DNA of 44,810 bases, from the NCBI GenBank assembly GCA_017449765.1, contig JAFTFE010000142.1, positions 1-44,810 on the forward strand, read 5' to 3'. Shown here one piece after another: positions 1 through 44,810 of this stretch (position 1 is the first letter of the stretch; each line of letters starts with the position of its first letter). Source of the stretch: Lachnospiraceae bacterium. GTDB lineage: Bacteria; Bacillota; Clostridia; Lachnospirales; Lachnospiraceae. Under the pieces are notes generated by a model that did not search any database, was not told the DNA's origin, and worked only from the letters and a program-made list of their open reading frames with translations. Both the position numbers and the translations under genes were made by a program.

Positions 1-813
1 GCCGCTGGTCAGATTTCAGGTAATGTTGAAACTTCATTTGAAAGAATTACTACTCATTTTGAAAACTGTAATAAGTTAAAGTCTAAGGTTAAGGGAGCTA
101 TGACTTATCCTATAATCATATTGATAGTTGTACTTATTGTTGTTATTGTACTTCTTTCGACGGTTATACCACAGTTTGCTGATATGTTTGCCGATATGGG
201 TTCCGAGCTTCCTGCAGCAACCCAGATGCTGGTTAATCTTAGTGATTTTATCAGAGAAAAGTGGTATTTGCTCATACTTATTGTAGCTGCAGTAATATTT
301 GCATTTAAGATGTTTGGTAAGACAGAGGTTGGTTCAACGATCTATGCCAAAATCGGTATTAAAGCTCCGTTGTTTGGTAATCTTACCATCAAGTCGGCAG
401 CAGCAAGCTTTGCAAGAACACTTAGTACACTTCTTGCTTCAGGTATTCCGCTTCTTGACGCTATCGAACAGGTTGCTAAGATGCAGAATAACAAGATAAT
501 AAGAGAAGGTCTTATGGACGCTAAGACTCAGGTGGCAAAAGGTCTTCCTTTATCAAAGCCTATAAGAGATATGGAGATATTCCCTCCTATGCTTCCTCAG
601 ATGATTAAGATAGGTGAGGAAACAGGTAACATCGAGGACATGATGGATAAGGTGGCTGAATACTACGAGATGGAAGTAGAAGCTGCCACAGATGCTCTTA
701 CTGCTATGATGGAGCCTATGGTTATCGTTCTTATGGCAGTTGTAGTTGGTGGTATCGTTATAGCAATTTACTCACCTATGCTTAGTATGTATGATGCTAT
801 TGATAACTACTAA
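1..813 (+). CDS. pilC: Type IV pilus inner-membrane platform protein PilC (5' partial)
   Basis: This is the C-terminal 270 residues of a PilC/GspF protein, the inner-membrane platform that couples the assembly ATPase to pilin insertion. The open frame runs from base 1, so the start lies upstream; the first in-frame ATG at 100 is internal, because the preceding codons encode normal PilC sequence (SFERI, KLKSKVKGAM). Three strongly hydrophobic segments are visible: just after KGAMTYP, after FIREKWY, and at the C-terminus around the MEPMVIVLMAVVVGG segment. The second T2SF repeat is intact, with FARTLSTLLASGIPLLDAI and the conserved IGEETGN motif. It is the first gene in the window of a pilus operon; the pilin gene follows after 83 bp. 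The ATPase genes pilB and pilT usually precede pilC and are probably just outside the window. Confidence 0.95.
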   Translation, partial: AAGQISGNVETSFERITTHFENCNKLKSKVKGAMTYPIIILIVVLIVVIVLLSTVIPQFADMFADMGSELPAATQMLVNLSDFIREKWYLLILIVAAVIFAFKMFGKTEVGSTIYAKIGIKAPLFGNLTIKSAAASFARTLSTLLASGIPLLDAIEQVAKMQNNKIIREGLMDAKTQVAKGLPLSKPIRDMEIFPPMLPQMIKIGEETGNIEDMMDKVAEYYEMEVEAATDALTAMMEPMVIVLMAVVVGGIVIAIYSPMLSMYDAIDNY

Positions 814-896
814 TATTACGGATATAAATCGCTGGGCGAGGACAGCGGTATAATATCATATATAATTTAAATTTAAAGAAAGAAGGAGAATGATTT

Positions 897-1466
897 ATGA
901 AGAAAATGAACAACAAAGGTTTCTCGTTGGTTGAGCTTATCATCGTTATAGCTATCATGGCTATTCTTGCCGGTGCTATAGCTCCTGCACTTATCAGATA
1001 TATTGATAAGTCAAGAAAGTCAAATGATATCTCATCTGCAAAGACTATTAAGACAGCTGTTGAGACAGCTATGGCAAATGAGGACACTTATGAGCTTCTT
1101 ACAACTGGTACTACTGCTTCTATAACTGATGAAGACAGCAATGTTATTGTTTACAATGGTAATGTTACAATTACTCCAGGTTCTGTAACTAACAATAACG
1201 GTACTGGTATTACTCTTACAGTTAAGGGTTCAGTTCTTAACAAGGTTGCAGCAGATGTTGAGTCAGCAGCAAAGACTGAGATTGGTAAGAACATTGGTGA
1301 GAAAACTCCAAAGCTTAAGTTCAAGAAGGATCCTGCAGACGGAACTGACAAGCCTGATAAGTTCAATGTATATTGTACAGCAGGCGGTAATGTAGTAGTT
1401 GGTATGACTACTTCAGGAAACAAGTTCTATCAGCTTGCTCCAGATGTATCAAAGTATTATCAGTAA
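897..1466 (+). CDS. Major type IV pilin (prepilin)
   Basis: This 189-residue prepilin has a class III signal. The short basic leader ends in Gly8, followed by FSLVELIIVIAIMAILAG, with Phe at mature +1 and Glu at mature +5 (Glu13), both needed for peptidase processing and subunit packing. The rest is a Thr/Asn/Lys-rich globular head without the Cys pair of Gram-negative pilins. Size, position directly after pilC, a strong AAGGAG site and a hairpin immediately downstream suggest it is the abundant major subunit; this is inference, since the operon has other prepilins with longer heads. The 83-bp gap before it holds a TATAAT (849-854) but no convincing -35 element. Confidence 0.9.
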   Translation: MKKMNNKGFSLVELIIVIAIMAILAGAIAPALIRYIDKSRKSNDISSAKTIKTAVETAMANEDTYELLTTGTTASITDEDSNVIVYNGNVTITPGSVTNNNGTGITLTVKGSVLNKVAADVESAAKTEIGKNIGEKTPKLKFKKDPADGTDKPDKFNVYCTAGGNVVVGMTTSGNKFYQLAPDVSKYYQ

Positions 1467-1477
1467 GCTTTAAATTA

Positions 1478-1522
1478 TACAGCATAAATTCCACCTGATT
1501 CGCCAGGTGGAATTTAGCTGTA
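1478..1522 (+). other. Strong intercistronic hairpin after the pilin gene
   Basis: A near-perfect inverted repeat: arm 1478-1497 (core AAATTCCACCTG) pairs with arm 1504-1522 (core CAGGTGGAATTT) around a 6-nt loop, with TACAGC/GCTGTA closing the base. There is no U-run after it, so it does not look like a normal intrinsic terminator. It could protect the 3' end of the pilin mRNA or partly block read-through into pilD. Confidence 0.75.
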
Positions 1523-1576
1523 TTAAAATACTTATAAAATGTGACATAATCTAAGAAGTGAGAGGAAAGCGTCGAT

Positions 1577-2377
1577 ATGAATATTGATATAGATATTATT
1601 GAGAAGATTATGTTTTCTGTAGTTTTCTTTCTATACGGTATAGTCATAGGAAGCTTCCTGAATGTTCTGATTTTAAGAACGCCCATAAAGGAAAGTATCA
1701 CATTTAAGAGGTCGCATTGTATGAGTTGCGGTCATACACTTGCCTGGTATGACCTATTTCCTTTATTTAGTTATTTATTTTTAGGTGGAAAGTGCAGGTA
1801 CTGTAAAGAGCATATATCTTGGCAATATCCTTTGGTAGAAGGATTAAATGGTATATTATACGTAATTCTTTTCCTCGTTCATGGAATTAGTATTGAAACA
1901 ATACTTTACTGCCTGTGTACTTCTGCCTTAATCTCTTTGAGTGTGATTGATGCACGTACAAGAGAGATACCCATAGGGTTTAACATATTTATTTTATTAT
2001 TAGGACTGATTAGGCTTTTAACAGACTTGAGTCATTGGAGCCAGTATGTAATCGGTTTTTTTGCAGTCAGTGGATTTTTGCTGCTTATTGGTATTATAAC
2101 AAGCTTCTTTTATGAAGGAGGTGCAATGGGTGGCGGAGATATGAAACTTATGGCTGCGGCCGGCTTACTGTTGGGCTGGAAGCTTAATATTGTAGCATTT
2201 TTAATAGGGTGTATATTAGGTTCTGTAATACATCTTACAATAATGGCTATTAAGAAAGCAGACAGGACACTGTCCTTCGGGCCGTATCTTTCTGCGGGAA
2301 TTTATATAGCAATGATATGGGGTGAACAGCTTGTAAGCTGGTACCTGAGTATGTGGGCTTTTGAGTCCTTACATTAA
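1577..2377 (+). CDS. pilD: Prepilin peptidase / N-methyltransferase PilD
   Basis: This 266-residue multi-pass membrane aspartic peptidase cuts the leader from prepilins and methylates the new N-terminus. Both domains are present. The N-terminal methylase half has the SFLNVLILR motif and two Cys pairs (CMSC and CRYC), usually zinc-binding. The C-terminal half has the two catalytic aspartates in VIDARTREIP and in the GGGDMKLM motif (GxGD class). About seven or eight hydrophobic segments are visible. The GAGAGGAAAG site before ATG 1577 supports the start. It sits between the major pilin and pilMN; its substrates are probably the pilin-like proteins encoded on either side. Confidence 0.95.
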   Translation: MNIDIDIIEKIMFSVVFFLYGIVIGSFLNVLILRTPIKESITFKRSHCMSCGHTLAWYDLFPLFSYLFLGGKCRYCKEHISWQYPLVEGLNGILYVILFLVHGISIETILYCLCTSALISLSVIDARTREIPIGFNIFILLLGLIRLLTDLSHWSQYVIGFFAVSGFLLLIGIITSFFYEGGAMGGGDMKLMAAAGLLLGWKLNIVAFLIGCILGSVIHLTIMAIKKADRTLSFGPYLSAGIYIAMIWGEQLVSWYLSMWAFESLH

Positions 2378-2407
2378 AAAACTGATTAGCGAGGGAGGCT
2401 ATAGAGA

Positions 2408-4054
2408 ATGGCAAAAAACGGTAAGGTGTTATCTGTTGATATCACAAATGAAAGTATTACAATAGTTGAATTGACAGCTTCTGCTAAGAAGCAGACGTAC
2501 ATTCACAATGTTATCATCTTCGAAACTCCGGAGGATACTTACGAAGATGGTGTTATTAAGGACGCTGATAAGATAGCGGCAGCTATAAGAGATCAGCTTT
2601 CTGCAAGAGGTATAACCAATAAGAATGCAATCTTTGTATTATCTTCAACAAAGATAGTAAACAGAGAAGTTGTTATACCATATGTAAAAGAGAATAAAAT
2701 CAGAGGAATCATTAATGCGAATTCATCAGAATATTTCCCTGTAAATATAGAAGATTACGTGGTTTCTCATTCGGTGCTTGAGACTGTGGTTGATGCTGAA
2801 AATAACAAGCAGTTAAGAGTCCTTGCGGTAGCTGCACCTACTCAGATGGTTAAGTCATATTATGATTTGGGTGCTTTGGCAGGACTTCATGTTGTATCGC
2901 TTGATTACATAGGTAATGCTATGTTACAGCTTATAAAGACACAGACTACAGCAACTACAACCACAATGGTAATCCAGTTAGGAAGTGAGTCGACTGTACT
3001 TAATATTGTACAGGGAGACAATCTTCTTTTACAAAGAACCGTACCACATGGTACTAATCCTGCAGTTAATGTAGTAATGGATGAGAAAGGCGTGGATGCA
3101 ACTACAGCTATGACATTACTTCAGAATGACAGACTTATAACTGTAGACTTTGACGATAACGAGGTAACAGGAGCATTTAGATATCTTATTAATAATATCG
3201 GACGTGTAATGGATTTCTATTCTTCAAGGAATCCTGATAAGCCGATTGAAGATGTGTTCCTGACCGGTGACGGTGCCTTAATAAGAGGTATAGACGGACT
3301 TTTCAAGGTTCAGTTAAATGTAAATACCAGAATTATGGATAGCCTTTACAATATCAAGTTTGATCCAAGTATTGACTTAAAGGTTTACAATCCGGTATAT
3401 CTTGTAACTCCTATCGGAGCTGCTTTCGGACCTATGGATTTTGTTCCGCTTGACTCTGCTAAAGCTTCATCAAGTGATGGAGGTAATGCTGCGGTTATTG
3501 CCGGTGCTGCATTATTTGCCATAGCAGTTATAGCTGCTGCAATTATGGCATTTATGTCTATCAAAGCTAAGAATGATGCTATATCAAAACGTGATCAGCT
3601 TCAAGCGGATATAGACAGAATTAAAGATATAGAACAAGTCGTAAATGAAATGAATGCCGCTCAGGCAAGATATTACGATGCACTTATGATGTACAATACT
3701 ACATATTCACTTAATGAGAATGTAAGAACCTTCATTGCCCAGTTAGAGGATAAAATACCTACTAATGTAATTATTGAGTCCTTCAATAGTTCAGAGAGCG
3801 GAGTAAACATACCTGCTACTTCAACTACATGGGATGGTGTTGCTGATTTCATAGTTCAGCTTAAGTCTATCGATTGTATAGCTGATGCATATGTGGCAAG
3901 TGTATCAAAAACAGAAGATGCTGAGACAGGAGCTACATTGTACAGATTCACTGCAACAGCTGTTTATGTAGATACAAGAACTCCTGAGGAACTTGGAGTA
4001 GACGCAGAAGAAGCTACTGAAGCTGTTGAAGAATCAGCAGATGAAGAAGAGTAG
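2408..4054 (+). CDS. PilM-PilN fusion protein of the pilus alignment complex
   Basis: This 548-residue protein joins two components that are usually separate. Residues 1 to about 350 are PilM-like, an actin/FtsA-fold cytoplasmic protein: it opens with VLSVDITNESITIVEL, has a central MVIQLGSESTVLNIV segment, and shows the late phosphate-loop-like motif FLTGDGALIRG. A hydrophobic segment follows (about 365-388, VIAGAALFAIAVIAAAIMAF), then a coiled coil and a PilN-like domain outside the membrane (residues 400-530, including the IPTNVIIESF segment). PilM normally binds the cytoplasmic N-terminal tail of PilN, so the fusion makes that contact covalent. The tail is Glu-rich. The pilO-like gene follows after 18 bp with its own AAAGGAGG site. 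Confidence 0.85.
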   Translation: MAKNGKVLSVDITNESITIVELTASAKKQTYIHNVIIFETPEDTYEDGVIKDADKIAAAIRDQLSARGITNKNAIFVLSSTKIVNREVVIPYVKENKIRGIINANSSEYFPVNIEDYVVSHSVLETVVDAENNKQLRVLAVAAPTQMVKSYYDLGALAGLHVVSLDYIGNAMLQLIKTQTTATTTTMVIQLGSESTVLNIVQGDNLLLQRTVPHGTNPAVNVVMDEKGVDATTAMTLLQNDRLITVDFDDNEVTGAFRYLINNIGRVMDFYSSRNPDKPIEDVFLTGDGALIRGIDGLFKVQLNVNTRIMDSLYNIKFDPSIDLKVYNPVYLVTPIGAAFGPMDFVPLDSAKASSSDGGNAAVIAGAALFAIAVIAAAIMAFMSIKAKNDAISKRDQLQADIDRIKDIEQVVNEMNAAQARYYDALMMYNTTYSLNENVRTFIAQLEDKIPTNVIIESFNSSESGVNIPATSTTWDGVADFIVQLKSIDCIADAYVASVSKTEDAETGATLYRFTATAVYVDTRTPEELGVDAEEATEAVEESADEEE

Positions 4055-4072
4055 GTAAAGGAGGGTTAGAAC

Positions 4073-5188
4073 ATGTCTAAAAGTAATATTTGTATTTTAT
4101 TAGTATTATTTGCCATCTTAATAGCAGGTGGAGTATATTTCTATGTATATAAGCCTAATATGGAGGATAAAGAAAGCATAGATAGTGAAATTTCTACATT
4201 AGAGACAAGATATAATGAATTAAAAGCTATGGAAGTTCATAGAGATGAATATATAGCACAAACTGCTGAGTATAATGAAAAATTTGAAGATGAGATTGAA
4301 ATCTTCCCTGCAACTCTTGATCAGGAAATATCTGTTATGTTCATGAAGGGTATTGAGAAAGATCAGGGTAATCTTCAGTTTAACATTTCCACAGTAGGTC
4401 TCGGTCAGGAAGAAATGTTTTATACTTTAGGCGCAGGAGCAGGAAGTGCTCAGGCTACTGAAGGCAGTGATACAGTTATTACTGCAGCAAACAGTTCTTA
4501 TGATTGTTACAGAGCAACCTTCCCTATATCATATACAGGTTCTTATGAAGGTATTAAGGATTTAGTTGATTATATTATGACATATAAGTACAGAATGAAT
4601 GTAACTGCACTTAATATAGCATACGACGCTTCAGCAGATACTTATAGCGGAAACATAACTCTTAGTGCTTATAGCGTATCAGGAGGAGACAGACAGGCAG
4701 ACAGTATTACAACTGATACTACAAACGGAGTTAGCAATCTTTTCTTAGGCGGAAGCGGAGCATCAGCTCCATCGTCTACAGGCGGTTCGGCAACTTCAGC
4801 ATCAGCAAATGATGCAAGAATAACTCTTAATAATGCAAATAATGATTCTACACCTGGTGTAGTAGTTTCATCAGGAAGCAATAGTGCATCATATTCAGAT
4901 AATGATGTTGTAACAATTGATCTTACTGTAGATGAAACAGACGGAAAAGTAACAGGTACATTTAGTGTGGACGGAAAGGATGTAACAGTTGATCTTGCAG
5001 AAGGTGCTACAAGCTTCAGAGTATACGTTAAGTCCTCAGACAGAGTTGACGGAGATGACTCAAATGGCGTCAAGTTAAATGTAACTAATAATTCCGGCGT
5101 AAATGTCGATATAAAAGTTGACGGAGATGATTCGTCATCACCAAGATTTAGTATTGGAAGCCGTTCCGGTTCAGTAAGTGTTAATTAG
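4073..5188 (+). CDS. PilO-like pilus alignment protein with C-terminal extension
   Basis: A 371-residue protein with one N-terminal membrane segment (about residues 5-27), then a coiled coil (YNELKAMEVHRDEYIAQ) and a ferredoxin-like region to about residue 205. This is the usual plan of PilO, which pairs with PilN around the pilus machine, and the position right after pilMN agrees. Past about 205 it has a Ser/Gly/Thr/Asn-rich linker and about 120 more residues rich in beta-strand-like Asp/Val repeats (VDGKDVTVDL, VDGDD twice). Typical PilO proteins are near 200 residues, so the last 165 are extra. The call rests on topology and gene order rather than on a sharp motif. Confidence 0.75.
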   Translation: MSKSNICILLVLFAILIAGGVYFYVYKPNMEDKESIDSEISTLETRYNELKAMEVHRDEYIAQTAEYNEKFEDEIEIFPATLDQEISVMFMKGIEKDQGNLQFNISTVGLGQEEMFYTLGAGAGSAQATEGSDTVITAANSSYDCYRATFPISYTGSYEGIKDLVDYIMTYKYRMNVTALNIAYDASADTYSGNITLSAYSVSGGDRQADSITTDTTNGVSNLFLGGSGASAPSSTGGSATSASANDARITLNNANNDSTPGVVVSSGSNSASYSDNDVVTIDLTVDETDGKVTGTFSVDGKDVTVDLAEGATSFRVYVKSSDRVDGDDSNGVKLNVTNNSGVNVDIKVDGDDSSSPRFSIGSRSGSVSVN

Positions 5189-5203
5189 GAAAGGATGAAA
5201 ATT

Positions 5204-6790
5204 ATGGCAAGAAAAAACAATAAAGGTTTTTCTATAGTAGAAATAGTCATTGCCATTGCCATACTCTCGGTTTTATTGGTGCCGATTGTAACCCAGATAA
5301 GCCAGACATTTAAAACGAGCCGTCAGACAAAAAAACAACAGTTGGCGAATGATAACGCCATATATGTTATGGAAGACTTTCAAAGAGCTTCACTTGATGA
5401 ATTAGAAAAAAAATACGGAAATGTTATAGACGGAGATGCTTCAAGTGCAAACGATTTGGTAGAAAATAAGAAAAACTGCGTAGTTTACAAGCCTGATGGC
5501 AGCGCTGCGGGGGTTACGGTCGAATACACATATAAGATTTACACATTGGATTCCGTAGAACTTGGATATGAGAATACTGAATACACAAGAAAGGTTATCA
5601 TGGATGACTTATCAGCGAGCCTTTTGAGTAAAGGATACAGACTCACAACAAGTTCGATATCCAAGGATGGATTTATCATCAATGACGAAGGTAATACTGT
5701 ATCGGTTGATTCCGATGGATTAATTACCGGCGCTATATGTGAGCCTGCCGATGCTGTTCAAAATCCTAACAATGTTAACCTTGGAAATATGCAGAATATG
5801 GATAGTACCAAGGTAGCTATAATAGGTGGTAATGCAACAAACTTCGATTCACAGGCACAAAGTGATTTTTATGCGATTGCCATGAATAAGCTTAAAGAAG
5901 AACAACCGGCATCCTGGGAACAGGCAATGTTCAGAAATGATAATGATAGTGTACTTAACCAGGCATATAACCTTGATAATACCAAGAAGATTACCCGTAT
6001 TTATATTGACAATCTTACTGATGATGAAGGTAAATCGTATTATCAGGTAAATGCTGATGTGACCTATTATAATTCATCAGTAAGAGATACAGCGAGAGTT
6101 CCGGCGAGATGGTCAGATGAGATTCACTACAATGTATATTCGCAGAAATTCTATATGGATACCTGTCCTGCAATATATTTTGAGTATCAGCCGTATACGG
6201 CTGAGGCGGTATATAGCAAGAGTAATCCGTCAAATAATAATGTTATATACACATCTGATGATTATTTGTTTATAGAAAATTATGTGGATGATGCAAGTAT
6301 ATACCTTTACAGACCGTATGAAGATCAGATGTATACTTATAATACAACCACACAAGAGGTTGAACTTGATGATGGAACAACTGTAGAAGTCAATTCAAGA
6401 ATTGGTACTGTTAAAGAGCAGATTGAACTTGATGATGGAAGTAATATAAATGTTGATTCGTGGGTTTTCTATAAGAATATGACAGGAAATAGTACTGTAA
6501 AGATTCATCTATGTAGTGAACAAGGCGGAAAACCGGTTAAATTATATACAAATTTTAAAACAAGTATGTTTAAAACTGCTGCTTCTGAATACATTACCTT
6601 AGCGATGGATAAAACTAAGGAAGGTGCTATTCCGGCAAACAGTACGGTGGTTGATTTTAATGGTGCAATAAAAAGATTATCAGAGGACGAAAGAAGAACG
6701 GACAGATTATTCACAGTCAGAGTATATCTTTCGACTGATGAATCAGGTTCAAATTCTGTTAGTCTTACTGGAGCAAAGGGGGAAAATTAG
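5204..6790 (+). CDS. Large pilin-like protein (PilV-type minor prepilin)
   Basis: A 528-residue prepilin-like protein. The leader ends at Gly8, followed by FSIVEIVIAIAILSVLL with Glu at mature +5, then a long polar head of about 490 residues. I chose ATG 5204 because the AGGAAAGG ribosome site abuts the alternative ATG at 5195 but is well spaced for 5204. The head includes MEDFQRASLDELEKKYG near the N-terminus, as in PilV/GspI-like minor pilins, and many Tyr/Asp/Asn-rich stretches. Residues near 386-413 contain a repeated VELDDG/IELDDG unit. Most minor pilins are under 250 residues, so the head is unusually large. It probably belongs to the pilus tip or priming complex, which is inference from family and operon position. 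Confidence 0.8.
   Translation: MARKNNKGFSIVEIVIAIAILSVLLVPIVTQISQTFKTSRQTKKQQLANDNAIYVMEDFQRASLDELEKKYGNVIDGDASSANDLVENKKNCVVYKPDGSAAGVTVEYTYKIYTLDSVELGYENTEYTRKVIMDDLSASLLSKGYRLTTSSISKDGFIINDEGNTVSVDSDGLITGAICEPADAVQNPNNVNLGNMQNMDSTKVAIIGGNATNFDSQAQSDFYAIAMNKLKEEQPASWEQAMFRNDNDSVLNQAYNLDNTKKITRIYIDNLTDDEGKSYYQVNADVTYYNSSVRDTARVPARWSDEIHYNVYSQKFYMDTCPAIYFEYQPYTAEAVYSKSNPSNNNVIYTSDDYLFIENYVDDASIYLYRPYEDQMYTYNTTTQEVELDDGTTVEVNSRIGTVKEQIELDDGSNINVDSWVFYKNMTGNSTVKIHLCSEQGGKPVKLYTNFKTSMFKTAASEYITLAMDKTKEGAIPANSTVVDFNGAIKRLSEDERRTDRLFTVRVYLSTDESGSNSVSLTGAKGEN
6360..6440 (+). repeat. Direct repeat inside the 528-aa minor pilin
   Basis: The 18-base string TTGAACTTGATGATGGAA occurs at 6360-6377 and again at 6423-6440, exactly 63 bases (21 codons) apart. 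It encodes two ELDDG-based strands that each end in an Asn-Val/Val-Asp pair. This looks like a recent in-frame duplication of a beta-hairpin unit. Confidence 0.8.
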
Positions 6791-9751
6791 TTGAAAAAAT
6801 TTAAAAAACTTTTTAAGAAACTAAATAACAACGGCTCCAGTATCATCATGGTTGTAGTATCTATGGCATTTATAGGTATTATAGTCGGAGCTTTGCTTAC
6901 TGCCGCAGGATATGCATACAGGATGAAAATGCAGGATCTTAATGCAAGAGATAACTTCTATTATGTAGAGCATGCAATGGAAGAAATATATGCAGGCGTG
7001 GGTTCCCAGACAGTGTCAGATATGCAGGATGCATATGTGTATACTGTTGAGCATATGGTAAGCTATGATGTGGATACTCAGACATATGTTGCAAAAAGTG
7101 ATGAGGAAGCTGAGAAAGATTTTACCAAGAAGTTTATGGAAAATATTTCCGGTAATAATTATTTCTCGGAAGCTAATCTTGCCAATACATTAAGCGGCTA
7201 TATTACAGATTCAACAGTGAAGCTTGATGCATCTAAGCTTTATATAAAACGTGATTATGCTGCTGATGATGCAGGTAATCTGGTATTGGATAAGATAACC
7301 ATAAAGAATGTTACCGTAACAAGAACAGTACAATATGATAAATCTATAGCAAACGGTGATTATACCCAGACTATATCAGCGGATATTGAAATCGGAAATC
7401 CTGATTTCAAGGTGCTTTTTAACACCACACAAAACAAGCAGAGTAATTTGTTTGATTTTGCTATGGTTGCTGATATGGGAGTTGAGATTAATCAGACCAA
7501 TCCTATAGTTATATCGGGTAATCTCTATGCTGCATCAGATTATTACAATAAGATGTATAATGATGCACAGTATAGAAATTTAACCAACTATTCGAAATAT
7601 ATAAGCGATAATACGGATAAATTTAAAGCTATAACAGAGGATAAAAACCATTATGAAAATGGCGGTTTGGAGTATAATCATAATAGAGTTTCTTCAAAAA
7701 CATATGCGGAAGATTCAACCTCAAAATACTATAATGCTTATTCGACACTTTCATTACCTACAGGAACATATGATTATTTTGATGGAATCAATGAGCGAAG
7801 CAAATATTCGGGATTATACATCAACAGAGGTAATGTATCAATCCTTGCGGATGAAATTATCGTTCCGGGTACTGTTGCGGTAATGAACAGAGGAACATTA
7901 AACGTATATGGTAAGAGCGGTAATGCTGTATCTGAGGCTGAGATTTGGACTGATGATATAGTATTGGGCGGATATAGTTCCATGGTTCCGGCAGCAGATG
8001 ATGATGACGAACCTACATATATAGGTCCGGAAGCTAATCTTCGTGCAAATATTTATGTGAAGGATGATACAGAACTTAATGCATCTAATTCTTCCTTCAT
8101 ACTTAACGGAAGTTATTATGGCTATGGTGACAGTACGGAAAAAGATGACAGAATCTTTGGTCCTGCAGTTAATCCTGAATTATTCCAGGTAACAACCAAG
8201 AATTCAGAAGGAACAGATGTTATCGAAAACAGAGGTCATTATAACAGTAGTGCAATTATTGTAAATGGTGAGCGTTCTACTTTGAATTTGCAAAATACCA
8301 AGAATATATATCTGGCAGGTCGTTCTTATATCGAATTATCCAGATATGTGACTTCTACTGATGATGAGGAGCCATTGACTACGACTTCACCGGAATATAT
8401 GTCGGGAGATCGTAACAAAGAGACAACTATTATTAATAGGCAGACTGTAGAATATAATCCTACCACAACAGCAACCAAAGGCGGTTCTGACACGGCGGAT
8501 ACGGTATTTGTAAGAGATTATAAGACGGGTGAGAGTATATCCTTAAAGACTAACCAGCTTGCGTATATACCTGTTCAATTTACCGGCATACCGACTCCGG
8601 AGCGTGATTTGCTTGATATGATTAATCTGTATGATGATGAAGGATATTATTATTATTCGGCAAATTTACATCCTGCACTCAGAGGAAGTGATTTGTTTAA
8701 TGAGTATTTCCCTTCGGCAAGATTCCTTGATACAAGTGATAAATACAATATTCCTTGTATTATGCAGGAAGTCTCAGGTAAGAAGTATTACTATTATGAC
8801 TTTGAAAGAGCATACAGATATATTGCAAACGGCACAACGTGGCTGAGTACAAGTTATATAAATGATTTCAAGCAGAAATATCCTACGGCAGAGGATTATG
8901 CGGCAGCATTTATAAAGGATTATGTGGCAGAGTTAAATGATAACAACAGTACTATAGCAGAGTATTTGACGGATATCAGAGATTATGAGAACTTTGAAGC
9001 AGGAAATATATTACTTCCGGATACTGCTATTAATACAAACAGTAAGTTATATTCAACGGGTGCCATAACAACTAAAGCAGGAACCCAGTTCGATGTTATA
9101 GTAAACGGTATAGACCTTGGAACATTGTTTAATTCAACTGCTTATGGCGGAACAGCCGGTCTTGCTGCTGACTTTTCAGATAATCTTGATGATGAATATA
9201 ATTTTATCAAATGGAATCTCGGTCATGCAGAAACTGCTGATGAAACAGCAGAAATGAGCTATATAAAGAGTATGGTTGACTCAGACTATGCTTCATATAT
9301 TACTCCGATAAATAAGTTCATGAATTTTGATAAACTCGAGACTAATGAAGTGAAACTTAACTTATCATCAAATTATTATGTAGTAACAAGCCGTAATGAT
9401 GTAACAATCAATAAATCAGGTGATGTAAGCGGAATTATAATCACTATGGGTGATGTGTATTTTGGAGCAGATGTTACTTCATTCCAGGGACTTATCGTAT
9501 CGGGTGGTAAGATATACATTAATAATAATCTGCAGACAATGTCGGCGAGTGCTGAGATATGCAGAACTGTTTTAAGAGAGTGTCAGATGTCACAGGATGA
9601 GGATTGTAAATACTTCTTAAGCTTGTTTAAAGGCTATGAGAATACACAATTAAAGCCTATTGATGAAACTGATACCGATGTAAAAACCATAGATAACATA
9701 GACTATTCTGATGTATGTAAGTTTACTAACTGGATGAAGAATGTTGAATAG
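6791..9751 (+). CDS. Very large PilX/GspK-type minor pilin-like protein
   Basis: A 986-residue protein starting at TTG 6791, immediately after the previous stop, with an AAAGGGGGAAAA site upstream. The N-terminus is prepilin-like: a Lys-rich leader, NNNG at residues 12-15, then SSIIMVVVSMAFIGIIVGALL. The usual Glu at mature +5 is Met20, as in PilX/GspK-type pseudopilins that cap the pilus. The remaining 940 residues are polar. Two stretches look like stacked beta turns (about 350-385, LYINRGNVSILADEIIVPG; and about 860-920, ITMGDVYFGADVTSF followed by GLIVSGGKIYINNN), suggesting a beta-solenoid. GspK and PilX are normally 200-350 residues. The likely role is pilus-tip initiation or display; I do not recognise the large head. 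Confidence 0.75.
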   Translation: MKKFKKLFKKLNNNGSSIIMVVVSMAFIGIIVGALLTAAGYAYRMKMQDLNARDNFYYVEHAMEEIYAGVGSQTVSDMQDAYVYTVEHMVSYDVDTQTYVAKSDEEAEKDFTKKFMENISGNNYFSEANLANTLSGYITDSTVKLDASKLYIKRDYAADDAGNLVLDKITIKNVTVTRTVQYDKSIANGDYTQTISADIEIGNPDFKVLFNTTQNKQSNLFDFAMVADMGVEINQTNPIVISGNLYAASDYYNKMYNDAQYRNLTNYSKYISDNTDKFKAITEDKNHYENGGLEYNHNRVSSKTYAEDSTSKYYNAYSTLSLPTGTYDYFDGINERSKYSGLYINRGNVSILADEIIVPGTVAVMNRGTLNVYGKSGNAVSEAEIWTDDIVLGGYSSMVPAADDDDEPTYIGPEANLRANIYVKDDTELNASNSSFILNGSYYGYGDSTEKDDRIFGPAVNPELFQVTTKNSEGTDVIENRGHYNSSAIIVNGERSTLNLQNTKNIYLAGRSYIELSRYVTSTDDEEPLTTTSPEYMSGDRNKETTIINRQTVEYNPTTTATKGGSDTADTVFVRDYKTGESISLKTNQLAYIPVQFTGIPTPERDLLDMINLYDDEGYYYYSANLHPALRGSDLFNEYFPSARFLDTSDKYNIPCIMQEVSGKKYYYYDFERAYRYIANGTTWLSTSYINDFKQKYPTAEDYAAAFIKDYVAELNDNNSTIAEYLTDIRDYENFEAGNILLPDTAINTNSKLYSTGAITTKAGTQFDVIVNGIDLGTLFNSTAYGGTAGLAADFSDNLDDEYNFIKWNLGHAETADETAEMSYIKSMVDSDYASYITPINKFMNFDKLETNEVKLNLSSNYYVVTSRNDVTINKSGDVSGIIITMGDVYFGADVTSFQGLIVSGGKIYINNNLQTMSASAEICRTVLRECQMSQDEDCKYFLSLFKGYENTQLKPIDETDTDVKTIDNIDYSDVCKFTNWMKNVE

Positions 9752-9762
9752 AGGAGGAGCCT

Positions 9763-10362
9763 ATGAAAAAGATTAAAGGATTATTCAATGATTATGGTTA
9801 CTCTTTGGTCGAAATGATTATAGTTATTGCTATTATAGTTATTATGACGGGGGCTTCATTTATCACTCTTTCGGTTATGCATTCGGCTAAGGCTAAAGAA
9901 GCTGCGAGTTCTTTTGAGACTGAGCTTGCTATGGTTATAAGCAATTCTAAAAATAAGAGTATTGATTATAGCATGGATGGTGTTGTTCAGGATTCTGAGA
10001 AGAATTATTTAATGGGACTTCGCGTATATCTTGCATCTGACAACAAAATATATTTACAAAGATGTGTTATCAGTAACGGTAATATATACGATAGCGATGA
10101 GAACAGCGCATTTATTAAATCTATTAATGTTGGAAAAGGAAAAGGAACCTGTCTTTCGGCATATGTTGATGTTATTTATACCGATAATGATGGCAACGAG
10201 ACAAAGATAACAGGGGCAGGAGACAGCGATTCGGTATTTCTTGCATTTAATAAAAAAGGTGAATGTGTAAATGGTTATGGAACTTATAAATTTTTGAAGA
10301 AAAACGGAAGTACGGTAGCAACTGTCAGAGTTAATAAAAACGGTAGTTACCACGTAGATTAA
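9763..10362 (+). CDS. Minor pilin-like protein (GspH/FimT type)
   Basis: A 199-residue prepilin. The cleavage site is YG|YSLVEMIIVIAIIVIMTG, with Gly12 and Glu at mature +5 (Glu17); Tyr replaces the common Phe at mature +1. The head, about 160 residues, has the short beta-rich pattern of GspH/FimT minor pilins (SFETELAMVISNSKNKS at its start). It follows the 986-residue gene by 11 bp with a GAGGAGG ribosome site. It probably joins the minor-pilin complex that primes pilus assembly. The subfamily is less certain than the prepilin identity. Confidence 0.82.
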   Translation: MKKIKGLFNDYGYSLVEMIIVIAIIVIMTGASFITLSVMHSAKAKEAASSFETELAMVISNSKNKSIDYSMDGVVQDSEKNYLMGLRVYLASDNKIYLQRCVISNGNIYDSDENSAFIKSINVGKGKGTCLSAYVDVIYTDNDGNETKITGAGDSDSVFLAFNKKGECVNGYGTYKFLKKNGSTVATVRVNKNGSYHVD

Positions 10363-10375
10363 GGAGTGATGACGT

Positions 10376-11269
10376 TTGAAAGAAAAATTAAAAAGCAATA
10401 ACGGTTTCACCCTTATTGAACTGGTTATTGCTATAGCGATGCTGGCGTTCATTATGACTGCAGTGAGTGCGTTGATGGGTAACAGCATATTCAGCTTTAG
10501 GAAATCAAAAGCGAATATAGCTGTTCAAAACAAAGCTCAGTCAACATATGACCAGATATCAGACTCTCTGATGCAGGCACAAAAGATAGTTGTTGTCGGC
10601 TACTTCTGTGATAGCGGAGATGTACAGTTTGAGGGGGTAAAGTCTGAGGAGGTAACGAGTGGCGTATTTAACGGAGAGTATTACTTTGTAGCAAATGAAG
10701 CTATTAAGAAAGAATACAATGATGCCGGTATAATGAATGTCAAACTGTTCTCAGAAGAACCCAAAAAGATATATGTCACAAAACTGATTATTGACGTAGC
10801 AGTTCCGTTTGTTCCGGGAGCCGGTGATACGGCAGATGAGTTGACTAAGGTTAATCAGCTTACGGGAGAAACAGTCAAAATCAGAAACTACACGCAAAAA
10901 TCTGACGGAACTAAGTTATATATTAAAGATGCATCAGGTAATAAGATGTATGATACAAATGACATAGTCAGGTATACTTATACGGTTGTTGACAATGTGC
11001 TATATCTTGAAAAGAAATATGCTTACGGATCGGGAGATGATTATACTATCAATTGGTCCAATGACAGCAGTAAGTTATATGGTGAGTATTGTGATTCGAT
11101 AAAATATCTTAAGAGCAGCACGGGAAAGTCGATACCGGGAATCGCAGTCACAGTAGATCAGGTTAATGGCGCTATGAATTTGGAACTTCATTTTGATGAT
11201 AAAGATTTATATTATGACACACAAGGTGTAATCAAAGTGAGAAACTCAAATGTTTTAGAGAATAATTAA
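10376..11269 (+). CDS. Minor pilin-like protein (PilW/GspJ type)
   Basis: A 297-residue prepilin starting at TTG 10376, nine bases after AAGGAG; an ATG at 10369 is in another frame. The signal is NNG|FTLIELVIAIAMLAFIMTA with Glu15 at mature +5. The segment after the helix (NKAQSTYDQISDSLMQAQKIVV) resembles the start of PilW/GspJ heads, and the length fits that class. With the preceding three pilin-like genes it makes the usual set of four minor pilins (GspH, I, J and K-like). It ends 20 bp before the giant exported protein gene. Confidence 0.8.
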   Translation: MKEKLKSNNGFTLIELVIAIAMLAFIMTAVSALMGNSIFSFRKSKANIAVQNKAQSTYDQISDSLMQAQKIVVVGYFCDSGDVQFEGVKSEEVTSGVFNGEYYFVANEAIKKEYNDAGIMNVKLFSEEPKKIYVTKLIIDVAVPFVPGAGDTADELTKVNQLTGETVKIRNYTQKSDGTKLYIKDASGNKMYDTNDIVRYTYTVVDNVLYLEKKYAYGSGDDYTINWSNDSSKLYGEYCDSIKYLKSSTGKSIPGIAVTVDQVNGAMNLELHFDDKDLYYDTQGVIKVRNSNVLENN

Positions 11270-11289
11270 GAAAGTGAGGTAAAAGCAAA

Positions 11290-14200
11290 TTGTTTAAAAG
11301 AAATAAGAATTTAACATTAATTGCATTAGTTGCTATGCTTTTCATGGCTGTTGCTGTAACTTTCCTGTCTTTCTCTCATGCAGATGAGGATATTCAAGAA
11401 GTCCAGGAACCGTTGCTTACTGCAAGCAATTTAGCTGATGGAAAAACAAATATTGATAACATTATCAATAATTCTTATGTTGATGATGGTACATCCGATC
11501 CTATATATAAGATAGTTGAGATTGGCTCAGGTCCGACGCTTGGAAACAATTTTTACAGTCTGCCTGTCGCTCAGAGACCGGCTGTATTAAAGGCAAACGG
11601 AGCATCTAATCTTTCATCTTATGTAGAAGGCGGAAATTTTGAAAAGTATGTTATTAATGGTAATAAGTTTTCTGAAAAACGTGATATGAACACACCGGAT
11701 ATGATAACATATGAGTACTACAAGGCTTCATTAGTTCTTGACGAGGACGAGGCTGCTTTGGAAGCTATATCAAACGCAGATTTGATATATATTTCTAATG
11801 ATGCTTCATGTGAATTTTCCGAGACAAATGATATCAGTGAAGAATTATATAATATACTTCATACATACGGTGTAGGAAAGTATAAGCCTATTATCATTGA
11901 TAAGCCTCAGGCTACATCATCAAGTGATGTATCTGAAGATAATAAGGTTGAGGATACTTTGAGTACATTAGCCGGTAAGGTGTTTGATGTATCAGGTCTT
12001 TACTATTATACATTTGCCTGGGACAGTAGTTTATCTGTAAGTGATTTCTTACAGCATAAGAATGGTTCATTATACCTTGGAATAAACGGTAATTCAACAT
12101 ATAACAAAGGTAAATGGTCTACCATTAAAGATAAGGAAGATAATACCATAACTAAGAAGATGGCGAATTTCCTTATTATAAGTAAAGACGGAGATACATT
12201 TGAGGTTGGCAACAGCACTATGGCTGGTAAGCTTTTTGATGGTGCTATAGATGTTGCAGTAACTAAAACAGCTACTGATACTGATGTTGCAGTATTTGAA
12301 TTCAGTGATGGTACTGATGTTGATGATACACATCATCTGTATGATGTAAGCGGAACAACTATAACCAATCTTGTATATAACAAAAAATACAGGACTCCTG
12401 ATTTTGTAAATGTACAGGAAGTTTCGGTTAATGATGTGGCAGATGTTGATTTCGATAATTATGATATGATTATCATCGACAGCTCATGTAACAGCGGAGT
12501 CGGTATTACAAATGGTGTATATAAGAAACTTGCATCAGCTATGTATGGTAGTGTAAGTATTATATACGATAAGGCCATGTCTTCCGGTTCAGGTGAAGTA
12601 TCAGGTGGAACAAGCGGTAGTGCTGAATCATATTATAAGACTAATTTTGAAAAGCTATTCTACTCATTTGCTACCAGTGATTTCACTGCTAAGTTTGATA
12701 ATATCATGATAACTACAAGAAGTGATTTTGATATTATTACAACAAGCAGCAGTACTGATACGGCTAAGATTATAGCTGATTTGATTAATAATTCCTCATT
12801 CAGAGGTATGGGCGGTGCCGGTTCATCAGATAACAAGTACACCGTACTTGAGTTACAGCCTTGTTATCCAATCGATCTTGTTTTGGCAGGAAAGGTTGGC
12901 GAGAAGACACCGAGAAGTTCTCAGTATGCTGGTTATGGTGAAAAAGTAAATTATTATACAACACCTGGTGATATGGTTGATAATAAGACTTATGAGCAGA
13001 TATATACTGATGAAGGTTATGTAAGTGAGTCAGGTGAGCTGATTGAATATTATAAGTGGGAATTATCACCTGCTAAGATAGCAGCAGTAACAGGTTTATC
13101 TGTAGACCAGATAAATGTAGTCCATATGTCTACAGAAGAGTTCGCAGTTAATAAGACAGATGTTCTTGGAACCTATGATCTTATCTATATAGGCGGTGAT
13201 ACATCAGCTCTTAAGAGTGTATATGATGTAGGAAGCTTAGCAGCTGTGCAGGGATCTATAGGAGCAAGCACGGCAGCTTTGTCAAAACTTAATCAGGTTA
13301 ATGTGAATATGCTTAATACTTTACCATATTATGGTATGTATTCACATAACGGTGATATGGCTGCAACAACCTTTGTTACATACGGTGGTGTAGTTCCGGG
13401 TGGAAGAGCTGCTACTGAAGCAAGTCTTGACGGAGTAAGCCGTGTTGATTCTTTCTCGGTATTAAACGGAAATGATATATCTTACAGTGAATTACAAAGC
13501 ATGAAGGCATATGTTAATTCCGGTATGCCTGTTGTTATAAGCGAAGCTGCAACAATGGGATATAACGCTGTTAAGTCTTCAGAAGAAAACTATGGCACGG
13601 GTTATTATCAGAATCTCATAGATCCTGATTGTAATATGTATAAGTTCCTTGATTACTGTATGAAGGACACCAGGACAAATGTTTTATCTAATTTCCAGAG
13701 CAGCGCAACCTATCATTCTGATAACAATGGTGGAGATTATGGTACTACACTTACGGGCTGGGTAGAGCTTTTTGCTTCTGAAAGCGGCTCTACGGATGTA
13801 TTTGATGAGACTAAGGTTACTACAGGTATGAGTGGAGCGCTTACGACCTTATTAACAGATTCAAGTGTACGTCCTAAGATTACAGTAACAGGTAAACCGA
13901 CAGAGTATAATGAGTATGATACCAGTACAAGATTACCATCGGGAACTACTCTTAAATTCACTTATAATATCGTAGGCTCAAGTCCTACAGTAGAATTATA
14001 TATTGATGATAATGGTAACAGTGTATTTGAAGATACCGAAGTTGTAACCACCGGTTCATCTGAATCACTGGAGTATCCGATGTCATCAAGCTTTTATGGT
14101 CCGCTTTACTGGCAGCTTAAGGTTACTACGAAGGGCGGTATGGTAACTACTACAACAGGATTGTCCTATATCAAGAATGCTACCAATCAGAAGCAGAGTG

Positions 14201-16944
14201 TAAATGTACTTCAGATTATGCCGGGAAGTAATGTAGACTCAAAGGCAGAAGGTCCTGAAGGAACAAATACTTTATACTTCTGTCCTGTATGTCAGCAGGC
14301 TTACAGACTTTTAAATTATAATCCGTCTGCTGAAACTACTTCATATTATGATATGAAATATAAGGGCAATTACAAGGATAAGGCCAATGGTATGTCTAAC
14401 CATGATAAAGTATATCTTGGTAAGCATGAGCATACATTCGGTATAGTTAAGTATGACAGTAGAGAGCCGATACCTGCAGGAACTTATACTTTTGATACAA
14501 GTGTATCCGGTACAACAGGTGCGGATGACTGGACTCATAACTTAGCCGATGATGTATCAGACTTATATGATTTTGATATTGATATAATGAAACGTGATGA
14601 CTTCGAGAAGATATCAAGAGATATTGCTGCAGCATATGATTTCTCGAATGTAAGTGCGGCTGATGCGGCAGCTACTATAGCTCAGTTTGAAGCTAATATC
14701 GAAGCATCAGATGAGTATTTTAAGACTTTTGGTACCGGCGAAGATGCAGACGGTAACGGAAGAGAAGATACGATAACCAGTACAGCAGATTTAACCGCTG
14801 CTCAGGTTACGAACCTTAAACTTAAATTTATTACTCAGAGAAACTATGAGAAGGAAGCAGCCAGATATTGGCAGTTATATCAATATATGGCAACCGAGAC
14901 AGTATCATCGGCGTCTATGACAGATGATAACGGTGTTAAGATTACAGCAACTACCTTTGATCAGGAGAAGCTCTTAAGAAAGGCTATAGAAGACGAGAAA
15001 GCATTAAAACCTCATCTGACGGATAAATTTGATGAAGTTCTTAATACAGGATATTACTTTAACATATTCTCTATAGTTGATAACGGTACTTCATATGAAT
15101 ATAATGTAAGTACTAACCTGAAGGATGCTTATTCGAATTATATTACAGCTAAGGATAAGGAACTTGATTTCAAAGAAAAATATAAAGAAAATAACAGACT
15201 TTCTTATCCTGATAACTGGTTGCTTGGATGTTATGATACTATAGTAATAGGTGCATCTGAGGACTTCGCAGGAGATGACATTACCGACCCTACAGCAATA
15301 GCAGATCTTCATGGCTATATAGATGGTAATGGACAGGTGCTTTTGTTCCATGATACACTATCTAAATTCGGTGATGCCGGTACGATAACACTTACTGATG
15401 AATTTAAGGATGACTTTGGTATTAATAAGTATCATATGGAGCTTAATCCTAAATTCAAAGACGGTGTAACAGGTCAGGTTAAGATTAACGGACTTAATTA
15501 CGAGCTTAAGATAAATGGTGCTACTGTAAGTTTGGATAATACAAGTACTGCTTCAGCTGCTACAATAAATATATCATCACAGAGAGAACAGTATTGGGAT
15601 GGCTACAAAAACAATATATCCTACGAAGGTTCAATGAACGGTGCAGGAGATACGGCATTTAATGTTAAGGTTGTTGATTATCAGGGTAATCCTATGAGTG
15701 GTATAACTGTAAGTGCAAGAGCATTTTGCTACTGGCCGGCATATGATACCGGAACATTTACAGCGACAACAGATGCCAATGGTGAAGCTACAGTTACTGT
15801 ACCTAATTATCAGACAAAGACCATTGGTTTAGATGAGATGCATTATCTTCCATATGTTACTACTAAGGATCCGGAAGTTTATTTCATGACTAATCTTTCA
15901 ACTACAAAGGATGATTCAAGGTATGCAAGCTGGATGAGTGATATGCAGGCAATTTATTCAGGATACAGCTCAAACAGATATCTTACAAGCAAGGCGGCCT
16001 CCGATCTTGTAGCAACTGCAGATAAGAGTAAGAACTTATGGTCATTCCCATATAAGTATGCTGATGTAAACTGGGAGAAGATGGTATTCTGGAGAAATGA
16101 GGCATATTGGACTGTAAGAGATAAAGCTGTAGATAATACTCAGTATGGTACAAACCGTGCAAGTAAGAATAATGATGGTATAATTACTATCTACCCATTC
16201 ACCTTAAGTGATGAGCTTTATATATCCGGTACTCATTCACAGGCATATGCGCTTGATATCGAGGACCCGAATATGACGGTATGGTATTCATTCTCAGGAA
16301 CTAACAATGATAAGGGTAATTCATCAGCCTATGCTGCTGACCCAAGAGATGGTAATGATAACTACTTCATATACACTTACAATAATGTAAACTACTGCGG
16401 TGCCGGACATTCTAAGGTAACCGGTGTATATCAGGAGAATAATGATGAGAGAAGACTTTACATCAATATAATCTGTAACTCGGTTAGAAAGTCTGCAAAG
16501 CAGCCTGCAATATTTGTATATGATTATGAAAAGGATACCTATGGTGACTTCATCAAGAGAAATGACAGCGGTGAGTACTATGCAGAGGTTGAGGATCCTG
16601 AATCTTATCCGGAATTCAGCTATAAGGTAAATGTTGATGATGGTGCAACCTTATCAAGAGTAAGGATTTACTATGATCTTGATTACTCGGCTGATAATCC
16701 TTATGATGACTTCGTTGACAATGAAAATCATGTAATGATAGCTATTATGGAGAGTGTTAACGCAGGCACAATTTATGATGTTGGTAAAGATGGTTTGCCG
16801 AATCTGAAGCTTAAACCTGAGTATTTTGAGAATTATAACAATGAATATACGTACATTGTAATTGAGGCTACGGATTCCAAGGGAAATAAAGTATATCAGA
16901 GAATTAAGATAAAACTTTTACCACATTTGTTTGAATTGACATAA
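11290..16944 (+). CDS. Giant exported protein of the pilus operon, candidate PilY1-like tip protein
   Basis: An 1884-residue protein from TTG 11290 (GTGAGG about 14 bp upstream). The N-terminus is a signal peptide or anchor: FKRNKN, a hydrophobic stretch at about 8-30, then SHADEDI. No LPXTG motif, S-layer repeat or C-terminal membrane segment is seen. Four places share the same pattern, a hydrophobic strand after Asp or Tyr-Asp, then a small/acidic loop: near 164 (DLIYISNDAS), 391 (YDMIIIDSSCN), 628 (YDLIYIGGDTS) and 1315 (YDTIVIGASED). Two are followed by a helix-plus-strand segment like those of class I amidotransferase-like domains (MKAYVNSGMPVVISEAA; LHGYIDGNGQVLLFHD). A lone CPVC lies at 998-1001, and an Ig/carboxypeptidase-regulatory-like stretch near 1460-1510 (VVDYQGNPMSGITVSARAF). 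It is the last gene of the pilus operon, the place PilY1 occupies elsewhere, but I see no PilY1 homology. Function unknown. Confidence 0.6.
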   Translation: MFKRNKNLTLIALVAMLFMAVAVTFLSFSHADEDIQEVQEPLLTASNLADGKTNIDNIINNSYVDDGTSDPIYKIVEIGSGPTLGNNFYSLPVAQRPAVLKANGASNLSSYVEGGNFEKYVINGNKFSEKRDMNTPDMITYEYYKASLVLDEDEAALEAISNADLIYISNDASCEFSETNDISEELYNILHTYGVGKYKPIIIDKPQATSSSDVSEDNKVEDTLSTLAGKVFDVSGLYYYTFAWDSSLSVSDFLQHKNGSLYLGINGNSTYNKGKWSTIKDKEDNTITKKMANFLIISKDGDTFEVGNSTMAGKLFDGAIDVAVTKTATDTDVAVFEFSDGTDVDDTHHLYDVSGTTITNLVYNKKYRTPDFVNVQEVSVNDVADVDFDNYDMIIIDSSCNSGVGITNGVYKKLASAMYGSVSIIYDKAMSSGSGEVSGGTSGSAESYYKTNFEKLFYSFATSDFTAKFDNIMITTRSDFDIITTSSSTDTAKIIADLINNSSFRGMGGAGSSDNKYTVLELQPCYPIDLVLAGKVGEKTPRSSQYAGYGEKVNYYTTPGDMVDNKTYEQIYTDEGYVSESGELIEYYKWELSPAKIAAVTGLSVDQINVVHMSTEEFAVNKTDVLGTYDLIYIGGDTSALKSVYDVGSLAAVQGSIGASTAALSKLNQVNVNMLNTLPYYGMYSHNGDMAATTFVTYGGVVPGGRAATEASLDGVSRVDSFSVLNGNDISYSELQSMKAYVNSGMPVVISEAATMGYNAVKSSEENYGTGYYQNLIDPDCNMYKFLDYCMKDTRTNVLSNFQSSATYHSDNNGGDYGTTLTGWVELFASESGSTDVFDETKVTTGMSGALTTLLTDSSVRPKITVTGKPTEYNEYDTSTRLPSGTTLKFTYNIVGSSPTVELYIDDNGNSVFEDTEVVTTGSSESLEYPMSSSFYGPLYWQLKVTTKGGMVTTTTGLSYIKNATNQKQSVNVLQIMPGSNVDSKAEGPEGTNTLYFCPVCQQAYRLLNYNPSAETTSYYDMKYKGNYKDKANGMSNHDKVYLGKHEHTFGIVKYDSREPIPAGTYTFDTSVSGTTGADDWTHNLADDVSDLYDFDIDIMKRDDFEKISRDIAAAYDFSNVSAADAAATIAQFEANIEASDEYFKTFGTGEDADGNGREDTITSTADLTAAQVTNLKLKFITQRNYEKEAARYWQLYQYMATETVSSASMTDDNGVKITATTFDQEKLLRKAIEDEKALKPHLTDKFDEVLNTGYYFNIFSIVDNGTSYEYNVSTNLKDAYSNYITAKDKELDFKEKYKENNRLSYPDNWLLGCYDTIVIGASEDFAGDDITDPTAIADLHGYIDGNGQVLLFHDTLSKFGDAGTITLTDEFKDDFGINKYHMELNPKFKDGVTGQVKINGLNYELKINGATVSLDNTSTASAATINISSQREQYWDGYKNNISYEGSMNGAGDTAFNVKVVDYQGNPMSGITVSARAFCYWPAYDTGTFTATTDANGEATVTVPNYQTKTIGLDEMHYLPYVTTKDPEVYFMTNLSTTKDDSRYASWMSDMQAIYSGYSSNRYLTSKAASDLVATADKSKNLWSFPYKYADVNWEKMVFWRNEAYWTVRDKAVDNTQYGTNRASKNNDGIITIYPFTLSDELYISGTHSQAYALDIEDPNMTVWYSFSGTNNDKGNSSAYAADPRDGNDNYFIYTYNNVNYCGAGHSKVTGVYQENNDERRLYINIICNSVRKSAKQPAIFVYDYEKDTYGDFIKRNDSGEYYAEVEDPESYPEFSYKVNVDDGATLSRVRIYYDLDYSADNPYDDFVDNENHVMIAIMESVNAGTIYDVGKDGLPNLKLKPEYFENYNNEYTYIVIEATDSKGNKVYQRIKIKLLPHLFELT

Positions 16945-16964
16945 AATTCAAAAAGTATAATAAT
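16936..16964 (+). promoter_or_regulatory. Candidate sigma-A promoter for the M24 peptidase gene
   Basis: TTGACA at 16936-16941, a 17-base spacer, then AATAAT at 16959-16964; an alternative TATAAT at 16956-16961 has a 14-base spacer. It overlaps the stop of the giant gene, and transcription would begin inside the first arm of the terminator hairpin that follows. Confidence 0.5.
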
Positions 16965-16966
16965 CT

Positions 16967-16995
16967 GGGACGAGGATAATCCTCGTCCCTTTTTT
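16967..16995 (+). terminator. Intrinsic terminator of the pilus operon
   Basis: GGGACGAGGA at 16967-16976 pairs with TCCTCGTCCC at 16980-16989 around a 3-base loop and is followed by six T. It is a strong rho-independent terminator only 22 bp after the giant gene and 16 bp before the next start codon. Confidence 0.92.
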
Positions 16996-17011
16996 AAAGA
17001 AAGGCTTAATA

Positions 17012-18172
17012 ATGAACAGATTATATGAGATTATGGATGCTGACGGGCTTGATGCTTTAATTATAACAGACGGATATAATATTCATTACCTGTCAGGCTA
17101 TGGCGGACATACGGGCTGTATGGTTATCACGCACAAGGGAAGATATATTTTGACAGACTCAAGATATACGGAACAGGTAACTATAGAGGCTCCTGATTTT
17201 TCTTGTGTGGATATAAAACTTGATGGATATGCTAAAAACATTAATAATATTATTCTCCGGGATTGTGGTGCAAAAAAAACTTCGACAGATAATTTTGAAC
17301 AAACTAATTGTCAACAATTAAATGTGGATAATGGGTGTAAAACAAGTAATTTGTTTGTGGATAAAATAGTTGTCGGGTTTGAGAATGAGGAAGTTTCATA
17401 TAAGACTTTTATGTCGTTTAAAGATAACTTTGACAAAAGCATTGAGCTTTTTTCGCTGGATGACAAGATGAATAAGCTTCGAGTTGTAAAAAATGGTGAA
17501 GAGCTTGATAAGATAGCGATGGCAGAGCATATCGGAGATATGGCTTTTTCACATATTCTGGATGTTCTAAAACCGGGTATGACTGAGATAGAGGTCGCTA
17601 TTGAATTGGAAAATCATATGAGAAAGAATGGTGCTTCGGGACTTAGTTTTGATACTATTGCAGCATCAGGTAAGAATTCATCTTTGCCGCATGCGGTTCC
17701 TACAGGTCGAAGGTTAGAAGAGGGAGATTTTCTCACTATGGATTTTGGATGTGTATACTGTGGATATTGTTCAGATATGACGAGAACCGTATATATTGGC
17801 AAAACTCCTTCCGACAAAAAAAGACACGTATATGAGACGGTTCTTAAGGCACAGCTTGAGTCTATGAAGCTTATCAAACCGGGAGCAAAATGTTCTGATA
17901 TAGACAAATGTGCCCGCGATATTATAGCTGATGCAGGCTATGATGGATATTTTGGACATGGTTTGGGTCATAGCGTGGGATTATTTATTCATGAGGAGCC
18001 GAGACTTTCTCCTAAATGTGACGAGATATTAAGACCGGGTATTACGATAACTGTTGAGCCGGGCATATATATACCGGGTGAGTTCGGAGTAAGGATAGAG
18101 GACCTTGTAGTTGTTACAGAGGATGGATATAAGAATTTTGCCGGTTCACCAAAGGAATTAATTTGTATTTAG
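17012..18172 (+). CDS. Xaa-Pro peptidase (M24 family)
   Basis: A 386-residue cytosolic metallopeptidase that removes N-terminal residues from peptides with proline at position two. The N-terminal half is the creatinase-like domain (DALIITDGYNIHYLSGYGGH). The C-terminal pita-bread domain carries the dinuclear metal ligands: Asp in TMDFGCVYCGYCSDMTR (two Asp), His in FGHGLGHSVGLFIHEEP, Glu in TVEPGIYIPGEFG, and Glu in GVRIEDLVVV. Length is slightly above the usual 350-360 because of extra residues around 90-120. The AAAGG site precedes ATG 17012. In many Firmicutes this gene lies next to efp; here efp is convergent, on the other strand. Confidence 0.93.
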   Translation: MNRLYEIMDADGLDALIITDGYNIHYLSGYGGHTGCMVITHKGRYILTDSRYTEQVTIEAPDFSCVDIKLDGYAKNINNIILRDCGAKKTSTDNFEQTNCQQLNVDNGCKTSNLFVDKIVVGFENEEVSYKTFMSFKDNFDKSIELFSLDDKMNKLRVVKNGEELDKIAMAEHIGDMAFSHILDVLKPGMTEIEVAIELENHMRKNGASGLSFDTIAASGKNSSLPHAVPTGRRLEEGDFLTMDFGCVYCGYCSDMTRTVYIGKTPSDKKRHVYETVLKAQLESMKLIKPGAKCSDIDKCARDIIADAGYDGYFGHGLGHSVGLFIHEEPRLSPKCDEILRPGITITVEPGIYIPGEFGVRIEDLVVVTEDGYKNFAGSPKELICI

Positions 18173-18192
18173 TATAGAATAAGTAAAGAATA

Positions 18193-18229
18193 GGGTATGA
18201 AGATTTAAAATGTAAAAATCTTCATACCC
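18193..18229. terminator. Terminator hairpin between the M24 peptidase gene and efp
   Basis: GGGTATGAAGATTT (18193-18206) pairs perfectly with AAATCTTCATACCC (18216-18229), a 14-bp stem with a 9-base loop. It lies between two convergent genes and T-rich tracts are short on either side, so it probably serves both directions, though neither U-run is ideal. Confidence 0.75.
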
Positions 18230-18257
18230 TTATTTGCTTAAATATAAATAATATATC

Positions 18258-18815
18258 TTATGCTCTTGAAGAATACTCGCCTGTTCTTGTATCAATCCTG
18301 ATCATATCGCCCTGATTGATAAATAGTGGTACATTAAGTGTTGCTCCTGTCTCAACTGTACATGGCTTTGTAGCACCTGTAGCTGTATCGCCCTTAACTC
18401 CCGGTTCACATTCTGTAACGAGAAGGTCTACTGAGATAGGCGGTTCTACTGCAAATACTGAACCGTTGTGTGAAGCTATCTTACAAGTCTCATTCTCCTT
18501 TACGAACTTTAATGCGTCACCGATTACATCAGAGTTGATTGCTATCTGATCATAGGTTTCGCCATCCATGAAGTAGAATAAGTCGCCATCCTGATATAAG
18601 TATTGCATATCTTTTCTGTCGATATGTGCATTTTCGAACTTTTCTGTAGGACGGAAAGTCTTCTCTACGACACCGCCACTTTTTATATTCTTAAGCTTGG
18701 TTCTTACGAACGCAGCTCCCTTACCCGGTTTTACATGCTGGAATTCGATTATCTGGTAGATATTACCCTCTAATTCGATTGTTATACCATTCTTAAAATC
18801 TCCTGCTGATACCAT
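18258..18815 (-). CDS. efp: Translation elongation factor P
   Basis: A 185-residue EF-P, which enters the ribosomal E site and relieves stalling at consecutive prolines. The start is the ATG at 18815 ([10 protein letters not shown]), which has a TAGGAGG site; an in-frame ATG 14 codons earlier has none. The KOW-like N-terminal domain carries [14 protein letters not shown], placing Lys32 at the loop tip that is modified in other bacteria (5-aminopentanol in Bacillus, beta-lysine in E. coli). OB domains follow, with the C-terminal [14 protein letters not shown] signature. No epmA/epmB-like modification genes are in the window. Confidence 0.97.
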
Positions 18816-18911
18816 AATTATCCTCCTAATAATTCTTATGCCGTTTTTATACGGCACACTTTATCGCAGTTTATATTGGTTTTTACTGCTTTTCAAAAAT
18901 CACATATAATC

Positions 18912-18940
18912 ATTCTAATATAAATGCTATATTTTTTCAA
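18912..18940 (-). promoter_or_regulatory. Sigma-A promoter of efp
   Basis: On the minus strand TTGAAA (18935-18940), exactly 17 bases, then TAGAAT (18912-18917). Transcription would give a leader of about 90 nt. That leader includes a small hairpin, TGCCGT/ACGGCA at 18839-18856. Confidence 0.65.
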
Positions 18941-19016
18941 CTGTTTTTTACCTTAACTTCCTTGTAATATTTTTTGATTTTATACATATATTTATCTTAA
19001 AAGGAGGTTTAAAAGG

Positions 19017-19979
19017 GTGAAAAAAGTAATTACTAAGATTTTACCTTTGTCCGTCAGGCATCTGATAGGTGATGTTAACATAGATTTTAGCAAGCTGATT
19101 GAAATACGACTTCGTATAAACGAGCCGATTATATTTGCTTTTACGGACGGAGAATATTTTTTAAGCGAGAGAAAGGGCTTTACAACAAATAAAAAGTCCG
19201 CATATAAGGTTTTGGAGGAGGATATAAATTATACCATAGATATGGTATCGAGCTATTCACTTTATGCTTATGAGGATGATTTGCGTCAGGGATTTATAAC
19301 CATAAGCGGCGGTCATAGGGTTGGTATGATTGGACAAGCTGTTATGGAGGCTCAAAACGTAAAAGGGATTAAGCATATTTCTTTTATAAATATCCGTATG
19401 GCACATCAGGTAAAGGGGTGCTCATCATCAGTGCTTCCATATATTATACGCGACGGACGCGTACTTCATACACTTATTATATCGCCTCCGGGTTGTGGTA
19501 AGACGACACTTCTTCGAGATATAATAAGATGTGTCTCTGACGGTAACAGCTATTGTAAGGGCATGAATGTCGGAGTTGTGGACGAGCGCTCTGAGATTGC
19601 TGCATGTTATATGGGAGTTCCGCAGAATGATGTTGGAATTCGCACGGACATCCTGGATTCCTGTCCTAAGGCAGAGGGAATGCTTATGCTGCTTCGTTCA
19701 ATGAATCCGAAGGTTATAGCTGTAGATGAGATAGGCAGCCGTTATGATATTGACGCCATATCCTATGTGATTAATTGCGGATGTTCGCTGCTTGCCACCG
19801 TGCATGGATATTCCATAGATGATATAAGAGATAAACCTGTCTTGAGAAAGCTGGTTGAAGAGAAGGCTTTTGAGCGCTATATCGTATTAGGAAACTCCAA
19901 GGGAATCGGAAGTATAGAGAATATATTTGATGAGAGGGGTAATGAGCTATTACTTCAATCCTTTTTATGTGCAAATTAG
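19017..19979 (+). CDS. spoIIIAA: Stage III sporulation protein AA (engulfment channel ATPase)
   Basis: A 320-residue secretion-type ATPase, start GTG 19017 after AAAAGGAGG. The Walker A motif is SPPGCGKTTLLRD near residues 155-167. A Walker B-like segment (KVIAVDEIGS) and the following STAGE III-specific LLATVHGYS segment are present. It is thought to energise the mother-cell side of the SpoIIIA-SpoIIQ channel that feeds the engulfed forespore. It is the first gene of a complete spoIIIA operon. A mother-cell sigma-E promoter is expected upstream, but I could not find one with correct spacing. Confidence 0.95.
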   Translation: MKKVITKILPLSVRHLIGDVNIDFSKLIEIRLRINEPIIFAFTDGEYFLSERKGFTTNKKSAYKVLEEDINYTIDMVSSYSLYAYEDDLRQGFITISGGHRVGMIGQAVMEAQNVKGIKHISFINIRMAHQVKGCSSSVLPYIIRDGRVLHTLIISPPGCGKTTLLRDIIRCVSDGNSYCKGMNVGVVDERSEIAACYMGVPQNDVGIRTDILDSCPKAEGMLMLLRSMNPKVIAVDEIGSRYDIDAISYVINCGCSLLATVHGYSIDDIRDKPVLRKLVEEKAFERYIVLGNSKGIGSIENIFDERGNELLLQSFLCAN

Positions 19980-20563
19980 CCGGAGCATTTTTGGTTATTA
20001 CCGGTGCAGGTATAGCCGGCACAAGTTATGCTTACAGATTAAAAAAAAGACTCGATAATCTGAAAGAGTTAGAGCATATTGTAATTAACATAGAAAATGA
20101 TATTAGATACAGGCATTCGATTATAAGCTCTGCTTTTAAAAATGTATCGACAAAATGTCATAAGCCCTTTTCACATTGGCTTATGTTTATTTCCAAGCGT
20201 CTTGATTATGCTGATGATCCAAACGAAGCCAATGAGCAGCTAATCAATGATTTTGATTGCGATGATGAGTTTTTTAACGGATTTTTTCATAATACATATG
20301 AATTCAGTGAGATATGGGATAAGTCACTTATATATTTGAAGGATAATTCCTTCTTAAAAAACGAAGATATTGATGATTTGAAAACCTTAGGACAAACCTT
20401 AGGATATCTTGATATAACTTCACAAAAGATGGGTATCAGTCTTTTCTTAGATAATCTTCATAGTAAGATAAATGAAATAAACAGCACTCTTAATGATAAA
20501 ATAAGAATTTCAATTATAGCGGGTATGGTAAGCGGAATATTTATAGTTATATTATTAATATGA
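19967..20563 (+). CDS. spoIIIAB: Stage III sporulation protein AB
   Basis: A 198-residue protein with an N-terminal hydrophobic segment (KLAGAFLVITGAGIAGTSYAYRL is the region, about residues 3-24) and a C-terminal one (about 180-198, IIAGMVSGIFIVILLI). The helical middle (LKELEHIVINIENDIRYRHS) is the usual start of SpoIIIAB, a GspF-like relative of type II secretion platform proteins. Length matches the family's usual 170-200. It overlaps spoIIIAA by 13 bp, so the two are probably translationally coupled. Confidence 0.9.
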   Translation: MCKLAGAFLVITGAGIAGTSYAYRLKKRLDNLKELEHIVINIENDIRYRHSIISSAFKNVSTKCHKPFSHWLMFISKRLDYADDPNEANEQLINDFDCDDEFFNGFFHNTYEFSEIWDKSLIYLKDNSFLKNEDIDDLKTLGQTLGYLDITSQKMGISLFLDNLHSKINEINSTLNDKIRISIIAGMVSGIFIVILLI

Positions 20564-20616
20564 TATGTCCGTATTGTCCCGCTCAATGTAAGAAAATCAA
20601 ATGTGAATTAAGATGA
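20560..20616 (+). CDS. Possible 18-aa cysteine-rich peptide in the spoIIIA operon
   Basis: An unlisted short frame starts at ATG 20560, overlapping the spoIIIAB stop in an ATGA arrangement, and ends at TGA 20616. Its peptide is MICPYCPAQCKKIKCELR: four Cys in 18 residues arranged CxxC-x3-C-x4-C, which could bind a metal. The ATGA overlap suggests coupling to spoIIIAB. There is no independent ribosome site, and a chance frame cannot be excluded. Confidence 0.3.
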   Translation: MICPYCPAQCKKIKCELR

Positions 20617-20632
20617 TGTAGGGAGTTTTATA

Positions 20633-20827
20633 ATGACTATTCAGCTTATATTTAAAATTGCTGCTGTGGGTATCGTCGTCGCCCTGCTTAATCAGGTGCT
20701 TAAGCATTCGGGCAGAGATGACCAGGCATATATAGTCAGCCTCGCAGGTTTAATAATCGTTCTTTCGTGGTTGGTGCCATACATATATCAACTTTTTCTG
20801 GATATAAATAATTTGTTTAATTTTTAA
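20633..20827 (+). CDS. spoIIIAC: Stage III sporulation protein AC
   Basis: A 64-residue protein with two membrane segments, at about residues 4-22 and 35-57, matching SpoIIIAC in size and topology. The conserved HSGRDDQAYIVSLAG-type stretch links them. The ribosome site is TAGGGAG. In the SpoIIIA complex it is a small mother-cell-membrane component next to SpoIIIAD. The 69-bp gap from spoIIIAB is the longest in the operon. Confidence 0.92.
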   Translation: MTIQLIFKIAAVGIVVALLNQVLKHSGRDDQAYIVSLAGLIIVLSWLVPYIYQLFLDINNLFNF

Positions 20828-20876
20828 TGCTGATAAATCACAGGATGCATATAAATTTTGAAAGGATTTGGTTGAT

Positions 20877-21263
20877 ATGAGTATCGGAATACTGATGGCA
20901 CTTATAATTATCGCAATTATTCTTGCGCTTTCCTTAAAGTCAAGAAATCCTGAGATTAGCAGTATAATAAGCGTTGGTCTTTGTCTGGTTATTATTTCCG
21001 TATGTGTGGACAGGCTCAATATTATTATTAATAAAGTTAAAAGTATTTCTTCAAATGTTGATATTGATAAAACGTATATCTTTATTCTTCTTAAATTAAT
21101 CGGTATAGCATACATATGTGAATTTGCATCAGGGATAAGTAAGGATGCCGGATACAGCGCAGTTGCTTCTCAGATAGAGCTTTTAGGTAAGCTGACTATG
21201 CTTATGGTGTCGCTGCCTGTATTGGAGCAGGTTATTGAAATCATTATTAATATGATGAGGTAG
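20877..21263 (+). CDS. spoIIIAD: Stage III sporulation protein AD
   Basis: A 128-residue membrane protein with three or four hydrophobic segments and the conserved YICEFASGISKDAGYSAVA segment typical of SpoIIIAD. I chose ATG 20877, which is 11 bases from AAAGG; a TTG three codons upstream lies too close to the site. It belongs to the SpoIIIA channel apparatus in the mother-cell membrane around the forespore. Family members are about 130 residues, so it is full length. Confidence 0.92.
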   Translation: MSIGILMALIIIAIILALSLKSRNPEISSIISVGLCLVIISVCVDRLNIIINKVKSISSNVDIDKTYIFILLKLIGIAYICEFASGISKDAGYSAVASQIELLGKLTMLMVSLPVLEQVIEIIINMMR

Positions 21264-21269
21264 TGTAGG

Positions 21270-22508
21270 ATGGTGCAATTACGCAGTGTATCTATGTTAA
21301 TTATTTTTTTCTTATGCAGCACAGATGGTTTACATCATAATTATATCTTTAGTTATTCGCAGTCTGAGATAATAATTACAGAGGATAATTCCGTAGATGA
21401 CAGTTCACAGGACACCCCTTCTTCGCAGTCGTCGGATTACATATCTGACAGCTATGCTTACGACAAAATATTTGATGAACTGGATTTAGACAGTATAGAC
21501 AGGGAATTAAAAAGAAGTAATATAAATATCTCCGTGGATTTTAAGGATATTGTGAGAGATATTATAAATAATAAGGGAAATGTAAGCTATGATATGAAAA
21601 GCATTATCATGGAGGTTTTGATTGGTGAACTTTCTTCAAATAAAAATCTAATGCTTCAGCTTATTTCTATAGTCCTGCTTGGCTCGATATTTGTTAAATT
21701 ATCCAATTCCTTCGGCACAGGCTTTATAAGTGAGAATGGATTTTATATAACTTATCTTATCATAACAGCGATTATGCTTGCTTCATTTATGGTGACTCTT
21801 GATATGGTAAGTTCTACTCTTGAGGCATTGATAAATATTATCAGGATTATTATTCCGATTTATGCTTTGGCTATTAATTTTATAGGGCATACAGCGTCAT
21901 CGGCTGCCATGTATGAAGTCATCATGGTGGGAATATGGCTGGTACAGAATGTGGTATTAAATATAATTCTACCCATGATTAGATTTTATGTCATTATTAT
22001 GCTTGTCAATAATCTGTCAAAAGAAGATTATTTTTCCAAGATGTGCAAGTTGGTTAATAATATGGTCAACTGGATGCTTAAAACGATTATTTTCTTTATA
22101 GCAGGACTTAATATTATTAAAAGTCTTATAGAGCCACAGATGGATCTGCTTGGAAAGAATGTAGTTAATAAGGTTGTTTCGGCCATACCTACAGGTACAA
22201 TGATGTCGGTGCTTACGGGTACTTTTTTAGGAGCGGGGATTATTGTTAAGAACAGTATAGGCATAGCAGGACTTATAGTTATTGTTATAGCGCTTATTGC
22301 TCCCATACTTAAGGCACTTATTATCATGCTTTTAGTCCGTGTTACTGCGGTTTTGCTTCAACCGATAGGGGAAAAACGCTATGTGGAGGGAGTATGGGGA
22401 CTTGCACAGGGGATTAACCTTTTATTACTTAGTTTGATTAGTTCGGCAGCACTTTTTCTGCTTACTATAGCCATTATGGCATTTGCTACAAATGCGGGAG
22501 GTGGTTAA
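21270..22508 (+). CDS. spoIIIAE: Stage III sporulation protein AE
   Basis: A 412-residue multi-pass membrane protein. An N-terminal signal-like segment (SMLIIFFLCS) is followed by an acidic region outside the membrane (residues 30-105). About seven hydrophobic helices then follow, including LLGSIFVKLSNSF, GLIVIVIALIAPILKALI and the C-terminal LLLSLISSAALFLLTIAIM. This topology and length fit SpoIIIAE, a putative permease-like part of the channel between mother cell and forespore. The start lies 6 bp after spoIIIAD and the stop 3 bp before spoIIIAF, so expression is probably coupled. Confidence 0.94.
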   Translation: MVQLRSVSMLIIFFLCSTDGLHHNYIFSYSQSEIIITEDNSVDDSSQDTPSSQSSDYISDSYAYDKIFDELDLDSIDRELKRSNINISVDFKDIVRDIINNKGNVSYDMKSIIMEVLIGELSSNKNLMLQLISIVLLGSIFVKLSNSFGTGFISENGFYITYLIITAIMLASFMVTLDMVSSTLEALINIIRIIIPIYALAINFIGHTASSAAMYEVIMVGIWLVQNVVLNIILPMIRFYVIIMLVNNLSKEDYFSKMCKLVNNMVNWMLKTIIFFIAGLNIIKSLIEPQMDLLGKNVVNKVVSAIPTGTMMSVLTGTFLGAGIIVKNSIGIAGLIVIVIALIAPILKALIIMLLVRVTAVLLQPIGEKRYVEGVWGLAQGINLLLLSLISSAALFLLTIAIMAFATNAGGG

Positions 22509-22511
22509 GTC

Positions 22512-22988
22512 TTGTTTTATACATGGATGAGAAGTCTTGTTATTTATCTTTTATTATCAGGTCTTGTAATGAAGCTTGTGCCGGAGAAAAATTACAGCAG
22601 GTACATATCTTTTTTCATGGGGCTTGTAATGATTATCATTTTGTCAAGACCGATAATATATATCTTGAAATTAGATAAGGAGGAATACATAGGAAGAATA
22701 GAAAAAAACGTGGATGAGTTTTTTACGGTTAATTCGTATAACAGTTTTGACGGGAAAGAAGATGAGGCGGCATCATACTACGAGCTTAGTCTTGATGAGG
22801 CGGTAAAATATGTGTGCAGGAACGAAGGGTATGAGGTTAGTTACGTGAGTGTCATAACGGATAATGACAAGAATATACTAAGCTGTGTGATTTATATAAA
22901 TGGAGATTATGATGAAAATATTATAAAAAATTTGATTAATGATGTCTATAAAATTGATTTTGAGAGTATATATATAGTAAGACGGTGA
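22512..22988 (+). CDS. spoIIIAF: Stage III sporulation protein AF
   Basis: A 158-residue protein from TTG 22512 behind GGGAGGTGG. Two N-terminal membrane segments (about 8-22 and 34-53, SFFMGLVMIIILSRPIIYIL region) are followed by a soluble domain with a beta-alpha pattern. This ring-building-motif domain is a known feature of SpoIIIAF. The frame overlaps spoIIIAG by four bases. Sequence beyond the membrane part is poorly conserved across the family, so the call leans on topology and order. Confidence 0.9.
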   Translation: MFYTWMRSLVIYLLLSGLVMKLVPEKNYSRYISFFMGLVMIIILSRPIIYILKLDKEEYIGRIEKNVDEFFTVNSYNSFDGKEDEAASYYELSLDEAVKYVCRNEGYEVSYVSVITDNDKNILSCVIYINGDYDENIIKNLINDVYKIDFESIYIVRR

Positions 22989-23458
22989 GGGTAATGAGGT
23001 TAGATTCTTTATTAGGTAAATTCAAGGGAAAGTCGGGCAATATAATCACATTTATTCTTATTGGCATATTGCTTCTTATTGTAGCTATGCCTGTTAAAAA
23101 AAATAGTGTGTATGACAGTGTGACTACGGATGGCACAGGTGAAGCCTATTCACGCAGTGAAGATACTGACATCGCAGGATATGACAATTATGCTGAATAT
23201 TATGAGAGCAGATTAAAAGAAATTCTGGAGAAATCATATGGTGAGGGAACCATGAATGTTATGGTTTCGCTTTCTAAGACCGGTGATGATGGCTATATAG
23301 GAAGATATGACAGCTCTTATAATTATGAAAGGAGTGTAGACGGAGTATTGATTGTCGCAGATATAGACGATGCATCGGCTATAGCCGATATCTCTTTTGC
23401 TGTCTGTGCGTTATTTGATTTACCGGCTCACAAGGTAGCAGTAATAATTAAGAATTAG
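22985..23458 (+). CDS. spoIIIAG: Stage III sporulation protein AG
   Basis: A 157-residue protein with one membrane segment (about 18-36, NIITFILIGILLLIVAMP) and a domain outside the membrane. It has the family motif YESRLKEILEKSYGEG followed by MNVMVSL. SpoIIIAG forms a large ring in the space between mother cell and forespore. The start is ambiguous: GTG 22985 overlaps the spoIIIAF stop (GTGA), while ATG 22994 has a GAGGG placed too close. I kept 22985. It is shorter than the Bacillus protein (about 229 residues), mainly in the loop after the membrane helix. Confidence 0.9.
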   Translation: MRVMRLDSLLGKFKGKSGNIITFILIGILLLIVAMPVKKNSVYDSVTTDGTGEAYSRSEDTDIAGYDNYAEYYESRLKEILEKSYGEGTMNVMVSLSKTGDDGYIGRYDSSYNYERSVDGVLIVADIDDASAIADISFAVCALFDLPAHKVAVIIKN

Positions 23459-23474
23459 GAGGTAAATAAATATT

Positions 23475-24104
23475 ATGAAGAAATCCTTTAAGAAAAACCA
23501 GATTATTATAGCAGCATTGACAGTCTTACTTGGAGTTGCAGGATACATAAATTTCTCCGGCAGAAATCTTAATTTGAGTAAGGATAATGAGGATGAGGTG
23601 ACAGAGGCGGCATTTGCCGAGACCAATATAAGCAGTGAGGTGGCTGATGCCGCTTATGGGGAGCTTACCTTATATGATGTTGAAAATGAGGAAAATATTG
23701 AACTTAATTCAAGCGAGGAGGATATAGGAGAGGCTATTCTCACATCGGCAGATGTAAAGAGCAGCATAGTCAATATAAAACTTAACAGAGAGCAGGCACG
23801 GTCTAAAAGTAAGGAGTATTACTTAGAGATTATAAATGGTGACAGTATGGAGCAGGCTAATGTGCAGCAGGCTATGGAGGCATATGTGAAGCTGACAGAG
23901 GATATGGAGAAGGAAGCTGATGCGGAAACACTGCTTATGGCAAAGGGTTTTAATAATGCTATTGTATCAATAAGTGACAGCTCGGTTGATGTGGTTGTAT
24001 CAAATGAAGGTCTTACTGATATTGAGAGAGCGCAGATTGAGGACATTGTTGTAAGAAAGACCGGCTGTACCGTAGATCAGATTGTCATATCAGAGGTAAG
24101 ATAG
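23475..24104 (+). CDS. spoIIIAH: Stage III sporulation protein AH
   Basis: A 209-residue bitopic protein with one N-terminal membrane segment (about 10-27, IIIAALTVLLGVAGYINF) and an acidic linker. The ring-forming C-terminal domain contains INLNREQARSKS-like sequence (KLNREQARSKSKEYY) and TVDQIVISEVR at the end. SpoIIIAH binds SpoIIQ on the forespore side and closes the operon. No SpoIIQ gene is in the window. No terminator follows; a promoter for the next operon begins only 7 bp after the stop. Confidence 0.93.
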   Translation: MKKSFKKNQIIIAALTVLLGVAGYINFSGRNLNLSKDNEDEVTEAAFAETNISSEVADAAYGELTLYDVENEENIELNSSEEDIGEAILTSADVKSSIVNIKLNREQARSKSKEYYLEIINGDSMEQANVQQAMEAYVKLTEDMEKEADAETLLMAKGFNNAIVSISDSSVDVVVSNEGLTDIERAQIEDIVVRKTGCTVDQIVISEVR

Positions 24105-24110
24105 ATTTTG

Positions 24111-24139
24111 TTGCAATATCATAAAATATTGGGTATAAT
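24111..24139 (+). promoter_or_regulatory. Sigma-A promoter of the asp23-nusB-recN operon
   Basis: TTGCAA (24111-24116), exactly 17 bases, then a perfect TATAAT (24134-24139), giving a leader of about 28 nt before the GTG at 24174. It separates the sporulation operon from the housekeeping genes, which can then be made during growth. Confidence 0.8.
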
Positions 24140-24173
24140 TAGATAAATATTTTATTGATAGGAGGCAAATATC

Positions 24174-24527
24174 GTGGAGGATACTAAGAATATCGGAAAG
24201 ATTAACATAGCTGATGACGTGGTTGCATCAATAGCGGGTATAGCTGCTATCGAGGTAGACGGAGTGTCAAGATTAACCGGCGGAATATCTAAGGATGAGG
24301 CGAGCAAGCTGGGCAAGAAGAAGCTTGCAAAGGGTGTCAATGTGTCAATTATTGACGGAAATGTTGAAGCAGATATTTCAGTAGAGCTTGAATATGGCAA
24401 CAATATATCAAAGGTTTCCAAGGAGGTTCAGGCAAAGGTTAAACAGACTATAGAGAATATGACAGGTCTTAATGTATCTGTAGTTAATGTTGTGGTTTCA
24501 GGTATAAAGCTGGATAAGCAGGATTAA
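24174..24527 (+). CDS. Asp23/Gls24 family envelope stress response protein
   Basis: A 117-residue Asp23/Gls24-type protein starting at GTG 24174 behind ATAGGAGG. It has the family pattern: IADDVVASIAGIAAIEVDGVSRL, a Lys-rich connector, the strand pair GVNVSIIDGNVEADISVELEYG, and the closing helix-strand MTGLNVSVVNVVVSGI. Family members associate with the membrane and respond to envelope stress or stationary phase. A gene of this type precedes nusB in many Firmicutes, and the position here agrees. No alkaline-shock or membrane-anchor partner is nearby. Confidence 0.93.
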   Translation: MEDTKNIGKINIADDVVASIAGIAAIEVDGVSRLTGGISKDEASKLGKKKLAKGVNVSIIDGNVEADISVELEYGNNISKVSKEVQAKVKQTIENMTGLNVSVVNVVVSGIKLDKQD

Positions 24528-24547
24528 TCGGGAAAGCAGGTTTTACT

Positions 24548-24946
24548 ATGACCAGAAGAAAGCTTAGAGAGAATATATTTAAGATATTATTTAAGTTGGA
24601 GTTTAATTCTGTGGATGAGATGAAAGAACAGATTGATTTTTCACTTGATGATATCGATGATTTATCCGAAGAGGACAGGACATATATTACCGATAAGACT
24701 GAAAAAATAATCGGTCTTATCGGTGAGATTGACGATATGATTAAAGAACATTCTTCAGGCTGGAGTATCGAGCGTATAGGCAAGGCAGAACTTGCTATCT
24801 TAAGACTTGGTATCTATGAGATAAAGTACGATGATGATATTCCGTTTTCTGTTGCCGTAAATGAGGCTGTGGAGCTTTCGAAGATTTATTGTCCGGAAGA
24901 GGCAAAAAGCTTTATTAATGGTATATTGGGCAAGTTTGGAGATTAA
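24548..24946 (+). CDS. nusB: Transcription antitermination factor NusB
   Basis: A 132-residue all-helical protein of the usual NusB length. It starts TRRKLRENIFKILFKLEF and contains the conserved C-terminal block SIERIGKAELAILRLGIYEIKY, followed by VAVNEAVELSKIYCPEEAKSFINGIL. NusB with NusE binds boxA in rRNA leaders and supports antitermination. It lies between asp23 and xseA as in Bacillus. No start ambiguity; GGAAAGCAGG precedes the ATG. Confidence 0.96.
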   Translation: MTRRKLRENIFKILFKLEFNSVDEMKEQIDFSLDDIDDLSEEDRTYITDKTEKIIGLIGEIDDMIKEHSSGWSIERIGKAELAILRLGIYEIKYDDDIPFSVAVNEAVELSKIYCPEEAKSFINGILGKFGD

Positions 24947-24962
24947 GGCTTAAAGGATAAAA

Positions 24963-26168
24963 ATGAAGGTTTATAGTGTAGGACAGGTTAATAATTATAT
25001 TAAAAATATTATAACCCAGGATTATGTTCTTAGGAAGCTTACCATACAGGGAGAAGTTTCCAATTGTAAGTATCATAGCCTGGGGCACATTTATTTTTCC
25101 TTGAAGGATGAGACAGGCTCACTTTCAGCGGTAATGTTCAAAGGCAGTATACAAAACGGGCTTAAGTTTAAGCTTGCTGACGGACAAAATGTTCTTGTCA
25201 CAGGCAGAATTGCCGTGTATGAACGTGATGGTAAATATCAGCTTTATGCAGAGGAAATCAAGCAGGATGGTATCGGAAATCTATACGAAGAATTTGAAAA
25301 GTTAAAGAATCGTCTTAATGAAGAGGGATTGTTTGATTTCGAATTAAAAAAGGATATACCTAAGTTCCCTAAGAAGGTCGGTATAGTTACGGCTAAAACC
25401 GGAGCGGCAATACAGGATATAATGAATATTGCACGTAGACGTAATCCATATGTACAGCTTATTCTTTATCCTGCGAAGGTTCAGGGTGAGGGTGCAGCGG
25501 ATACGATAGTAAGGGGTATTAAGACCTTGGATAAGATGGGACTTGATACGATTATCATCGGACGCGGCGGTGGCTCCATGGAGGATCTGTGGGCATTTAA
25601 CGAAGAGAAGGTTGTCCGTGCAATCTATGAGGCGGATACACCGATAATATCCGGTACGGGTCATGAGGTGGATATTACTCTTGCGGATTATGCGGCAGAT
25701 ATGAGGGCTCCTACTCCGTCAGCCGCATGTGAACTTGCGATACCTGATGTTATGACGTCGGTTAATGCACTTAGGGATTATGAGAGACTTATTAATAATC
25801 AAATCAGGTCAAAGCTTTCTCTGTATAATTCGGAACTTGACAAATATGAGAGTAAGCTTAATCTGCTTAATCCAAGACAGAGACTGCAAAATCAGACTCA
25901 GTATCTGTCAGAGCTTTACGACAGACTTAAGAAAAATATTGATAATAAATATAATCAGGCATTTCACCGCTTTGAAATACTCAGTGTAAGACTTGACGGA
26001 CTATCACCGACAGCCAAGCTTGTAAATGGTTTTGGATATATTGAAAAAGAGGATAAGGCGGTTACGGATGTTAACGATGTAAAATCCGGTGACAAACTGA
26101 TGATTACGATTAGTTCCGGCAGGATTCAGGCTGTTGTGGAAAATGTAAGTGAGGGTATATATGGCTAA
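24963..26168 (+). CDS. xseA: Exodeoxyribonuclease VII large subunit
   Basis: A 401-residue catalytic subunit of exonuclease VII, which degrades single-stranded DNA to short acid-soluble oligonucleotides. An N-terminal OB fold (VYSVGQVNNYIKNI to about residue 100, with GEVSNCKYHSLGHIYFSLKD) is followed by the nuclease domain. Conserved blocks are VGIVTAKTGAAIQDI, IIIGRGGGSMEDLWAFN and PIISGTGHEVDITLADYAAD. The coiled-coil C-terminal part is somewhat short compared with the 450-residue Bacillus protein, but the closing GFGYIEKEDK motif is present. It overlaps xseB by 8 bp. Confidence 0.96.
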   Translation: MKVYSVGQVNNYIKNIITQDYVLRKLTIQGEVSNCKYHSLGHIYFSLKDETGSLSAVMFKGSIQNGLKFKLADGQNVLVTGRIAVYERDGKYQLYAEEIKQDGIGNLYEEFEKLKNRLNEEGLFDFELKKDIPKFPKKVGIVTAKTGAAIQDIMNIARRRNPYVQLILYPAKVQGEGAADTIVRGIKTLDKMGLDTIIIGRGGGSMEDLWAFNEEKVVRAIYEADTPIISGTGHEVDITLADYAADMRAPTPSAACELAIPDVMTSVNALRDYERLINNQIRSKLSLYNSELDKYESKLNLLNPRQRLQNQTQYLSELYDRLKKNIDNKYNQAFHRFEILSVRLDGLSPTAKLVNGFGYIEKEDKAVTDVNDVKSGDKLMITISSGRIQAVVENVSEGIYG

Positions 26169-26412
26169 AAATGATGATATTAAAAAAGATGAGATAATTG
26201 ATAAGGATAATATTGTAATAGAGGATGCATTTAAGAGACTTGAGGAGATTAACAATCTTTTGTCTTCTCCCGAGACAAGCCTTAAGGACTCTCTTGCACT
26301 TTATGCAGAGGGGGTTAAGCTGGTAAGTGCCTGCAAGGACTCTCTTATAGATGTGGAGAAGGAAATACAGATTTTAAATGAGTCGGATAATAACAGCGGG
26401 GTCGGAGAGTAG
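26161..26412 (+). CDS. xseB: Exodeoxyribonuclease VII small subunit
   Basis: An 83-residue small subunit. The start is ATG 26161, which has GTGAGGG upstream and overlaps the xseA stop. The family signature is present: EDAFKRLEEINNLLSSPETSLKDSLALYAEGVKL is the conserved block, split by family-typical gaps, near residues 20-53. The N-terminal 20 residues are Lys/Asp-rich and slightly longer than usual. Several small subunits wrap each large subunit. Confidence 0.94.
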   Translation: MAKNDDIKKDEIIDKDNIVIEDAFKRLEEINNLLSSPETSLKDSLALYAEGVKLVSACKDSLIDVEKEIQILNESDNNSGVGE

Positions 26413-26413
26413 A

Positions 26414-27310
26414 ATGGGATACAGTGTTGAAGAGATTGAAAAGCTTTTATATAAATATATGCCCACATCAAAGGGGTATCAACAGGATGTTACAGCGGCA
26501 ATGAATTATGCTTTTTCTGCAGGCGGTAAGAGGATTCGTCCTATCATGATGAAGATGTGTTATGATATGTTCGTTGATTTATCAGGCGATTATGATGAGG
26601 AGATTATTGCACCTTTTATGGCTGCCATTGAGATGATTCATACGTATTCGCTTATACATGATGACTTGCCGGCGCTTGATAATGATGAGTTAAGACGCGG
26701 GAAGCCGACGGTACATGTTAAGTTCGGAGAGGATATAGCCATACTTGCAGGAGACGGTCTGCTTAATTATGCCTATGAGACCTGTGCCGGGGTATTTGAT
26801 AAAAGACCTGCGGATACAGGCGTTGAGAAAGCTTTTTTGGTCATGGCACGCAAGCCGGGAATATATGGCATGATAGGTGGTCAGACCTTAGATGTCGTGC
26901 TGTCGGGCAAGCCTGTGGATGAGAGAGAGCTTGATTTTATATATCGTAATAAAACAAGTGCTTTGATTGAATGTTCAATGATGGTAGGGGCATATCTGGC
27001 AGGTGCAGACGAAGAGACAGTAAAGAGATTAGAGGAGGCGGCCGGTTGTGTCGGTATGGCATTTCAGGTGCAGGATGATATACTTGATATAATCGGACAG
27101 GAAGAAAAGCTGGGTAAACCTATTCACAGTGATGAAAAAAATGACAAATATACTTATGCAACTATACATGGTATAGATGCATCCAAGGCTTATGTCAGGG
27201 AAATGTCAGGCAGGGCAGACGACATAATTAAAAGTCTTGATGTTAAGAATGAAAAGGCAAAGGAAGAATTAATTAATCTGATTAATTCACTCATTGACAG
27301 GGATAGATGA
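26414..27310 (+). CDS. ispA: Polyprenyl synthetase (farnesyl diphosphate synthase)
   Basis: A 298-residue trans-prenyltransferase that condenses isopentenyl diphosphate units to farnesyl (or related) diphosphate. ATG 26414 is chosen because GGAGAG precedes it; an upstream in-frame start would overlap xseB. The first aspartate-rich motif is in LIHDDLPALDNDELRRGKPT and the second in FQVQDDILDIIG. The GGKRIRP motif near residue 35 binds diphosphate. It is followed at once by dxs, the first enzyme of the MEP pathway, so the operon links precursor supply with chain elongation. Exact product length cannot be read from sequence alone. Confidence 0.93.
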   Translation: MGYSVEEIEKLLYKYMPTSKGYQQDVTAAMNYAFSAGGKRIRPIMMKMCYDMFVDLSGDYDEEIIAPFMAAIEMIHTYSLIHDDLPALDNDELRRGKPTVHVKFGEDIAILAGDGLLNYAYETCAGVFDKRPADTGVEKAFLVMARKPGIYGMIGGQTLDVVLSGKPVDERELDFIYRNKTSALIECSMMVGAYLAGADEETVKRLEEAAGCVGMAFQVQDDILDIIGQEEKLGKPIHSDEKNDKYTYATIHGIDASKAYVREMSGRADDIIKSLDVKNEKAKEELINLINSLIDRDR

Positions 27311-27311
27311 T

Positions 27312-29189
27312 ATGGCACTTTTGGACAGTATTAATAATGCAAATGATATTAAAAATATAGACAGAAAAGATTATCCTGCTCTTGCAGAGGAAATAAGAAC
27401 TTTTCTGATTGACAAAATCAGCGAGAACGGGGGACATCTTGCGTCTAATTTAGGGGCGGTTGAGCTTACTATGGCACTTCATCTTTGTATGGATTTTCCG
27501 AAGGATAAGCTCATTTTTGATGTAGGTCATCAGGCATATACACATAAACTTCTGACAGGAAGAAAGGCGGATTTTGACGAGCTTAGGAAATACGGTGGAA
27601 TGAGCGGATTTCCAAAGGCATGTGAGAGTGATTGTGACGCTTTTAATACAGGCCACAGCTCTACCAGTATATCTGCCGCTATGGGATATGCAGTGGCAAG
27701 GGATATAAGACATAGTGATGAGAAAGTTGCATGTGTCATAGGTGACGGTTCATTAACAGGCGGTATGGCATATGAGGCGATCAACAGTCTTGCTCAGACC
27801 AAAAATGGCTGTGTGATTATTTTAAATGATAACGATATGTCGATAGATAAAAATGTCGGCGGACTTTCTACATATCTTAGCAGTATAAGAGTAGGCGATG
27901 CTTATAACGGTCTTAAGACAGGGGTCGAGAACAGTCTGTTGTCTACTAAGACCGGTGAGAAAGTTGCAAAGGTTTTAAAACGCTCCAAGGATAATATCAA
28001 GCAGTTTTTTGTTAAGGGCTCATTTCTTGAAGAGCTTGGTATAACTTATGTAGGACCGATAGACGGACATGATACCGAGACGATGGTTTCGATATTCAAA
28101 CAGGCATTTAAATTAAATAAGCCGATTATAGTCCATGTAAAAACCAAGAAAGGCAAAGGTTACAGATTTGCCGAAAGACATCCGGATTATTTTCATGGAA
28201 TATCTTCATTTGATAAGGATACCGGACATGTTATAAAAAGAAAGGAAACCCGTAGCAATACGGATATATTTGGAGAGGCATTGGTTAAGCTGGGGGATGA
28301 GCATGAGGACGTAGTTGCCGTGACGGCAGCAATGTCTATCGGAACCGGTGTGTATAAATTTGCGGAAAAATATCCTGACAGGTGCTTTGATGTAGGTATA
28401 GCCGAACAGCATGCAGTTACATTTGCGGCGGGTATGGCGAAGGCACATCTTGTACCGTATGTGGCTGTTTATTCCTCGTTCTTACAGAGAGCCTACGACC
28501 AGATTTTGCATGATGTGTGTATGCAGAAGCTTCATGTTGTATTTGCCATAGACCGTTCGGGACTTGTCGGACAGGACGGTGAGACGCATCAGGGAATATA
28601 TGATATATCATATCTTTCGCATATGCCGGATATGGTGGTTATGGCTCCAAAGAACAGATACGAGTTAAGGGAAATGATCAGATTTGCTTACGAGTATGAT
28701 GGTCCTATAGCAATTAAATATTCAAGAGGAGACGCATATAAGGGATTAAAGGAGTTCGAAACACCTATAGAAGCAGGTAAAAGTGAGGTTATATACAGAG
28801 GAAGCAGACTTGCTATATTTGCCTGTGGCAATATGGTGGAAGAGGCAGTTAAGCTGTATGAAAGATTGAAAAAAGACGGAGTGGATGCAACGCTTGTAAA
28901 TGTAAGATTTGTCTCATCGGTTGATATTGATTTAGTGAGGGAATTACTTGAGACTCATAATATTATTTTAACTATGGAGGAAAATATTACCAAAGGCGGA
29001 TATGGTGAGCTTCTTGCTGCGGAAATAATTGATAATGAGCTTGACAGAGGAAAAAATATAATTCATGTAGATGGCTCGATAAAACAGGAGATTGTGCCAC
29101 ATGGAAGTATTGATGTTTTAAGAGATAAACTTGGAATCAGCGCGGATAAAATTTACGAGAGTATTAAGCCGCTTTTAGATAAGGAATAA
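27312..29189 (+). CDS. dxs: 1-deoxy-D-xylulose-5-phosphate synthase
   Basis: A 625-residue thiamine-diphosphate enzyme that joins pyruvate and glyceraldehyde-3-phosphate, the first and flux-limiting step of the MEP isoprenoid pathway. Visible landmarks are GGHLASNLGAVELTMALH, the TPP/Mg motif GDGSLTGGMAYEAIN ending in NDNDMSID, and FDVGIAEQHAVTFAAG with the active-site Glu of the pyrimidine-domain. The C-terminal transketolase domain is complete. ATG 27312 begins one base after the ispA stop; a TTG earlier in frame overlaps ispA and is less likely. Length is as expected (about 620). Confidence 0.97.
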   Translation: MALLDSINNANDIKNIDRKDYPALAEEIRTFLIDKISENGGHLASNLGAVELTMALHLCMDFPKDKLIFDVGHQAYTHKLLTGRKADFDELRKYGGMSGFPKACESDCDAFNTGHSSTSISAAMGYAVARDIRHSDEKVACVIGDGSLTGGMAYEAINSLAQTKNGCVIILNDNDMSIDKNVGGLSTYLSSIRVGDAYNGLKTGVENSLLSTKTGEKVAKVLKRSKDNIKQFFVKGSFLEELGITYVGPIDGHDTETMVSIFKQAFKLNKPIIVHVKTKKGKGYRFAERHPDYFHGISSFDKDTGHVIKRKETRSNTDIFGEALVKLGDEHEDVVAVTAAMSIGTGVYKFAEKYPDRCFDVGIAEQHAVTFAAGMAKAHLVPYVAVYSSFLQRAYDQILHDVCMQKLHVVFAIDRSGLVGQDGETHQGIYDISYLSHMPDMVVMAPKNRYELREMIRFAYEYDGPIAIKYSRGDAYKGLKEFETPIEAGKSEVIYRGSRLAIFACGNMVEEAVKLYERLKKDGVDATLVNVRFVSSVDIDLVRELLETHNIILTMEENITKGGYGELLAAEIIDNELDRGKNIIHVDGSIKQEIVPHGSIDVLRDKLGISADKIYESIKPLLDKE

Positions 29190-29194
29190 TAGTT

Positions 29195-30028
29195 ATGCAG
29201 GATAAGGTTAAGAAGGAAAGACTGGATATTTTACTGGTTGAGCGCGGCTTTGCAGCTTCAAGAGAGAAAGCCAAAGCAATTATTATGTCAGGGATTGTAT
29301 ATGTAGATGGTGAAAAGGAAGATAAGGCAGGAACAGCATTTCCCGAGAATGTAAATATTGAGGTCAGAGGTAATACTTTAAGATATGTAAGCCGTGGCGG
29401 ACTTAAATTAGAGAAGGCGATGTCGGAATTCGGCTTATCCTTAGACGGTAAAGTATGTATGGATGTAGGTTCGTCTACGGGCGGATTTACAGACTGTATG
29501 CTTCAAAACGGTGCTACACGTGTATATTCTGTGGACGTAGGATATGGACAGCTTGATTGGAAATTAAGAAACGATGAGAGGGTTGTCTGTATGGAGAAGA
29601 CTAATATACGATATGTCGTTCCTGATGATATAGAAGAGGCTGTAGACTTTTCTTCGATAGATGTCTCATTTATATCACTTACAAAGGTTTTACTTCCGGT
29701 AAAAAATCTGCTTAAAGATGACGGCAGCATAGTCTGTCTTATTAAGCCTCAATTTGAGGCCGGACGTGAGAAGGTCGGCAAGAAGGGCGTAGTCAGAGAT
29801 AAGGATGTTCATATAGAGGTGATAAGTAAGGTTATAGGTTATGCAGAGTCTATAGAGCTGATACCGCTTATGCTTTCTTTTTCTCCGATTAAAGGACCTG
29901 AGGGCAATATCGAATACCTACTTTATATGACAAAGGATAATAATTCTGAAATTAAAAATAAAATTAATATAGATGTAAAAAAGGTCGTAGAACTTTCACA
30001 TCAGACTTTGGATAAAGCAAAGGACTAA
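29195..30028 (+). CDS. tlyA: TlyA family rRNA 2'-O-methyltransferase (S4 + FtsJ domains)
   Basis: A 277-residue protein with an N-terminal S4 RNA-binding domain (RLDILLVERGFAASREKAKAI, residues 5-65) and an FtsJ/RrmJ methyltransferase domain. The SAM motif is CMDVGSSTGGFTDCML; other blocks are YSVDVGYGQLDWKLR and CLIKPQFEAGREKVGKKGVVRD. The family methylates ribose in rRNA in mycobacteria; the target in Firmicutes (YqxC in Bacillus) is not settled. Position between dxs and nadK is the conserved one. Confidence 0.94.
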   Translation: MQDKVKKERLDILLVERGFAASREKAKAIIMSGIVYVDGEKEDKAGTAFPENVNIEVRGNTLRYVSRGGLKLEKAMSEFGLSLDGKVCMDVGSSTGGFTDCMLQNGATRVYSVDVGYGQLDWKLRNDERVVCMEKTNIRYVVPDDIEEAVDFSSIDVSFISLTKVLLPVKNLLKDDGSIVCLIKPQFEAGREKVGKKGVVRDKDVHIEVISKVIGYAESIELIPLMLSFSPIKGPEGNIEYLLYMTKDNNSEIKNKINIDVKKVVELSHQTLDKAKD

Positions 30029-30032
30029 GCTT

Positions 30033-30869
30033 ATGAATAAATATCTTATACTTGCTAATAATGATAAAGATATAGATTTATCTCTTAGCAGAAAAATAGT
30101 TGAATATATTGAAAAAAAAGGTGCATGCGCAGATATCGTAAGTGATGTTGATAATCATTATAACGGTATCTATATCAAGGATGAGTATGTAAGGGATGCA
30201 AAGGCTGTTATAGTTTTAGGCGGTGACGGAACCATGCTTCGTGCTGCTTCGGGTATAGGTTCATATGATGTAGCTCTTATGGGGGTTAACCTCGGTACAC
30301 TCGGATTCTTGACTGAAGTTGAGGTTTCAAATGTATATGGAGCTATCGACAGATTGCTTAGCGGTGATTATGAGATTGAGGAACGTATGATGATTGAAGG
30401 AACATTTAATGCTGATACCTATCAGGCATTAAATGATGTGGTTGTTACGAGAGCCGGATTTTCGAGAATTATTGGCTTAAATATATATGTAAACGGTGAG
30501 CTTTTGGATACCTATGAGGCTGACGGCGTGATAGTAGCAACCCCGACCGGTTCAACAGGTTATAGTCTGTCGGCGGGCGGACCATTGGTAAGTCCCAAGA
30601 CTAATGCTATAGTTGTAACTCCGATTTCTCCGCATTCACTTACATCTAAGAGTGTGGTTTATGATGAAAATGATGAAATCAGAATAGAGATTGTGAAGAA
30701 GAGGAAGACTCAGAATACCGAGGCAATTGCTTCATTTGACGGAAGTAATAACACACCTCTTTCAGCAGGTGATGTAATTACCATTAAAAAATCAAACAGA
30801 AAGATAAAGCTTATAAGACTTTATCCGTTTAATTTTTATCGTGTACTTAGAGATAAGATAGGAGGCTGA
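30033..30869 (+). CDS. nadK: NAD kinase
   Basis: A 278-residue enzyme that phosphorylates NAD to NADP. The nucleotide-binding GGDGTMLRAASG lies near residues 63-74. Other conserved blocks are NLGTLGFLTEVE, ALNDVVVTRA and PTGSTGYSLSAGGP, then SPHSLTSKSVV. It is full length. The start follows tlyA by 4 bp and argR begins 2 bp after its stop, so it is deep within the operon. Confidence 0.96.
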   Translation: MNKYLILANNDKDIDLSLSRKIVEYIEKKGACADIVSDVDNHYNGIYIKDEYVRDAKAVIVLGGDGTMLRAASGIGSYDVALMGVNLGTLGFLTEVEVSNVYGAIDRLLSGDYEIEERMMIEGTFNADTYQALNDVVVTRAGFSRIIGLNIYVNGELLDTYEADGVIVATPTGSTGYSLSAGGPLVSPKTNAIVVTPISPHSLTSKSVVYDENDEIRIEIVKKRKTQNTEAIASFDGSNNTPLSAGDVITIKKSNRKIKLIRLYPFNFYRVLRDKIGG

Positions 30870-30871
30870 CT

Positions 30872-31339
30872 ATGAAAGAAAAACGTCAAAATCTTATTAT
30901 CAGATTAATCAATGAGAACGATATCGAGACACAGGAAGAGCTGCTTTTCCTTCTTGAAAAAGAAGGCTTTAATACAACTCAGGCTACTATATCACGAGAT
31001 ATAAGAGAGCTTAATTTAAAAAAGGTTTCATACGACAAAGGAAAGAAAAAATATGCTGTTAAGGAGCGCAAAGACAATAACGGTTTGACCGAGGAGGTAT
31101 CCTATTACCAGACATTAAAAAACTGTATAATTTCTATGGATTTTGCAGAGAATATTATTGTGATAAAGACTGTCTCCGGTATGGCAATGGCAGTCGGTGC
31201 TTCTGTGGACAGACTGAATATATCCGGCATATTGGGCTGTATAGCCGGCGATGATACATTGTTTTTAGCTATCAAAGATAAGACACATGCGGAAAAGATT
31301 ATTGGAGAAATAAACGATGTTATTAAATATACATATTAA
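30872..31339 (+). CDS. argR: Arginine repressor ArgR/AhrC
   Basis: A 155-residue regulator of arginine metabolism. The N-terminal winged helix has RQNLIIRLINENDIETQEEL, with TTQATISRDIRELNLKKV as the recognition region. The C-terminal hexamerisation and arginine-binding core ends with GCIAGDDTLFLAIKD, in which the paired Asp residues contact arginine. The gene overlaps recN by 23 bp. The order argR-recN-spoIVB-spo0A is the same as in Bacillus, and no arginine biosynthesis genes are in the window. Confidence 0.96.
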   Translation: MKEKRQNLIIRLINENDIETQEELLFLLEKEGFNTTQATISRDIRELNLKKVSYDKGKKKYAVKERKDNNGLTEEVSYYQTLKNCIISMDFAENIIVIKTVSGMAMAVGASVDRLNISGILGCIAGDDTLFLAIKDKTHAEKIIGEINDVIKYTY

Positions 31340-33005
31340 AAATCTGGCTTTAATAGATGAGTTGGATATTGATTTTGATGATAGGTTAAATATTCTGACC
31401 GGTGAGACCGGCGCAGGAAAATCCATAATAATCGGCTCATTAGGTATTGGGCTGGGAGGTAAATTCGACAGGAATTTGCTCCGGGATGAAGAAAAAGAAG
31501 GATTGGTTGAGCTTGTTTTTTCGGCAGATGATGATTATATAAGGAGTGCACTTGAAGGGATAGAGGTATTTCCTGATGAGGAGGGACAGATACTTATATC
31601 GAGAAAGCTTAATCATGCAGGACGTGTTGTGAACCGTATAAATGATAGTACGGTTACTTTGACGAAAATAAAAGAGGCAGCGGGAATCCTGATTGATTTG
31701 CATGCGCAGCATGAGCAGCAGTCACTTCTTATTAAAAATAAGCATATTGAAATCCTTGACAGATACGGTAAGGAAGAGATAGCTGAAAAGAAGTTTCAAG
31801 TTAAAGAACTTTATGAGAATTATGTAGACTTATCAAACAGGCTTAATTCGATGAATATGTCTGAGGAGGAAAGACTCAGGAAAAAAGATTATATTTCATA
31901 CAGGATTAATGAAATTTCTTCGGCACATCTTACAGAAGGAGAAGACGAGAGCTTAGAGGTTTTTTATAAAAAAGCCGTTAATGCCAGGGATATTTTGGAA
32001 GGCTTGGATAAGATTCATAGCATAACAGGTTATGATAGTTCAGATTCCTTCGGTAATTCCATATCATATGCTCTATCGGATATGAAAGGTTTGACAGAGC
32101 TTGATTCTGATTTGGACGGGACTTATAAGATTTTAAGTGATATAGACGGAATGCTTAATGATTTTAACAGAGAACTTTCCGATTATACAAAGAGTATGGA
32201 ATTTGACGAGGGACAGTTCAAGGAGACAGAGGAAAGACTTAATCTGATAAATACATTAAAAAGTAAATATGGTAACAGTATTTCATTAATCTTAAGTGCA
32301 AAAGATGATTTGGAGCTTGAATTAAAAGAGCTTTCAGATTATGAGACAAGACTTGACAGTCTTAAGAAAGAGCTTAAAAAGACAGAAGAACTGCTTATAC
32401 AAAAAAGCGATGAGCTTACAGATATAAGGAAGAAAAATGCAAAAAGCTTATGTGAGTTAATCAAAAAGTCTCTGACGGAGCTTAACTTTATGAGTGTGAC
32501 ATTTGATATGTCTTTTAATAAGCTGGAAAGATATTCTGCATCCGGTAATGATGAGGCTTATTTTATGATATCTACTAATGTAGGTGAGCCTGCGAAGCCG
32601 CTTTATGAGGTGGCATCAGGAGGAGAACTTTCAAGAGTGATGCTTGCCATTAAGTCGTGTCTCGCATCTGAAGATGATATTCCGACTCTGATATTCGATG
32701 AGATTGATGTAGGTATAAGCGGAAAAACCGCACAGAAGGTCGCTGAAAAAATGTCGGTAATAGCGAGGGAACATCAGGTTATATGCATTACGCATCTTCC
32801 TCAGATCGCAGCTATGGCTGATACTCATTATGTTATCAAAAAGGTTGTGGAAAATAATAAAACCATTACCAAAATCAAGAAGCTGAAAAAGGAACAGCAG
32901 ATAGAAGAGCTTGCAAGAATTTTAGGCGGAGCGGACATCACGGAAGCGAATTTGGCAAGTGCGGCAGAGATGAAAGGATTGGCAGAGAGAACAAAATTAT
33001 ACTGA
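31317..33005 (+). CDS. recN: DNA repair protein RecN
   Basis: A 562-residue SMC-like ATPase acting in double-strand-break repair. Walker A is GETGAGKSIIIGSL near residue 30; the signature and Walker B are SGGELSRVMLAIK and LIFDEIDVGISGKTAQKVAEKM. A long coiled coil (about 160-370) separates the halves, as usual. ATG 31317 lies inside argR and is preceded by TTGGAGAAA; the encoded MLLNIHIKNLALIDEL is the normal RecN start. A terminator follows after 27 bp. Confidence 0.97.
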   Translation: MLLNIHIKNLALIDELDIDFDDRLNILTGETGAGKSIIIGSLGIGLGGKFDRNLLRDEEKEGLVELVFSADDDYIRSALEGIEVFPDEEGQILISRKLNHAGRVVNRINDSTVTLTKIKEAAGILIDLHAQHEQQSLLIKNKHIEILDRYGKEEIAEKKFQVKELYENYVDLSNRLNSMNMSEEERLRKKDYISYRINEISSAHLTEGEDESLEVFYKKAVNARDILEGLDKIHSITGYDSSDSFGNSISYALSDMKGLTELDSDLDGTYKILSDIDGMLNDFNRELSDYTKSMEFDEGQFKETEERLNLINTLKSKYGNSISLILSAKDDLELELKELSDYETRLDSLKKELKKTEELLIQKSDELTDIRKKNAKSLCELIKKSLTELNFMSVTFDMSFNKLERYSASGNDEAYFMISTNVGEPAKPLYEVASGGELSRVMLAIKSCLASEDDIPTLIFDEIDVGISGKTAQKVAEKMSVIAREHQVICITHLPQIAAMADTHYVIKKVVENNKTITKIKKLKKEQQIEELARILGGADITEANLASAAEMKGLAERTKLY

Positions 33006-33032
33006 TTATTAAAATTCATATTATCAATACTA

Positions 33033-33063
33033 AAAGTACATGGTTTTTATCATGTACTTTTTT
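33033..33063 (+). terminator. Intrinsic terminator after recN
   Basis: AAAGTACATG (33033-33042) and CATGTACTTT (33051-33060) form a 10-bp stem with an 8-base loop, followed by TTT. It ends the housekeeping operon before spoIVB, implying that spoIVB has its own promoter. No sporulation-type promoter was recognised in the 20 bp left before spoIVB, so read-through or a promoter inside recN is possible. Confidence 0.85.
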
Positions 33064-33081
33064 AATTGTGAGGTTAGGGCT

Positions 33082-34188
33082 ATGAGAGAACGTGAAAAAA
33101 GACTATATAGATTGTTTTTATTTACATTACTTGTTTCGGTTGTTTATTTTCTGTGCATTATTACCGGAAATGATTTATTGAATACAAATATTGTAAATGA
33201 TGAGATTTATCTGCCTGAAACACAGGCTGTCCAAAGTGACAATGTGCTTAACAGTTCAAAAAAGGTTATGCCGTCAGGGGTGCCAATCGGAATTTATGTT
33301 AAGACAGAAGGTGTAATGGTGATTGATACGGGTGTCATAAGCGGATATGATGGTAAAGTATACTCGCCCTGCAAGGATATTTTAAAACAGGGAGATTATA
33401 TTGTAAGTATAGATGGTACGGCAATCAATGATAAGAAAAGTCTGGTTGAAGCCATAGACAGATGTAATGGAGATATAGTTGACATAGGTGTGTTAAGAAA
33501 CACAGAGGAATATAATTTCAGTATTACGCCGATTAAAAACTCTGAAGGCAAATATAAGCTTGGAATCTGGGTAAAGGATGATATATCAGGTATAGGAACG
33601 CTGACGTATGTCGATGAAGACAGTTTTGCTGCGCTTGGACACAGCATAAATGATAATGATACCGGGATAATATTCAGAATTTCCGACGGAGCAATATATA
33701 ATGCCAACCTGGTAAATATTGTTAAGCCTATTGAAAAGAATCCGGGAAGACTTGAAGGAATTATAGATTATTCGTCGGTTAATATCATAGGCAGAGTAAA
33801 AGCAAATACCTTATATGGAATATCCGGTACATTAAGCAATAATGTAAGCTATACGGATTATGGACTGGAGCCTATGTCCATTGCATCGAAGGAGGAAGTG
33901 AAAGTTGGTCCTGCGTATATTCTGTCTGCAATATCGGGTGAACCTAAGTACTATGAGATAGAAATTACCAATATTAATTATGATGAATCGGCAGGGAGTA
34001 AAAGTCTGGAAATAAAAATTACAGATGACATGCTTCTTTCGATGACTGAAGGAATTGTACAGGGAATGAGTGGCACACCCATTATACAGGATAATCGACT
34101 TGTAGGTGCAATAACCCACGTTTTTGTCAATGATTCGACGAAAGGCTACGGCATTTTTATCGAATATATGCTTGCAGATAATGACTGA
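33082..34188 (+). CDS. spoIVB: SpoIVB signalling serine peptidase (S55)
   Basis: A 368-residue protein starting at ATG 33082, with GTGAGGTTAGGG upstream; an earlier in-frame ATG lies in the terminator and is unlikely. An N-terminal membrane segment (about 12-30) is followed by a PDZ domain (about 85-150, ILKQGDYIVSIDGTAI) and the S55 peptidase domain. The catalytic pair is His187 in ALGHSI and Ser330 in GMSGTPI, at the same spacing as His236/Ser378 of the Bacillus protein. SpoIVB is secreted from the forespore and cuts SpoIVFA to trigger sigma-K processing. No spoIVF genes are in the window. Confidence 0.95.
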   Translation: MREREKRLYRLFLFTLLVSVVYFLCIITGNDLLNTNIVNDEIYLPETQAVQSDNVLNSSKKVMPSGVPIGIYVKTEGVMVIDTGVISGYDGKVYSPCKDILKQGDYIVSIDGTAINDKKSLVEAIDRCNGDIVDIGVLRNTEEYNFSITPIKNSEGKYKLGIWVKDDISGIGTLTYVDEDSFAALGHSINDNDTGIIFRISDGAIYNANLVNIVKPIEKNPGRLEGIIDYSSVNIIGRVKANTLYGISGTLSNNVSYTDYGLEPMSIASKEEVKVGPAYILSAISGEPKYYEIEITNINYDESAGSKSLEIKITDDMLLSMTEGIVQGMSGTPIIQDNRLVGAITHVFVNDSTKGYGIFIEYMLADND

Positions 34189-34205
34189 AAATGTTGTCAT
34201 TTTTT
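34188..34205 (+). terminator. Weak terminator-like hairpin after spoIVB
   Basis: AAAATG and CATTTT form a 6-bp AU-rich stem with a TTGT loop at the spoIVB stop, followed by a short T-run. The stem is weak, so some read-through into spo0A is likely. Confidence 0.3.
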
Positions 34206-34233
34206 ACTGTCATAACTTGCGTCGGATTGGATA

Positions 34234-34262
34234 TTGCTATCATAAAAACGAGAAATTATAAT
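34234..34262 (+). promoter_or_regulatory. Candidate sigma-A promoter of the first spo0A paralogue
   Basis: TTGCTA (34234-34239), a 17-base spacer and a perfect TATAAT (34257-34262) lie 35 bp before the start codon. No Spo0A box matching TGTCGAA is visible close to it, unlike the second paralogue. Confidence 0.65.
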
Positions 34263-34297
34263 GCAACTAACAGCAAAATGTTGAAAGGAAGGTTTTT

Positions 34298-35092
34298 ATG
34301 AGAACAAGAGTAATGATTGTCAAGCATGATACAAAAAGTGCACTTGACATAAAGAAGAATCTGGAAGATCAGAATGATATAGAAATTGTCGGAACATGTT
34401 ATGACGGCAAAAATGCTGTATCATCAATCAAAAATAATAATCCTGACGTTGTAATTATGGATTTGCTCCTGCCCAATATAGATGGCATAGCGGTAATGGA
34501 TGAGATAAATAATTATAAGGATAAGAATTATAAGTTTATAGTCAGGGCTAACGCAAGTCAGATAAAATTTATAGAGGCTTCTTACAAAGGAAAATTTGAT
34601 AATATCTTAGTTAATATAGTAGATGAAGGAATAAAGGATTTTGATCTGGCTAAAGAGATTATTAATTTATCCAAATGTAAGCTCAGGGATATAGTGGTTA
34701 TATCTGATAATGTAGACTCTGAAGAGGCAAATAATAAATTAGAGGTTATGGTTACAAGAACTATCCACGAGATAGGAGTACCGGCACATATAAAAGGATA
34801 TCAATATCTGAGAACTTCAATAATAATGGCTGTTAATGATATGGATATACTTAACTCCATAACCAAACAGTTATATCCATCCATAGCCAAGATGTATGAG
34901 ACAACTCCTTCGAGAGTGGAAAGGGCAATAAGACATGCCATAGAGGTTGCATGGAGCAGAGGCAAGACAGATACAATTAATGAATTATTTGGATACACCT
35001 TAAGTTCAGGAAGAATTAAGCCTACGAATTCGGAATTTATCGCCTTGATTGCGGACAAGATAAGGCTTGATACTAAAGCTAAGAGTGCATAA
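34298..35092 (+). CDS. Spo0A paralogue 1 with degenerate receiver
   Basis: A 264-residue Spo0A-type regulator with an N-terminal receiver (1 to about 125) and a C-terminal Spo0A DNA-binding domain (about 155-260). The latter is well preserved ([45 protein letters not shown]). The receiver is not: the acidic pair is Lys9-His10, the switch Thr is Arg in FIVRANAS, and the conserved Lys before Pro is Val in NILVNIVD. Only the phosphoacceptor-position Asp55 ([10 protein letters not shown]) remains. It may therefore act without phosphorylation, or antagonise or dimerise with the second paralogue. The position right after spoIVB is that of the normal spo0A gene. Confidence 0.9.
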
Positions 35093-35107
35093 AGCGCTTG
35101 TTCGATG

Positions 35108-35115
35108 TTGTCGAA
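35108..35115 (+). promoter_or_regulatory. Spo0A box upstream of the second spo0A paralogue
   Basis: TTGTCGAA matches the core 0A box (TGTCGAA). With the TTCGA at 35101-35105 it forms an inverted TTCGA-N5-TCGAA. It lies 21 bp upstream of the -35 element of the second paralogue, suggesting auto- or cross-regulation by the Spo0A proteins. Confidence 0.65.
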
Positions 35116-35136
35116 GTTTAATGCGAAAACATATTA

Positions 35137-35165
35137 TTGACATTATTTTATAAAAAATATATATT
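35137..35165 (+). promoter_or_regulatory. Consensus sigma-A promoter of the second spo0A paralogue
   Basis: A perfect TTGACA (35137-35142), exactly 17 bases, then TATATT (35160-35165). The initial transcribed region holds an 8-bp GC-rich palindrome TCGCGCGA (35178-35185), out of character for this AT-rich stretch and a possible operator. Confidence 0.8.
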
Positions 35166-35226
35166 ATCTTTCGTTAGTCGCGCGATTGATGTAGAGATAA
35201 GTTAATGAGGAAGGAGACAAAAACCT

Positions 35227-36012
35227 ATGATGGAGCAACCGATTAAAGTTGTAATTGCAGATATTGGATATGAAATTCTTTCCAAACAATTAGAACTTCT
35301 TGATTATAATGTGGAAATAAAATCTACGGATGATGGCAGCAAAGTATATGAAATGTTATGCCGGGACAAGCCGGATGTATTAATCATTGATGTGTTCATA
35401 TCCAATTTTGATGGATTGGAGGTCGTGGAACAGATTAGGGGAAATGAAAAACTTAATGATATGAAAATTATATTCTTATCGACTGTAGGTTCACCAAGGA
35501 TAATAAGTATGGCTTTTAATCTGGGGGCTGATTATTACATAATGAAACCATGTAATCCGGAGATAATTATGAAAAGGATTGCACAAATAACAGATATGGA
35601 GAAAAGTGTTATGAATGAAGATATTTTGGATGAAGAAGATGGGTATTATACGGAAAATACCGTAGAAAATGATGTGACAGAGATTATCAGAGAACTTGGA
35701 ATTCCTGCACATATAAAGGGCTATCAATACATAAGAGAGGGTATAATAATGGCGATAAACGATATGAATATGCTTAATTATATAACCAAGCTTTTATATC
35801 CGACAATTGCCAAGAAATACAAAACTACTTCAAGCAGTGTGGAAAGGGCAATAAGACATGCCATAGAGGTTGCTTGGAGCAGAGGTAAGATTGAGGTAAT
35901 AGAGGATATGTTCGGATATACCGTTAGTGCAGGCAAGGGTAAACCGACTAATTCAGAATTTATCGCACTTATTGCTGATAAATTAAGAATTGAATATAAA
36001 ATGAGAGCATAA
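35227..36012 (+). CDS. spo0A: Sporulation master regulator Spo0A (paralogue 2, near-intact receiver)
   Basis: A 261-residue response regulator. The receiver keeps Asp12 of the acidic pair (its partner is Ile13), the phosphoacceptor-position Asp55 ([10 protein letters not shown]), Ser85 in place of the switch Thr (IIFLSTVG) and Lys107 (YIMKPCNP). The Pro usually following the phospho-Asp by three is Ser. The C-terminal Spo0A domain (about 155-258) is very similar to paralogue 1, including the recognition helix [17 protein letters not shown]. Being closer to the canonical protein and having its own promoter and 0A box, it is the better candidate for the phosphorelay-controlled Spo0A. The start uses AAGGAG about 10 bp upstream; ATG 35230 is an alternative. 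Confidence 0.92.
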
Positions 36013-36016
36013 AAAT

Positions 36017-36069
36017 AAGGCTCATGTTTGGTACTGCCACACAAGGCATTGGACATGAGCCTTTTTTTT
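36017..36069 (+). terminator. Strong intrinsic terminator after the second spo0A paralogue
   Basis: AAGGCTCATGT (36017-36027) pairs with ACATGAGCCTT (36053-36063); a second inner stem TGCC/GGCA lies in the loop; a run of T follows to 36069. The 3' end of the convergent gene overlaps the T-run. Confidence 0.92.
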
Positions 36070-36271
36070 AGTCTTCTATAACGAAGCTTCCGTTTTCGTC
36101 TTCATTAAAGACATAGTAAGCTGTGTTCTCCTCAGGCTTAATATATAAGTCAAGAGACTTTAAGTCAGCTGCTTTCTTGCCGCTCTTAGTCCAGATAGAC
36201 TTAGCTTCTTTAACAAGCGCTGCCTGTTCAACCTGCTTACCGTAGTACTCAATGTAAATTGTTGATTTCAT
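36068..36271 (-). CDS. Small DUF6465-like protein
   Basis: A 67-residue protein; the start is the ATG at 36271, directly after TTAGGAGGG. The encoded pattern is STIYIEYYGKQVE, a helical AKSIWTKSGKKAAD, then LKSLDLYIKPEENTAYYVFN and an acidic end. From memory this matches the small family called DUF6465 in Lachnospiraceae; I could not check it. Function is unknown; the small beta-alpha-beta-beta pattern could be a nucleic-acid or protein binding fold. Convergent with the second spo0A paralogue and sharing the terminator region. Confidence 0.75.
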   Translation of the reverse strand: MKSTIYIEYYGKQVEQAALVKEAKSIWTKSGKKAADLKSLDLYIKPEENTAYYVFNEDENGSFVIED

Positions 36272-36312
36272 ATTTGCTACCCTCCTAAATATAAGTATAA
36301 CCCTACAGTTAG

Positions 36313-36341
36313 ATAATATAACAAGAATTGGAAAAATGCAA
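36313..36341 (-). promoter_or_regulatory. Sigma-A promoter of the DUF6465-like gene
   Basis: On the minus strand TTGCAT (36336-36341), 17 bases, then TATTAT (36313-36318), about 40 bp before the start codon. Confidence 0.65.
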
Positions 36342-36368
36342 GTAAAAGTAATTACATGAAACAATTTC

Positions 36369-36397
36369 TTGTGTATTAAAAATATCTGTGGTAAAAT
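36369..36397 (+). promoter_or_regulatory. Candidate sigma-A promoter of the acidic one-TM protein gene
   Basis: TTGTGT (36369-36374), a 17-base spacer and TAAAAT (36392-36397), 34 bp before the ATG at 36432. It lies back to back with the DUF6465-like promoter. Confidence 0.55.
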
Positions 36398-36431
36398 ATA
36401 TTCTGTATGATTTTGTTTAATGGAGGCATAT

Positions 36432-38039
36432 ATGGACGAAAACTACCTGGATGGTCTGCTTAATTCAGTATCATCAGATGGTAAAAAGAATAATGTCGAA
36501 GAATCAGTCGAGAAGGATTCCGGAATAAATATAGATATCTCAGATCTTGATGAGCTTTCTCTTGATGAGTTTGATGATTTGGGTGATTTGGACGGTCTTG
36601 ATTTGGGGGATCTGGATTTTGATGATATAGACTTTGATGATATAGATATTACCAGCCTTGACAGCAAGGCAGTTAAAGCTTCAAAAGAACCTGAAGAAGA
36701 GGATTTTTCATTAGAAGATTTATTGGATGAATCTGAAACTCTTTCTGAACCTGAGCCTGAGCCGGTTGTACCTGTGGCTGAGCCTGAGGAACCGCAGGAG
36801 GTTGAGGATTTTTCCCTTGATGAATTAATGTCAGAGGGAGACGGTGCTCCTGCTGAGGAGGAGATGGCTGCATTAAATGAGAATAATGATAATGCTTCAG
36901 ATGATACTTCGATAGAAGATTTGCTTAGTGCTTTGGAGGAACCTGCCGCTAAAACCGAACAGAGTTCATCTGTGCCGTCAGATGACGGGGATTCGTCTGT
37001 GGATGATATGGATCTTGATGATTTATTTTCTGCGCTTGGTATAGAGGATGAAGATAGCGGTGAGGATGCAGATATGGCGGGTATTGCCGCAAATGCATCC
37101 ATAGATTCATTAGATACAGAACTTGATGATCCGGCAGATTTTTCCGGACTTGAAGATATAGAGGATATTTCGGAAGTTAAGCCTGATAAGTCTAAGAAGG
37201 CTAAGAAGACTAAGAATAAAAAAGAAAAGGGCGATAAATCAGGCGGTGAGAAGGAAAAGAAGTCACTGTCCCAGATTTTATTTGGTGAGCCTGAAGAGGA
37301 TGAACTCGAAGAAGAGGAGTTAAGAAAGGCCAAGAAGGCAGAGAAGAAAGAAGAAAAAGCCAAGAAAAAGGAAGAGAATAAGGAAAAGAAGGCTGAAAAG
37401 CTTGAATTAAAGAATACCAAGAATACTGAGAAAAAGAATCAAAAGGCTGATAAGAAAAAGCAAAAGGCTGATGCAGCGGCTGCAGAGGCGGCAGCAGAAG
37501 CAGCTGAGGATGAGGCTGCAGGTAACAAACCTGTATCAAAACCTGTAACTGCCATTATTTTTGCTGTATTTGCTATAGGTGCCGTGCTTGTGGTATTGGG
37601 TACTAACAGCTTCAATTACAGGCAGGTTATCAGGAAGGCCGCAGATTATTTTGAAAGACAAAGATACAGACTTGCATATGACCAGGTTGCAGGTGTAGAT
37701 GTTAAAGAGAAGGATCAGGAGCTTAAGGACAGGATTTATACTGTTATGTATGTTGAACGACTCTATGAGTCCTATGAAAATAATATGAAACTTAATCGAC
37801 CTGACAAGGCACTGGATTCATTAATCAGAGGTCTTGAGAAGTATGATGAACATTATGATGAGGCGGTAGAACTTGAGATTGTAGATGATATCAATCTGTG
37901 TAAGTCAAATATTGTTGAGGCTTTGAGAGGGACTTTTGGTCTTAGTGAAGATGATGCGTATATGATTATGTCATATGAGGGGCAGGATTATATTGATGCT
38001 CTTAATGCATATAGCGGTATAATTAATTCAGAGGAGTAG
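36432..38039 (+). CDS. Acidic one-TM protein of unknown function
   Basis: A 535-residue protein; ATG 36432 is used because GGAGG sits just before it (an ATG at 36420 lies upstream of that site). It has four parts: an extremely acidic region with DLD/DDID repeats (1 to about 245); a Lys/Glu-rich coiled or disordered segment (about 245-355); one membrane helix (about 373-393, VTAIIFAVFAIGAVLVVLG); and an external or cytoplasmic helical domain (about 400-535) resembling TPR-like repeats (FERQRYRLAYDQVAG, RPDKALDSLIRGLEKYDEHYDE). I do not recognise the family. The acidic N-terminus could bind basic partners or divalent cations. hisH starts 11 bp later, so the two are probably co-transcribed, although no link is evident. 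Confidence 0.85.
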   Translation: MDENYLDGLLNSVSSDGKKNNVEESVEKDSGINIDISDLDELSLDEFDDLGDLDGLDLGDLDFDDIDFDDIDITSLDSKAVKASKEPEEEDFSLEDLLDESETLSEPEPEPVVPVAEPEEPQEVEDFSLDELMSEGDGAPAEEEMAALNENNDNASDDTSIEDLLSALEEPAAKTEQSSSVPSDDGDSSVDDMDLDDLFSALGIEDEDSGEDADMAGIAANASIDSLDTELDDPADFSGLEDIEDISEVKPDKSKKAKKTKNKKEKGDKSGGEKEKKSLSQILFGEPEEDELEEEELRKAKKAEKKEEKAKKKEENKEKKAEKLELKNTKNTEKKNQKADKKKQKADAAAAEAAAEAAEDEAAGNKPVSKPVTAIIFAVFAIGAVLVVLGTNSFNYRQVIRKAADYFERQRYRLAYDQVAGVDVKEKDQELKDRIYTVMYVERLYESYENNMKLNRPDKALDSLIRGLEKYDEHYDEAVELEIVDDINLCKSNIVEALRGTFGLSEDDAYMIMSYEGQDYIDALNAYSGIINSEE

Positions 38040-38050
38040 AGCATTTTACT

Positions 38051-38656
38051 ATGATTGCTATTTTAGATTATGATGCAGGTAATATAAAAAGTGTAGAGAA
38101 GGCGGTTGCCTATCTCGGTGAGAAAGCTGTGATAACAAGGGATAAAGATGTTATTATGGCGAGTGACAAGGTTATTCTGCCCGGAGTGGGAAGTTTCGGC
38201 GACGCTATGGGCAAGCTTAAAGAATATAGTCTTGACAAGGTTATTTATGATGTAATAGACGATAAAAAGTATTTTCTGGGCATATGTCTCGGATTACAAC
38301 TTTTATATAAGGAAAGCGCTGAAAGTCCGGGAGTATCCGGACTTGGTGTATTAGACGGAAGTATTTTAAGAATACCTGACAAGGAAGGGCTTAAGGTGCC
38401 TCATATCGGGTGGAATTCTCTTGATATCAGAGAAGGAGCTTCACTTTTCAAGGGGATACCACAGAATACTTATATGTACTTTGTCCATTCTTATTATCTG
38501 CATTCAAATGATAAAAATGATGTGGCGGCTTCTACTGACTATTCTGTTAATATACATGCATCGGTAGAGCACGGCAATGTATTTGCCTGTCAGTTTCATC
38601 CTGAGAAAAGTTCTGAGATGGGACTTAAGATATTGAAGAATTTTATTGAATTATAA
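38051..38656 (+). CDS. hisH: Imidazole glycerol phosphate synthase glutaminase subunit HisH
   Basis: A 201-residue class I glutamine amidotransferase that supplies ammonia to HisF in histidine synthesis. The nucleophile Cys is in FLGICLGLQLLYK, and the His-Glu pair in CQFHPEKSSEMG. The N-terminus IAILDYDAGNIKSVEKA is standard. Full length. It precedes hisF by 51 bp, but no other his genes are in the window. Confidence 0.96.
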   Translation: MIAILDYDAGNIKSVEKAVAYLGEKAVITRDKDVIMASDKVILPGVGSFGDAMGKLKEYSLDKVIYDVIDDKKYFLGICLGLQLLYKESAESPGVSGLGVLDGSILRIPDKEGLKVPHIGWNSLDIREGASLFKGIPQNTYMYFVHSYYLHSNDKNDVAASTDYSVNIHASVEHGNVFACQFHPEKSSEMGLKILKNFIEL

Positions 38657-38707
38657 ATTGTTTATTGTGCATTTTATTGATTTTGCTTTTATAATTGGAG
38701 GATTAAT

Positions 38708-39469
38708 ATGCATACCAAAAGAATTATCCCTTGTCTCGATGTCAACAATGGCAGAGTGGTAAAGGGAATTAATTTTGTCAATTTAAAGGATGCCGGAGAC
38801 CCCGTATCGGTTGGAGCAGCATATGATAAAGCAGGCGCAGATGAGCTTGTTTTTCTTGATATTACTGCATCTTCGGATTCAAGGAATATTGTCGCTGATA
38901 TGGTAAGGAAGGTTGCTGAGAATGTATTTATACCATTTACGGTGGGAGGCGGCATAAGGACAGTCGATGACTTTAAAGTTATCTTAAGAGAGGGTGCCGA
39001 CAAGGTTTCCGTTAATTCTGCTGCTATTGATAACCCTGACTTAGTAAGTGAGGCTGCTGATAAGTTCGGAAGCCAGTGTGTAGTGGTTGCCATAGATGCG
39101 AGAAGAAGAACTGACGGTGAAGGTTGGACCATATATAAGCACGGCGGCAGAATAGATACAGGTATTGATGCTATAGAATGGGCGATAAAGATGGATAAGT
39201 TTGGTGCGGGCGAGATTCTTCTTACAAGTATGGACTGTGACGGAACAAAAGCAGGATACGATATAGAACTTACGCGTCTTGTGTCTGAGAATGTATCCAT
39301 ACCGGTTATCGCTTCGGGAGGTGCCGGCACAAAGGAGCATTTTTATGATGCTCTTTCAGATGGAAAGGCAGATGCTGCACTTGCTGCATCACTATTTCAC
39401 TATAAGGAGCTTGAGATAAAGGATTTGAAGAATTATCTGGCTGACAGAGGGGTGGCAGTAAGACTGTAG
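38708..39469 (+). CDS. hisF: Imidazole glycerol phosphate synthase cyclase subunit HisF
   Basis: A 253-residue TIM-barrel enzyme that converts PRFAR plus HisH-derived ammonia to imidazole glycerol phosphate and AICAR. The catalytic Asp residues lie in [16 protein letters not shown] (first strand) and in [15 protein letters not shown]. Phosphate-binding blocks [12 protein letters not shown] and [13 protein letters not shown] are present. A TTGGAGGA site precedes the ATG. Full length, and expected to form a complex with the upstream HisH. Confidence 0.97.
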
Positions 39470-39547
39470 AGTTTGCGCGGCAGTCACGATAGCTATAATC
39501 TTTTATTTTCGGAATTGATTATATCGCTGTTTAGGTAGGAAATATGA

Positions 39548-39964
39548 ATGATTAATATTATAGAAAATGACATTACGGTAGATGAATATTTGGATTTAAG
39601 AGACAGAGTAAATTGGAAGAAACTCTCACGTTCACAGGCGAAAAAAGCACTTGATAACTGCCTTTATGTTATAAAAGCAGTGGATGATGACGGCACTCCG
39701 ATAGGTATGGGACGCATAGTGGGTGATGGGGCAGTCATTTGCTACATACAGGATTTGATTGTTGTTCCGGAAGCACAGGGGCAGAAGGTAGGAACTCAAA
39801 TTATCACAAAATTAAAAGAGTTTGTGAATGGTATAAGAGAAGATGGAACCACGATGATGCTTTGTCTTATGTGCGCTAAAGGACGTGAAGAATTCTATAT
39901 AAAAAATAATTTTACCCCAAGACCGACAGATGAACTTGGACCGGGGATGATACTGTATCTGTGA
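39548..39964 (+). CDS. GNAT family N-acetyltransferase
   Basis: A 138-residue single-domain GNAT. The acetyl-CoA region has CYIQDLIVVPEAQGQKVGTQII, where QGQKVG replaces the usual Q/RxxGxG/A. The C-terminal AKGREEFYIKNNFTPRPTDELGPGMILYL is typical of small GNATs related to tRNA- or peptide-like acceptor families. The substrate is unknown. An ATG four bases earlier is closed by a stop at once, so 39548 is the start (GGTAGGA upstream). It stands alone between hisF and a strong terminator. Confidence 0.88.
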   Translation: MINIIENDITVDEYLDLRDRVNWKKLSRSQAKKALDNCLYVIKAVDDDGTPIGMGRIVGDGAVICYIQDLIVVPEAQGQKVGTQIITKLKEFVNGIREDGTTMMLCLMCAKGREEFYIKNNFTPRPTDELGPGMILYL

Positions 39965-39972
39965 AATATGAA

Positions 39973-40034
39973 AAAAGGAAATGACAGGTAAACATTTTTG
40001 TGAAAGCACTAAGTTTACCTGTCATTTCCTTTTT
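39973..40034. terminator. Strong bidirectional terminator
   Basis: AAAAGGAAATGACAGGTAAAC (first arm, 39973-39993) pairs perfectly with the second arm 40013-40033 around a 19-base loop, with A-runs and T-runs on both outer flanks. It serves the GNAT gene and, in the other direction, the HPr-like gene. Confidence 0.92.
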
Positions 40035-40090
40035 ATATGGCGAAAACCTATACCGAGCCGGGAAAAGTGCCGACAAGGTGGTATGTCTTA

Positions 40091-40327
40091 TTATTCAGCC
40101 AAATATGGCTTAAGCGCAGCCATTATATCTTCTTCTTCGTTATTCTCAGTATGAACATGAAGTTCAATTGGCTTTGATATATCTAAACTGAAGATACCCA
40201 TAATTGACTTTGCGTCAATTACATATCTTCCTGAAACTAAATCAAATTCTGAGCCAAAGCTGCTGATATCATTTACAAAGCTTTTAACCTTATCAATGGA
40301 ATTGAGTGATACATTCACTTCTAACAT
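40091..40327 (-). CDS. HPr-like protein without the phosphorylatable histidine
   Basis: A 78-residue HPr fold protein with a TAAGGAGG site. The second half matches HPr closely: AKSIMGIFSLDISKPIELHV aligns with the HPr block around Ser46, so Ser41 is the equivalent regulatory serine. The active-site loop, normally GIHARPA, is instead NSIDKVK, with no His or Arg. It therefore cannot relay phosphate in the PTS. By analogy with Crh of Bacillus, which also lacks His15 but keeps Ser46, it may be a purely regulatory partner of HPr kinase and CcpA. No PTS or hprK gene is in the window. Confidence 0.85.
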   Translation of the reverse strand: MLEVNVSLNSIDKVKSFVNDISSFGSEFDLVSGRYVIDAKSIMGIFSLDISKPIELHVHTENNEEEDIMAALKPYLAE

Positions 40328-40370
40328 AACAAATCCTCCTTATTTACAATTATTAGTTGTATATGGTACT

Positions 40371-40399
40371 ATAATATAGGTTTAGCGATTAAAAGTCAA
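40371..40399 (-). promoter_or_regulatory. Sigma-A promoter of the HPr-like gene
   Basis: On the minus strand TTGACT (40394-40399), 17 bases, then TATTAT (40371-40376), about 44 bp before the start codon. On the plus strand the same bases read TATAAT (40370-40375), which could be the -10 of mtaB, so the divergent promoters may share a -10 segment. Confidence 0.7.
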
Positions 40400-40425
40400 T
40401 AACAACGTAGGAGATTTTTGGTAAA

Positions 40426-41718
40426 ATGTCAACTGCTTTAGATAATAAGAAAATAGCTATATATACTTTAGGTTGTAAGGTAAATCAATATGAATCGGAC
40501 AGCATGGAAGGATTACTTAAAGATGCCGGCTGTGAGATTGTATCATTTGATGATTATGCCGACGCAGTAATTATAAATACCTGCTCGGTTACAAATATCG
40601 CTGAGAGAAAGTCGAGACAGATAATTCATCGTGCAAAGAAGAAGAATCCTGAAGCGGTTATTGTGGCTTGCGGATGTTATGTACAGTCGGGAAAGGAAGA
40701 ACTTGAGAATGATAATTCGGTTGACATAATAATCGGAAATAACAGAAAGAAGGATGTAGCAAGGATATTGGAGGATTATTTTACCGATATTCAAATAAGT
40801 GATAATTATATAGATATAAATGCAACATCAGAATATGAGAGTATGACGGTAAACAAACCGACCGAACATACCAGAGCTTATGTGAAGGTACAGGACGGAT
40901 GTAATAATTTCTGTACCTATTGTATAATACCTTATGCTCGTGGCAGGGTTAGAAGTAAGGCACTTCATGATGTCTTGACTGAGATAGATGGTTTGGCTCA
41001 TAAGGGTATAAAAGAGATTGTTATAACAGGAATCAATCTTCCTTCTTATCAGGATAATAATGGTAATACCTTAATTGATCTTCTTGTTGCCGCTGCTAAA
41101 ACAGACGGAATAGAAAGAATAAGGATGGGGTCGCTTGAGCCACGTGTTATCACTGAGGATTTTCTTAATGTAATCAGTAAAGAGGATAAGATATGTCCGC
41201 ATTTTCATTTGTCATTGCAAAGTGCCTGCAATGATACATTAAAAAGAATGAACAGAAAGTACACGATAGAAGAATATATGGAAAAATGCAACCTGATTAG
41301 AAAATATTATGTGAATCCTGCGATTACAACAGATGTTATAGTCGGCTTTCCGGGTGAGACTGATGAGGAATTTGCAACTACCTGTGATAACCTTGAGAAG
41401 CTTAATCTGTATGAGATGCACATATTCAAATATTCCAAGAGGAAGGGCACGCCTGCTGCAACTATGCCCTGTCAGGTAGATGATGCCGTAAAGGAAGAAA
41501 GAAGCAACAGACTGTTAGAGATGACAAGAAGGCATAAGGCTAATTATGAAGCTTTATTCACCGGTAAGAATCTCAATGTCTTAGTAGAAGAGTATGTATG
41601 CGAGGACGGAAGATACTACATCAAGGGACATACAGAGAGATACATTTATGTAAAGAAAGAATTCGACGAGGAATTCTGTAAAAATCATATAAATGAATTT
41701 GTAGAGGTTGAAATATAA
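40426..41718 (+). CDS. mtaB: tRNA t6A37 methylthiotransferase MtaB
   Basis: A 430-residue radical-SAM enzyme that adds a methylthio group to N6-threonylcarbamoyladenosine at tRNA position 37 (ms2t6A). The N-terminal UPF0004 domain has Cys17 in YTLGCKVNQYES, NTCSVTN and ACGCYVQ as the second cluster ligands. The radical-SAM triplet is CNNFCTYCIIPYARGR. A C-terminal TRAM-like domain is at about 365-430. KVNQYES distinguishes MtaB from MiaB and RimO. The stop codon overlaps the ATG of a short frame (TAATG) and a long inverted repeat begins four bases later. Confidence 0.96.
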   Translation: MSTALDNKKIAIYTLGCKVNQYESDSMEGLLKDAGCEIVSFDDYADAVIINTCSVTNIAERKSRQIIHRAKKKNPEAVIVACGCYVQSGKEELENDNSVDIIIGNNRKKDVARILEDYFTDIQISDNYIDINATSEYESMTVNKPTEHTRAYVKVQDGCNNFCTYCIIPYARGRVRSKALHDVLTEIDGLAHKGIKEIVITGINLPSYQDNNGNTLIDLLVAAAKTDGIERIRMGSLEPRVITEDFLNVISKEDKICPHFHLSLQSACNDTLKRMNRKYTIEEYMEKCNLIRKYYVNPAITTDVIVGFPGETDEEFATTCDNLEKLNLYEMHIFKYSKRKGTPAATMPCQVDDAVKEERSNRLLEMTRRHKANYEALFTGKNLNVLVEEYVCEDGRYYIKGHTERYIYVKKEFDEEFCKNHINEFVEVEI

Positions 41719-41825
41719 TGAGTCAACTGCAAGATATGACAGCTTCAGAAGCAAACCATATGGAAGCGTTGGTACTTAGCGATTTGTCTGCAAGGAATAA
41801 TTACCTTTACGAAGTAATGAGGTAA
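41718..41825 (+). CDS. Possible 35-aa peptide within the long hairpin
   Basis: ATG 41718 overlaps the mtaB stop (TAATG) and opens 35 codons ending at TAA 41825, with many Met, Leu and Ala residues. The frame lies in the 5' arm and loop of the inverted repeat, so base pairing alone may explain the sequence. No similarity recognised. Listed because the overlap is a typical coupling arrangement; real translation is doubtful. Confidence 0.2.
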   Translation: MSQLQDMTASEANHMEALVLSDLSARNNYLYEVMR

Positions 41826-41916
41826 TTATGACTTGCAGACAAGAGCTTAGTACCGCTACGCTGGAATCTGAGCGAGAGCGTGTTTGTGGTGAAGCTTGTC
41901 ATATCTTGCAGTTGAC
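41722..41916 (+). repeat. 195-nt long imperfect hairpin (structured RNA or palindromic element)
   Basis: Directly after mtaB, the sequence folds back on itself over nearly its whole length. Outer stem 41722-41746 pairs with 41891-41916 (25 bp, one bulged base). Middle stems are GGTACTTAGC (41771-41780) with GCTTAGTACC (41845-41854), one mismatch, and TTGTCTGCAAG (41784-41794) with CTTGCAGACAA (41832-41842), perfect. The tip is ATAATTACCT (41797-41806) with AGGTAATTAT (41820-41829), capped by TTAC-GAA-GTAA. There is no U-run, so it is not a simple terminator. It may be a structured RNA, an RNase III target at the mtaB 3' end, or a MITE-like palindromic element; no clear target-site duplication is seen. 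Confidence 0.85.
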
Positions 41917-41979
41917 GTAGCACATAGTTTACATAAATCTTATTTCACCACAAGATAAGGGTGAATTATAATTTATCCC

Positions 41980-42008
41980 TTGTATAAGTGTGCGAAATGC
42001 ATTATAAT
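41980..42008 (+). promoter_or_regulatory. Sigma-A promoter before the coiled-coil protein gene
   Basis: TTGTAT (41980-41985), a 17-base spacer and a perfect TATAAT (42003-42008). It would give a leader of about 215 nt before the coding start at 42232. The leader contains GGTC/GACC, and a weak hairpin with a T-run at 42074-42094. Confidence 0.6.
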
Positions 42009-42073
42009 GATGATGTATAAATGGATTTATATAAATGGTCAGGGAAGACCGTATTTTACTTGATTAATATTCT

Positions 42074-42094
42074 ACGTTTTTTAACGTCTTTTTT
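42074..42094 (+). terminator. Weak terminator-like element in the long leader
   Basis: ACGTT (42074-42078) pairs with AACGT (42083-42087) around TTTT, followed by C and six T. The 5-bp stem is weak; it may be an attenuator for the downstream gene or chance in AT-rich sequence. The rest of 41917-42231 holds no coding frame that I can support. Confidence 0.3.
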
Positions 42095-42231
42095 GGCTTG
42101 TTTATAAGTCTTATTTATATTCCATATTTTAATATGAAACATAATATGACATTTATAGTTGTGCTATTGTAAGTTTTCAGGTTTCAAATAAGGGAACGAA
42201 AAGGATTTCATTTATTTACCAAGGAGGGTGT

Positions 42232-43371
42232 ATGATGAATATTTCTTTATTTGCACAAACTTCATATTCGAATATGAACCGGAATCCTTATGGTAATATG
42301 CGCGAGGATAGTCAGGGCTTCTATGGTTTAAACGGACAAAATGCATATAGTCAAAATTCGACAGGAGGTAATTCTTTTATGTCGGATATAAATAACTCGT
42401 ATGCCAATTCACAAAATAGTGAAAGATTGTCCAAGAACCGGCAGATGAGAGCCATGATTAGAGACCTAAATAATTCCTCTGATAAGAGTGACAGTCCGTT
42501 TTCCATATATTCTAAGGACGGAAGATTAAATGATATATGGGAGATGTCAAAAAGCTCTGACAAGGATGAAGATAAGGTTAAGAAACCTCTTAATTATAAC
42601 TATAAGGAAGTCTCTAACAAGATTCAGCGTGCCAAGAATTCCATAACCGCCGGTCAGGCTATGCTTTCCGCAAAGCGTAAAGTATTGGAACTTAAGAGAA
42701 AGATTGCAAATGGCGATGGTGATGCTGATGAGCTTCAACTTGCACTTACGCATGCTACACGTATGGAGATGGTTGCAAGAAAGAAAAAGCATAATTTGGA
42801 GTTAGAGGAACTTGCTGAAATTACGAGACAACGTGATGAAAAACTGGATAAGATGAAGGAAACTGCTTCCAATATGAAGAATCAGATGATTGAAGCTAAA
42901 GAAGATGAAATTAGCGAAGATGAGGATGATATCTTCGAGGAGCGTGAAGCAATGCTTGAAGAACTTCAGGAGGAGATTGAAGAGAGGAACGAAGAAGTCT
43001 CCGAAGAAATGATGGCAGAGCTTAATGCACAGATTGCCGAGTTTGGAGAGGAAGCCTTGAGAGAGATGGAAGAAGCTATGGAACTTCTTGAGGAACTTGA
43101 GATGCTTGATCCGCATATGAGCGAGGAAGAACTTGAGAAGGTTAAGCGTAAGCACAGAGCCTCGGAAGAAAAGGCGATACTTAAGGCGGATATGGATTAT
43201 CTGAAGGATACTATTAAGCATCAGATGGCACAGACGAATTCCATGTCCGGCTTTGGAGGCGGAAGTTCTTCTGTCGGTTCGGCAACATTTTCAGCCTCTG
43301 TTGGCGGAGCGGATTTGTCCGTATCGGCAGCAGCAGATGTATCTATGCCGTCCATTGATATATCGGCGTAA
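42232..43371 (+). CDS. Glu-rich coiled-coil protein of unknown function
   Basis: A 379-residue protein behind AAGGAGGG (a second ATG follows at 42235). The N-terminal 110 residues are Asn/Ser/Tyr/Gly-rich and probably disordered. Residues about 125-200 hold the most family-like block (NKIQRAKNSITAGQAMLSAK, then RKVLELKRKIANGDGD, ELQLALTHATRMEMVARKKK). A long, very Glu-rich coiled coil runs to about 335, and a Gly/Ser/Ala tail ends the protein. No signal peptide or membrane segment is present. From memory similar proteins occur in many Lachnospiraceae, but I know no function. It ends before the terminator at 43456. Confidence 0.8.
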   Translation: MMNISLFAQTSYSNMNRNPYGNMREDSQGFYGLNGQNAYSQNSTGGNSFMSDINNSYANSQNSERLSKNRQMRAMIRDLNNSSDKSDSPFSIYSKDGRLNDIWEMSKSSDKDEDKVKKPLNYNYKEVSNKIQRAKNSITAGQAMLSAKRKVLELKRKIANGDGDADELQLALTHATRMEMVARKKKHNLELEELAEITRQRDEKLDKMKETASNMKNQMIEAKEDEISEDEDDIFEEREAMLEELQEEIEERNEEVSEEMMAELNAQIAEFGEEALREMEEAMELLEELEMLDPHMSEEELEKVKRKHRASEEKAILKADMDYLKDTIKHQMAQTNSMSGFGGGSSSVGSATFSASVGGADLSVSAAADVSMPSIDISA

Positions 43372-43455
43372 ATAATACAAATTTATTTAATGGCTTGTGA
43401 ATATAAATGCAATACAGGTTGCAATTATGTTCACAAGTCGTTTTATTTGCAATAA

Positions 43456-43489
43456 AAAAGCCTTGAAACCACTGTGTTTCAAGGCTTTT
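43456..43489. terminator. Terminator of tRNA-Glu, shared with the coiled-coil gene
   Basis: AAAAGCCTTGAAAC (43456-43469) pairs with GTTTCAAGGCTTTT (43476-43489), a 14-bp stem with a 6-base loop. On the minus strand it is followed by TTTTTTATT and ends the tRNA transcript; on the plus strand it can stop the coiled-coil gene transcript. Confidence 0.88.
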
Positions 43490-43492
43490 AAG

Positions 43493-43564
43493 CAGTCGAT
43501 AGGGGAATCGAACCCCTGTTTTCGCCGTGAGAGGGCGACGTCTTAGCCGCTTGACCAATCGACC
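43493..43564 (-). tRNA. tRNA-Glu (anticodon CUC)
   Basis: On the minus strand the acceptor GGTCGAT (43558-43564) pairs with ATCGACT (43494-43500), a G-U at the first pair and six standard pairs. The D arm includes GGTCAAGCGGCTAAGA, the anticodon stem TCGCC/GGCGA encloses the loop CTCTCAC with anticodon CTC at its centre, and the T arm reads AGGGGTTCGATTCCCCT. The pattern matches bacterial tRNA-Glu. No CCA is encoded (CTT follows the discriminator G), so CCA must be added. CUC reads GAG only; the gene stands alone, and the more common UUC isoacceptor is not in the window. Confidence 0.93.
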
Positions 43565-43595
43565 ACATTCATTGCTTTTTCTCAAGACCTATGTT

Positions 43596-43624
43596 AGTAT
43601 ATCAGAAGGTTTTAATTATTGCAA
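43596..43624 (-). promoter_or_regulatory. Sigma-A promoter of tRNA-Glu
   Basis: On the minus strand TTGCAA (43619-43624), 17 bases, then TATACT (43596-43601), about 30 bp before the mature 5' end of the tRNA. Confidence 0.75.
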
Positions 43625-43666
43625 CTGTTTTTTAAAAAAATTTTTTTTATTTTTTGGAGCGGTGTT

Positions 43667-44236
43667 ATGAAGAAGAAAATAATTGTAATATTATTAACGG
43701 TATTTGTTGTTTTGGCAGTTGCGGCAACTGTAGTTTTTTTGTTTGTTAACAGAAGCAGGGAATACATTTTTCCAGTTGAGCTTATAGTCGGCGAAAATTG
43801 TGACGACTGGAATATTAACGATTATAAAAAGTATGAAATGCTCATGCTTAAATCATGGGAGACGGATTATTGTCAAAAGGTATATATAAATGATGATGGA
43901 AATATAGTTGTAAAGTTTACGGAGAAACAGCGCAAAAAGGCTGTCGGGGGATTAAAAGATATCTTTAATGACAATATGAAATATACACTTGATGCAATGC
44001 TTGGATTTAAATTATTATCAATAAGCGATGACTATAAGACTATAAATGTAAGCTTCGGTAAAGAATACAGTGAGGAGGCATTTGACAATGTTAAAACAGA
44101 TGTTGCTACTATGCTCGTTATCCAGATATATAATGGTTCCGATTTAAAAGATGCATCAGTTACAGTCAATGCGGAATTTGTAAATGCTGATGAAATGAAA
44201 ACAAAAGAATACAATGTCTACAATATATATGAATAG
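43667..44236 (+). CDS. Small membrane-anchored protein of unknown function
   Basis: A 189-residue protein. ATG 43667 (KKKIIVILLTVFVVLAVAAT) is preferred, with GGAGCGG upstream; the longer frame to 43619 starts in a poly-T tract with no ribosome site. One N-terminal membrane helix (about 4-26) is followed by an extracytoplasmic domain with alternating charged and hydrophobic strands and one Cys pair (in ENCDDWN and TDYCQKV, about 21 residues apart after the anchor). No lipobox is seen. Similar in plan to small bacterial adhesion or sensor accessory proteins, but I do not recognise it. Confidence 0.75.
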   Translation: MKKKIIVILLTVFVVLAVAATVVFLFVNRSREYIFPVELIVGENCDDWNINDYKKYEMLMLKSWETDYCQKVYINDDGNIVVKFTEKQRKKAVGGLKDIFNDNMKYTLDAMLGFKLLSISDDYKTINVSFGKEYSEEAFDNVKTDVATMLVIQIYNGSDLKDASVTVNAEFVNADEMKTKEYNVYNIYE

Positions 44237-44253
44237 ATTCCTGAATGCTTTAT

Positions 44254-44286
44254 GAGGCCTGGTAAGTGTGGTAAGTGACCTGCCTC
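44254..44286 (+). repeat. Small inverted and direct repeat between genes
   Basis: GAGGC (44254-44258) and GGT pair with ACC and GCCTC (44282-44286), enclosing two tandem copies of GGTAAGTG (44261-44268 and 44270-44277). No U-run follows, so it is a poor terminator. Nothing else is recognised in 44237-44358. Confidence 0.4.
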
Positions 44287-44358
44287 TATGATACATTTTC
44301 AGTTCAAAAATTCTCCACAAAAAAAGTTAAAAAATGGGTTTTATAATTCTTATATTTA

Positions 44359-44367
44359 TGTTATAAT
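44359..44367 (+). promoter_or_regulatory. Extended -10 promoter of ppdK
   Basis: TGTTATAAT: the TG one base upstream of a perfect TATAAT (44362-44367) is an extended -10, which can compensate for the lack of a good -35 element. The leader has an imperfect inverted repeat (about 44376-44406). Confidence 0.55.
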
Positions 44368-44440
44368 TTATGTCAGCGTGACGCAGTGTGCCTTTTGCTG
44401 TGTCGCAACAAAAAATGAATACTTAGGAGGTAGATAACAA

Positions 44441-44810
44441 ATGGCAAACAAATGGGTATATATGTTTAGCGAAGGCGACATGACCATGCGTAATCTTCTT
44501 GGTGGTAAGGGTGCTAACCTTGCAGAGATGACAAGTATAGGACTTCCTGTACCACAGGGCTTCACAATCACTACTGAGGCATGTACACAGTACTATGAGG
44601 ATGGACGTAAGATTAATGATGAAATCATGGCTCAGGCTATGGAAGGTGTAGCTAAGATGGAGGAGATCAACGGTAAGAAGTTTGGTGATCTCAAGAACCC
44701 ATTATTAGTTTCAGTTCGTTCAGGTGCAAGAGCATCTATGCCGGGTATGATGGATACAATCCTTAACCTTGGTTTAAATGATGAGGTTGTTGCTGCTATG
44801 ATAGCCGGTA
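44441..44810 (+). CDS. ppdK: Pyruvate, phosphate dikinase (3' partial)
   Basis: The first 123 residues of a PPDK; the frame continues past the window edge. The start ATG 44441 follows TTAGGAGG by 10 bp. It begins [34 protein letters not shown], the standard start of the nucleotide-binding domain (this run spans residues 5-38), with LLGGKGANL as the hallmark, and [23 protein letters not shown] near residues 90-112. The enzyme interconverts pyruvate, ATP and phosphate with phosphoenolpyruvate, AMP and diphosphate, and is used in glycolysis and gluconeogenesis by many anaerobes. Its strong ribosome site and dedicated promoter fit high expression. Confidence 0.95.

Follow-up and report, generated by a model that had tools for sequence, protein, structure and literature searches.

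Tandem Spo0A paralogues in Lachnospiraceae with divergent receivers and a changed recognition-helix residue

The spo0A locus and its control regions

The stretch of DNA analysed here (44,810 nucleotides, referred to below as the window), from a member of the Lachnospiraceae, a family of gut and rumen bacteria, carries two complete spo0A genes in tandem behind spoIVB, in the order spoIVB-spo0A-spo0A. A preliminary description, made from the letters of the window, had pointed to tandem spo0A paralogues at 34298..36012, and both genes are indeed full-length matches to the Spo0A equivalog TIGR02875 (NCBI, cut-off 200), with 253.5 bits for copy 1 and 267.1 bits for copy 2. A Pfam search placed Response_reg and Spo0A_C domains in both, and the best PDB matches of the DNA-binding domain were 1lq1 and 1fc3. 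The genes are as follows.

33040..34188, + strand: spoIVB (TIGR02860, 317.3 bits against a cut-off of 305.25)
34298..35092, + strand: spo0A copy 1 (spo0A1), 264 aa, a pseudo-receiver with a canonical Spo0A DNA-binding domain
35227..36012, + strand: spo0A copy 2 (spo0A2), 261 aa, a receiver with Asp12, Asp55, Ser85 and Lys107 and with Ile13 for the second acid

We take spoIVB to be the usual upstream neighbour of clostridial spo0A, and the gene that precedes it presumably is recN-like. The source genome (191 contigs; 100% complete, 5.3% contamination) has these two Spo0A_C proteins and no more at E 0.001. We note that in five genomes of the genus (G003, G004, G019, G020 and G022) spoIVB and the spo0A pair lie on different contigs, and that the usual neighbourhood may be broken there. 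Downstream of the pair in the window, positions 36420-38039 encode a 539-aa protein that has a very acidic N-terminal half and no Pfam match.

The control elements recognised around the two genes are:

34208..34221, + strand: operator-like motif TGTCNNAACTTGCG (here TGTCATAACTTGCG) upstream of spo0A1, at the same place in 26 genus genomes
34234..34262, + strand: probable sigma-A promoter of spo0A1, TTGCTA-17-TATAAT (scan, 10 of 12 matches)
35109..35115, + strand: perfect 0A box TGTCGAA between the genes (exact match)
35121-35127, + strand: ATGCGAA, after the intergenic 0A box (from the sequence)
35137..35165, + strand: probable sigma-A promoter of spo0A2, TTGACA-17-TATATT (scan, 11 of 12 matches)

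The 26 genomes with TGTCNNAACTTGCG are those that carry the pair by coordinates, except G031; as background, five other matches occurred in three genomes, and a backward control gave four in all. ACTTGCG stands upstream of copy 1 at all 25 genus loci read, at 5 of 14 other tandem loci and in none of 55 upstream regions of other Spo0A genes of the family, the last two counts differing with a p of 0.0002 that kin genomes make too favourable. The p values are too favourable for the same reason where TTGCG alone is compared (8/14 against 11/55, p 0.015) and where the exact 0A box is found to be rarer at the other tandem loci (2/14 against 27/55, p 0.03). We considered a clean operator switch at spo0A1 and set it aside; it is opposed by the exact 0A box that still lies farther up in 8 of the 25 genus spo0A1 upstream regions (shuffled mean 0.4).

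Between the two genes, an exact 0A box occurs in 15 of 26 genus intergenic regions, many of them from close species, as compared to a mean of 0.29 in simple shuffles, and the composite TGTCGAA-TGCG occurs in seven. The promoter scan returned ten sites over the whole region where 13.5 were expected, that is, fewer than by chance, so the case for the two promoters is one of conservation: TATAAT is present in all 25 genus spo0A1 upstream regions read, and TTGAC(A/T)-17-TAT(A/T/C)(A/T)T in 19 of the 26 intergenic regions. Of 30 regions upstream of spoIIE, three hold an exact 0A box, where simple shuffles gave 0.7 on average, and some one-mismatch matches overlap a possible -35 element.

Receivers and recognition helices

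The domains and residues on which the comparison of the two proteins turns are given below; rows are aligned proteins.

34322..34327, + strand: Lys9-His10 of copy 1, replacing the acidic pair (all 25 genus rows with letters have Lys/Arg followed by His)
34460..34462, + strand: Asp55 of copy 1, the kept phosphorylation-site aspartate (26 of 26 genus copy-1 rows)
34751..35062, + strand: Spo0A_C domain of copy 1 (PF08769)
34913-34915, + strand: Arg206 of copy 1, B. subtilis Arg211 (Arg in 40 of 40 copy-1 rows)
35674..35985, + strand: Spo0A_C domain of copy 2 (PF08769)
35836-35838, + strand: Ser204 of copy 2, B. subtilis position 211 (Ser in 42 of 42 copy-2 rows)

The receivers of 26 copy-1 and 28 copy-2 genus proteins were aligned with B. 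subtilis Spo0A, a reference sequence written from recall. Copy 1 has Lys (23) or Arg (2) at position 10 and His at position 11 in all 25 rows with letters; Asp56 (B. subtilis numbering) is in every one of the 26 rows, and Thr/Ser86 and Lys108 are in none. The Lys-His pair and the kept Asp55 of copy 1 had been read correctly in the preliminary description. It had also reported that the switch Thr and the conserved Lys were lost, which stands, and had named Arg and Val in their place, which does not; aligned to B. subtilis Spo0A, the residues in the window are Ala84 and Asn106, the Arg and Val lying just before them. Copy 2 has all four residues formerly ascribed to it (Asp12, Asp55, Ser85 and Lys107), and over the genus Asp10 is in 27/28 rows, Asp56 in 28/28, Thr/Ser86 in 27/28 and Lys108 in 28/28, with Asp11 in none. 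That description overlooked two things about copy 2, the Ser at position 211 and the missing second acid: the window has Ile13 there, an acid is kept at this position in 0 of 39 copy-2 rows with a letter, and copy 2 is thus formally a pseudo-receiver too.

A pseudo-receiver is defined as lacking one or more of DD, D, T and K (PMC12632262, in part; sources so marked are cited from a portion of their text). Both copies come under this definition, copy 1 far more so with four of the five residues lost. Judged by sequence, neither is a standard phosphorylatable receiver with acidic pair, Asp, Thr/Ser and Lys, copy 1 having the Asp only and copy 2 being short of one acid. Within the genus, the receiver of copy 1 should not accept a phosphoryl group in the normal way, and its Asp probably has a structural role. 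Copy 2 may be phosphorylated poorly as well, since the acid it has lost is, as we take it by comparison with CheY, a direct metal ligand.

The pattern of residues in the two copies recurs throughout the genus and also outside it, which speaks against chance. The earlier view of copy 1 as a pseudo-receiver holds. In the wider set, all 27 copy-1 rows with Lys/Arg-His keep the Asp with most other catalytic residues gone, and six of 40 copy-1 rows, all from other genera, have a complete canonical receiver. One might suppose that Asp55 of copy 1 still receives a phosphoryl group by some unusual route, possibly one independent of metal, in keeping with an Asp found in every genus row and in 38 of the 40 copy-1 rows; however, every genus row with letters has lost both acids as well as Thr/Ser and Lys, and we think such a route very improbable. 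The receivers of the two window copies are 19% identical (23/119 positions). With helix borders taken from recall, mean pairwise identity in alpha4 and beta5 is 0.86 and 0.95 for copy 2 as compared to 0.52 and 0.48 for copy 1, and these are the most conserved receiver parts of copy 2.

The DNA-binding domains, previously described as nearly identical, are in fact 68% identical (79/117 positions), and in the recognition helix a single residue separates them, Arg206 in copy 1 and Ser204 in copy 2. Copy 1 thus has the full set Arg211, Glu213 and Arg214, and copy 2 keeps the latter two beside its Ser. Among the 137 proteins compared, every one of the 42 copy-2 rows (39 labelled by gene order, and three, L009, L026 and L087, first labelled single and placed by the tree) has Ser at position 211. 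Every one of the 40 copy-1 rows has Arg, and so do 54 of 55 other Spo0A rows, the sole exception (L145) coming from a genome with two Spo0As (G159). At the loci read, a copy without Arg211 always shares its genome with an Arg211 copy, except in G032, whose contig begins just before copy 2. In the 14 genomes with two unlinked copies, eight combine an Arg211 copy with a non-Arg copy, four of these outside the copy-2 group, and six have Arg211 in both.

Unlinked second Spo0As in which Ser, Asn or Cys takes the place of Arg211 are L210 (G159), L215 (G307), L216 (G418), L219 (G125) and L213 (G287), and the first four of these genomes have lost Arg211 outside the copy-2 group. With four of the five listed second copies so placed, Arg211 has apparently been lost repeatedly in duplicate Spo0As. 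An order-wide search of 294 genomes gave a best score outside the family of 329.7 bits, which lies in the range where copy 2 and ordinary Spo0A overlap, so that scores cannot decide on copy-2-like proteins beyond the family; the 24 newly fetched loci of this search, eight of them from other families, have Arg211 throughout.

Arg211 makes one of the contacts of Spo0A to bases G2, C4 and G5 of the 0A box. Contact of B. subtilis Spo0A with these three bases of TGTCGAA, and roughly tenfold weaker binding by C. difficile Spo0A when they are changed, have been described (PMC3485338, in part). A Paenibacillus polymyxa strain with Spo0A R211H forms no endospores, but a DegU change is also present (PMC9195935, in part), and this R211H protein is reported to retain some regulatory activity alone (PMC10782996, in part).

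These observations bear on the proposal of the preliminary description that copy 1 is a non-phosphorylatable competitor, occupying the same 0A boxes and so restraining copy 2. The canonical recognition helix of copy 1, with the phosphorylation chemistry gone, would suit this role. Competition for the same boxes presumes, however, that both copies read DNA alike, and with Ser in copy 2 against Arg211 in 40/40 copy-1 and 54/55 other rows it is copy 1 that stands nearer to canonical Spo0A; equal competition is unlikely, the six copy-1 receivers that are complete in other genera also speak against it, and we regard the proposal as improbable.

Alternatively, each copy might form homodimers and control a regulon of its own independently of the other, with copy 1 constitutively active (a pseudo-receiver locked on, perhaps by pairing of Lys9 with Asp55) and controlled by its synthesis, and copy 2 acting on its own variant sites. 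The separate probable promoters with different operator-like motifs would fit this, as would Arg against Ser at position 211, the partial function of R211H in P. polymyxa and the Asp that persists in all 27 Lys/Arg-His rows despite the loss of most other catalytic residues; the Asp in the atypical receivers of GlnR and RamR is needed for dimers to form and not for phosphorylation (PMC12632262, in part). Against it, the loss of Arg211 is accompanied by an Arg211 copy in the same genome at the loci read, G032 with its contig start excepted, and the co-loss described below suggests one pathway. We consider independent homodimers a real possibility and a minority one.

Distribution, descent and selection

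A Spo0A_C match is present in 29 of 37 genus genomes, and an adjacent spo0A pair, counted from the listed places, in 27 of them, one of which (G031) has copy 1 cut by a contig end. Of the remaining two, G032 has only copy 2, at the beginning of a contig, and G015 only a short Spo0A_C protein. Across the 397 genomes searched in the family, two or more Spo0A matches at E 1e-50 were obtained in at least 27, not counting the source genome, in tandem in 13 and unlinked in 14; six candidates were scored per genome, which makes these counts a lower bound. Many of the genomes compared are drafts, and kin species are not independent counts.

Several further Spo0A_C proteins were seen. G022 has a third one besides its tandem pair (G022:C148:27413-27724, 139.9 bits, in a 289-aa open frame), and G386 has two separate tandem pairs on different contigs (L116 and L224), all four proteins sitting on long branches. 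In G353 a lone copy-2-type Spo0A (L113:4332-5144) lies next to a response-regulator gene, with a canonical Spo0A on another contig; the gene on its other side resembles, we presume, phosphoglycerate mutase. Short Spo0A_C-only proteins occur in six of the 37 genus genomes (G005, G006, G008, G010, G013 and G015). The one in G015 (L030:1393-1824), of 143 aa, matches two PHROGs of unknown function and is divergent from the gene for a 228-aa protein that we take to resemble a phage-type repressor. The 143-aa protein resembles the truncated Spo0A of gut phages (PMC10294663, in part).

In a tree of 137 proteins, all 42 copy-2 rows form one group (SH-aLRT 99), and the free search placed the copy-1 proteins in two groups; with the 40 copy-1 rows constrained to one group, the log-likelihood was 31.6 higher (p-AU 0.856). 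In another tree, of 124 proteins, all 26 sampled copy-1 rows and one further G386 protein formed one group with support 97. Copy 1 accordingly belongs to a conserved clade, a point that the preliminary description had put forward for checking. The trees were quick searches with many long branches, in which single placements are unsure. Unlinked second copies of G176, G369, G287 and G353 and the third copy of G111 fall inside the copy-2 group. The data fit one old spo0A duplication in Lachnospiraceae that gave rise to both copies. Repeated independent tandem duplications were considered and rejected, as copy 2 is one group and copy 1 fits better when held together. The Lys-His receiver probably arose after the pair was formed, since copy-1 rows with a canonical receiver are found in other genera.

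Summed dN/dS was 0.089 and 0.078 for the receivers of copy 1 and copy 2, and 0.014 and 0.021 for their DNA-binding domains. Each set held 17 pairs, of which 17, 16, 15 and 15 (in this order) gave values used in the sums, pairs whose dS was undefined or at least 3 being omitted; dS often exceeded 1, which makes the ratios rough. Both copies, as these ratios indicate, are under purifying selection. A decaying pseudogene might have been suspected from the fast-evolving receiver and the long stem branches of copy 1. In the listed genus matches, however, no stop codon falls within a DNA-binding domain, the receiver frame of copy 1 is open in all 26 genus rows read (L027 only partly read), and copy-1 dN/dS is low (0.03-0.19 in the receiver, at most 0.03 in the DNA-binding domain). 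Conservation and dN/dS lead us to reject decay, to which we give almost no credence, and with pairs in 27 of 37 genus genomes copy 1 is not the strain-specific, decaying gene of high dN/dS that would have undone the original suggestion.

The pair occurs together with other sporulation genes. SpoIIE matches at E 2.5e-62 or better, none over that model's cut-off, occur in 32 of the 37 genus genomes, and SpoIVB matches at E 3.7e-44 or better in 31, weaker SpoIVB matches being left uncounted since 12 of 14 control genomes also yield some. In five genomes Spo0A, SpoIIE and strong SpoIVB are absent together (G014 at 99% completeness, G027 at 100%, and G024, G028 and G034 at 64-80%), so both copies go with the sporulation set. 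Three others (G001, G016 and G033; completeness 71-87%) have SpoIIE and no Spo0A match, which may reflect missing sequence.

A proposed divided regulator and its relation to known systems

We propose that an old spo0A duplication gave two regulators which are retained together and share out the job, most likely acting jointly at Spo0A promoters, probably as a heterodimer; this is the reading we favour, with about even credence. Copy 1 would make the canonical 0A-box contact through its Arg211 helix. Copy 2 would take the remaining signal input, through its one acid, Asp56, Ser/Thr, Lys and very conserved alpha4-beta5 face, and its Ser211 helix would tolerate a degenerate half-site. In addition, copy 1 could switch on copy 2, spo0A2 having a probable promoter of its own and a 0A box here. 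The sequences themselves show the duplication, the purifying selection, residue changes that complement each other, promoter-like elements that are conserved and the loss of the pair along with sporulation genes, whereas dimerisation, the flow of signal and the assignment of half-sites are inferred. Joint action, most simply as a heterodimer, is favoured over competition by the complementary defects and by the company that non-Arg211 copies keep with Arg211 copies, and the retention of both versions in relatives suggests a working pair. The former idea that copy 1 pairs with the active form thus survives as to pairing, which would fit co-retention, co-loss and complementary defects, and is unsafe in casting copy 2, with one metal-pair acid missing, as an ordinary active form.

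Several points count against this division of labour. As each copy has its own probable promoter, stoichiometry is not fixed; as some copy-1 receivers are canonical (6/40), it cannot have been a division between receivers that first caused both copies to be kept, and the receiver of copy 2 may itself be a poor phosphoryl acceptor. Eleven of 26 genus members have no exact 0A box before spo0A2 and 19 lack the composite, Arg211 stands in both copies of the six unlinked genomes noted above, and R211H Spo0A of P. polymyxa is reportedly partly functional alone (PMC10782996, in part). A bolder version, which we put forward tentatively and think rather unlikely, is that in the genus, where neither receiver fits the standard description of a phosphorylatable one, an obligate Spo0A1-Spo0A2 heterodimer sets off sporulation, one subunit on canonical 0A boxes and the Ser211 subunit on a degenerate half-site. 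If this were true, the sporulation decision would hang on subunit supply or partner binding, and not on a phosphorylated Spo0A homodimer.

In the usual description, Spo0A is a single regulator which, once phosphorylated, forms dimers and binds to 0A boxes (PMC11210211, in part). The proteins described here are like the TIGR02875 Spo0As of B. subtilis and C. difficile in domain order, length, DNA-binding domain, the 0A box near spo0A and, in the window, the spoIVB neighbourhood. They differ in being two in tandem, copy 1 without acidic pair, Thr and Lys, and copy 2 without one acid and Arg211. Among the open-access papers searched, judged by title and opening of the abstract (PMC6136694 and PMC8340488 in part), none was listed on such a pair, subscription papers lying outside this scope. 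A lineage with two Spo0As of complementary defects represents a natural experiment on the splitting of a developmental master switch, and the pattern at position 211, with loss beside an Arg211 copy, is directly testable.

The truncated Spo0A homologues of phages (PMC10294663, in part) likewise place Spo0A_C outside normal phosphorylation control, but they are without a receiver, whereas Response_reg is present in both copies here. Copy 1 is like GlnR and RamR in retaining the Asp with other catalytic residues gone, and unlike them in having a Spo0A_C effector domain and a close paralogue as partner. The control of pseudo-receivers has been called a mystery (PMC12632262, in part), and the Spo0A pair offers a case for this question in which the family of DNA targets is known and the same cell holds a close relative that is more canonical. 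That response regulators can form a heterodimer is established by BldM-WhiI of Streptomyces (PMC4125116, in part), where, as here, two atypical response regulators serve a sporulation programme, with joint promoter action that for the Spo0As is a proposal only. The Lachnospiraceae pair differs in being tandem paralogues and in being known here from sequence. The effector family of BldM and WhiI is also another than Spo0A_C. Nonetheless, we regard BldM-WhiI as the nearest precedent, by analogy, for a pair of Spo0As that may share one decision.
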